39,242 bases of DNA, from contig JAIOHL010000029.1 in NCBI GenBank assembly GCA_019913005.1, positions 1 through 39,242 of the forward strand, read 5' to 3'. Each line of letters starts with the position of its first letter. Positions within the stretch are counted from its first letter, which is position 1. The notes beneath the pieces are model-generated. The model saw only the letters and a list, made by a program, of their open reading frames with translations. It did not search any database and was not told the origin of the DNA. Below, in pieces: positions 1-39,242 of this stretch. Position numbers and translations under genes: made by a program. The stretch is from Anaerolineae bacterium (GTDB lineage: Bacteria; Chloroflexota; Anaerolineae; Aggregatilineales; J027).

Positions 1-128
1 CCATCGAAACCTTCAACAGTCAGTTGGAGAAGATGGGGCTACAACGCTTGTATACCCGCACCAACGCTGGGTTCGACCTGAAAGTCCATGCCACTCTCTT
101 GGCTTTAGCTTTCATTAATTTACACTAG
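1..128 (+). CDS. Transposase, C-terminal end only (cut by window edge)
   Basis: The reading frame enters from outside the window (first complete codon at 3) and stops at a TAG at 126-128, giving 41 residues. They begin IETFNSQLEKMGLQRL and continue with a basic, Ala/Leu-rich helix. A Glu followed by a Ser-Gln-Leu segment and then an Arg/Thr/Gly/Lys-containing tail is the usual arrangement around the last catalytic Glu of DDE transposases of the IS982/IS5/IS4 kind. The family cannot be resolved from this tail. The right end of the element should lie between 129 and about 190, just before the recD2 stop codon, but I could not identify an inverted repeat with only one end visible. Confidence 0.6.
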   Translation, partial: IETFNSQLEKMGLQRLYTRTNAGFDLKVHATLLALAFINLH

Positions 129-190
129 CAATCAAGGTATAAATATATAAGACATCATTTCCTCACAAAAAGTTATCTGTGATTTCTAGA

Positions 191-2398
191 CTAGTCCAAC
201 CGCCACGCCAATGCACTCCACCGTCGTGCCACCTCATTATTATTAACTGCAATCGCAATGGCTTTGCGTGTACCAACCAACACCACCATCTTCTTGGCAC
301 GGGTGATCGCGGTATACAACAAATTGCGCTGCAACATCATATAGTGCTGCGTCAAAATCGGCATCACCACCACTGGATATTCGGCCCCCTGACTTTTATG
401 GACAGAAATGGCGAAGGCATGAACCAATTCATCGGCTTCTAGCCAATCGTACATGACCAAGCGTCCATCAATCATCACATTCAGCACATGCTCCTGCAGA
501 TCAATACTGTGGATGCGTCCAATATCCCCGTTAAAAACCTCTTTTTCATAATTGTTTCGGGTCTGCATCACCTTATCCCCGACCCGGAACAACCGCCCCG
601 CCAACAATTTCTCGGCCTTGCGTCCGGGGGGATTCAGCCGTTGCTGCAAGGCATCATTGAGCGCATTCACCCCAATTTTGCCCATATACATCGGGGCCAA
701 TACTTGAATTTCATCCAGCGGGTCGTGCCCAAACTTTTGCGGCACTCGATTCTGCACAATATCTACCAATAATTGAGCAGCCTCTTGAGGGTCTTCTTCG
801 GCAAAGAAAAAGAAGTCATGACCGTTATTGCTGGTATCCGGTGTTTGACCATGATTGATGCGATGGGCATTTTGAATAATCATGCTGCCTCCCGCCTGCC
901 GAAAAATGGTTTCTAAGACGCTTACCGGACAAATCGCACTGCGAATAACATCACGCAGCACATCGCCTGCCCCCACACTCGGCAGTTGATCCACGTCCCC
1001 CACCAACAATAAATGGGTTTCGGGCCGAATCGCTTTCAGCAGGTTATAAAACAGTAATAGATCAATCATCGAGGCTTCATCCACCACCACCAAATCGGTG
1101 TTGAGTGGGTTATCCTCGTTATAGGTAAATCCCTCAGCCGGAGCGAATCCCAAGAGGCGGTGAATCGTCTGGGCAGGGTGTCCGGTTGCCTCCGATAAGC
1201 GTTTGGCCGCACGTCCGGTGGGGCTGGCGAGTTTAAATTTATGCCCGGTGCTTTCCAAAATACCGATAATCGTGCGGAGGGTGGTGGTTTTGCCTGTGCC
1301 GGGGCCACCTGTCAAAATCGCCACCTTATTGGTCAATGCCATATGCACGGCGCGTTTTTGCTGCTCCGAAAGCGATACTCCGCCATCGCCGGTGACGTTG
1401 ACAATCAGCATATCCCATTGCCCCGGCGGCATTAGGCTTAATTTTTGCAGTCGGCTGGTTGGTGTGTCCATCATACGGTGCAGGCGCGTGGCAGCACCTT
1501 TCTCGCTGTAATACATCGCAGCGTGGTAGACAACTTGGGTTGGCGTTTCCGCCTGACCAACAGGCAAATCCTCTAAGAACACCTCACCTGAATTACACAG
1601 CCGATTAAGTGCCTCATCGAGTAACCCTTCCTCAACTTCGAGCAGTTCCGCCGCGACCTTGAGCAGTTCCTCGGTTGGCATAAACACGTGCCCGTTATTG
1701 GTGGCTTCATTAAGCGCATACACCAAACCTGCCGTCAAACGAGTGGGAGCATAAATCGGCAGGCCCAGGTCGCGTGCCAATTTATCCGCTGTTTTAAAGC
1801 CAACCCCATAGATTTCCTTGACCAGATTATAGGGGTCTTGCTGTACCCGCTGAATTGAATCATCCCCATAGGTTTTGTAGATGCGGAGGGCCAGCGACGT
1901 ATTAAGGCCGTGTCCTTGTAGAAAGATCATCACTTCTTTGATAGTGCGCTGTTCTTGCCATGCTTTGGCGATCAATCCCGCTTTATGTTTACCCACCCCC
2001 GGCACATCACGCACTTTTTCTGGCATCCGGTCTAGGACATCTAAGGTCTCCGTACCAAAAAAATCCACAATCTTTTTGGCGGTCTTATCCCCCACGCCGC
2101 GAATGAGGCCGCTGCCCAAATAGCGTTGAATCCCTTCAATGGTGGCAGGTCGCAATTGGGTCACGGTTTCGGCCTTAAACTGCTGCCCATGTACGGGGTG
2201 ATTTGTCCACTGGCCCGTAAAGCGCACCCTTTCGCCCGGCTGCAATTCTGGCATGGTACCCACAACCGTCATTAAGGTATCCCCGCGCCGATTGAGAGGG
2301 GGTTGATCCGGGGCAAGCCGCAGCACGCAGTAGCCTGTATCGGTGCTGTAGTAGGTGATTCTTTCAACGTTGCCTTCAAGCGAATTTTCGGTGATCAT
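191..2398 (-). CDS. recD2: RecD2-type ATP-dependent DNA helicase (SF1B)
   Basis: A 735-residue protein, the usual length for RecD2, the RecBC-independent 5'-3' helicase used in DNA repair and replication-fork maintenance. The N-terminal third has an OB-like segment and helix-hairpin-helix repeats (GLIRGVGDKTAKKI near 97 and a DVPGVGKHKA segment near 130). Walker A is GGPGTGKTTT at 364-373 and Walker B/motif II is VVVDEAS with the acidic pair at 440-441. Late helicase motifs are a SVHKSQGAEYPVV stretch near 675 and a LLYTAITRAKK stretch near 700. The C-terminus looks intact although a transposase tail ends about 60 bp beyond its stop codon. Start is the ATG at 2398. It is transcribed divergently from the Nudix gene. 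Function rests on strong family signatures. Confidence 0.95.
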   Translation of the reverse strand: MITENSLEGNVERITYYSTDTGYCVLRLAPDQPPLNRRGDTLMTVVGTMPELQPGERVRFTGQWTNHPVHGQQFKAETVTQLRPATIEGIQRYLGSGLIRGVGDKTAKKIVDFFGTETLDVLDRMPEKVRDVPGVGKHKAGLIAKAWQEQRTIKEVMIFLQGHGLNTSLALRIYKTYGDDSIQRVQQDPYNLVKEIYGVGFKTADKLARDLGLPIYAPTRLTAGLVYALNEATNNGHVFMPTEELLKVAAELLEVEEGLLDEALNRLCNSGEVFLEDLPVGQAETPTQVVYHAAMYYSEKGAATRLHRMMDTPTSRLQKLSLMPPGQWDMLIVNVTGDGGVSLSEQQKRAVHMALTNKVAILTGGPGTGKTTTLRTIIGILESTGHKFKLASPTGRAAKRLSEATGHPAQTIHRLLGFAPAEGFTYNEDNPLNTDLVVVDEASMIDLLLFYNLLKAIRPETHLLLVGDVDQLPSVGAGDVLRDVIRSAICPVSVLETIFRQAGGSMIIQNAHRINHGQTPDTSNNGHDFFFFAEEDPQEAAQLLVDIVQNRVPQKFGHDPLDEIQVLAPMYMGKIGVNALNDALQQRLNPPGRKAEKLLAGRLFRVGDKVMQTRNNYEKEVFNGDIGRIHSIDLQEHVLNVMIDGRLVMYDWLEADELVHAFAISVHKSQGAEYPVVVMPILTQHYMMLQRNLLYTAITRAKKMVVLVGTRKAIAIAVNNNEVARRWSALAWRLD

Positions 2399-2451
2399 GC
2401 CCTCGTATCCTTAAAACGTGTCATGTCACATCATAGCCGATTGAACGTGGG

Positions 2452-2479
2452 TTGCGCCATACCCAGCGCCCGTTATAGT
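2452..2479 (+). promoter_or_regulatory. Candidate sigma70-type promoter for the Nudix-ridA pair
   Basis: TTGCGC at 2452-2457 and TATAGT at 2474-2479 are separated by 16 bp and lie about 33 bp before the Nudix start codon, in the 113-bp gap between divergent recD2 and the Nudix gene. Found by eye only. Confidence 0.4.
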
Positions 2480-2511
2480 TGTACCGCATCCATATCATTT
2501 CAGGAGCATCC

Positions 2512-3498
2512 ATGTCTCAGCAATCCTTTGCCGACGGCTATATTAAATGGCTGCGTTCGCACGTCGGCCATCAACTCATTTATTTGGTCTATACCAATGC
2601 TTTTGTATTTGACGAAGAAAACCGCCTGTTGGTTCAAGAGCGTTATGATTTTGATTGGGTCAGCGTGCCGGGTGGCGCATTGGAACCCCATGAAAGCCTA
2701 TTAGATTGTGTGCGCCGCGAAACCTTTGAGGAGACCGGCATTGAGTGTACCGTTGAACGATTGATCGGCGTGTACAGCCATCCGCGTTACAACCTGCTCT
2801 ATCCCAATGGCGATCAAGTGCAGCAGTGGGGCGCCGCCTTTGTCTGCCGTGCCACCTCTAGTGATATAAAGGTGGATGGACGCGAAACGCTCAAGGCCAG
2901 CTTCCGCCCCGTCGAAGAAATCCGCCACCGCCTGCCGATTCACTATCAAGAAATGCTGCAATTTATTGAATCCCATCCCAACCAAGCACACGTCGAAGAA
3001 GTCTATTTTGGGCCGAATGGTCGTCCTTTTTATTCCACCATGCGCCAATATGTCGGTCAGGCCCAACTTATTTTGCCGGGGGTCTCGGCAGCAGTTTTTA
3101 ACGAAAAAGGTGAATTGCTGGTCGCCCATCAAAAGAAACGCCAATATTGGGACATCCCCGGCGGTCTTGCCGATTTGGATGAAAGCAGCAGCGCCACCGC
3201 CGTCCGCGAAACCCGCGAAGAAACGGGCATGGAGGTAGAGCCTGTTCGCCTGCTAAGTGTTTTAAGTAATCCTACTTTGTTGACTGGCACGTTATCCAAT
3301 GGCGATGAATTTCGCGGGGTAGATTTGGTCTTAGAATGTCGTATCGTTGGGGGTGAAATGCGGCCTGATGGGGTTGAGGTAGATCAGGCCGCCTTTAAAC
3401 CCATTGATGAATTGATTGCCCAACCTAATTTGCGCCCCTTTAATCGCCAGCGCTTGTTGGATATTCTTAACCGCGATAACGGCCCATTTATCAGCTAA
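2512..3498 (+). CDS. Tandem Nudix hydrolase (two complete Nudix domains)
   Basis: A 328-residue protein with two full Nudix boxes (GX5EX7REUXEEXGU): GGALEPHESLLDCVRRETFE onward at about 55-77 and GGLADLDESSSATAVRETRE onward at about 218-240. The metal-binding REXXEE core is intact in both, so both halves could be active. Nudix enzymes hydrolyse a nucleoside diphosphate linked to another group; the substrate cannot be read from the box. The halves are joined by about 100 residues. The ATG at 2512 is preferred because AGGAG lies 5 bp upstream; an in-frame TTG at 2479 has no such site. ridA follows 17 bp after the stop codon, so the two are probably one operon with a metabolite-cleaning theme. 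A duplication and fusion of one Nudix gene is the likely origin. Confidence 0.9.
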   Translation: MSQQSFADGYIKWLRSHVGHQLIYLVYTNAFVFDEENRLLVQERYDFDWVSVPGGALEPHESLLDCVRRETFEETGIECTVERLIGVYSHPRYNLLYPNGDQVQQWGAAFVCRATSSDIKVDGRETLKASFRPVEEIRHRLPIHYQEMLQFIESHPNQAHVEEVYFGPNGRPFYSTMRQYVGQAQLILPGVSAAVFNEKGELLVAHQKKRQYWDIPGGLADLDESSSATAVRETREETGMEVEPVRLLSVLSNPTLLTGTLSNGDEFRGVDLVLECRIVGGEMRPDGVEVDQAAFKPIDELIAQPNLRPFNRQRLLDILNRDNGPFIS

Positions 3499-3515
3499 TT
3501 TGAAAAGGAAAAATC

Positions 3516-3908
3516 ATGATGTCACGCGAAGTCATCAAAACCACTGGAGCACCGCCCGCCTTAGCCGCCTATTCACAGGGCATTGTCGCCAGCGGCAAAT
3601 TTGTATTCATGGCAGGGCAGTTGGGACTTGACCCTGAAAGCAAACAATTGGTCGAAGGTGGGGTGGAAGCCCAAACTGAACGCGCCATTCTCAACCTCAA
3701 GGCTGTGTTGGAAGCCGCCGGGTCGTCACTAGAAAACGTCGTAAAGGTAACAGTATTTTTGCACAACATCAGCGATTTCGCGGCCATGAACAGCGTCTAC
3801 ATCCGGTATTTTCCTGCCAACCCACCCGCTCGTTCGGCGTTTGGTGGCAACGATCTCCCCCTCGGCGGCTTGGTCGAAATTGAATGTATCGCCGTCGTGC
3901 CCGAATAA
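3516..3908 (+). CDS. ridA: RidA (YjgF/YER057c/UK114) reactive enamine/imine deaminase
   Basis: 130 residues, the family's normal size. RidA proteins form trimers in the cytoplasm and hydrolyse reactive 2-aminoacrylate and related enamines/imines made by PLP enzymes. Family hallmarks visible are AAYSQGI near 17-23, FMAGQLGLDP near 31-40, the substrate-binding Arg in NPPARSAFG near 102-110 and the acidic residue in LVEIECIAVVPE at the end. AAGGA sits 9 bp before the ATG at 3516; the next codon is also ATG, so the start could be 3519. It is likely co-transcribed with the Nudix gene upstream. A hairpin follows. Confidence 0.93.
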   Translation: MMSREVIKTTGAPPALAAYSQGIVASGKFVFMAGQLGLDPESKQLVEGGVEAQTERAILNLKAVLEAAGSSLENVVKVTVFLHNISDFAAMNSVYIRYFPANPPARSAFGGNDLPLGGLVEIECIAVVPE

Positions 3909-3918
3909 AATTGTTGCT

Positions 3919-3960
3919 GAAAATAAAAGCCCCCTCAACCCAAACTGGATCAGGGGGCTG
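3919..3960 (-). terminator. Intrinsic terminator between convergent genes
   Basis: AGCCCCCT at 3928-3935 pairs perfectly with AGGGGGCT at 3952-3959. Read on the minus strand the stem is followed by a T-rich run (TTTTATTTT, 3920-3928), the arrangement of a rho-independent terminator for the L,D-transpeptidase gene. The plus strand has no U-tract, so it may end ridA less efficiently. Confidence 0.75.
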
Positions 3961-3970
3961 CCTACTTCAA

Positions 3971-4002
3971 GCTAGATTCAGCACGGCGGCTTTAGTCCCG
4001 TG
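3971..4002 (+). repeat. Dispersed hairpin repeat, copy 1
   Basis: Contains AGATTCAGCACGG, a GGCTTTAG core and a closing CCGTG. CACGG pairs with CCGTG and GGC pairs with the bases after a short TTTA loop, leaving a one-base bulge. Near-identical units occur at 16091-16121 (same strand) and 36158-36190 (opposite strand). This copy lies between the transposase-unrelated terminator at 3928-3959 and the L,D-transpeptidase stop codon. Confidence 0.75.
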
Positions 4003-4004
4003 TT

Positions 4005-5051
4005 TTAATACGACCCGCTGTAGTACACGTACACCGAGCCATTTCCCAGCCAATCCCACAGCCATGCCGCATCGCTAACCGTCAAATTGACACAACCATG
4101 ACTCTGCCGATAGCCGAATCCATTATGCCAATACGTTCCATGTAGGCTGATGTCGCCATCAAAATACATCGCATACGGCACATTTTCGAGGCGATAGGCA
4201 TCTTCACGCCCCTCCGCCCCACTCATCGGCGCATTAACTTGGCGACCATAGACATTAAACACCCCAGCGCGGGTATCCCATCCCGGCAATCCCGATGAAA
4301 TCAGCGTTGCAAAAACAGGGGTACCGCCTTCATAGGCAATCAAGACCTGCTCATACAGGTCAATCCCAACCCAACGCGCTCCCACACCACCGGGGGGTGC
4401 GATTGGGTTATAAACCCCCATCATGGTTTGGGCCACCCATTTATATGGGCCAACCAAATACCACGCAAGGCCATCCACCACCTGCACGGCAAAAATATTG
4501 ACCACGCTGTAACGACCAACGCGGCGTTCTTCTAATTGGACAGGTGCGCCCCCCGGCACTTCCGATGCAAAATGGGTACGTAAAATCCAGCCCCACGGCA
4601 TGGCTGGCGTTCCAGTAATGACCACCCCGCGAAAATAGGAGGGGTCAATTTTGGTTAAATGGCGCTCGTGCATCCATTCGCCGGGGTTGATCTCGACCCA
4701 CGGCCCCACATGTTGGCGCGGCGTAATAAATTGATAGCCGTCCATGATGCTGTACAGCACTTTGGTCCCACCATAAGGGCCATCATAAACCACCGCCGGG
4801 GTAATTTCGACCCGCAAAAATTCATAACCCGCAACCACGCCCATATTGACACCAATGGTCTCAACCGGTGGGCCGGGCAGCGCCGCCATATACCCCTGAC
4901 AATCCGGCCCATTGGGGTCAGCATCGCAGGGGCCAGCAAAAGCACTCATTTTGATTTCGGGCTTATCCACTGCATAAGCCGCCGTACCCACTACAAAAAT
5001 CGCTAGGAGGCACAATAGGGCCATAAAGCGCGACCATAATTTCCGAGTCAT
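4005..5051 (-). CDS. Secreted L,D-transpeptidase (YkuD domain)
   Basis: 348 residues. L,D-transpeptidases cross-link peptidoglycan stem peptides outside the membrane through a catalytic Cys. The N-terminus is a classic signal peptide (basic MTRK, hydrophobic core, AAYA cleavage region near 27). The YkuD signature is intact: His at 304 in SLHGTYWH, then SHGCVNL with His 318 and catalytic Cys 320. The preceding 200 residues, Trp/Gly/Pro rich, probably hold SH3-like or other wall-binding segments; no known domain was recognised there. The ATG at 5051 is chosen because GGAG lies 7 bp upstream; a TTG at 5069 would extend the N-terminus. It follows the PP2C gene by 92 bp in the same direction. Confidence 0.9.
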   Translation of the reverse strand: MTRKLWSRFMALLCLLAIFVVGTAAYAVDKPEIKMSAFAGPCDADPNGPDCQGYMAALPGPPVETIGVNMGVVAGYEFLRVEITPAVVYDGPYGGTKVLYSIMDGYQFITPRQHVGPWVEINPGEWMHERHLTKIDPSYFRGVVITGTPAMPWGWILRTHFASEVPGGAPVQLEERRVGRYSVVNIFAVQVVDGLAWYLVGPYKWVAQTMMGVYNPIAPPGGVGARWVGIDLYEQVLIAYEGGTPVFATLISSGLPGWDTRAGVFNVYGRQVNAPMSGAEGREDAYRLENVPYAMYFDGDISLHGTYWHNGFGYRQSHGCVNLTVSDAAWLWDWLGNGSVYVYYSGSY

Positions 5052-5143
5052 CACCACACTCCATTCCAATAATATCTACAAAGCCAGAAATCCTACCGCA
5101 TTTGTTGGGAATTTCATCTGTACGAATAGTCTACGGTTCTTAG

Positions 5144-6403
5144 CTACGTTTCGCTGGTGTCCTCATCACCGAGGATTTGATCTAAATTAAATGAGCCAAA
5201 TTGGGCCGTCTGAAATAAGTTATCAGCCGATTTGGGTGGGCGTTCGTCCTCAATATTGATAACTACCAATCTTTCTAGTGGGACGGTGCTTTCATCCAAT
5301 ATCGCCTTGACCACCACCACACTTATATTATCTTCTCCGCCACGTACATTGGCGAGGTCAATCAGTTCTTGCGAAATGGCTTCTGGATCACCAACCCGCT
5401 TGACAATTTCGCCAATTTCATCGCCTTCCAAATGCCGTGTTAGTCCATCGGAACACAAGACGAGGCAATCCCCCGCCTTGAGGTATTGGGTATATAAATC
5501 GGCCTCAACCGCGTCCACCTGACCCAGTGCCCGATATAACACGCTCCGCATCGGATGAATACTGGCTTGTTCACGGGTAATATGCCCCGACGACACCAAT
5601 ACTTCTACAAAGCTGTGGTCATCGGTAATTTGATGCACCCACCCATGTTCGCCGTCTATCAGATAGGCTCGGCTATCCCCAATGTGCGCCACAATAATGC
5701 GATTGCCACGTACAAACGCCATCGTTGCGGTTGTGCCCATGCCTTGATAGCTCTTATCTTGGCTAATTTTATCCAAGACCGCTTCATTGGCATGATGCAG
5801 GGCATCCCGCAATTTTTGCTGGACTTCTTCCTCGGTTAGTTCCTGCAAAATCTCACTGCCGCGTAGTGCCCCCGTGAAATCCGCCTGCACCGCTTCCTTA
5901 GCCAAACGACTAGCTTCTTCGCCTGCTGCCGCGCCACCCATGCCATCCGCGACCAGTGCCAAAATAACCCCGCTGCGTGCCCAGATACCCACATTATCTT
6001 CGTTGTTGGAGCGTACTTGCCCCACACTCGAACGGGCACTCGCTAGCAAGCGTAGTCCATAATGCTCATCCGGCACCATCAAGGCTGCACCACACCGCTG
6101 ACAGACATCGGCTGTCGGCAAATTATCCATACCACAGCGCAAGCACTTTAGAAAATCGTGATATTGCGCTGCAAGTTCTTTGGTTGCTTTAGCATCGGCC
6201 AGTTCTTGAATCGAGGGGGGGATACCCAACTGTGGATCGGTATCCTTAATGTCAATTTCAATTGTGTCATCCAAGTCGGTTTGGTGACGCGGTTTCATGC
6301 CCTTGATTGGTTTGTTTTGCTCCAGCGCCGTTCCACACTCAAAGCAAAAAACAGCCCGTTTCAGATTGACATAACCACAGTGAGGACACACATTGTCTGC
6401 CAT
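5144..6403 (-). CDS. PP2C-family Ser/Thr protein phosphatase with two N-terminal zinc ribbons
   Basis: 419 residues. Two CxxC...CxxC zinc ribbons come first: Cys 6/9/20/23 and Cys 87/90/101/104. The PP2C (PppA/Stp) domain runs from about 117 to 368 with RSNNEDN near 131-137, the metal-binding VADGMGG at 151-157, AHIGDSRAYL near 239-248, LCSDGL near 316-321 and GGEDNIS near 355-361. It should dephosphorylate Ser/Thr targets of Hanks-type kinases, such as the kinase encoded at 29958-31505. The linker is acidic, with Thr residues in DLDDTIEIDIKDTD (43-56), a possible FHA-type phosphopeptide. The ATG at 6403 is preferred over a TTG at 6442 for spacing to AAGGG. The ribbons suggest binding to another protein, but no partner is shown. 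Confidence 0.92.
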   Translation of the reverse strand: MADNVCPHCGYVNLKRAVFCFECGTALEQNKPIKGMKPRHQTDLDDTIEIDIKDTDPQLGIPPSIQELADAKATKELAAQYHDFLKCLRCGMDNLPTADVCQRCGAALMVPDEHYGLRLLASARSSVGQVRSNNEDNVGIWARSGVILALVADGMGGAAAGEEASRLAKEAVQADFTGALRGSEILQELTEEEVQQKLRDALHHANEAVLDKISQDKSYQGMGTTATMAFVRGNRIIVAHIGDSRAYLIDGEHGWVHQITDDHSFVEVLVSSGHITREQASIHPMRSVLYRALGQVDAVEADLYTQYLKAGDCLVLCSDGLTRHLEGDEIGEIVKRVGDPEAISQELIDLANVRGGEDNISVVVVKAILDESTVPLERLVVINIEDERPPKSADNLFQTAQFGSFNLDQILGDEDTSET

Positions 6404-6470
6404 AGGAATGACCCTTGAACTCTCTTTAAGATATTTTGGCAAAAATCGCGGTCAATTGTTCTTCATGTTC

Positions 6471-7184
6471 TTAATTGGTCGAGTCGGTTGGCGTCGCTTC
6501 GGTTGAATTCTCGATGAGATGAGCATTGACAGTAATTTCTGCCGCCATTTCACTGCTACCAATTTGTTCTGGGAAATTGACTCCAAAGTCTTTCAAATCA
6601 ATGATCGGCGATGTCTTGATTGTCAAAACCCCATCTTGAAGGCTCACGGTTGCGTCAACCGTATAATCCTTGACGACTCCGCTAATTTCCAACTGACCCA
6701 CCAATTTAATCGGCTGTTCGGCAATCGTAGCGGAATCCTCAAACGTTTCCGTGCTCGTCGCAACAAACCGCCCATAGGGATATTCATCTGCTTTGAGACC
6801 CGCTTTGAGGACAAAATCAATAAATTCACCCGATTCCGTCTTGGTACTTTGCCCATCCATTTGCAGATTAACTTCCAACTGACGTTTCCCATCGGGGGTC
6901 GGCTTCAAAATCAAGTTTTCGCCGCTAATATCAATCGTGCCGTGAATACGCTCCAAAATCGTGAATTTCAGTTCCGAATTCTCTTGAGTAACGGCATAGA
7001 TTTGGGCTTGGGGGATAGGAGTAGCAAATTGAAGTTTGTTTTCTTTGGCCTCTACATCGCGGATAAAAAACCAATAGACCACGAACAAAATGGGCAGCAA
7101 AACAATCAATGCACAGCCGCCCAAAATCCGCCCTCGTCTGCGTTTGGATTGAGGCAGTGTCTTCGGTGAGTTTGAATAGGTCAT
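6471..7184 (-). CDS. Membrane-anchored YceI-like protein
   Basis: 237 residues: a short basic cytoplasmic tail (SKRRRGR), one transmembrane helix at about 23-43 (CALIVLLPILFVVYWFF), then an extracellular beta-rich domain. Pieces such as VTQENSELKFTILERIHG, the middle SATIAEQPIKLVGQLEISG region and IIDLKDFGVNFPE near the end match the YceI/lipocalin-like family, thought to bind isoprenoids or other amphiphiles. Family members usually have a cleavable signal; here the helix looks retained. AGGAA lies 7 bp before the ATG at 7184. It heads a run of three minus-strand envelope/signalling genes with gaps of 67 and 92 bp. The ligand is unknown. Confidence 0.75.
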   Translation of the reverse strand: MTYSNSPKTLPQSKRRRGRILGGCALIVLLPILFVVYWFFIRDVEAKENKLQFATPIPQAQIYAVTQENSELKFTILERIHGTIDISGENLILKPTPDGKRQLEVNLQMDGQSTKTESGEFIDFVLKAGLKADEYPYGRFVATSTETFEDSATIAEQPIKLVGQLEISGVVKDYTVDATVSLQDGVLTIKTSPIIDLKDFGVNFPEQIGSSEMAAEITVNAHLIENSTEATPTDSTN

Positions 7185-7286
7185 GTCGATGTTCCTGCAT
7201 AAGAAAAAGTAATTTGGTTTTAACCGTTTGAGACAATTATAAGGCAAAGGCGAATGGAAAACACAATTTTGGATTGGATTCAAACC

Positions 7287-7315
7287 TTGACTGGCTACCA
7301 GCCAACTGCTATGAT
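7287..7315 (+). promoter_or_regulatory. Promoter for rplJ-rplL
   Basis: TTGACT at 7287-7292 and TATGAT at 7310-7315 with a 17-bp spacer are close to the sigma70 consensus. Transcription would start near 7322, just before the L10 leader, leaving about 200 nt of untranslated leader before rplJ. Confidence 0.7.
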
Positions 7316-7339
7316 TTGCGCGGCTTGAAAACTGAAAAT

Positions 7340-7410
7340 ACCTTTGCCACAGACAGCAGGTGCGCCAAAAAATATGGTGCTTAAATCCACAGCCCGCCGA
7401 GGTAAAGACC
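7340..7410 (+). promoter_or_regulatory. Ribosomal protein L10 leader (autoregulatory mRNA element)
   Basis: The stretch holds the signature blocks of the L10 leader known from Firmicutes and other phyla: AGACAGCAGGTGC at 7351-7363, GGTGCTTAAAT at 7376-7386 and GCCGAGGT at 7396-7403. GCGCC can pair with GGTGC across an A-rich loop. In the known system the L10(L12)4 complex binds this RNA and stops synthesis of more L10/L12. The 3' end, AAAGACC at 7404-7410, is complementary to the 5' arm of the terminator that follows, so the two structures can compete. Confidence 0.85.
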
Positions 7411-7428
7411 ATATGCAAGAAATTTATG

Positions 7429-7463
7429 GGTCTTTGCGGGTTGTCTGCAAAGACCTTTTTATT
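7429..7463 (+). terminator. Leader terminator (attenuator) upstream of rplJ
   Basis: GGTCTTTGC at 7429-7437 pairs perfectly with GCAAAGACC at 7447-7455 and is followed by TTTTTATT. It lies about 60 nt before the rplJ start and after the promoter, so it must be read through to make L10 and L12. AAAGACC at 7404-7410 can pair with GGTCTTT at 7429-7435 and would then block the terminator. Confidence 0.88.
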
Positions 7464-7522
7464 GGGCGGGGGATTGAATTTTTTCGAGAGCCAAATTTTA
7501 ACGGGAAGGAGGAAAAAAGACC

Positions 7523-8059
7523 TTGCCACTCAATAAAGATCGCAAAGAAGAAATCGTTGCCGAGTATGTTGAAATGCTCAAACGGACACAGGGCCTAATT
7601 GTGACCGAATATCGCGGCATGAGCATGGCACGCTTTGACACGCTACGGAGCAAATTGCGTGAAGCCGGGGCGAGTTATAACGTCACCAAAAACACCCTTT
7701 TCAAGATTGCCCTCAAAGAAGTGGGGATGGCGGTACCAGAGGATTTGCTATCTGGCCCTGTCGCGGTAGGCTTTGCCTACAAAGACCTGCCTTCAACGGT
7801 GAAAGCCCTCATTGACGCCACCAAAGACAATGAACTGCTGATCTTAAAAGGCGCGATTGCTCAAAAATCCGTCTTCAAGGAAGGCCAGTTGAAGACCTTG
7901 TCCGAACTGCCGTCACTCGATCAACTACGGGCATCGCTTATCGGGATACTTACCCAACCCATGTCGTCGCTGGTCAGTCTGCTTGTACAGCCGCAGCGTG
8001 ATGTGGTTGGTATCGTCGCAGCCTATGTTGAAAAACACGGCGGCTCCGAAGCGGCCTAA
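7523..8059 (+). CDS. rplJ: 50S ribosomal protein L10
   Basis: 178 residues, normal for L10, the base of the ribosomal stalk that carries L7/L12 dimers on its C-terminal helix and binds 23S rRNA. Typical landmarks are LNKDRKEEIVAEYVE at the start, GLIVTEYRGMS near 25-35, YNVTKNTLFKIAL near 52-64 and GPVAVGFAYKDL near 78-89. It starts with TTG at 7523 behind a strong AAGGAGG at about 7506-7512. rplL follows 56 bp later. The usual neighbours rplK-rplA and rpoB-rpoC are not next to it: the genes on both sides are unrelated, so this is a detached rplJL pair with its own leader control. Confidence 0.97.
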   Translation: MPLNKDRKEEIVAEYVEMLKRTQGLIVTEYRGMSMARFDTLRSKLREAGASYNVTKNTLFKIALKEVGMAVPEDLLSGPVAVGFAYKDLPSTVKALIDATKDNELLILKGAIAQKSVFKEGQLKTLSELPSLDQLRASLIGILTQPMSSLVSLLVQPQRDVVGIVAAYVEKHGGSEAA

Positions 8060-8115
8060 TTCCGTTATCGTAAATCTAGCTAATTTCAAAGTTTTAACCT
8101 ATAAGGAGATTAATC

Positions 8116-8508
8116 ATGGCCGATCTGGCTAAAATTGTAGACGAACTGAGCAGCCTGACCATTCTGGAAGCTGCTGAATTGAAGACGCTGTTGGAAGACA
8201 AATGGGGCGTGACCGCCGCCGCTCCAATGGCGATGATGGCTGCTATGCCTACAGGTGTGGCTGCTGCCGTTGAAGCCGAACCAGTCGAAGAACCCACCGA
8301 ATTCAATGTGATCCTGAAGGACGCTGGCCCCAAGAAGATCAACGTCATCAAGGTCATCCGCAGCTTGACCACCCTCGGTCTGGCCGAAGCGAAGGCCGCT
8401 GCCGAAAATCCCGGCACGCTGTTGGAAGCCGTTTCCAAAGAAGCCGCTACCGACGCCAAATCCAAGCTGGAAGCCGAAGGCGCCGTTATCGAAGTCAAAC
8501 CTGCGTAA
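8116..8508 (+). CDS. rplL: 50S ribosomal protein L7/L12
   Basis: 130 residues with the three-part layout of L7/L12: an N-terminal dimerisation helix pair (residues 1-32), a flexible Ala/Met/Pro/Glu hinge (about 33-58) and the globular C-terminal factor-binding domain from [20 protein letters not shown] onward. The hinge is unusually rich in Met ([11 protein letters not shown]). AAGGAG lies 8 bp before the ATG. It is co-transcribed with rplJ and shares its attenuator. After the stop a G-poor pyrimidine tract at 8551-8630 may act in rho-dependent termination. Confidence 0.97.
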
Positions 8509-8550
8509 TTGTTCCCGTGCAATACGCTGGAAGGGGCAGGGCAATATTCA

Positions 8551-8630
8551 ATCCTCCCCTTCTGCTCTCTCATTCCTTCCCTATTCCCACCGTTCTTTCC
8601 TGCTCTGCCTTCCCCATCTCGCCACACCCT
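8551..8630 (+). other. G-poor pyrimidine tract downstream of rplL (possible Rho loading region)
   Basis: By count, 80 nt contain only 5 G and about 7 A; the rest is C and T. No good hairpin with a U-tract is seen between rplL and the next gene. A long C-rich, G-poor RNA is the known feature of Rho utilisation sites. Just beyond it TATAAT at 8643-8648 and TATAAC at 8651-8656 may be a -10 element for the methyltransferase gene. Confidence 0.4.
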
Positions 8631-8694
8631 TGCACAAGACGCTATAATGGTATAACTCATTATTCACTAGGCTGATTATTTTTTGAGGGATTTC

Positions 8695-9510
8695 GTGATT
8701 TCTGACCAGACCAAACGTGAGCAGCCGGTTTCACCCTCGCTCTATACGGAAGAATATTTCACCACCGCTTGTGAGGGCTTCGATGAATATCTCACCACCG
8801 AAGGTCAACATCTATCGCGCCGATTAAAAGCTGCCTTTGCGCTGGCAGCAGTTGAACCGGGCATGAAAGTCTTGGACGTAGGTTGTGGGCGTGGTGAAAT
8901 TTTGCTCCATTGTGCCAATCTGGGGGCGGATGCCTATGGCATTGATTACGCACCTGTTGCCCTACAACTCACCAAAAAACTTTTAGATAAAGATGAAACC
9001 GTCAAACCCGGCAAAATTGGGGTGTCGCTGGCCGATGCCAAACACCTACCTTTCCCGAATGCCCATTTTGACCGCGTGTTGATGTTTGACGTGGTAGAAC
9101 ATCTCCATCCATGGGAACTACACCAAGCCATGTTGGAAGTTCACCGTGTATTAAAACCGGATGGTCGTTTTATCATCCACACCGCCCCCAATATCTGGTA
9201 TGACCGCTATGCCTACCCGGTGGTGCGCCAATTTCGACGTTTGATAGGGCAGGGTGAAAAATATCCCAAAAATCCCCGTGCTTTTTTGGTGGATCATAAC
9301 CAAGATGTGCATGTCAATGAGCAGTCTTGGCACAGCATGAAACAAGCGTTACGGGCAGCGGGTTTCGAAGGCAAAGTGTGGTTAGATTCCCCGCCCCAAC
9401 ATCGTCATGAAAATTTCGTTTTGGCAGCAGCGCGAGTGGTGCTGTTTAATTGGCCTCCTATGCGCTGGTTTTTCCAACGCGAAGTTTTTGCGGTGGCTGC
9501 CAAAATATAA
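8695..9510 (+). CDS. Class I SAM-dependent methyltransferase
   Basis: 271 residues with the Rossmann-fold methyltransferase core: motif I VLDVGCGRGE at about 59-68, an acidic motif II in YGIDYAP, motif III-like LADAKHLPFPN and FDRVLMFDVVEHL, then VHRVLKPDGRFIIHTAPN. This is the Methyltransf_11/UbiG-like group, whose substrates range from quinones to glycans; the target cannot be deduced. GTG at 8695 is preferred because GAGGGA lies just upstream; TTG at 8683 is an alternative that would add four residues. The sortase gene follows 15 bp later, so the two are probably co-transcribed. Confidence 0.88.
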   Translation: MISDQTKREQPVSPSLYTEEYFTTACEGFDEYLTTEGQHLSRRLKAAFALAAVEPGMKVLDVGCGRGEILLHCANLGADAYGIDYAPVALQLTKKLLDKDETVKPGKIGVSLADAKHLPFPNAHFDRVLMFDVVEHLHPWELHQAMLEVHRVLKPDGRFIIHTAPNIWYDRYAYPVVRQFRRLIGQGEKYPKNPRAFLVDHNQDVHVNEQSWHSMKQALRAAGFEGKVWLDSPPQHRHENFVLAAARVVLFNWPPMRWFFQREVFAVAAKI

Positions 9511-9525
9511 TCTTGAGGAGTATTC

Positions 9526-10698
9526 ATGCCCCGGGATAAGCGAACGGTTGACGAACTCACCATTGAAGAACTGGAGCAAATCCTCGCCATCCGCAAACGC
9601 GAAGAACGGATGAAACGGTTCCGCGATGGGCAGGGCAAAGACCGCATGATGGCGATTCCGCTGCCAACTTCGGAAATAGAGGACACCGATGAGTCCGATG
9701 ACATACCCCCGCACGCGCTCATCGCCCCTGCACCAAGTGGTGTGGTGTTGCAGCAGCACGAAGCCTCGGCTCTTGTGCCAGCGCCATCAGCTCCTACCAC
9801 TTATGACATCACGGCGGAAAAACCCCATTTTGAAGATGACATCCTCCAATCCGATGAGGTCATGTTCATTGAGGAAAAACCCAAACCCGCCCCACCCAAA
9901 AACCGTGTGGTCAAGGTAACAACACCGGAAGCCCGTACACAAAAAGAGAAATGGCGTGTCATTGCCAATCGTGGTTTATTAGTGGTTGAGGTGGTCGCAT
10001 TTGTCGGCCTGATTTATGTGTTGTACCGGGCTTTTATCGGCCTTGACATCATTCAAAACAACACTAACAAAACCCAACAGGAATATGAAGCCGCCGTCAA
10101 TGAGCGCCGTGCGACTTCAACACCCTTGCCAGAACTTTACCCATCCTTGCTTGTTTTACCGGGAGGGCATACGAGCGATGGGCAGTTTAATGAAAACGAG
10201 TTAGTTCAAGCCCTAAACGCCAAGCAAGTTCCCGCCTACATCCAAAACAATGTAATTCAACAAGCTCGGTTCGCTCCAGTTCAAAGCGCACCCCCAAGCC
10301 TCCAAGACCCGGTCTCGCTGACGATTCCGGACTTACCCAACGTCAACAACGCAAGTGTTTTTAGCGGGGACGATTGGGAAACACTTCAAAAGGGCATTGG
10401 GCATATGCGAGGAAGTGGTCTCCCCGGCAGCAATCAAAATGTTGTGTTAACAGGCCACAATGATATTTATGGGGAAATTTTTAGATATTTATCCACCTTA
10501 GAGCTTGGGGATTTAATCTATCTTCGCGCTGCTGATGGCAAGGAATATACCTATCAGGTGGTGGACAGCCGCGAGGTACTGCCAACGGAAATTGCTGTGC
10601 TGCATCCTGATCGTGGGGCCATCGTCACCTTAATTACTTGTCATCCCTATCAAGTAGATACTCACCGTTGGGTTGTCACGGCAGAACTGGTACAATAA
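9526..10698 (+). CDS. Sortase-family transpeptidase with long cytoplasmic N-terminal region
   Basis: 390 residues. The catalytic triad of sortases is present: His 311 in LTGHND, Cys 372 in TLITCHP and Arg 381 in THRWVV. Sortases act outside the membrane, cutting sorting signals and attaching proteins to wall or pilin. One transmembrane helix lies at about 149-170. Before it are some 145 cytoplasmic residues: a charged helix (DELTIEELEQILAIRKREE) and an acidic, Pro-rich stretch, no known domain. About 110 linker residues separate the helix from the catalytic domain, and the strands before the TGHND motif look shortened compared with class D/E sortases. GAGGAG precedes the ATG by 7 bp. No sorting-signal substrate is evident nearby. 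Confidence 0.88.
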   Translation: MPRDKRTVDELTIEELEQILAIRKREERMKRFRDGQGKDRMMAIPLPTSEIEDTDESDDIPPHALIAPAPSGVVLQQHEASALVPAPSAPTTYDITAEKPHFEDDILQSDEVMFIEEKPKPAPPKNRVVKVTTPEARTQKEKWRVIANRGLLVVEVVAFVGLIYVLYRAFIGLDIIQNNTNKTQQEYEAAVNERRATSTPLPELYPSLLVLPGGHTSDGQFNENELVQALNAKQVPAYIQNNVIQQARFAPVQSAPPSLQDPVSLTIPDLPNVNNASVFSGDDWETLQKGIGHMRGSGLPGSNQNVVLTGHNDIYGEIFRYLSTLELGDLIYLRAADGKEYTYQVVDSREVLPTEIAVLHPDRGAIVTLITCHPYQVDTHRWVVTAELVQ

Positions 10699-10731
10699 CG
10701 CCGCTTATTGTGGAATAGAAAGAACAAGATT

Positions 10732-11049
10732 ATGGCTAAAAAGCAAACAACACGGAAGCCAAATATTTCTGCGGAAACACTGGAACGCGCTCGTCGTGAA
10801 ATGGCTGGGGGTGCTCCCGTCGTTTCGACCCCAACTCCCAATCAAACATCGGTCAAGAGCAGCGTTGGTCAAAACAAAAATGACAATGTGATCATCCGCT
10901 CCTCCTCCAAGAAACGCACGATGACCCAAGAAGAACTCTCGCATGAATATGGCTATGTTCTGCAAGACCTTCGCAGCATGGGGGTGTTGGCATTTGCGTT
11001 GTTTATTGGTATGGTGGTGGTAGCTCTAGTTATCAACCAGATTGCTTAA
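10732..11049 (+). CDS. Small tail-anchored membrane protein, unknown function
   Basis: 105 residues. The N-terminal 75 are basic, Ser/Thr/Asn rich and probably disordered. EELSHEYGYVLQDLRSMG (about 70-87) leads into one C-terminal transmembrane helix (VLAFALFIGMVVVALVI, about 87-103). That layout is a tail-anchored inner-membrane protein with its bulk in the cytoplasm. The ATG at 10732 has only a weak upstream AGAAAGAA; a TTG at 10708 is possible. It lies 33 bp after the sortase and is probably in its operon. I do not recognise a family. Confidence 0.7.
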   Translation: MAKKQTTRKPNISAETLERARREMAGGAPVVSTPTPNQTSVKSSVGQNKNDNVIIRSSSKKRTMTQEELSHEYGYVLQDLRSMGVLAFALFIGMVVVALVINQIA

Positions 11050-11061
11050 TCAAAAGCCAAA

Positions 11062-11085
11062 AGGATGGGTGTGCTGCCCCCATCC
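11062..11085. terminator. Bidirectional hairpin terminator between convergent genes
   Basis: AGGATGGG at 11062-11069 pairs with CCCATCCT at 11078-11085. On the minus strand it is followed by TTTTGGCTTTTG, a fair U-tract for the PIN-TRAM gene; on the plus strand the tract is poor. It sits between the small membrane protein stop (11049) and the PIN-TRAM stop (11125). Confidence 0.65.
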
Positions 11086-11124
11086 TCTCAGATTTCCTAT
11101 TGATTTGAATAGTTGATGAGATAG

Positions 11125-12177
11125 CTATTTGCTCACCTGTGGTTCCGGTTGGGCAAAATACATCTTGCCCGCGCTGCTCAGGATATAGCGCGTAATACGG
11201 GCTGGAATGGTACGGTCACGATAGCGCTTCCCGCCTTCAACCACCACCATCGTCCCATCAATTAAATACCCCACGCCTTGATCTTCTTCGCGGCCTTCTT
11301 GAATGATATGTAGATTAATCACCTCACCCGGCAGATAGACGGGTCGTAGTGCCATTGCCAAATCATTGATATTAAGCACCGACACCCCCCGCACCGCCGC
11401 AACTTTGTTTAAATTAAAGTCGTTGGTCATGATTGGGATATTGCGTTCGGCGGCCAGCATCACCAATTTTTCGTCCACTGTCGCGCCCTCGGCTGGCATC
11501 TCATCAATCACCTCGACGGGCACCTTGCTTTCTTGGCGCAGTTTGTTGAGGACGTCCAAGCCGTGCCGTCCCCGTTGGCGTCGTAGGGTGTCGCTAGAAT
11601 CAGCGATGTGTTGCAGTTCACGCACCACAAATTGGGGCACAAGGATTTTCTGTGAGACAAACCCGGTCTGGCTTAAATCGAGAATCCGTCCGTCAATAAT
11701 CACATTCGTATCCAGCAGAATTTCACCCGATTGGATGGTACGGCCTAGCATACTACCGCGTCCGGCCAACCCCGCCATCGAGAACATATCTTGTCCTCGC
11801 AACGAAAACAGAATAATGCTCAAATAGCCCGTCACCACTGCCATGATCGTAGGGAGATATTGCCCCGCTGGGTCCGGCAGCATGGAAAGGGGTAGTGCCA
11901 ATAACGCCGCAAAAACCAATCCCACCAGCAGCCCAAAAATTGACGTTACCAACGTCTCGGCGCGTGTTTGAATAATCGCCCGGCGTGCGGTGGCGGCTGG
12001 ACGAGTGGTGATCCAAGGGGTAATCAACAGGCCCGTGAGCGCCCCAGCCAATAAAAAGAGGAGGCTGTTCGCTTCGGATGGCAAATTCATATCATCGGCA
12101 AAACCTTCACCCAATCGTGCCCCGATGACGGCAAAGATGGTCATGCCAATCAGCCGAAAAATAAATTCAAGAGACAT
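11125..12177 (-). CDS. PIN-TRAM domain integral membrane protein (YacL family)
   Basis: 350 residues. Four hydrophobic segments fill about 1-125 (FIFRLIGMTIFAVIG; LLFLLAGALTGLLI; SIFGLLVGLVFAALLAL; TIMAVVTGYLSIILF). A PIN nuclease-like domain runs about 152-270, with acidic residues in LLDTNVIIDGR (Asp 156 and 162) and MTNDFNLNKVA, and an RNA-binding TRAM domain closes the protein. PIN domains usually cleave RNA; YacL-family proteins are conserved in Gram-positive and related bacteria, but their targets are unknown. The ATG at 12177 has GGGAGG 7 bp upstream and is preferred to an ATG at 12237. It is transcribed divergently from the response regulator gene. Confidence 0.88.
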   Translation of the reverse strand: MSLEFIFRLIGMTIFAVIGARLGEGFADDMNLPSEANSLLFLLAGALTGLLITPWITTRPAATARRAIIQTRAETLVTSIFGLLVGLVFAALLALPLSMLPDPAGQYLPTIMAVVTGYLSIILFSLRGQDMFSMAGLAGRGSMLGRTIQSGEILLDTNVIIDGRILDLSQTGFVSQKILVPQFVVRELQHIADSSDTLRRQRGRHGLDVLNKLRQESKVPVEVIDEMPAEGATVDEKLVMLAAERNIPIMTNDFNLNKVAAVRGVSVLNINDLAMALRPVYLPGEVINLHIIQEGREEDQGVGYLIDGTMVVVEGGKRYRDRTIPARITRYILSSAGKMYFAQPEPQVSK

Positions 12178-12408
12178 AGGAGAACCTCCCATTGATGTCG
12201 TCCACCGGATAAAAGGGTTGGGGACGACGATTGACATCAGTGGAAAATCATTGCTCGATAAATCAGGGTAAAACCCTCTGATAAAAGGGAACTTCAGTGC
12301 ATAATAAACCCACCGTAGCTCAAATCTAGCACGAAGCGGCTGTCACGTCAATGAATCTACTAATTTCGCTTTTTAAAGGATGAATATCTCATGAAAATTG
12401 TATACGCC

Positions 12409-12437
12409 TTGCCATTAAAAGTGCGATATTCTATTCT
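12409..12437 (+). promoter_or_regulatory. Candidate promoter for the two-component system; intergenic region 12178-12478
   Basis: TTGCCA at 12409-12414 and TATTCT at 12432-12437 are separated by 17 bp and lie about 40 bp before the response regulator start. The rest of this 300-bp divergent gap holds an imperfect hairpin around 12262-12282 in the 5' leader of the PIN-TRAM gene and no other coding or repeat signal that I can see. Confidence 0.45.
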
Positions 12438-12478
12438 TTAGACGATGTATGAATCGTAATTTTGGAGAGACACCCCTC

Positions 12479-13156
12479 ATGTCCGAACACATTTTGGTGA
12501 TTGAAGACGAAACAAATATTGCCCAATTTTTGGAGCGTGGCCTCATTTATGAAGGCTTCCGCGTGGATGTCGCCTACGATGGACAAAGCGGCCTCTCGAT
12601 TGCCCGCGACAACCCACCCGATTTGGTCATCCTCGACTGGATGCTGCCGGGTTTGGATGGCTTGGAAGTCTGCCGCCGTTTGCGGACCGCCAGCACTGTA
12701 CCAATTTTGATGCTGACCGCCAAAGATACAGTGCCAGATCGTGTCACGGGCCTTGATGCTGGAGCGGACGATTACCTCGTTAAGCCCTTTGCTTTTGATG
12801 AACTCATGGCGCGTGTCCGGGCTTTGCTTCGTCGCAGCGTGACCATTTCAGGGCCAGAAGTTCTGCGATTCACCGATCTAACGTTAGACACTGGCACTCA
12901 CCGCGCCACTCGTGGCAATCGGCCTATTGATCTAACCGCCAAAGAATATGAACTCCTTGAATTATTCATGCGTAATCCTCGCCAAGTCCTGACCCGCGAT
13001 GTCATTTTTGACCGGGTATGGGGCTACGATTTTGGGGGTGAAAGCAACATCATCGAGGTCTATGTGCGCTATCTTCGCCAAAAAACTGAAGATGAAAATG
13101 AGTCCCGCCTCATTCATACTGTGCGCGGCGTCGGTTACGTCCTCCGCGAGGATTAG
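12479..13156 (+). CDS. OmpR/PhoB-family response regulator
   Basis: 225 residues: a receiver domain (1-118) followed by a winged-helix DNA-binding domain (about 128-225). Receiver residues are present: the acidic pocket in VIEDE (Glu 9, Asp 10, Glu 11), phospho-acceptor Asp 53 in VILDWMLPG, Thr 80 in MLTAKD and Lys 102 in LVKPF. The effector domain has the family's [20 protein letters not shown] and [12 protein letters not shown] segments. The ATG at 12479 is chosen for its position behind GGAGAGA; an ATG at 12449 lacks an upstream site. The histidine kinase follows 81 bp later. OmpR-type dimers bind direct repeats of about 11 bp, which occur before the next gene but one. Confidence 0.95.
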
Positions 13157-13237
13157 CAGCAGTATAAGTCGGCTCTCATCCCAAGCTAACATTCCCATGT
13201 TACTATCGTTGCAATCGTCGCCATTGGATTGCAACTG

Positions 13238-14722
13238 ATGACCATTCGCCAGCGCCTGACCCTGTGGTATTCCAGCCTACTGATCAGCCTTATCACGATC
13301 TTTGCAATCGTGGCGTTTGGCATTCTTGATCGCACCATGCGTTCACAAGTGGATAATAATTTACTTAGGGTCATTGACCGCGTGGAAGATTGGACTGTCC
13401 ACGAGGCCCTTCGTACCGATTCAACGACAGGCGAAGTGTTTTACACCATGTCCCCCAATCTGGAAACCATTGCCCCGGCGGATGTCTATCTACAAATTTG
13501 GTCAGTGGATGAGTCTAAATATCCATTTAGCCAAAGCCCCAATCTCGCCTCGCACCATGCTCCGCTTGACCCCAATGGAATGCAGTCGCACGAAGTCCGA
13601 GCCATTGTCAATGGAAACGATTCACGGCTGCGTGTTATCTCAAGGCCGATTGTCTTTGAGGGCAAAATAGTCGGTTATATCCAAGCCGCCTCTACGATGG
13701 AAACGGTGGATTCAGCAACCACGTGGCTCATTAAAATTTTGGCGCTAGAAATCTTGGTCGCGCTTATTTTGTCATTGGTGATTGGCAATTGGCTGGCACG
13801 GCGGGCGCTCCATCCCATTAGCAACGTCACGCGCACCGCCACTCAAATTTCTACCGAAAACGACCTCAGCAAGCGCATCCCCTACGATGGCCCACAGGAC
13901 GAAATGGGTGAATTGATTACGACCTTTAATCATATGGTCGAACGTTTGGAAACTCTTTTTAATACCGAGCGGCGCTTTGTAGCAGATGTTTCCCATGAAT
14001 TGCGTACCCCCATCACCGCCATACAGGGCAACGTAGAACTTTTGCAGCGCTTTGGGCACGACCCAGCCTCGCTCAAGGCCATCCACAGCGAAACCCAGCG
14101 TATGTCCCGTTTGGTCGGCGACTTATTGATGTTGGCCCAAGCCGATGTCGGGCATATGCCATTGATTCAAACCCATGTCCTATTAGATTCGCTTTTGTTA
14201 GAGGTCTACAGTCAAGCAAAAGTGTTGAGCAAAGGCCATGTCCGCGTCATGGTCAGCGAACTCGACCAAATCCGCGTCTTGGGTGATCCTGACCGACTCA
14301 AACAACTTTTGATGAATCTCATCACCAACGCGCTGGCCCATACGCCAGAAAATGGTGAGATTCGGCTAACCATGCAAAAAGCCGAAAAATGGGTCGAAAT
14401 TAGTGTTACGGATACCGGAGTTGGCATCTCCCCCGAAGACCTACCCCACATTTTTGACCGATTTTATCGTGTGGATAAAGCCCGTTCACGGCATGAGGGC
14501 GGAGTTGGGTTGGGATTATCTATCGCCAAATGGATTGCTGAGGCGCATCACGGCACACTTTCCGCTGCCAGCACTGTCGGGGAAGGGACAACCTTTACCC
14601 TGCGCTTGCCCCTTCTGCTAGACCCTGAAAAAATGCGCGAACACCACGCCGAGACCGTCCCCAATTTCCCGGTCATTCGCCTAAGTCGCCACAAATCGGA
14701 TAAATCGGATTCGGCCCCTTAG
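13238..14722 (+). CDS. Membrane sensor histidine kinase
   Basis: 494 residues. Transmembrane helices at about 10-30 and 164-184 enclose an extracytoplasmic sensor domain of about 130 residues, followed by HAMP (185-240), HisKA with phospho-acceptor His 253 in VSHELRTP, and an HATPase domain. The N box (LMNLITNALAHTPENG, about 358-373), G1 (TDTGVGIS), F box (IFDRFYRVD) and G2 (GGVGLGLSIAKW) are all intact, so it should be an active kinase for the regulator upstream. The sensor domain has no recognised fold. The start may be the ATG at 13238 or a TTG three codons earlier. A short basic C-terminal tail follows the catalytic domain. Confidence 0.95.
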   Translation: MTIRQRLTLWYSSLLISLITIFAIVAFGILDRTMRSQVDNNLLRVIDRVEDWTVHEALRTDSTTGEVFYTMSPNLETIAPADVYLQIWSVDESKYPFSQSPNLASHHAPLDPNGMQSHEVRAIVNGNDSRLRVISRPIVFEGKIVGYIQAASTMETVDSATTWLIKILALEILVALILSLVIGNWLARRALHPISNVTRTATQISTENDLSKRIPYDGPQDEMGELITTFNHMVERLETLFNTERRFVADVSHELRTPITAIQGNVELLQRFGHDPASLKAIHSETQRMSRLVGDLLMLAQADVGHMPLIQTHVLLDSLLLEVYSQAKVLSKGHVRVMVSELDQIRVLGDPDRLKQLLMNLITNALAHTPENGEIRLTMQKAEKWVEISVTDTGVGISPEDLPHIFDRFYRVDKARSRHEGGVGLGLSIAKWIAEAHHGTLSAASTVGEGTTFTLRLPLLLDPEKMREHHAETVPNFPVIRLSRHKSDKSDSAP

Positions 14723-14748
14723 CTCCATATGCGGGCTGTAACCATCAA

Positions 14749-14800
14749 TTTACAGACTTTACACCGTTTTTACAGATTATTTACACCGCCGCGCTATGAT
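14749..14800 (+). promoter_or_regulatory. Four TTTACA direct repeats and -10 element before the PDZ gene
   Basis: TTTACA starts at 14749, 14758, 14769 and 14780, that is at spacings of 9, 11 and 11 bp. A TATGAT at 14795-14800 is a good -10 element. Direct hexamers at one helical turn are the known recognition pattern of OmpR/PhoB-type regulators, and the B. subtilis PhoP box TT(A/C/T)ACA fits this hexamer. The response regulator encoded at 12479-13156 is the obvious candidate binder. Binding is inferred. Confidence 0.65.
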
Positions 14801-14844
14801 AACAATATCCTTTCAGATGAGTGTAAATGAGGAGCATCAGGTTT

Positions 14845-15966
14845 ATGAATAGACTAACCCGACATCACCTATGGCTTAATCTTGCGGCGGCCATCACAGT
14901 TGCTATGATAGGCGTAGGGGCGATGAGTGTATATGCCAACGATCAAAATGTCACCTCCGGGGTAAATGCCCAAGAAGATGACACCCGCGCCTATCTAGGT
15001 GTTCAGATTGCCAGCAGCGAAAACGGTGTCGAAGTCATGGCCGTTGACCCCAATTCCCCCGCTAACGAAGCAGGTATTGAGGTCGGCGACATCATTCAAC
15101 AGGTGGATGAAACCGTCATTGACACCGCCAACCAACTCAGTGAATACATTTCGACCAAAGCCCCCGGTGATGCCGTCACTGTCACCCTTCTGCGCGGTGA
15201 AGAAACCCTCACCGTCGAGGCCACGCTTGCCGAAGCCCCCTCTGGCGTTTCCGTGCCGAGTGGAAATCGCCCCGGTGGTCGTGATGGATCAGAGGGTCGC
15301 CCCTTTGTCTACGCGAGTCCAATGGGCTATCAACTTGGCGTCTCGTTTAAGGTCATCACCCCCGAAATCGCTGCCAGCGAAGGCCTCTCTGTTGAAGATG
15401 GGGCGCTCATTACCGAAGTGGTAGAAGACAGCCCCGCCGCCGATGCTGGTTTGCAGGTGGGCGACATTATTACCGCCGTAGATGGCGATAAAGTGGATGT
15501 GGAACACACCCTATCAGATCGACTCTATGCCTATGAAGCCGAAGATCAGGTAACACTTACCGTCGTGCGTGGCGGCGAAACTCTCGAAGTCAGCGCCGTG
15601 CTCGCTGCTGGTCACCCCGGCAGAATTTTTGAGGGTACGGGAGGTATGAACTTTGGCCCGAATGGGTTGCCGTTGGGTAATGGCAATTTCCCCTTCGGCG
15701 ACGGTCAGAACTTCCCCTTTGGCAATGACATCAAAATTCCCTTTGATGGCAGCAGATTCAGCGGTGATATGGAAACCATTACCTGCTCCAACGAAGAGGG
15801 CACGATCCAATTTCAAATGACGGTCCCGAAGGGTTTGTCCGATAGCATCAATCTGCCAGATTCGATTGATGGCGCAAACATTACCTGCGAACGCACCGCT
15901 GCTGACGATTCCGACTCTGGTTCTGGGGATGCCACCACCCCATCCACCGACACGCAGCCGTCCTAA
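14845..15966 (+). CDS. Secreted protein with two PDZ domains and no protease domain
   Basis: 373 residues. A signal sequence (1-31, LAAAITVAMIGVGAMSVYA) is followed by PDZ 1 (about 40-125, AYLGVQI to TLAEAP) and PDZ 2 (about 150-255, YQLGVSF to VLAAGHPG), each with the typical AGIEVGDIIQQV or AGLQVGDIITAV carboxylate loop. A Gly/Asn/Phe-rich linker (FPFGDGQNFPFG) and a domain with two Cys (TCSNEEG and ITCERT) come next, then an acidic Ser/Thr tail. No His-Asp-Ser triad is present, unlike the HtrA protein at 34884-36137. It could act as a scaffold or sensor for misfolded envelope proteins. The ATG at 14845 follows GAGGAG by 10 bp; an ATG at 14827 is possible. Confidence 0.8.
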   Translation: MNRLTRHHLWLNLAAAITVAMIGVGAMSVYANDQNVTSGVNAQEDDTRAYLGVQIASSENGVEVMAVDPNSPANEAGIEVGDIIQQVDETVIDTANQLSEYISTKAPGDAVTVTLLRGEETLTVEATLAEAPSGVSVPSGNRPGGRDGSEGRPFVYASPMGYQLGVSFKVITPEIAASEGLSVEDGALITEVVEDSPAADAGLQVGDIITAVDGDKVDVEHTLSDRLYAYEAEDQVTLTVVRGGETLEVSAVLAAGHPGRIFEGTGGMNFGPNGLPLGNGNFPFGDGQNFPFGNDIKIPFDGSRFSGDMETITCSNEEGTIQFQMTVPKGLSDSINLPDSIDGANITCERTAADDSDSGSGDATTPSTDTQPS

Positions 15967-15987
15967 TCTTCCGATACACCAATAAAG

Positions 15988-16024
15988 GGAAGCCGCATAC
16001 AGGGAGGGGCTTCCTTTTGTTTTT
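15988..16024 (+). terminator. Rho-independent terminator of the PDZ gene
   Basis: GGAAGCC at 15988-15994 pairs with GGCTTCC at 16008-16014 and is followed by TTTTGTTTTT at 16015-16024, 22 bp beyond the stop codon. Confidence 0.85.
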
Positions 16025-16090
16025 GGGAACAAAATACCAAATTCGCGTAAGCCTAACCCCGCCTCAAACATAGGAGAAGATTTTTCTAAC

Positions 16091-16121
16091 CTAAATTCAG
16101 CACGGCGGCTTTAGCCCCGTG
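16091..16121 (+). repeat. Dispersed hairpin repeat, copy 2
   Basis: Shares AAATTCAGCACGG/GGCTTTAG/CCCCGTG with the unit at 3971-4002 and with the inverted unit at 36158-36190. It lies between the PDZ-gene terminator and the FMN riboswitch promoter. The same bulged hairpin can form. Confidence 0.75.
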
Positions 16122-16175
16122 TATCTTAAAATGCTTTAGCCAGATAAGAACTTCATCAAAAATCCCCAAATATCT

Positions 16176-16203
16176 TTGTCTCCCTGCACACCCCTGTTAT
16201 AAT
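16176..16203 (+). promoter_or_regulatory. Promoter of the FMN-riboswitch operon
   Basis: TTGTCT at 16176-16181 and TATAAT at 16198-16203 with a 16-bp spacer. The predicted start near 16210 lies a few bases before the riboswitch. Confidence 0.7.
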
Positions 16204-16217
16204 GAAAATAACAAATG

Positions 16218-16369
16218 TACCTTCGGGGCAGGGTGAAATTCCCGATCGGCGGTAGGAGGAAGATTTCGTTGTAAGCCTCAAGCCCGCTACCCGCGCATCA
16301 TCCCGTGTGATGCCGGTGGATTCGGTCAAATGCCGAAGCCGACAGTTACAGTCTGGATGGAAGAAGGTG
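16218..16369 (+). promoter_or_regulatory. FMN riboswitch (RFN element)
   Basis: The conserved blocks of the RFN aptamer are all readable: CTTCGGGGCAGGGTGAAATT at 16221-16240, CGGCGGTA soon after, AGCCCGC, GGTGGATTCGGTCAAATGCC at about 16313-16332 and GCCGACAGTTACAGTCTGGA at about 16337-16356. The closing helix pairs TACCTTC at 16218-16224 with GAAGGTG at 16363-16369. FMN binding normally turns off riboflavin synthesis or uptake genes. A terminator hairpin follows at 16388-16413, so control is probably by transcription termination. Confidence 0.95.
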
Positions 16370-16387
16370 TCCATAGCGCGATTTTTG

Positions 16388-16413
16388 CTCAACAAGCGGT
16401 TGTTGGGGTTTTT
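16388..16413 (+). terminator. Riboswitch expression-platform terminator
   Basis: CTCAACAA at 16388-16395 pairs with TTGTTGGG at 16400-16407 across a GCGG loop and is followed by GTTTTT. It lies between the FMN aptamer and the permease start codon. A further weak stem-loop (CTAATAAC with GTTATTGG, about 16424-16453) follows and has no U-tract. Confidence 0.8.
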
Positions 16414-16503
16414 AAGCTACCCCTAATAACCTACCTGTGTTGTGTTATTGGCTTGCCCCCGGTACATCCTAATGTGCATTCGACCCAGAAGGGCAGGCTT
16501 TTG

Positions 16504-17349
16504 ATGTCATCTATCACGTCAACCCAAGTCGTTTCTTTGTCCACCCAAGCGCCTCGACCACTCCCTGTTTGGCGGCGCTGGTTGCGAAAAATTGAATGGC
16601 GACTGCTTTTACTGCCACTGATTGGTTTGTTGTTATGGCAAGGGTGGGCACTCCTCGCCGAATCCAACTATTATGCCGATTTTATTGTCCCCCATCCTGA
16701 TACAGTGTGGGCACGCTTGGAGGAGCGCTGGGCCGATGGTTCGCTGGTAACGCATGTCGCCGTGACTCTGCGTGAAGCCCTCTCCGGCCTGTTTATCGCC
16801 AGTCTGATTGCCACTGCCCTCGGTTACATCATCGCCCGTGTCAAAATTTTCGACTATCTCTTGACCCCCTATCTGATTTTTTTGCAGGCCATCCCCGTCA
16901 TCGCCATTTCGCCGCTAATTATCATATGGTTTGGGTCGGGATTAGCCAGTAAAGTAGTGATCGCCGCCATGATTACATGGTTTCCCATGATGATTGCCAC
17001 CATTGTCGGTATCCGCAATGTCTCTCCCAATCTGCGCGAGATGATGCGGGCCAATGCCGCCTCTCGCTGGCAAATCTTCCGCCATCTGGAAGTTCCCTCC
17101 GCCATGCCCGAATTACTCGGTGGGCTAAAAATCGCGGTTACGCTGTCGGTGGTAGGAGCAGCGGTAGGTGAATTTGTTTCAGCGCGAGAAGGGCTTGGCT
17201 ACCTCGTGATGTATGGGCGCGGCATCTCCGATACCCCAACGGTGGTGTTGGCGGTGTTGATGCTTACGGTTGTTTCGCTGGTGTTGTACAGCCTTGTGGC
17301 GATGCTAGAAACCTCGCTGCTGAGTTGGCGCAAAGCAGGCAAACCCTAA
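16504..17349 (+). CDS. ribX: ABC transporter permease, probable riboflavin importer RibX
   Basis: 281 residues, a BPD_transp_1 permease of the SsuC/ThiX group with about six transmembrane helices. The cytoplasmic EAA loop that contacts the ATPase is readable near 180-205 (MRANAASRWQIFRHLEVPSA). The FMN riboswitch in front and the NMT1/THI5-like binding protein behind match the RibXY system proposed for Chloroflexota and other phyla, so the cargo is probably riboflavin. That specificity comes from the riboswitch, not from the permease sequence, which resembles thiamine-precursor and sulfonate permeases. The ATG at 16504 is chosen because upstream in-frame codons lie inside the riboswitch and terminator. 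Confidence 0.85.
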   Translation: MSSITSTQVVSLSTQAPRPLPVWRRWLRKIEWRLLLLPLIGLLLWQGWALLAESNYYADFIVPHPDTVWARLEERWADGSLVTHVAVTLREALSGLFIASLIATALGYIIARVKIFDYLLTPYLIFLQAIPVIAISPLIIIWFGSGLASKVVIAAMITWFPMMIATIVGIRNVSPNLREMMRANAASRWQIFRHLEVPSAMPELLGGLKIAVTLSVVGAAVGEFVSAREGLGYLVMYGRGISDTPTVVLAVLMLTVVSLVLYSLVAMLETSLLSWRKAGKP

Positions 17350-17387
17350 TTTATTTTGATGTTTCTCACTGCAAGGAGTCTTTTCGT

Positions 17388-18452
17388 ATGAGTGATTTTA
17401 AACCCCCTGTGACCGTCCAGAAGAAGGGGAGTGCTTCGCGGCGGTTAGTTCCTCTCTTAGTGCTGCTGTTGATTGCCATTCTCGCTGCTGCTGCCTTTTT
17501 CCTCACCCGTGATGAAGAGGATGAGAAGGCCAGTGGCAATAATAATGGCGGTAGTGCTACCAATGTCACCTTATTTTTGAGCTATATCCCCAGCGTCCAA
17601 TTTGCCCCGCTTTATGTCGCCGCCGATAAGGGTTATTTTGCTGAAGAGGGCATCAATATCGAGTTTGAAAACAGCTTTAATGAAAGTGATGGTGTTGACC
17701 GTTTGGCGATTAACGACCTGCAATTGGGCATCATCAGCGGGGAACAGGTTATCTTGGCCCGTGCCCAAAACAAACCGCTGGTTTATGTCATGGAGTGGTA
17801 TCACAGCTTCCCGGTAGGGGTGGTCGTGCCCGCTGATTCTGATATTGCCACCCCGGCTGATCTGGCAGGCAAAAAAGTTGGCGTCCCCGGCCCGTTTGGG
17901 GCGAGTTACATCGGCCTGCGTGCCTTTTTGACTGCGGCGGGTCTTACCGAAAGTGACATCACCCTTGAACCGATTGGTTTTACTGCCGCCGACCAGATGT
18001 GCCAACGTACCGTTGAAGCCGCTGTGGTGTATGTCGCTAATGAGCCGCTGACCATTTCGCAATGTTACGAGGTGCGGGTATTCGATATTTCCGAGTATGC
18101 CAGTTTGGTCTCGAACGGCCTCGTGACGAACGAAGAAACCCTACAAAACAATCCCGACTTGGTACGCAGCATGATTCGGGCCATCCAGCGCGGCATCGTA
18201 GATACCATTGCCGACCCACAGGCCGCTTTCGACATCAGTCTCAAATATGTAACCGATCTGCCCGAAGATCAACATGACACGCAGCGCCAAGTGCTGCTGA
18301 ATTCAGTGGAATTGTGGAAATCGGATACCATCGGCCTGACCAATCCCGATGCATGGGTGCAGACCCAAACCGTCTTAATGGATACGGGCCTGTTGGAAAA
18401 CCCACTGCCAGATTTGACCCAAGCCTATCGCACTGACCTTTTGCCGGAGTAA
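17388..18452 (+). CDS. ribY: NMT1/THI5-like substrate-binding protein, probable RibY
   Basis: 354 residues. A basic N-terminus and one hydrophobic helix (about 20-41, LVPLLVLLLIAILAAAAFFL) anchor or export the protein; no lipobox Cys is seen, so it may stay tethered by this helix. An acidic/Asn/Gly linker follows, then an NMT1/THI5-like periplasmic-binding fold (YIPSVQFAPLYVAADKGYFA near 65-84, DLAGKKVGVPGPFGASYIG near 160-178). This fold binds pyrimidine thiamine precursors or riboflavin in known relatives; the upstream FMN riboswitch favours riboflavin. AAGGAG precedes the ATG by 11 bp. It lies between permease and ATPase genes with gaps of 38 and 4 bp. Confidence 0.85.
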   Translation: MSDFKPPVTVQKKGSASRRLVPLLVLLLIAILAAAAFFLTRDEEDEKASGNNNGGSATNVTLFLSYIPSVQFAPLYVAADKGYFAEEGINIEFENSFNESDGVDRLAINDLQLGIISGEQVILARAQNKPLVYVMEWYHSFPVGVVVPADSDIATPADLAGKKVGVPGPFGASYIGLRAFLTAAGLTESDITLEPIGFTAADQMCQRTVEAAVVYVANEPLTISQCYEVRVFDISEYASLVSNGLVTNEETLQNNPDLVRSMIRAIQRGIVDTIADPQAAFDISLKYVTDLPEDQHDTQRQVLLNSVELWKSDTIGLTNPDAWVQTQTVLMDTGLLENPLPDLTQAYRTDLLPE

Positions 18453-18456
18453 CACC

Positions 18457-19224
18457 TTGATCCAGACCCAAACCGCCATTCTGCACGCCGACCATATCCA
18501 CCACACCTTTACCGCCGCCAATGGGCAACCCATCCCCGCGTTGGAAGATGTATCGCTGGCCCTTGCGCCGGGGACATTCACCGCCTTGATTGGGCCAAGC
18601 GGCTGTGGCAAAAGTACCCTGCTGCGGATATTGGCAGGGTTGGTCAAGCCGACCAGTGGGCAGGTGCAATTTGGCGGTCTGGCGCTGGATCGCCCCCAAC
18701 GCCGCATTAGCTTGATTTTCCAAAAAGACAACCTCATGCCGTGGCGCACGGTCTATGAAAACATCGAACTGCCTCTCCAACTCGCCGGGGTTGCCAAAAC
18801 CGAAAAGGAACAGCGTGTGGCCCATCTACTCTCTATAACGGACCTGCTCGGTTTTGAGAATCATTATCCAGCCGAGTTATCCGGTGGCATGGCCCAGCGA
18901 GTTGCCATCGCACGCGGTCTGATTAACGAACCCGATGTATTATTGATGGATGAGCCGTTCGGCGCGTTGGATGCCCTGACCCGTGAGCAGATGGGCCAAG
19001 AATTGTTGCGGATTTGGGCCACCACCCAAGCCACCGTCTTGATGGTGACACACAGCATCAGCGAGGCCGTCTTTTTAGCAGATCGGGTACTGGTCATGAG
19101 TCCGCGTCCCGGTCATATAATTCGGGAGGTACCTATCCCGTTTACCCGTCCGCGTGGTATTGAATTATTGACCGACACCACCTTTACTCAACTCGCCGCG
19201 CAAATTCGCGCCGCCATCCATTGA
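18457..19224 (+). CDS. ABC transporter ATP-binding protein of the probable riboflavin importer
   Basis: 255 residues. Walker A is GPSGCGKST at 46-54, the signature LSGGMAQRVAIARGL at 141-155 and Walker B VLLMDEPFGALD at 161-172, with the H-loop His in MVTHSISEA. It belongs to the SsuB/TauB/ThiZ subfamily, whose importers move thiamine precursors, sulfonates or riboflavin. Start is TTG at 18457, 4 bp after the ribY stop, with GGAG overlapping the end of ribY. As the last transport gene of the riboswitch operon it should energise the RibX permease. Confidence 0.92.
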   Translation: MIQTQTAILHADHIHHTFTAANGQPIPALEDVSLALAPGTFTALIGPSGCGKSTLLRILAGLVKPTSGQVQFGGLALDRPQRRISLIFQKDNLMPWRTVYENIELPLQLAGVAKTEKEQRVAHLLSITDLLGFENHYPAELSGGMAQRVAIARGLINEPDVLLMDEPFGALDALTREQMGQELLRIWATTQATVLMVTHSISEAVFLADRVLVMSPRPGHIIREVPIPFTRPRGIELLTDTTFTQLAAQIRAAIH

Positions 19225-19235
19225 GAGGATGCTGA

Positions 19236-19796
19236 ATGATGCCCTCGCCTACGATTACTACCGAACGTCTGATTTTGCGGCCATTTACTCCCGAAGATGC
19301 GCCGGAATTGGCACGCGCCATCAATGCCCCCGAAATCGCCGCTAATACCCTCAACATCTCCTATCCCTATGAGGAGCAAATGGCGGTGGATTGGATTACC
19401 GGCCTAGAGGAGCGTTATCTCGGTGGGGTTAATGTCAATTTCGCCCTTACGCTCCGCTCAACCGGTGAAATTGGCGGGTCAATTGGTTTGGTGATTAATC
19501 AGCGTCATCAACATGCCGAAATGGGTTATTGGTTGGCCGTGCCACTGTGGGGACAGGGCTATATGACGGAAGCCGCCTGTGCTTGCCTCGAATTTGGCTT
19601 CACTACGCTTGGCCTCCATCGCATCTACGCGGGTCATTATGCCCGTAATCCTGCCTCGGGACGGGTGATGCAAAAAATGGGCATGACCTATGAAGGCACA
19701 TTCCGCCACCACCTGCTCAAAGACGGGGTGTTCGAGGATAATGTGGTCTATGGCATCCTGCGCGAGGATTGGGAACGTCAGAAATCGCTTGGATAG
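19236..19796 (+). CDS. GNAT-family N-acetyltransferase (RimJ/RimL-like)
   Basis: 186 residues with the RimL-type layout: TTERLILRPFTPEDAPELARA at the start, GGSIGLVINQRHQHAEMGYWL in the middle, then the acetyl-CoA-binding LWGQGYMTEAACACLEFGF and NPASGRVMQKMGMTYEG. Relatives acetylate N-terminal amines of ribosomal proteins or small amines; the substrate is not predictable. The two leading ATGs (19236 and 19239) follow GAGAGG. It starts 11 bp after the transporter ATPase and may be the tail of the riboswitch operon, although no functional link is apparent. A hairpin follows at 19806. Confidence 0.88.
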   Translation: MMPSPTITTERLILRPFTPEDAPELARAINAPEIAANTLNISYPYEEQMAVDWITGLEERYLGGVNVNFALTLRSTGEIGGSIGLVINQRHQHAEMGYWLAVPLWGQGYMTEAACACLEFGFTTLGLHRIYAGHYARNPASGRVMQKMGMTYEGTFRHHLLKDGVFEDNVVYGILREDWERQKSLG

Positions 19797-19805
19797 GCTT
19801 GTCAG

Positions 19806-19832
19806 CCCTTCCATGTGTACAGGGAAGGGTTT
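19806..19832 (+). terminator. Probable terminator after the GNAT gene
   Basis: CCCTTCC at 19806-19812 pairs with GGAAGGG at 19823-19829; only a short TTT follows, so termination may be weak. Confidence 0.5.
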
Positions 19833-19929
19833 GGGATGGGGTGAATATCGAGGAGCACCCGCATCACTACCATACTTTTTCTTTCGCTAACGGTCAGCGA
19901 CTACCCGCACCATATAACCCAAATCCATA

Positions 19930-19953
19930 AATTCGTAACCATGGTTACGAATT
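19930..19953. other. Perfect 24-bp palindrome in an intergenic region
   Basis: AATTCGTAACCA at 19930-19941 is followed immediately by its exact reverse complement TGGTTACGAATT at 19942-19953, with no loop. It lies in the 225-bp gap between the convergent GNAT and Ig-repeat genes, not in front of any gene I can identify. A two-fold symmetric site with no spacer looks more like a protein-binding or recombination site than a terminator. The rest of the gap holds the hairpin at 19806-19829 and nothing else I recognise. Confidence 0.7.
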
Positions 19954-20021
19954 CAACTTCGGCTTATATAACTCTCAATAATAGACCGTATGTTCTACGA
20001 TTTATCTACCCGACAAAGTGG

Positions 20022-21419
20022 CTATTCCACCTGTTGACCCGCTGGCGGCACAATCTCCACCTCGCGTGCCCCCACCCGATTTTGGAAGGGGTCAATGCTG
20101 ACTTTCTCGTGAATGAGGCCCGCCCAACAATTTTGTGGATTCTGCGCCTCATACACCTCCGTCATCCGAATCGCGCCCCACACCTCGGCGCTTTGTTCCG
20201 GTTGCAGATAATAAAAGGTGTCGTTGGAGGTGGCGTCAAATACCTCGGTCAATTCATCCTGCGGCGCAATCGCCCACCGCCACGGATAGTCACTCAGCGC
20301 CGAGTCACAATCAATCCCCACCCTGAACGTCCCGGCAGGCTCTAAATAGCCGAGGGTGCTGGAACGCTGCGTAAATTCATAGACCGCGCCGGGGAACGGC
20401 CCAAAGGTGCGAATCGGCGTGCCGCCTACATTTTTGACCGTCAGATGGAACACCAACAAATCGCCCTGTTCTAAGGTAATCGTAGATTGATTGGAGCAGT
20501 TCCATTCCGGCTTCTCAATCAACTCCCCGGTGGTCAGATTATCCGTATAATAGCGATCATCCCATTTAAGTGTGCTAAAACACACCGAAATCCCCAGCGC
20601 CTGTGGTTGGATTTCTGCCAATGGCAGACCACCCTGTTCAATCGTCAGCGAACTACTACGGACAATCCGCTGTCCCACTGCGTCCTGTGCGACGGCATAG
20701 AGGATATATTCCCCATCAGCAGGCGGCTCATAGCCATCATCTACCCCGCCGTCATAATCAAATTCGTGGTTGCCTGCGTCGCCCGGTTCACGTCCTTGCA
20801 AACGCTCCGAAAGATAACGCTTTACCCCCTTGTTATCTTGCAGATAGACCGCGAGTTCGGCTTCTTTTTGCAGGAACACATTGACCCGCACCCGATCCCG
20901 CACCCCATCTTGATTCGGCGTAAAGGTCGTCGGGCTGACTTCAAACGCCGGGATGAGGGGTAGTTGCAAATCGGCCTCCACAATTTCAAATGTACCTATC
21001 GCGGTCTTAGTTTCGCCATCCTCGTCGCGTGCTTCCAGCGTCCATGTGTAGCGCCCATTGGGGAGCAAACGCCGCTCCACCTCGCCATCAATCGTTTCAT
21101 CCGGCAGGGTATAACCATCTACCACCCCGCTAAATGCCACACGGTAATCGCCGCGTGATCGGGCTTCATTTTCTCGAAACACATAACGTTGCCCATTTTC
21201 ATGTGTAAAAACCAGCGTGACATGGGCGTTACGGGCGATGGTATACGAAAACACCGCCACATCATCCACCCCATCCGCATTGGGGGAAATCGTGCTAATC
21301 GAAAAACCCGCGTCTTGAATTAAATCACCGGGGGGTTGCAGTAACACATAGCCGACAGCCGCCACCGCACCCAACGCGACCAGTGCCGCGCCAATTGTCC
21401 ATAATTTAAAGGTTGACAT
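20022..21419 (-). CDS. Membrane-anchored or secreted protein with FlgD-like Ig repeats
   Basis: 465 residues. An N-terminal hydrophobic helix (about 6-28, LWTIGAALVALGAVAAVGYVLL) acts as signal or anchor. Two repeats start with SPNADGVDDVAVFSYTIA (about 45-62) and FTPNQDGVRDRVRVNVFL (about 166-183), the calcium-loop-like N-x-DGxxD motif and beta pattern of FlgD-type Ig-like modules found in surface proteins. The C-terminal 180 residues hold Cys residues (SVCFST, WNCSNQS, IDCDS, QNCWAG), probably in disulphides, and resemble no family I know. GGAG precedes the ATG. It is a stand-alone gene, divergent from folC. Confidence 0.75.
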   Translation of the reverse strand: MSTFKLWTIGAALVALGAVAAVGYVLLQPPGDLIQDAGFSISTISPNADGVDDVAVFSYTIARNAHVTLVFTHENGQRYVFRENEARSRGDYRVAFSGVVDGYTLPDETIDGEVERRLLPNGRYTWTLEARDEDGETKTAIGTFEIVEADLQLPLIPAFEVSPTTFTPNQDGVRDRVRVNVFLQKEAELAVYLQDNKGVKRYLSERLQGREPGDAGNHEFDYDGGVDDGYEPPADGEYILYAVAQDAVGQRIVRSSSLTIEQGGLPLAEIQPQALGISVCFSTLKWDDRYYTDNLTTGELIEKPEWNCSNQSTITLEQGDLLVFHLTVKNVGGTPIRTFGPFPGAVYEFTQRSSTLGYLEPAGTFRVGIDCDSALSDYPWRWAIAPQDELTEVFDATSNDTFYYLQPEQSAEVWGAIRMTEVYEAQNPQNCWAGLIHEKVSIDPFQNRVGAREVEIVPPAGQQVE

Positions 21420-21567
21420 GCCTGTACTCCTTAACGGGTTATCGGGGCGTCAGTGTAGCGTAGGGCCGGGCAGAAACCAAGTCCATTTTTCCCACGCCTC
21501 CCCTGTCAATTCCTGCTCGTTTTGTGTACGATTGTGCGACTGCCGATTTCCAACAAAGGCGATGGAC

Positions 21568-22929
21568 ATGACCGAATTTACCTACACGGACGCCCTCAAC
21601 ACGCTTTATAACTTCGTGAACTACGAACTCAAACGCCAAGATCAGCTTCCCCCGGAGGCACTGAATCTTGACCGCCCCCGCCAACTCGCCGCGATTATGG
21701 GCAATCCTGAAAATCGCTATCCCATCATTCATGTGGCGGGTACAAAGGGCAAAGGCTCGGTGTGTGCCATGTGTGTAGCGATGTTGCAGGCGGCAGGGTA
21801 CAAAGTCGGCCTCTATACCTCCCCCCATATGCAAGATTTCCGTGAACGTTTCCAAATCAACGGGCAGTTGATTTCACCGGAGCAGTTCGCCGAACTGGTC
21901 TTTGACCTCAAGTCAAAATTCGTCCAAGTCGAAGGATTGAGTTGGTTCGAGGCGATTACCGCACTGGCCTTTGAATATTTCGCCCGCGAACAGGTGGATA
22001 TTGCGGTGATTGAGGTTGGTTTGGGTGGCACACTCGATTCGACCAACATCGTACAGCCGATTGCATCCGTCATCGCCAGCTTGAGTTTTGACCATACCGC
22101 CGTCTTGGGCAACACCATCGCCGCGATTGCAGGTGAAAAAGCAGGTATTATTAAATCGGGCATCCCGGTAGTCAGCGCCCCACAGCCGGACGAGGGCCAA
22201 GCTGTGATTGAACGTGTCGCCGCTGAAAAACATGCCCCTTTGACACTTATCGGACGCGATTGGCCGCTGGATATTCAGACCCCCTCGCTCAATGGGCAGA
22301 GTTTTGCGGTGCAGGTCGGGGACGAAACCAGAAATTACACCACCAATTTACTCGGTCAGCATCAGGCCATTAACGCCGCCGTCGCCCTTGCCGTCATGCC
22401 CCATGTTGAAAAGGCGGGCTTGTCTGTACCAGCCTCTGCACAGGTCAAAGGGCTGCAAAATGTTCAGTGGGCAGGCCGCTTGGAAATTCTCCACCACGAC
22501 CCAATAGTGATTGTAGACGCTGCCCATAATCGTGCCTCGGCTCGTTATCTGGCGGAATCCCTCATTCAATTATTCACTGCCAAGCCCTTAGTCTTGGTCT
22601 TTGGTGCGAAGGGCGATAAGGACATCAGCGGCATGATGGAAGAATTACTGCCGATTGTGGATACGCTGATTGTCACCCAAGCGGTGGATGCCCGCGCCGA
22701 AAATCCCGACCAAATTGTGGCAAAAGCACGCCAAGTCCGTCCCGATTTAACCATTTCGATTGTGCCAACCGTTGCGGATGCACTGCGACAAGGCATGACG
22801 CGGGCGGGTTCAAAGGGATTGGTGTGTGCTACCGGGTCGTTGTATATCGTTGGTGAAGTCCGTACCGAATTGGGCATTGGGCCGGGTGAATTTGCGCCAT
22901 CCCTCCAGCATCAGCCATCTAAAGAATAG
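21568..22929 (+). CDS. folC: Folylpolyglutamate/dihydrofolate synthase FolC
   Basis: 453 residues. FolC adds glutamate to dihydropteroate and/or tetrahydrofolate with ATP, trapping folates in the cell. The Mur-ligase P-loop is VAGTKGKGSV near 56-65, with SPHMQDFRERFQING, the EVGLGGTLDSTN region, SFDHTAVLGNTI and IVDAAHNRASA all in family order. Of two nearby ATGs (21562, 21568) the second has a better spacing (8 bp) to AAAGG, so the protein may have two more residues. The EamA gene follows 5 bp after the stop. Confidence 0.95.
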   Translation: MTEFTYTDALNTLYNFVNYELKRQDQLPPEALNLDRPRQLAAIMGNPENRYPIIHVAGTKGKGSVCAMCVAMLQAAGYKVGLYTSPHMQDFRERFQINGQLISPEQFAELVFDLKSKFVQVEGLSWFEAITALAFEYFAREQVDIAVIEVGLGGTLDSTNIVQPIASVIASLSFDHTAVLGNTIAAIAGEKAGIIKSGIPVVSAPQPDEGQAVIERVAAEKHAPLTLIGRDWPLDIQTPSLNGQSFAVQVGDETRNYTTNLLGQHQAINAAVALAVMPHVEKAGLSVPASAQVKGLQNVQWAGRLEILHHDPIVIVDAAHNRASARYLAESLIQLFTAKPLVLVFGAKGDKDISGMMEELLPIVDTLIVTQAVDARAENPDQIVAKARQVRPDLTISIVPTVADALRQGMTRAGSKGLVCATGSLYIVGEVRTELGIGPGEFAPSLQHQPSKE

Positions 22930-22934
22930 GTTCT

Positions 22935-23831
22935 ATGAATCGTACCCTTTCCGGCACCTTGTTTTCACTCACATCAGCGGCGGGTTATGCTACTTTTGCT
23001 CTTTGGATTAAGTGGTCATATCATGAAGGTTTAGAAGCACTTGATATTCTCACATGGCGCTACATCTTTGCCTCGGTGCTGGTTTGGAGTTTGTGGCCTC
23101 TTATTCGGGACAGTGCCGCGCTCAATACCCTCAATCGCCGCCAACTACTGATTTTGATTGGCCTAGGGGCGTTGTTTGTTTGGGTATCCTTGATGGCAGC
23201 GATGGCGCTAGGTCGGATTCCCGCCACCACCTATACTCTAATTCTGTATACCTACCCGGCCCTTGTTGCTATTTTTTCGTTCTTTTTGGGGGAACGACTG
23301 CCCCGCGCGGCATGGTTATCCGTCGGCTTGGCGTTGATTGGCTGCACAATGACCACTGGAGGGCAATTAGATGTCAGCAAACCAATGGACATCTTTTTCC
23401 CCTTTGCCAATGCTGGTTTCTACGCAATCTATTTGATTATCGCTGGACGCTATACCCGCAAAATCCCCGGCACAGCATCAGGCATCGTCAGCGTCACGAG
23501 TTCCGCTTTTGTCATGCTGTTCCTCATCGGAGTACGGGGCTTGGCGACCCCTGATTCCACCAATGGGTGGATTGTACTCATCTGTTTGGCTGTGATTTCA
23601 ACCGTCCTACCCATTTTGACGATGTTCGCCGGGATCGCACGGATTGGGGCATCCAACGCCGCAATTGTCAGCACCATCGAACCGTTGATTACGATTGTCT
23701 TGGCAGCCATCATCCTCAATGAAAAAGCGGCTGCCCTGCAATATTTTGGCGGGCTGCTGATTTTGGTGAGTGTGGTATTGTTGCAACTTGTGATGCGGAA
23801 ACAGGCCACGGTGAAAACGGCGTCTGCCTGA
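22935..23831 (+). CDS. EamA-family (DMT superfamily) transporter
   Basis: 298 residues with about ten transmembrane helices in two five-helix EamA repeats. The first begins LFSLTSAAGYATFALWIKW and contains the conserved TWRYIFASVLVW, and the second starts near FPFANAGFYAIYLII. Helix ends such as ATTYTLILYTYPALVAIFSF and SNAAIVSTIEPLITIVLAAI show the small-residue and Pro/Glu features of this family, which exports metabolites, commonly amino acids or purines. The substrate is unknown. It starts 5 bp after folC and is probably translated in the same operon, which need not imply a shared pathway. Confidence 0.9.
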   Translation: MNRTLSGTLFSLTSAAGYATFALWIKWSYHEGLEALDILTWRYIFASVLVWSLWPLIRDSAALNTLNRRQLLILIGLGALFVWVSLMAAMALGRIPATTYTLILYTYPALVAIFSFFLGERLPRAAWLSVGLALIGCTMTTGGQLDVSKPMDIFFPFANAGFYAIYLIIAGRYTRKIPGTASGIVSVTSSAFVMLFLIGVRGLATPDSTNGWIVLICLAVISTVLPILTMFAGIARIGASNAAIVSTIEPLITIVLAAIILNEKAAALQYFGGLLILVSVVLLQLVMRKQATVKTASA

Positions 23832-23919
23832 CGACTCAATTGCATAATGCCGCACGCTTGACCGCCTGTGGTATCCTTACGCGGTTGATGATTTCGCCTG
23901 ATTTTGGTGAGGATAGACT

Positions 23920-25470
23920 GTGCGTCGTATTGTGATTGCCGTAGCGGTTTTGTTGCTGAGTTCATTGGCCTGCACGCTAACGTTGGATGACATCGAACCA
24001 ACGCCCATTCCGCCTACCTTCACCCCACGTCCCACCCAAACCGTCGTCGCCCAGCAACCCAGCCCAACGCCTAGCCCGACAGTTCAGGCCAGTGCCACCC
24101 CTAGCCCTACCGCCACCGCCACAGCGACGATGATGCCCTCTTTGACGCCATTACCTAGTTCCACCCCGTTTCCACAGGTCAGCTTGACTTATGACCAATA
24201 CGGCTCGTTAGAGGTCAATTCCCAACTGGCGAATGGCCTGACACGCCCGTATCTATCATTTATTTATGTAGATGATCAAACGGATCGCCTACCAGAAGGC
24301 ACACCCGCCCCCGAAGTGGTCATGGAAATCATCTACATCGTTCCTCCAGATGGCGGCAGTCGTATCCCAGTCGTCGAACTACCCGCCAGCACCGAGGACG
24401 ATATTTTCTGGTCGCCTACCGGGGATTACTTGGCCTATCTTTTGCGCGAAGACCCGGCCACGGCTGGCCTCTATATCCTCAATACGCGGCTCGGCATCAC
24501 CATTCGTATGTTTGATCTGGAAACCCTACAACCACGCGGCATCCCCGGCCATCAACCCGTTTGGAAGCCCGATGGTACACAGTTAGCCATTACACTCCCT
24601 ACGGCCTATGAGACCGATATTTTCCTGCTGACACCGGATGGGTCAAGTTTTAACAATGTCACCAATTCGCCATCCTACGATTTTTGGCCTGCATGGTCGC
24701 CGGATGGTCACTATCTAGCCTTTGTTTCAGACCGGGACACCTGCCCCACATGGCTGCCCGGTCAACCCAACACCTGTGATCGCCCCGGTGCAACACCACC
24801 GACCTCTGGCAAATTGTATTTGCTAGATACCCAAACCGGGCAGGTGCAAAAGGTTAATGATATTCCGCTGAACAGCCCGCCACGTTGGGTCAACAACCGC
24901 TATCTAAGTGTTACATCTGGCATCCTTGATCCGCTGGCAGGCTCAAGCGACGTCTGGGTTTACGATATTGAAGCCGGGTCGTCGTGGCAGGTCACTCCCG
25001 ATGATGACGCGCTCTACACCGGGGCGGCATGGAATGATGATGCTTCACAGGTCGTCTATCAACGTGCTGCGGATGTTACCAGTATTATTTTGGCGGATCG
25101 GCTCGGCACAGTGGTTCAAAGTACCGACGAATATAGCTTCCCGCGTTTTGGCCTAACCGCCGATTGGTCGCCCAATGGAGATTATGTGGCGATAGGGGGA
25201 CGCAACGGGCAGTGTCCCTATGGGCTGATGGTCTATACTGATGAATTTGAACTGGTGAACATTCCCTCAATCAGTATCCTCGCCTGCGAACCCATATATT
25301 CGCCCACCAGCAATTACCTTGCTTTTACGGGCATCAGCACCGCCCCCGGTCAGGATGGTCGGGTGGATATTTATCTGACCAACCCCAGTGGCGTTGGCTT
25401 GCGCAGCATGACCTCGACCTTACGCGGGCCAGTACAGATGTTAGGTTGGGTCGGGCCAATTCCGAATTAG
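23920..25470 (+). CDS. TolB-like beta-propeller lipoprotein
   Basis: 516 residues. The signal peptide ends in a lipobox LSSLAC with Cys 18, so it should be a membrane-anchored lipoprotein. A Pro/Thr/Ser/Ala linker of about 60 residues (to about 85) leads to a TolB/WD40-like propeller: repeats of the WSPTGDYLAYLL, WKPDGTQLAITL, WSPDGHYLAFVSDRD and WSPNGDYVAIGG type are visible. Such propellers bind proteins or sugars; no ligand can be named. It starts with GTG at 23920 behind GAGGA. A related propeller protein, without the linker, is encoded at 28764-29939. It is followed by the arsR promoter. Confidence 0.85.
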   Translation: MRRIVIAVAVLLLSSLACTLTLDDIEPTPIPPTFTPRPTQTVVAQQPSPTPSPTVQASATPSPTATATATMMPSLTPLPSSTPFPQVSLTYDQYGSLEVNSQLANGLTRPYLSFIYVDDQTDRLPEGTPAPEVVMEIIYIVPPDGGSRIPVVELPASTEDDIFWSPTGDYLAYLLREDPATAGLYILNTRLGITIRMFDLETLQPRGIPGHQPVWKPDGTQLAITLPTAYETDIFLLTPDGSSFNNVTNSPSYDFWPAWSPDGHYLAFVSDRDTCPTWLPGQPNTCDRPGATPPTSGKLYLLDTQTGQVQKVNDIPLNSPPRWVNNRYLSVTSGILDPLAGSSDVWVYDIEAGSSWQVTPDDDALYTGAAWNDDASQVVYQRAADVTSIILADRLGTVVQSTDEYSFPRFGLTADWSPNGDYVAIGGRNGQCPYGLMVYTDEFELVNIPSISILACEPIYSPTSNYLAFTGISTAPGQDGRVDIYLTNPSGVGLRSMTSTLRGPVQMLGWVGPIPN

Positions 25471-25473
25471 TGC

Positions 25474-25502
25474 TTGACAAAAAATTTCAGCCAGAGTATT
25501 TT
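25474..25502 (+). promoter_or_regulatory. Promoter of the arsR-arsM operon
   Basis: TTGACA at 25474-25479 (perfect -35) and TATTTT at 25497-25502 with a 17-bp spacer. It starts a few bases after the lipoprotein stop codon, and the first operator lies immediately downstream. Confidence 0.75.
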
Positions 25503-25506
25503 ATAT

Positions 25507-25522
25507 ATAGATAGCTATCTAT
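25507..25522. promoter_or_regulatory. ArsR operator 1 (16-bp palindrome)
   Basis: ATAGATAG followed by its reverse complement CTATCTAT, between the -10 element and the arsR start codon, where a bound repressor would block transcription. Closely matched by the site at 25891-25906 (13 of 16 positions). Confidence 0.8.
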
Positions 25523-25539
25523 GAATCAGAGTGTGGTCT

Positions 25540-25863
25540 ATGGAAAATTTGCTGGCCTTTGCGCGTGTACTCAGTGATGAAACCCGCTATCAAATGATGC
25601 TTCTGCTATGCTGTACCGAATTTTCAGTGACGGATTTGGTCAAGGCATTAGAAGGGCGGGGGATTACGGTCAGTCAGCCCACCGTATCACACCATTTAGC
25701 CGAATTGCGCGATGCCAATTTGGTGATTGTGCGGAAAGCGGGACGGCAGACCTTCTACACCCTAAATCAAGAGCAGGTAACGGTGTGCTGCGGTCAATTG
25801 ATGACCAAATTTGCGCCTCTCATTTCGATAGACCAGATTCCCGTGCGCGGATCGGAGAATTAA
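25540..25863 (+). CDS. arsR: ArsR-family metalloregulatory repressor
   Basis: 107 residues, a compact winged-helix ArsR/SmtB protein. The DNA-recognition helix is in VSQPTVSHHLAELRDANLV (about 44-62) and the wing follows in KAGRQTFYTL. Two vicinal Cys pairs, Cys 24-25 before the second helix and Cys 83-84 in the C-terminal helix, are candidate As(III)/Sb(III) ligands; the pattern differs from the classic ELCVCDL site. It should repress its own operon through the palindrome at 25507-25522 until arsenite binds. The ATG at 25540 is chosen over a GTG at 25531. arsM lies 69 bp downstream. Confidence 0.92.
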   Translation: MENLLAFARVLSDETRYQMMLLLCCTEFSVTDLVKALEGRGITVSQPTVSHHLAELRDANLVIVRKAGRQTFYTLNQEQVTVCCGQLMTKFAPLISIDQIPVRGSEN

Positions 25864-25886
25864 GTTCTCCAAAATTTTTTGCCCAA

Positions 25887-25910
25887 ACATATAGACGACT
25901 ATCTATATGT
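25887..25910. promoter_or_regulatory. ArsR operator 2, between arsR and arsM
   Basis: ACATATAGA at 25887-25895 and TCTATATGT at 25902-25910 form 9-bp arms around a 6-bp centre. The core 25891-25906 matches operator 1 at 13 of 16 positions. It lies 23 bp before arsM, so ArsR may also control arsM separately. Confidence 0.75.
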
Positions 25911-25932
25911 GTATCAACAAGGAGCGATTCAC

Positions 25933-26766
25933 ATGACCGACCCCAACCTCGTGCTAGAAGTCAAATCTTCCAAAGCCTGCTGTGGTGATGACTGCTGCGC
26001 CCCCACCGATACGACTGCAAGTGTTGCTACCCCACAACTTATCTCCAATGCAACCCCTGATGACATCCACGAAGCTGTCAAATCTCGCTATGGACGCCTT
26101 GCCGAAACCAGTTCAAGCTGCTGTGGGAGCAATGCCAGTCTCTACGAAGCCGATATGAATCTGATCCCCACCGAAGTTGCCGAATTTTCATTGGGCTGCG
26201 GCGACCCCATCTCGATTGCCGAAATGCGTCCCGGTGAAGTCGTGGTAGATTTAGGATCGGGTGGTGGTCTTGATGCGTTTTTGTCGGCTCAACGAGTGGG
26301 GGAGACAGGCCGCGTGATTGGTGTAGATATGACCCCCGCCATGATTGAACGCGCTACCAAAGCCCGCGACAAGCAGGGGTTCAAAAATGTGGAATTTCGC
26401 TTGGGTCAGATTGAGCATATGCCCATCGAAGACAACACCGCCGATGTCATCATCAGCAACTGCGTGATCAACCTCGCCCCTGACAAAAAGGCCGTGTTCA
26501 AAGATGCCTTCCGCGTCTTGAAATCGGGTGGACGTTTCGCCGTCGCCGATATTGTGACCGAAGGTGAACTCACCACTGATGAACGTGCCAATATGGACTT
26601 CTGGTCGGAATGTTTGACCGGGGCGATTGATATCCATGTTTATCTTGGTGCGCTGCGCGAAGTTGGCTTTGTAGATACCCAAGTCACCCACAAGGTGGCT
26701 TACACGGGAGAGAGCAATTTCTCCGCCAAAATTTTCAGTGCTCGCATCACTGCCCGCAAGCCCTAA
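25933..26766 (+). CDS. arsM: Arsenite S-adenosylmethionine methyltransferase ArsM
   Basis: 277 residues. ArsM methylates As(III) with SAM to methylarsenicals, detoxifying it or making volatile forms. The SAM site is [16 protein letters not shown] near 104-119. Four conserved Cys positions match the arsenic-binding set of characterised ArsM: Cys 63/64 (SSCCGS), Cys 89 (LGCGDP), Cys 177 (ISNCVINL) and Cys 227 (SECLTGA), the last two 50 residues apart as in the algal enzyme. An extra Cys-rich leader, ACCGDDCC at 15-22, may pre-bind arsenic. AAGGAG precedes the ATG by 8 bp. It is paired with arsR and followed by a strong terminator. No arsenite efflux pump gene is nearby. Confidence 0.95.
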
Positions 26767-26798
26767 AATCAGCGCCAACGGAAAATTCAGCAGTTCTT

Positions 26799-26835
26799 AA
26801 GGGTAACCCATTCACGAGTTACCCTTTATTTTTTT
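26799..26835 (+). terminator. Rho-independent terminator of arsR-arsM
   Basis: AAGGGTAAC at 26799-26807 pairs perfectly with GTTACCCTT at 26818-26826, followed by TATTTTTTT. Confidence 0.92.
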
Positions 26836-26895
26836 ACCATACCTGTATTTCGGGTAATATAGGGCGACGAATTCTTATTGTTGGAGGATTTTTTG

Positions 26896-27747
26896 ATGTC
26901 TAGCCCTATCGCTATCGTAGTGGATAGCACTGCCGATTTACCCAAACATATCGCTGATGAGCGCCAGATTTATGTCGTACCCGAATATGTGCTGTGGGGC
27001 ACTGAGAGTTTCCGCGATGGCGTGGACTTAGAAGCTGAACCCTTTTATTGGCGACTTAAAACTGATCCGGTTATGCCGAAAACCTCTCAGCCCTCCCCGG
27101 CTGACTTTCTGAAAGCCTTTCAAACGGCGGTTGAAGAAACAAAAGCCGAATCAGTCATTTGCCTATGCCTCTCTGCTGACCTGAGTGGTACTTATAATTC
27201 GGCAATGCAGGCCAAAGATCAAGTTGATTTTCCGGTGCGGGTGATTGACTGCCGCACAGCCTCCATGCCATTGGCGTTTTTGGCTCTCACGGCTGCCGAT
27301 GGTCGTGATGGTGGACGCCCCGCCACTGAAATTGAACGCTTTATACGCACCTGCCTACCCAAAACCAATATCTTTTTTACGGTCTCCTCGCTGGACTATC
27401 TGCATCGCGGGGGGCGTATTGGGGGGGCACAGCGGCTGATTGGCGACACGCTCAAAATCAAGCCCATCTTGACCGTAATTGATGGCAAGGTCGCCGCCAA
27501 AGAAAGTGTGCGTACCCAAAAACGTGCGACCCAACGCATGATTGAATTGATAGACGAAATCAGTCAGGGTCAAGAAATATGGCGGCTTGGGGTGATGCAC
27601 GGCATGATTCCAGATGAAGCCAAAACCCTGCTCGATCAAATTCAGGAACGCTATCAGCCCGATACCTTACTTGTGAACAATGCTGGCCCAGCAGTGGCTA
27701 CCCATGTTGGCCCCGGCTGCCTCGGCATTGCCTATCAACTCAAATAG
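26896..27747 (+). CDS. DegV-family fatty-acid-binding protein
   Basis: 283 residues. DegV (FakB-like) proteins bind fatty acids in a buried pocket, and some present them to the FakA kinase for phospholipid synthesis. Family motifs: IAIVVDSTADLP at the start, MPKTSQPSPADF near 63-74, LCLSADLSGTYNSA near 93-106, SSLDYLHRGGRIG near 167-179 and GPGCLGIAYQLK at the end. The start at 26896 has TTGGAGGA 7 bp upstream. TAATAT at 26855-26860 may be the -10 of its own promoter after the arsM terminator. The YbaK-type gene follows 9 bp later. No fakA homologue is present in the window. Confidence 0.93.
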   Translation: MSSPIAIVVDSTADLPKHIADERQIYVVPEYVLWGTESFRDGVDLEAEPFYWRLKTDPVMPKTSQPSPADFLKAFQTAVEETKAESVICLCLSADLSGTYNSAMQAKDQVDFPVRVIDCRTASMPLAFLALTAADGRDGGRPATEIERFIRTCLPKTNIFFTVSSLDYLHRGGRIGGAQRLIGDTLKIKPILTVIDGKVAAKESVRTQKRATQRMIELIDEISQGQEIWRLGVMHGMIPDEAKTLLDQIQERYQPDTLLVNNAGPAVATHVGPGCLGIAYQLK

Positions 27748-27756
27748 GAGCGAGCG

Positions 27757-28257
27757 ATGGAACCCTTCACCTCACAGGATGTCCAAACCGCTCTCGATAC
27801 GCTTGGAACGGGCATTCGTATCCAAACCTTTGAGACCTCAACCGCCACCTCTGCTGAAGCCGCTGCCAGCATTGGGACGAGCTTGGGCAGCATCGTCAAA
27901 AGCCTAGTGTTTATGGTAGATGGGCAGCCGCTGGTGATTTTAGCTTCCGGCGATCAACGCATTGACACCCGCAAATTGGCAGCGATGTATGCCGTCAGCC
28001 GCAAAAAGGTCAAGGTGGCAACGACAGAAGAATGCGTTACGATTGTAGGTTATGCGCCGGGTGGGGTTCCTCCCGTGGGGCATCGCAGCCACGTCCCTAT
28101 TGTGATAGACCAAACGTTGGGGCGCTATGAGATGGTGTATGCGGCGGCGGGTGCTCCCAATGCCATTTTCCCAATCCCCTATCCCCAACTCGTTGACATT
28201 ACGGGTGGGCAGGTGGCGGATGTCGTGGTTGAAGCAGGCAGCGAAGAAACCCCTTAG
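27757..28257 (+). CDS. YbaK/ProX-type aminoacyl-tRNA editing protein
   Basis: 166 residues of the YbaK/EbsC/ProX superfamily, stand-alone domains that hydrolyse mischarged tRNAs such as Cys-tRNA(Pro) or Ala-tRNA(Pro). The catalytic-pocket Lys lies in GTSLGSIVKSLVFMV (about 38-52); ILASGDQRIDTRKLA, a VGYAPGGVPPVGH loop (about 97-109) and YEMVYAAAGAPNAIFPI follow in family order. Substrate identity is not decidable by eye. AGGAG precedes the ATG, and the gene lies 9 bp after degV. Confidence 0.88.
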   Translation: MEPFTSQDVQTALDTLGTGIRIQTFETSTATSAEAAASIGTSLGSIVKSLVFMVDGQPLVILASGDQRIDTRKLAAMYAVSRKKVKVATTEECVTIVGYAPGGVPPVGHRSHVPIVIDQTLGRYEMVYAAAGAPNAIFPIPYPQLVDITGGQVADVVVEAGSEETP

Positions 28258-28299
28258 CGCATGGTTGTATAAGCCTGTGTAACTGGGAGGTGAGCAAAT

Positions 28300-28806
28300 A
28301 TGTTGGCCGCTGTCTGGTTCGTTCTCAGCGGCATTTTTCTTTCGCGCTCCATATTAATCACACTAGGTCTGCTAAAAGGCCCCGTGCTGCGTGCCTTTGA
28401 AAGATATGGAGATGATGAGGGCGACTATAATAGCCTCCTTTATCTGCTGTTTTGGATGGGCATGTTCTCCGTGATGAGCGGCCTCTGGTTAGCGCGCCTC
28501 TCTCGTAATGTCTTTTTCCCAATGGAGTTTATTGGCGTGATTCTGCTGATCGGGTCGGCATTTGCTTATCGTAAACCGCATATTGTCGAGCGAATCTTTC
28601 ATTATCCGGTTTGGTATTATGAACTTAAAGAGCGCACATCACGTTCCGAACGACGGCGCATTGCGTATATGTGGCTGCACATTTCACGTAAGGGCAAACT
28701 CATTTACAACAGCAGCGACTTCGCCTTCAATCAATGGGCCGATCTCATCATCGTTTCCACGATTTACATTGACAATGACACTGAGGGGCAGGTTGTTTCC
28801 CCTTGA
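28300..28806 (+). CDS. Small integral membrane protein, unknown function
   Basis: 168 residues with three hydrophobic helices (about 1-22, 44-64 and 73-90) and a basic, Arg/Tyr-rich cytoplasmic C-terminal half (KERTSRSERRRIAYMW). GGGAGG precedes the ATG by 7 bp. It lies 42 bp after the YbaK gene. Its last 43 bp overlap the tail of the propeller gene on the other strand. No family recognised. Confidence 0.7.
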   Translation: MLAAVWFVLSGIFLSRSILITLGLLKGPVLRAFERYGDDEGDYNSLLYLLFWMGMFSVMSGLWLARLSRNVFFPMEFIGVILLIGSAFAYRKPHIVERIFHYPVWYYELKERTSRSERRRIAYMWLHISRKGKLIYNSSDFAFNQWADLIIVSTIYIDNDTEGQVVSP

Positions 28807-29939
28807 AAACCGACTGGCGACCACACCGGGGGATTATTATTCATGGTCATTGGCCCAAAGGTCTGCAATTCACCTAATACCGTATCATAGACTTGCAGTT
28901 CATAGGCGGCGCGAAAGGCCACCCAACGCCCATCGGCGGAAAAACGTGGATAATCATGATATTGACTGGCGGGGTCATTGATAAATAACGTTGGGAGGCC
29001 ACCATTGGGCAAAGGCAGTCGCCACAACATATTGCGGGCCTCCCCGCCATAATTTTGAATCGCGGCAATAAGGGCATCTCCGGTTGGCTGCCACACATAA
29101 TCCAAAATGGTGCCAGCCTGCTCATTTACCACAATGATTGATCCTGAACCGTCGGTGGACATCACCATTAATTGATGAAAATTGGGCATAGTCTGATAGA
29201 CAAACGCTATATAAAAATCCGTAGGCGACCAGCGCGGGTTATAGACGGCATTCTCTCCAAAGCTAGTCAAGCGAAATTTGTTCTGTCCATCGGCATTCAC
29301 CACCCATAATTCCGGTTTGCCTTCAATAGCCTCTCCACTAGCGGCTTCGGCTTCGGGGGTGGCCTCAAGCACGGGCTGATTGGAGACGTAGACCAAACGC
29401 TGACCAGCGGATGACCAGCGCGGCTGCGATTCCATACCAGAATTGGAATAAAACTGAGGAGCGCCGCCTTCGGGTGTCACCCATGCGATATGTGATGTGC
29501 GGCTGGGTTCTTGGTCAGGGGGGTCATAATAGCGGATAAGGGTAAAAACAATTTTGCTGCCATCCGGCGACCACTGCGGCTCCCATGCGCGATAGCTGAG
29601 TGCTCCTGTCGGCCCAAGTTCAAGCAGGCGGCGTAAATTGCTGCCATTCAACCGCACGGCATACAAATCACCATAACCGGGCCGTTGTTCCCACGTAAAG
29701 ACGATTTCACAACCATCTGGCGAAAATCCGCCAATGTAATGATTACCGGCCCCAAAGGATAGGCTGCGCTGTTGGCCTGTTGCCAAATCAATAATCAAAA
29801 ATCCATCTTGCGACGGGGTATTGGTGATAATGAGTGGCCCTTGCAGCAATTCTTGGACTGGGGGTTCAGCCGAAACGCCAAAAAGAGGAGTCAATAAAAT
29901 GACGAGCAGGCCGAGAATGCTAAAACGCAGGAGGGGCAT
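28764..29939 (-). CDS. Secreted TolB/WD40-like beta-propeller protein
   Basis: 391 residues with a signal peptide (1-24, ending in FGVSAEP). Propeller repeats carry the TolB-type pattern: FSPDGCEIVFTWE, WSPDGSKIVFTLI, WSSAGQRLVYVSN, WSPTDFYIAFVYQ, WQPTGDALIAAI and FSADGRWVAFRA. No enzyme motif is present. It resembles the lipoprotein encoded at 23920-25470 but lacks the lipobox and the Pro/Thr-rich linker. It follows the kinase-regulator gene by 18 bp in the same direction, so it may be an exported target or partner of that system. The start is ATG 29939 or the GTG just before it. Confidence 0.82.
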   Translation of the reverse strand: MPLLRFSILGLLVILLTPLFGVSAEPPVQELLQGPLIITNTPSQDGFLIIDLATGQQRSLSFGAGNHYIGGFSPDGCEIVFTWEQRPGYGDLYAVRLNGSNLRRLLELGPTGALSYRAWEPQWSPDGSKIVFTLIRYYDPPDQEPSRTSHIAWVTPEGGAPQFYSNSGMESQPRWSSAGQRLVYVSNQPVLEATPEAEAASGEAIEGKPELWVVNADGQNKFRLTSFGENAVYNPRWSPTDFYIAFVYQTMPNFHQLMVMSTDGSGSIIVVNEQAGTILDYVWQPTGDALIAAIQNYGGEARNMLWRLPLPNGGLPTLFINDPASQYHDYPRFSADGRWVAFRAAYELQVYDTVLGELQTFGPMTMNNNPPVWSPVGFQGETTCPSVSLSM

Positions 29940-29957
29940 CACATTCTCGGCATAAAA

Positions 29958-31505
29958 TTAGAATTTATGTAATTCCTCAAGGCTAATCCACCCCGCCCGC
30001 AGCGCCATCAACGCCGCATCGGTTTTGGATTTCACGCCGAGGCGGTCAATAATCGCCATCAAATAACGGGCGACTTCATTTTCCGGCATTCCCAATTGGT
30101 GGGCGACCTCCGGGTTATCATAACCAGCCGCTACACAGGTCAGAATGTCTTTTTCAATAGCATCGAGCGGTGTCTGGGCCGGGCCGCGTTCCAACAAATC
30201 TTGTACCAATCTTTCGGCAACACCATGCCCCAACACCAAATGCCCCAGCATGACATCATGCACCGATTTTTCCAGTTGTTCTTCGGAACTGGCCTTCAAA
30301 ACATAGCCATGTGCCCCGGCGCGTAGAGCCTGCATGATATAGGTGTTTTCATCACGTCCGGTCAGCACCAACACTTTGACATCGGGATAGGCTTGGCGGA
30401 TGCGCGGCAAAATAGCAAGGCCACTTGTGCCCGGCATATTCAAATCCAGCAAAATGACATCCGGCTTGTTTTCACCGATCAAGCGGAAGGCCTCTTCGCC
30501 ATCGGCGGCTTGCCCGACGACAATAAACCCCGGCACATCCTCCAAGAAATAGGCGAGGCTTTGGCGGGTCAAATTATGGTCATCCGCCAGCAAAATTCGC
30601 ACCGTTGGGTCGAACTTATTCAATGGGGTAGTGGCTTTGCGATAGGGCGGGGCTTCTTCCGGTTGGGCCGCTACTGGTTTGGCTGTGGATGGCGTCGGCT
30701 CTTCTTTTAGCACGGCCTCCAGCGCATCCGCCATTTCTTTGGCGGTAGCAAACCGAGCCGCAGGTTTCTTTTCTAATGCCCGCAAAATGGCATTTTCCAA
30801 TGTCACCGGAATCCCCGGCATAATTTGACTGGGAGGAGTAGCAGCTTTCTTGACCTGTTGCAGCAAGATACTGCCAATATCATCGGCATCGAAAGGCAGT
30901 ATCCCCGTAACCAATTCATATAGGACAATCCCGGTGGAATAGAGGTCGGTGCGACGATCCAATGGATGCCCCTGTGCCTGTTCGGGCGACAGATAGGCGG
31001 GTGTCCCAATAACCGTGCCAGCGGCGGTTAGGCGTTTAAATTCTCCATCACTGGGGATCGCCAAGCCGAAATCCATGATCTTGACTTGACCATTAGGCAG
31101 AATGTAAATATTGGCGGGTTTGATGTCGCGGTGAATAAAACCCGTGTTATGGGCGTAATCCAGCGCCAAACAAATCTGCTTGCCAATTTCAGCCACCTGA
31201 CGGGGATCGGCAGGGATTAGATTGTGCAGCGGTTGCCCATTGATGTACTCCACCACCAGATAATGGTATTCGCGGTCTTTATCTACATCAAAAATCGCCA
31301 TAATGCCCGGATGATTCAGTTGGGCAGCCGAGAGCGCCTCACGTTCAAAGCGCTTGCGTGTGGTCTCGTTGACATGTGGCATCAATACTTTGATGGCTAC
31401 AGTACGCTGCAACCGCAAATCTTTGGCGCGATAAACAATGGCGGTTGCGCCTTCCCCCAATAATTCTTCAATTTGATAACGTTCGCCTAATATTCGACCA
31501 ATCAT
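29958..31505 (-). CDS. Hanks-type Ser/Thr kinase fused to a NarL-type response regulator
   Basis: 515 residues. A PknB-like kinase domain (about 8-265) has GEGATAIVY (18-25), catalytic Lys 39 in VAIKV, HRDIKPAN (125-132), DFG (145-147) and SPE (173-175). A Pro/Thr/Ala/Glu linker (269-300) leads to a complete REC receiver (302-425) with Asp 308-309, phospho-acceptor Asp 354, Thr 382 and Lys 404, then a divergent LuxR-type helix-turn-helix (about 447-510). There is no transmembrane helix, so it is cytoplasmic. It could phosphorylate its own linker or REC/HTH, or bring Ser/Thr and His-Asp signalling together on DNA. GAGGA precedes the ATG at 31505. A GAF protein and methyltransferase lie upstream in the same cluster. 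Confidence 0.92.
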   Translation of the reverse strand: MIGRILGERYQIEELLGEGATAIVYRAKDLRLQRTVAIKVLMPHVNETTRKRFEREALSAAQLNHPGIMAIFDVDKDREYHYLVVEYINGQPLHNLIPADPRQVAEIGKQICLALDYAHNTGFIHRDIKPANIYILPNGQVKIMDFGLAIPSDGEFKRLTAAGTVIGTPAYLSPEQAQGHPLDRRTDLYSTGIVLYELVTGILPFDADDIGSILLQQVKKAATPPSQIMPGIPVTLENAILRALEKKPAARFATAKEMADALEAVLKEEPTPSTAKPVAAQPEEAPPYRKATTPLNKFDPTVRILLADDHNLTRQSLAYFLEDVPGFIVVGQAADGEEAFRLIGENKPDVILLDLNMPGTSGLAILPRIRQAYPDVKVLVLTGRDENTYIMQALRAGAHGYVLKASSEEQLEKSVHDVMLGHLVLGHGVAERLVQDLLERGPAQTPLDAIEKDILTCVAAGYDNPEVAHQLGMPENEVARYLMAIIDRLGVKSKTDAALMALRAGWISLEELHKF

Positions 31506-31581
31506 AAAATTCCTCGGCGGCACACCCCGTAAATACTTTTCAAAAGTGTACTGAGTATAAGGTCGCTACGCAAGCGATTGA

Positions 31582-32178
31582 TTAGGTATGGGTCTCAAAT
31601 TTCTTGGCATTATGCAGTGCCAATGCGGATTGGTCGGCAAGACTGGACACCACGTTTAAATGTGCCCGTGAATAGCGCCCGATGGCCCGTTTGCCATCTA
31701 CATATAACAACCCAATCACTTCACCCCTAACCAGCAAAGGGGAACACATGACCGTGCGTAATTGCAATTGTTGAACACTGATATTATTTTTCAGCGACTC
31801 ATCAGTTTGGGCGTCCGGCACTACCACCGCCCCGCCTTTTTCAAGTGTCTTTTCAATCACACCGCTCGAGGGGGTAAAAAGCTCCGCCGGAATATATTGG
31901 TGATTGCTGTCGCGCCCCATCTTATAACGCATCGCCCCGTCATCATCCGTCATCATGAGAAAGGCCCGATCACCATCGGCAAACGCAACCATGCTGTCCA
32001 AGACAAATGTAATCAATTCGCGTGTATCCCGAATATTGTGAATCGTCTTGGTCACTTCCAAGAGCATTTGCAGCGCCAGCAGTTCGTTAATATCCCGGCG
32101 CTCTTCTGTCCACGTTATGGCTTGATGGACTTCTTCCAAAATACGATCCACGTCTTTTAAGCGGTCATCATTTGACAT
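31582..32178 (-). CDS. GAF-domain sensor protein
   Basis: 198 residues. An N-terminal charged helix (1-45) is followed by one GAF domain (about 45-190): TIHNIRDTRELITFVLDSMV, GDRAFLMMTDDDGAM, VVVPDAQTDESLKNNISVQQ, RTVMCSPLLVRGEVIGLLYV and SSLADQSALALHNAKKFE are in family order. It has no output domain, so it must act through partners. GAF domains bind cyclic nucleotides, haem or other small ligands, or sense redox state; Cys in VMCSPL is notable. It starts 4 bp after the methyltransferase stop with GGAGG overlapping that gene's end, and 76 bp before the kinase-regulator gene. Confidence 0.9.
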   Translation of the reverse strand: MSNDDRLKDVDRILEEVHQAITWTEERRDINELLALQMLLEVTKTIHNIRDTRELITFVLDSMVAFADGDRAFLMMTDDDGAMRYKMGRDSNHQYIPAELFTPSSGVIEKTLEKGGAVVVPDAQTDESLKNNISVQQLQLRTVMCSPLLVRGEVIGLLYVDGKRAIGRYSRAHLNVVSSLADQSALALHNAKKFETHT

Positions 32179-32182
32179 GACA

Positions 32183-32812
32183 TTATCCTCCGCGTTTCAT
32201 CCCTCGCGCATATAGGGCCAACCCTACCCCGACACGTTCACGGGTTTCGGTTAGTTGCAGCCCCACTTTTTGGAATAGTTCCGCAATCTGTTTTGGTGAC
32301 CAGCGTACTTTGGCCTCGGCGATTTCACCCCAATGAATAAAATTCTCGCGGGCAAATCCGGTTAAGCCTCGCTCATCGGCCAATGCTGTCGCGCTGGCGA
32401 TGGTCATTTGAGGAGACGGATTTAACATCACGAATGTTCCGCCTGACTTCAGCACTCGAACCATTTCCTGTAAGGCGGATGGTACCTCTTCTAACAAATA
32501 TAGCACGTTGGTCGCGGTCACTACATCAAATTGATTGGTTTGGAACGGCAGTTGATAGACACTACCACAGACAAAAAGGTCCCCAATGGCTTGATAGTCG
32601 AGCGCATGGGCCATCAATAAGGGATCGTCATCCACACCAAACGCCTCGGCTTGATACTGCTCCCGAAACATTTTGACCAATGCCCCCGGCCCAGTCCCCA
32701 CATCCAATACCCGTGACCCGGCTGGTGGAGCGACAAAACGGGCGAAACTTTCTAGAATCGTTGTCCACCCGGTTTGGGTCTGCATCGAAATGTAATATTC
32801 ACCCTGATCCAT
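32183..32812 (-). CDS. Class I SAM-dependent methyltransferase
   Basis: 209 residues. Motif I is RVLDVGTGPGALV at 34-46, then FGVDDDPLLM, FVCGSVYQLPFQTNQFDVVT and VLKSGGTFVMLNPSP, the Methyltransf_11 pattern. Substrate unknown. The start ATG at 32812 overlaps the TGA of the membrane-protein gene (TGATG), with GAGGA just upstream, so translation is probably coupled. It links the membrane protein and the GAF protein in one operon. Confidence 0.88.
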   Translation of the reverse strand: MDQGEYYISMQTQTGWTTILESFARFVAPPAGSRVLDVGTGPGALVKMFREQYQAEAFGVDDDPLLMAHALDYQAIGDLFVCGSVYQLPFQTNQFDVVTATNVLYLLEEVPSALQEMVRVLKSGGTFVMLNPSPQMTIASATALADERGLTGFARENFIHWGEIAEAKVRWSPKQIAELFQKVGLQLTETRERVGVGLALYARGMKRGG

Positions 32813-33789
32813 CAATATTCCTCACGCGCCAACTGGGTGAAGGTCCGAATCCCGATTAACACCGATACCACTGGCAACCAGATCGCCCCAAAAAATACTA
32901 AGAGGCCGAATAAAATCGTGGTCTGAATGGGGTTATCGTTTTCTTGTGGCAGATGATAACCTGCCCAACCCATCAACATAAACGCGATAAGCATATATAT
33001 CCAGCCATAGAGCAGGGGCTGTTGGGGAGGGTTCAAAAACCGCAGCCAATTTTCCTTATGGGTCTGCCGCGTAAACCATAAGATGAGGACAATCATGGTG
33101 ATAATCATGGCTACCAATGCTATCCCAACGCCGGGGATGCTTCCATCCACCAAACGCAGCGCCAACGTAACCCCCAAGATTCCACCTGCCGCTGCCCATT
33201 CATAGGGTTCAAGCAGCCAATCTTGAAACGACATCTTTTTGGGTGGGGGCACCACAAACAATACCAGAAGATTCCCCAATAAGGCGATCACCACCGCAGG
33301 CAGCGCTACATCTAAACTAGGTACAGCCTGTTGGACATGTTCAAGTTCAGGATACCCGCGTACCCAGATACCCCAACCAAGACCCACTAATGCCGCCAAC
33401 CCCACCAGCCATGCCGAGGCGGGGCGGGCCGTGCTCAGATAGAGAAATGAGCCAAACGCCAACAAAAACATGACCGTCTCAAGTCCAGTGCCATAAAACA
33501 CAAGGCTAATCGGCAGATTATCAAATAGCCGGGCTGAGATGAGGGCGCTTTCAGTGAGGCCAAAAATCCCGGCGACCAGCAGCAGACCCAAGACATCTTG
33601 AACATGCCAGCGTACCATCACGTCCAACAAAATCGCCGCCATCGCAAAATAGAGGCCGATAAGCGCTATCCAATCGAAAGCGTCATACTGGCTTGCGTAC
33701 TGCCATGCCACCAGTTCACCAAATACCAGCAGCAAGAGTCCGAAGCCCACGCGGGGAATCCAAGTGAGTAGTCGTTGTCGGTTTAGCAT
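32812..33789 (-). CDS. Polytopic membrane protein, unknown function
   Basis: 325 residues with about nine hydrophobic helices, mostly 20-23 residues long, the first at about 11-30 (VGFGLLLLVFGELVAW). The central loop PPPKKMSFQDWLLEPYEWAA (about 182-201) is its only long hydrophilic piece. I do not recognise the family. It heads the minus-strand cluster with the methyltransferase, GAF and kinase-regulator genes, and could be a membrane sensor. A strong -10 (TATAAT) ends only 7 bp before the ATG, so the mRNA may be leaderless. Confidence 0.8.
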   Translation of the reverse strand: MLNRQRLLTWIPRVGFGLLLLVFGELVAWQYASQYDAFDWIALIGLYFAMAAILLDVMVRWHVQDVLGLLLVAGIFGLTESALISARLFDNLPISLVFYGTGLETVMFLLAFGSFLYLSTARPASAWLVGLAALVGLGWGIWVRGYPELEHVQQAVPSLDVALPAVVIALLGNLLVLFVVPPPKKMSFQDWLLEPYEWAAAGGILGVTLALRLVDGSIPGVGIALVAMIITMIVLILWFTRQTHKENWLRFLNPPQQPLLYGWIYMLIAFMLMGWAGYHLPQENDNPIQTTILFGLLVFFGAIWLPVVSVLIGIRTFTQLAREEY

Positions 33790-33796
33790 GGCAGAG

Positions 33797-33826
33797 ATTA
33801 TAAAGTGCTTTCTTATAGACTGCGAA
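33797..33826 (-). promoter_or_regulatory. Promoter of the membrane-protein/GAF/kinase cluster, possibly leaderless
   Basis: On the minus strand TTCGCA (33826-33821) and TATAAT (33802-33797) have an 18-bp spacer. The -10 ends 7 bp before the start codon at 33789, so transcription would begin at or beside the ATG. Confidence 0.5.
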
Positions 33827-33853
33827 AAGAATAGTACGGAAAAAGAACATGCG

Positions 33854-33882
33854 TTGATGTTGCCCTAGACTACGAGTATACT
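33854..33882 (+). promoter_or_regulatory. Promoter of dnaJ-like-htrA
   Basis: TTGATG at 33854-33859 and TATACT at 33877-33882 with a 17-bp spacer, 43 bp before the dnaJ-like start codon. No CIRCE-type inverted repeat was seen. Confidence 0.6.
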
Positions 33883-33925
33883 TTTGAGATAGACGACGGG
33901 CAAAATAGGCAAGTGAGTTTGGTAT

Positions 33926-34867
33926 ATGAAGTACATGGACTATTATAAAATCCTTGGAGTAGCACGCGAGGCGGATGAAAAAGAAATCAAAAAAGCCTAT
34001 CGCCAACTCGCCCGCCAATATCACCCGGATATGAACCCCAACAACGAACAAGCTGCCGAACGTTTTAAGGAAATTAACGAAGCCTATCAGGTTTTAAGCG
34101 ACCCTGAAAAACGTGCCCGTTATGACCAGCTTGGCCCCAATTTTCATCTCCGTACAACGGGTACCGCAGCAGGTTTTGATTGGGGACGTTGGGCCAGAAG
34201 CTCCAGCCCAAACACGACTTCCCAGCAAAAACGCCGAACCACCCGCATTGAATATGATAACAGTGGTGCGAGTGGGGGTCTTTTTTCCGATTTTTTCAAT
34301 GCCATTTTTGGCGAAGGCACCCGCCCCAACGAAACGACCAATAAGCAGCCCATTCGCGGCAAAGATATTGAAGTCACCGTCGCAGTCAGCCTTGAAGAAG
34401 CCTATCACGGCACTAAGCGGCAGGTGAATCAGGGCAATCGTCAATTTACGGCTCATATCCCACGCGGCGCACGCACGGGCACGAAAGTGCGTTTTGCCGG
34501 ACAGGGTGAACGAGGTTATGCCGGGGGTGAGGCAGGCGACCTTTATATCGTCGTCGCGGTTGATGCCCATCCCACCTTTGACCGGGATGGCGATGATCTT
34601 TCGATTGATCTCAAAGTGCCGCTGTACACCGCCATTTTTGGGGGAGATGTCCGCGTCACCACGATGAATGGTGATGTCAAATTGCGAATTCCCCCCGGAG
34701 CACAATCCGGTCAGCGGATTCGGCTGCAAGGCAAGGGAATGCCAACCCTGCGTGATAAAGACCAGTTTGGTGATTTTTACGTAAGGGTGATGGTGCAGAT
34801 ACCAACCAATCTAAGTAACGAAGAATTGGAGTTATTTGAACAACTCCGCGAATTGCGACCAGAATAG
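33926..34867 (+). CDS. cbpA: DnaJ/CbpA-type Hsp40 co-chaperone
   Basis: 313 residues. A J domain (about 5-70) with HPD at 33-35 stimulates DnaK-type Hsp70 ATPase. A Ser/Gly/Phe linker (70-140) follows, then the two C-terminal substrate-binding domains ([20 protein letters not shown], about 143-162, and [18 protein letters not shown], about 254-271). The zinc-finger of type I DnaJ is absent, so it is a type II, CbpA-like protein. The ATG at 33926 aligns with the MxYxDYYxILGV start of relatives. An HtrA-type protease gene follows 16 bp later, joining cytoplasmic folding and envelope quality control in one operon. Confidence 0.93.
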
Positions 34868-34883
34868 TTTGGGAGATAACCCC

Positions 34884-36137
34884 TTGCGAAAATATGTACT
34901 TGGCCTGACCCTGCTCGTGCTGATTTCAAGCCTCGCTGCTTGCAACCTTAAAGATAAATCGGATTCATCCGACGACCCGGATGCCGAGCGTATCAACGAA
35001 GATACACAGGGCACGGATGTTTTGACGAATAATCGCCAGACCACACCCTTAATCGCGCTGCCCCAACAAGCCGCGACCCCCACGCTGGTTCCGGTTTCAG
35101 TCATTGAAGAAGCCCGCGCTGACGACCTTGTATTCATCAATATCTACCAGCGCGTCAATCCGGCAGTGGTCAATATTGAAGTCAGTGGCCCCTTTTCCTC
35201 CGATGGCGCATTGGACGCCAGTGGGTCTGGTTTTGTCATTGATGTAGAAGGGCACATTGTCACCAATGCCCATGTGGTCGAGGAGGCCAACGAAATCCTC
35301 GTCACTTTTTCGGATGGCTTTGTTACAACAGCCCAGTTGATCGGCATTGACAATTACAGCGACATCGCGGTTATCAAGGTGGAGGTGGAAGCCTCACGGC
35401 TACTTCCAGTTGAATTTGGCGACAGCAATGAACTACTGGTTGGGGAACGGGTCGTCGCTATCGGCAATCCCTTTGGCCTTGAAAGCAGTATGACCGTAGG
35501 TATCATCAGTGCGTTGGGTCGTGCCTTGCCTTCAGAGCGCCTGATTACCGGTAATTTGAGCACCCCCGGTGTCTACAATAACCCTTCCATTATCCAAGTG
35601 GATGCCACCGTTAATCCGGGCAATTCCGGCGGGCCAATCCTCGATATGGAAGGCCGCGTGATCGGGGTCGCCACTGCTATCCGTACTGATACGGGCGTTT
35701 TTCAAGGGGTGGCGTTTGCAGTTCCAGTGAATACCGTACAGCGTGTGGTACCCCAACTGATTGAATCCGGCAGTGTGGCTTATCCTTGGTTGGGTGTCCG
35801 CACGGACCCCGATTTTACAGTTGGGCAGTTGGCTGAACCGCTTGGCTTGCCCGTTCAAGCCGGGATTCTTATCCGTGATACTTTGCCAGATTCGCCTGCC
35901 GACCAAGCGGGGCTGCGCGGGGGCACAGAAGATGTGCTGTATCGCGGTGCAAATGTGCGCGTCGGCGGGGACATCATCGTGGCGATCAATGGCGTTTTTG
36001 TCAACGACCTTGATGAACTGCTGGCCTATCTGGTGGAAAATACCAAACCCGGCGATGAAATTGCCCTGACGGTGGTGCGGGGCGGACAGACCCTTGAGGT
36101 TGAGGTCACGCTTGGCACACGCGACGGCGGCGATTAA
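34884..36137 (+). CDS. htrA: HtrA/DegQ-family serine protease lipoprotein with one PDZ domain
   Basis: 417 residues. The signal ends in a lipobox (LAAC, Cys 20), so the protease is membrane-tethered outside the cytoplasm. The trypsin-like triad is complete: His 130 in TNAHVVEE, Asp 160 in NYSDIAVIKV and Ser 248 in GNSGGPI. One PDZ domain covers about 310-410 (ILIRDTLPDSPADQAGL, then GDIIVAINGVFV). Members degrade or refold damaged envelope proteins. It starts with TTG at 34884 behind GGGAG. It lies directly after the dnaJ-like gene, and a hairpin repeat follows at 36158. Confidence 0.94.
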   Translation: MRKYVLGLTLLVLISSLAACNLKDKSDSSDDPDAERINEDTQGTDVLTNNRQTTPLIALPQQAATPTLVPVSVIEEARADDLVFINIYQRVNPAVVNIEVSGPFSSDGALDASGSGFVIDVEGHIVTNAHVVEEANEILVTFSDGFVTTAQLIGIDNYSDIAVIKVEVEASRLLPVEFGDSNELLVGERVVAIGNPFGLESSMTVGIISALGRALPSERLITGNLSTPGVYNNPSIIQVDATVNPGNSGGPILDMEGRVIGVATAIRTDTGVFQGVAFAVPVNTVQRVVPQLIESGSVAYPWLGVRTDPDFTVGQLAEPLGLPVQAGILIRDTLPDSPADQAGLRGGTEDVLYRGANVRVGGDIIVAINGVFVNDLDELLAYLVENTKPGDEIALTVVRGGQTLEVEVTLGTRDGGD

Positions 36138-36157
36138 CGGAAATAGATCGAGAATGA

Positions 36158-36190
36158 CACGGGGCTAAAGCCACCGTGCTGAATCTAGCT
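36158..36190 (-). repeat. Dispersed hairpin repeat, copy 3 (inverted)
   Basis: Read on the minus strand it gives AGCTAGATTCAGCACGG, TGGCTTTAG and CCCCGTG, differing from copy 1 at about two positions. It lies in the 73-bp gap between htrA and nadE. Confidence 0.75.
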
Positions 36191-36210
36191 AAAAAAACAG
36201 GTCAATCAAG

Positions 36211-37068
36211 ATGGAATTTGCTACAAGCAACACGCCAACCCATATCCTCCCCCGCCTCAAAATCAACACGGATTTGGCGCGTAAAATTTTGGTTGGCTTT
36301 ATCCGCGATGAAATTCATAAAAATGGCTTTGAGCGGGCGGTGATTGCCCTAAGCGGGGGGATTGATTCGGCGCTGAGTGCTTTTTTGTCGGTGGAGGCAT
36401 TGGGAGCAGAAAATGTCTTGGCGGTACGGATGCCTTATCGCACCTCATCCCCCGGCAGTCTGAGTGATGCCGAAGCCGTCATTGAACAATTAGGCATTCC
36501 GTACCTGACCGTCGAAATCACCCCGATGGTTGAGCCATTGTTTGAGCGCTTTCCCGATATGTCCCCGCTGCGGAAGGGTAATATCATGGCCCGCCAGCGC
36601 ATGATTGTGCTGTACGACCAGTCAGCGGCATTTGGTGGCTTGGCAATGGGGACAAGTAATAAAACTGAATTTTTGCTGGGTTATTCGACCATCTATGGGG
36701 ACAGCGGGGTAGCGATTCAACCGATTGCCGACCTGTACAAGAATCAAGTGCGTCAATTGGCCGCCGCGCTCGATGTGCCTCGTTCGGTGATCGAAAAACC
36801 CCCATCCGCCGATTTATGGGAAGGCCAAACCGACGAGGGTGAACTTGGCTTCACCTATGATATGGTGGATCAATTGCTGTATTTACTGGTGGATGAACGT
36901 TACAGTGTAGAAGAATGCGCCGCTGAAGGATTTGATTTGGATTTTGCCGAGAAGGTGTGGCGACAGGTCAAGCGCAACCATTACAAACGCACCATGCCCA
37001 ATGTTGCCAAACTTAGTCGGCGCTCCATCGGGCATGACTTTTTATATCTACGCGACTGGACAGGCTAA
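36211..37068 (+). CDS. nadE: NH3-dependent NAD+ synthetase
   Basis: 285 residues. NadE amidates deamido-NAD with ammonia and ATP, the last step of NAD synthesis. The PP-loop SGGIDSA is at 48-54; further markers are LAMGTSNKTEFLLGYSTIYGD near 148-168, IADLYKNQVRQLAA, and EKPPSADLWEGQTDEGELG near 196-214. There is no N-terminal glutaminase domain, so it needs free ammonia. The ATG at 36211 has a weak upstream site. Its last 4 bp overlap the end of the convergent tatA-like gene. Confidence 0.94.
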   Translation: MEFATSNTPTHILPRLKINTDLARKILVGFIRDEIHKNGFERAVIALSGGIDSALSAFLSVEALGAENVLAVRMPYRTSSPGSLSDAEAVIEQLGIPYLTVEITPMVEPLFERFPDMSPLRKGNIMARQRMIVLYDQSAAFGGLAMGTSNKTEFLLGYSTIYGDSGVAIQPIADLYKNQVRQLAAALDVPRSVIEKPPSADLWEGQTDEGELGFTYDMVDQLLYLLVDERYSVEECAAEGFDLDFAEKVWRQVKRNHYKRTMPNVAKLSRRSIGHDFLYLRDWTG

Positions 37069-37493
37069 TTGGGATCATCCCCCGCAGGTTTCCACGCTGT
37101 ATAACGGTCTTCAGAAGGTGGGTTTTCGGAGGTCGTTGGCTCCGTGCCATTGGTTTTCTCGATTTCTTTTTTGGCCTTCGCAGCCAACTTTGCTGGGTCT
37201 AAGATGATGTCGCTTGTGCCGATGCTCTGGCGCACCAAATTCGTTGGAGACGAGACACGCTGAATATCGGCAGTCGTTTTGCGAATCTCTTGGGCAACCT
37301 TTACCAATTCTTCGCCCTCTGGCCCTATATCGGCTTTGACATCATTCCACATTTTTTGCCATGCCAGTTGAAACTGCCGCAAATATTTACCCGCTTCTCG
37401 TGCCCATGCTGCACTGCGGCGCGGCCCCGCCACGATCATAATGACCAACGCAATGACAATCATTTCCCCTGCACCGATACCCAAAATATCCAT
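37065..37493 (-). CDS. tatA: TatA/TatB-like twin-arginine translocase component
   Basis: 142 residues. A short N-terminal transmembrane helix (about 9-23, GEMIVIALVIMIVAG), a hinge GPRR and an amphipathic helix (about 28-55, WAREAGKYLRQFQLAWQKMW) give the TatA/B layout; the remaining tail is charged and disordered. The hinge reads AGPRR where TatA usually has FGP(K), and the tail is longer than in most TatA, so it may be TatB-like. It lies 18 bp downstream of cdsA in the same direction. Confidence 0.78.
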   Translation of the reverse strand: MDILGIGAGEMIVIALVIMIVAGPRRSAAWAREAGKYLRQFQLAWQKMWNDVKADIGPEGEELVKVAQEIRKTTADIQRVSSPTNLVRQSIGTSDIILDPAKLAAKAKKEIEKTNGTEPTTSENPPSEDRYTAWKPAGDDPN

Positions 37494-37511
37494 AGCCGCC
37501 GCTCATTTACC

Positions 37512-38183
37512 CTATCTGAACAATAGCACCACCAGCGCCGTCACCAACAAGGTGGCGATTACGCTGTCAATTCGGTCAAGTATCCCGCCATGTCCGGGAA
37601 AAAGAGTGCCGGAATCCTTCACATTAAAGCGCCGCTTAAGTTTCGACTCTAGCAAATCACCCAGCACGGCTGCAATTGGGAGCAGCACCGCTAACAGAAT
37701 CATTGCACCATCAATCTCAAGGTCAAACACCAGCGCCAGTATCAACACCAACATGGAACCACTGATACATCCCCCAACAGCCCCTTCCCATGTCTTTTTG
37801 GGGGAAATCTGGGGGGCCATTTTGTGTTTGCCAATGGCCTTACCAACAAACAGTGCCATTGAATCGGTGACCCATGTGGTCAGCAGTACCAATATAAACC
37901 ACTTAAGGCCGTCTGGTTGACCGCGCAGCCACAACGCCATAATCAGCGGCACACCCAGATAGGCCACCCCAAACAGCACATTGTTGAGCATCGAACTGGG
38001 TTGATGCTGCACCAACCGGACATATTCATAGGTCGCCCCGGCCAAAAGGACAAGAATCAACAGGGCAGTGGTGGCCCAACTCAACACAATTAGGCCAAGT
38101 GCAATGGGTATTGCGACGACTGCGGTCAAAATTCGCAGTTGCATGTTTTGGTCAAGAAAAGGATGGGATGTTGTTGAACTCAT
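37512..38183 (-). CDS. cdsA: Phosphatidate cytidylyltransferase (CDP-diglyceride synthase)
   Basis: 223 residues. CdsA makes CDP-diacylglycerol from phosphatidate and CTP at the inner membrane. The family signature is intact: KRRFNVKDSGTLFPGHGGIL near 181-200, then DRIDS. Several transmembrane helices precede it, including ILTAVVAIPIALGLIVLSW. It is somewhat short, because typical CdsA has about 260-285 residues, so an N-terminal helix may be missing or the true start may lie upstream (GTG at 38228). The tatA-like gene follows 18 bp later. Confidence 0.88.
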   Translation of the reverse strand: MSSTTSHPFLDQNMQLRILTAVVAIPIALGLIVLSWATTALLILVLLAGATYEYVRLVQHQPSSMLNNVLFGVAYLGVPLIMALWLRGQPDGLKWFILVLLTTWVTDSMALFVGKAIGKHKMAPQISPKKTWEGAVGGCISGSMLVLILALVFDLEIDGAMILLAVLLPIAAVLGDLLESKLKRRFNVKDSGTLFPGHGGILDRIDSVIATLLVTALVVLLFR

Positions 38184-38276
38184 GATTTGCCAAACACGAT
38201 TCAAGATTTTTAGTGTGCCGAAATTCACCTCAAGTGTAACGGTTCAAAAACGGCTTGTAAACATCCCAAAATTTGC

Positions 38277-39242
38277 TCAGAATTCGTCAGGGGCGTCCTC
38301 AAAATATTCCGGCGATTGTGTCGCATCCTGTGGGGCAAGCTCAACCAATTGTTCTTCACGCAGCAGGCGATTATTTAAAGATGCGTACATTTCAGGACTC
38401 ACAGTTCGGTCAACCGCATAACGCCAGCGATGTTTACCGACCTCTCGTAGTACCGAACGGCAATTATCACAACGGACTGTCCGCCGGATTCTCAAAATGC
38501 CCAAGACCCGATTCGAGCGCTCCTCCATGTACAGCCGCCCTTCATAACACACCGGGCAGTATTGGATAACGAACCCACCCGCATAACGTTCGGCGGCGGC
38601 CTGACTGGTCGCAAACATGACAATATACCCACCAATCAACCCAGTCAGCACAATCCCAGCTAAGAAAACCAGTGGGGAAGTTCCCCCATTATCATTGGTA
38701 CTAGTATCAGCGGGTCGGCTGCTTTCAACCACCGCCGGAACACGGGTAGTAGTATTGGTCGCGGTTGGAGTCGGTGTTGCAGTGAGGGTTGCAGTGGGAG
38801 TCGAAGTCGGTGTTTCTGTTGCCGTCATGCTCGCTGTAATGGTGGGGGTTGGCGTGTGGGTCAAAGTCGCGCTGGGGCTGACCGTCACGGTAGGGGTATA
38901 GGTTGCTGTATTGGTTGGGCTGGCAGTAGAGGTGAGTGTATTGACGCTCGATGGCACAATCGCCTGCGTGACGATGGCAGTGTTGGTACTCGTCGCCGCA
39001 AGGGTCGTGGCGACAAGGGTATTTGTTGGGAAGGGAGTAAAGGTATCGCTGGCCCGTTGTGTAGCTGTGAGGCTAGATGTTGGGCTGGCGGTTTGAGTGC
39101 GCGTGTGGGTTGGCGTATTGGTACGAGTCATCGTTGCTGAGGGAATATGGGTTGAGGTTGACACACGGGTGCGCGTGCGGGTCGGGCCTCCAATCGTCGG
39201 CAAACCCGTTGAAACCACCGTTGGTCGAATCAGGGTGGGCAC
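38277..39242 (-). CDS. Surface stalk protein: Thr/Pro/Ser-rich repeats, one membrane helix, intracellular zinc ribbon (N-terminus missing)
   Basis: At least 321 residues; the frame runs off the right edge, so the true start is missing. About 175 residues of Thr/Ser/Pro/Val-rich repeats (TPT, TAT, TNT and similar steps) form an extended extracellular stalk, probably O-glycosylated. A transmembrane helix follows (about 188-210, LVFLAGIVLTGLIGGYIVMF) and then a cytoplasmic domain with CPVC...CDNC zinc-ribbon pairs (about 228-260) and an acidic tail (ATQSPEYFEDAPDEF). Type I topology: stalk outside, zinc ribbon inside. A signal-transducing or partner-binding role is possible; none is known. Confidence 0.8.
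   Translation of the reverse strand: MPTLIRPTVVSTGLPTIGGPTRTRTRVSTSTHIPSATMTRTNTPTHTRTQTASPTSSLTATQRASDTFTPFPTNTLVATTLAATSTNTAIVTQAIVPSSVNTLTSTASPTNTATYTPTVTVSPSATLTHTPTPTITASMTATETPTSTPTATLTATPTPTATNTTTRVPAVVESSRPADTSTNDNGGTSPLVFLAGIVLTGLIGGYIVMFATSQAAAERYAGGFVIQYCPVCYEGRLYMEERSNRVLGILRIRRTVRCDNCRSVLREVGKHRWRYAVDRTVSPEMYASLNNRLLREEQLVELAPQDATQSPEYFEDAPDEF

Follow-up and report, generated by a model that had tools for sequence, protein, structure and literature searches.

The window analysed here is a stretch of 39,242 nucleotides from an Anaerolineae bacterium (contig JAIOHL010000029.1), and the locus of interest lies on its minus strand: a gene for a single chain in which a Hanks-type Ser/Thr kinase, a NarL-type receiver (REC) and a LuxR/GerE-like domain derived from a helix-turn-helix (HTH) follow one another (Table 1). 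An earlier note, made from the letters alone, had read the locus as one 515-residue protein with these three parts, and both the open reading frame and the Pfam matches (Pkinase, E 3.1e-47; Response_reg, 1.4e-29; GerE, 2.9e-8; all above the curated cut-offs) bear that out. There is a second option for the start, a GTG 18 bases before the ATG at 31505 that would give 521 aa (ORF 29958-31523, minus strand); M-[IL]-G stands at the position of the ATG in 20 of 20 relatives compared. The highest 19-residue Kyte-Doolittle mean is 1.1, that is, no transmembrane-like stretch, and Pfam gives no PASTA match at E 0.001, from which it follows that the protein is soluble, as the note had supposed, and differs from PknB/PASTA receptor kinases with their transmembrane segment and extracellular PASTA repeats. 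The predicted full-length model has a pTM of 0.52, and domain packing and dimerisation are outside its reach. Pfam gives 52 Pkinase matches in the window genome, 51 of them above the cut-off, and by coordinates no second frame with both kinase and receiver matches was found among the 150 of 177 candidates scored.

Table 1. Features of the kinase-REC-HTH gene and its neighbours in the window.
Feature	Position	Strand	Extent	Basis and remarks
Kinase-REC-HTH fusion gene	29958..31505	-	515 aa from ATG	ORF, Pfam, 97/154 order genomes
Hanks-type Ser/Thr kinase domain	30747..31478	-	aa 10-253	Pfam and residue counts
Variable linker, low model confidence	30606..30695	-	aa 271-300	0/30 columns at 90%; block pLDDT 28-37
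NarL-type receiver domain	30261..30596	-	aa 304-415	Pfam, residue counts; closest solved chains NarL, VraR, DevR
LuxR/GerE-like HTH-derived domain	30003..30155	-	aa 451-501	Pfam; helices in model
Former recognition helix without T-V-K-x-H type motif	30042..30086	-	aa 474-488	
PD40 beta-propeller protein	28764..29942	-		Pfam; 15 bp downstream of kinase gene
Stand-alone GAF protein	31582..32178	-	198 aa	Pfam; upstream of kinase gene
Class I SAM methyltransferase	32183..32815	-	210 aa	Pfam; upstream neighbour
Hydrophobic protein, no Pfam match	32812..33789	-	325 aa	Constant companion of the GAF gene

Conservation was read from a sample of 94 loci, which does not include the gene of every genome with a match. 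The loci gave 71 distinct proteins; one contig-edge fragment was dropped and the remaining 70 full-length sequences were aligned, 69 of them from the order of the window genome and one from Candidatus Chlorohelix. In the kinase, columns 17, 19, 39, 56, 125-127, 129, 132, 145, 147, 160, 168 and 175 are invariant in all 70 proteins, K39, E56, D127, N132, D145, T160 and T168 among them. The catalytic set of the Hanks-type family (PF00069: glycine loop, VAIK Lys, helix-C Glu, HRD Asp, Asn, DFG-type Asp and APE-type Glu) is complete, at 70 of 70 for each column, and the DFG-type motif reads DFG in 36 proteins, DLG in 33 and DMG in 1. The window receiver carries D308, D309, D354, T382, Y401 and K404; all of these are invariant in the alignment except column 382 (65 T, 5 S), so that the two acidic residues, phospho-acceptor Asp, Thr/Ser and Lys of a NarL/FixJ receiver are all present. 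Columns 146, 389 and 399 vary among the 70 proteins. The claim of an intact kinase joined to an intact receiver with its phosphorylation residues is thereby confirmed at the level of sequence, with T or S at 382.

These patterns bear on what the receiver is for. One possibility is that it is a target: a kinase with some other input would phosphorylate the receiver or the linker in cis, and the receiver would act as a phosphate sink or as a node of cross-talk from Ser/Thr to two-component signalling. Phosphorylation of REC domains by Ser/Thr kinases in trans is known (from the part of PMC4601284 available), and 64 of the 69 in-order proteins have T or S at REC column 405. However, the set of residues for Asp phosphorylation is invariant, more than a simple substrate would require, and the linker is variable, none of its 30 columns reaching 90%. 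A role of the receiver as substrate therefore appears unlikely.

The fusion family is an order-wide feature and no oddity of a single genome. Matches occur in 97 of the 154 genomes of the order (54 of 90 among good assemblies) and in all five genomes of the genus; 95 of the 97 carry a single match, and the other two carry two partial ones each. A phylum-wide draw of 400 genomes gave three: the window's own, one from the same order, and the separate fusion of Chlorohelix. These counts are lower bounds, since the thresholds (E 1e-95 with three candidates scored per genome for the phylum, 1e-90 with nine for the order) would miss weaker independent fusions. Several matches in the order are partial, and the one checked (L016/L073) ends at a contig edge. 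In a named genome collection the family accounts for 20 of 44 loci, all in Chloroflexota MAGs. Among order genomes lacking the fusion, some have few kinase or receiver candidates (13-22) and others many. The architecture is thus widespread within one order and rare elsewhere in the phylum draw; the view of a soluble kinase-REC-HTH chain as an uncommon design stands, with the kinase and receiver residues kept in 69 in-order relatives. The note had also held that its reading would be refuted if the protein proved both widespread and well described. Widespread it is, in its order, and no published description of a fused kinase-REC-HTH family was found in the literature searched, a scope that leaves out subscription journals and preprints.

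At the C-terminus, the LuxR fold is kept. The window HTH scores 33.6 bits against GerE (cut-off 23.5), and the model has four helices there (449-459, 464-471, 475-489 and 494-504), with block pLDDT of 82-90 over residues 451-500. The REC-HTH half aligns nearly end to end with NarL (1a04; residues 11-209 of 224, E 1.7e-28) and its model shares the fold of VraR (4gvp; Z 23.3 over 193 residues, rmsd 6.7). Its best structural matches are NarL-type, including VraR and DesR, in a fold search in which residues 9-142 of the REC-HTH model are the only ones covered by at least one fifth of the rows and which holds little information on the HTH alone. Phosphorylation residues are common to the fusion and to NarL/FixJ regulators (NarL 1a04, VraR 4gvp, DevR/DosR 3c3w, DesR 4ldz); there are two differences, namely the kinase domain fused in front and the loss of the recognition-helix motif in 69 of 69 family members.

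In NarL/FixJ regulators the T-V-K/R-x-H/Y residues of the recognition helix are DNA contacts. A motif of this type ([TS][VIL][KREQ]x[HY]) is found in none of the 69 in-order fusions, compared with 16 of the 17 NarL-type regulators that the same genome encodes as stand-alone proteins (the REC-HTH matches listed for it, with 150 of 177 candidates scored). All 11 of these controls without internal stops have the motif; among the six with stops inside, five have it and one reads T-A-K-S-H. In the alignment to NarL, I-T-E-S-T-V-K-V-H pairs with M-P-E-N-E-V-A-R-Y of the window protein, and across the 69 proteins T stands at column 477 in 6, K or R at column 479 in 1 and H or Y at column 481 in 7. 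The recognition helix has a net negative charge in 66 of 69 and a positive one in none, and the mean charge of the whole HTH is -1.55 in the in-order fusions versus +2.27 in the 11 own-genome regulators. Among three further REC-HTH frames outside the family, a looser motif occurs in L105 and in a Rhodococcus fusion and is absent from a Rhodococcus regulator (L133). What the earlier note called a LuxR-type HTH is therefore one by fold (GerE score), which need not extend to function, the usual DNA-contact motif being absent. Its picture of a DNA-bound protein is weakened by the loss of the motif throughout the in-order family while fold and purifying selection persist, and was not borne out.

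The fusion could still be a true transcription factor that binds DNA as dimers of the phosphorylated receiver; the kinase would then modulate this binding through phosphorylation of its own regulator or of others. The GerE score over the cut-off and the fold kept in the model fit this reading, and there are precedents in trans: Stk1 acts on VraR (T106, T119, T175 and T178) and PknH on DosR (T198 and T205), pairs of separate proteins in which both kinds of signalling likewise meet at one type of regulator, where the window has one chain (according to the portion of PMC4601284 available). Loss of the motif may also be compatible with DNA binding through other residues (a basic residue stands at column 479 in 1 of 69 proteins and at column 483 in 11 of 70). 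Against it are the missing motif and the negative recognition helix, and, unlike the DosR-type site, no Ser/Thr column of the HTH is conserved at 90% or more in the 69 in-order proteins. For this family a gene-regulatory role is decidedly improbable.

With the DNA motif lost and the recognition helix varying more than any other HTH helix by column entropy, the domain might instead be a passive relic, the leftover regulator parts of an ordinary Hanks kinase. However, in the 12 of 17 pairs where dN/dS for the HTH is finite it lies at 0 to 0.17, against 0.02 to 0.15 for the kinase, and REC too (0-0.11 where finite) has ratios of the same order; the HTH value exceeds that of the kinase in 6 of these 12, and many dS values are saturated. 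Within that limit the ratios disfavour a decaying relic. Furthermore, the REC residues are invariant across the order, and the only one of the 71 distinct proteins shorter than 480 aa (L016/L073) is one that runs into a contig edge, all of which leaves the relic reading very improbable. The earlier note's own worry, that REC and HTH might be a degenerate remnant, is right about the HTH motif and wrong about the domain, which is conserved as a domain. A further caution on the ratios is the pair L074/L075, for which dN/dS is 0.57 over a 19-codon recognition stretch.

In NarL-type regulators the last HTH helix is the dimer helix. Here it is the best-conserved element of the HTH (column entropy 1.26 bits, compared with 2.31 for the recognition helix, 1.13 for the kinase and 1.30 for REC), and conservation thus falls on the pairing helix instead of the DNA helix, though a need for folding alone could give the same result. 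Judged from these sequences, the HTH-derived domain is kept, but probably not for DNA reading of the usual kind.

The genes around the fusion were examined for partners. As the earlier note had it, the kinase gene is clustered with a GAF protein and a methyltransferase, both upstream on the same strand. The note also took the GAF protein for the natural sensor of the fusion, and a dedicated sensor in one signalling operon with the methyltransferase would suit the common strand, the gap of 76 bp between GAF and kinase genes and the seven loci, in one family of the order, that keep the arrangement; yet this is scarcely credible given that GAF orthologues (E 1e-35, 21 candidates scored per genome, the count again being a lower bound) occur in 17 of 154 order genomes as against 97 of 154 for the fusion, that 81 of the 97 fusion-bearing genomes have no GAF match at that threshold, and that the GAF gene sits beside the fusion in only 7 of its 17 genomes. 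At the other 10 GAF loci there is no kinase match within the 4.7-11 kb stretches examined and no match to the methyltransferase. By contrast with this scattered association, the GAF gene lies at most one gene from that of the 325-aa membrane protein in 16 of 17 genomes (directly adjoining in 5, with one gene between in 11), and in the 17th the contig ends first. Distribution and neighbourhood together indicate that the GAF protein belongs with the 325-aa protein rather than with the kinase; it is probably outside the kinase system, and its candidacy as sensor was rejected on these grounds.

A conserved operon around the kinase was likewise rejected: none extends across the order, and neighbours differ between its families. 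Direct neighbours were counted at 65 in-order loci (the window, L001-L003 and Chlorohelix excluded) as 118 mechanically called ORFs of 100-1000 aa, some of which may be spurious and which do not cover both sides everywhere; HATPase_c occurs in 2, GAF in 4, TIR_2 in 7 and GNAT in 8. GNAT acetyltransferase genes are a recurrent neighbour within one family of the order, and a protein of about 200 aa (cluster c3) lies downstream in line at seven loci, with no Pfam match in the two members scanned. PadR, WD40-like and penicillin-binding-type genes, named from reading the sequence with no family search, also recur.

Where might the receiver obtain its phosphate? A cognate histidine kinase next door is usual, if not universal, for NarL/FixJ regulators, and Pfam finds no such gene next to the window fusion. 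The single histidine kinase that the scan found in the window (13229-14722) is 15 kb away, beside an OmpR-type regulator (12449-13156). The earlier note was thus correct that no histidine kinase lies nearby, and its suggestion that input comes from elsewhere is probable. Adjacent histidine kinase genes occur at two in-order loci (L017, in line; L092, divergent), and there are other loci with histidine kinase frames at a distance of some genes. Because HATPase_c is carried by just two of the 118 neighbour ORFs, we can only infer a His-Asp input. Donors do exist: 4 of the 18 HisKA_3 histidine kinases of the window genome lack a receiver match within 3 kb (44 receiver matches listed, 150 of 177 candidates scored; one of the four is at a contig edge), and such orphans are candidates for the fusion's input.

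The chance that the fusion is a receiver-gated Ser/Thr kinase, and not a gene switch, is about even on the sequence evidence. In this reading D354 of the receiver, which is NarL-type, would be phosphorylated by a small phosphodonor or by a histidine kinase whose gene lies elsewhere. Two chains would then pair through the receiver and the HTH-derived domain at the C-terminus, and pairing would bring two kinase domains together for mutual phosphorylation of their activation loops, where T160 and T168 are invariant. The activated kinase domains could in turn phosphorylate Ser/Thr residues on other proteins. For its part, the former recognition helix would no longer read DNA, and its domain would serve pairing or docking. 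Hanks kinases use ATP, and REC domains take phosphate from His or from small phosphodonors; no chemistry is known for direct phosphotransfer between Ser/Thr and Asp in these families, and the earlier note's idea of such a transfer is not upheld. Since it is a single conserved chain, the direction of signal flow can be tested with one purified protein.

The family has one origin within the order, but the architecture has more. The fusions form one clade in both the kinase tree (100/100) and the REC-HTH tree (96/99) with 22 family members each (the kinase tree has 23 family rows, L026 having been entered twice, and the two rows fall together in the clade). Candidatus Chlorohelix has a plasmid protein (WP_341472197.1, L047) in which the three domains follow one another as they do here. 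Its REC-HTH half branches together with one of the window genome's stand-alone regulators (100/99; 56% identity), compared with 31-35% identity to the family. On this basis a single ancestral fusion that includes it was rejected, and kinase-REC-HTH chains arose more than once. The kinase tree leaves Chlorohelix unplaced, so its independence is read from one half of the protein. Several features set it apart from the window family: its recognition helix reads T-V-R-N-Q with a charge of +2 (one residue short of the strict motif, with Q in place of H/Y) where the window family has lost the motif, its GerE score is 52.4 bits versus 33.6, and directly upstream is a 1373-aa HisKA_3 kinase with PD40 repeats, where the window gene has no adjoining histidine kinase. 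With T-V-R kept, the higher score and the positive helix, the Chlorohelix protein may well be a transcription factor.

A Rhodococcus koreensis plasmid protein of 502 aa (WP_241031924.1, L131) also combines Pkinase, Response_reg and GerE. It is 31% identical to the window protein over 97% of the query, lies outside the family clade in both trees, and is probably a third independent origin. A broader reading, plausible yet tentative, is that the order holds a vertically inherited class of response regulators with a Hanks kinase as output and an HTH recast for dimerisation or docking under purifying selection, and that the architecture evolved at least twice (in this order and in Chlorohelix, Rhodococcus probably being a third case), the DNA-contact residues having been largely kept in Chlorohelix and lost here. 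The fusion family would then offer a natural series for a DNA-binding output domain turned to another use.

Both halves of the fusion are ordinary, and control of NarL-type regulators by Ser/Thr kinases in trans is published (PMC4601284); the fused chain is interesting and not categorically new. Such fusions are easily overlooked: a two-component survey discarded proteins that were annotated otherwise, Ser/Thr kinases being frequent among them (PMC4558063, in the part available). PKc is listed beside LuxR in PMC3466318, likewise in part. An actinomycetotal protein (L132) resembles the window protein in having a Hanks kinase at its N-terminal end and a LuxR HTH at its C-terminal end, and differs in its middle, an AAA ATPase/TPR region with no receiver match. 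The window protein has neither AAA/NB-ARC nor TPR by Pfam and so falls outside the PknK-like type, to which we take the kinase-AAA-TPR-LuxR architecture of L132 to belong.

A hydrophobic protein of 325 aa w/o any Pfam match accompanies the stand-alone GAF protein, with at most one gene between them, in 16 of the 17 genomes that carry the GAF orthologue (E 1e-35; 154 genomes of the order), and the two may form a two-part system of their own. The kinase gene has recurrent neighbours: a family of ~200-aa proteins (cluster c3) lies directly 3′ of it in seven loci, which are spread over three families of the order (no Pfam match in either of the two members scanned), and a TIR_2 domain was found in 7/118 of its direct-neighbour ORFs, at several loci.

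Histidine kinases also occur near some of these fusions. In Candidatus Chlorohelix, the separate kinase-REC-HTH fusion (WP_341472197.1) is immediately preceded by one with PD40 repeats, and a PD40 protein, here a separate one, follows the window's kinase gene as well; this co-occurrence is perhaps due to chance. The regulator and histidine kinase genes listed for the window are an ordinary two-component pair.

Feature coordinates (L, individual loci)
Feature	Locus	Position	Remark
GAF / 325-aa hydrophobic protein	window	31582-33789	
GAF / 325-aa hydrophobic protein	L166-L169, L171-L175		
~200-aa family (c3)	L010	9561-10181	
~200-aa family (c3)	L005	9566-10141	
~200-aa family (c3)	L013	2774-3385	
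TIR_2 domain protein	L105	5914-6507	direct kinase neighbour
TIR_2 domain protein	L026	7941-9383	direct kinase neighbour
Histidine kinase, 1373 aa	L047 (NZ_CP128402.1)	1804-5922	PD40 propeller repeats, HisKA_3, HATPase_c
Multi-PAS histidine kinase, 739 aa	L092	7979-10195	divergent from kinase-REC gene
OmpR-type response regulator, then HAMP-HisKA-HATPase histidine kinase	window	12449-14722	

Two further arrangements were seen. In genome G439 (C66:3742-5266) the kinase-REC gene appears as two overlapping matches (1-247 and 243-512), a frameshift or an assembly error. The window's own genome has a second site where both signalling types adjoin, in separate frames: at C21:141124-143201, a 1690-aa kinase open frame is directly preceded by a receiver match in the same orientation.
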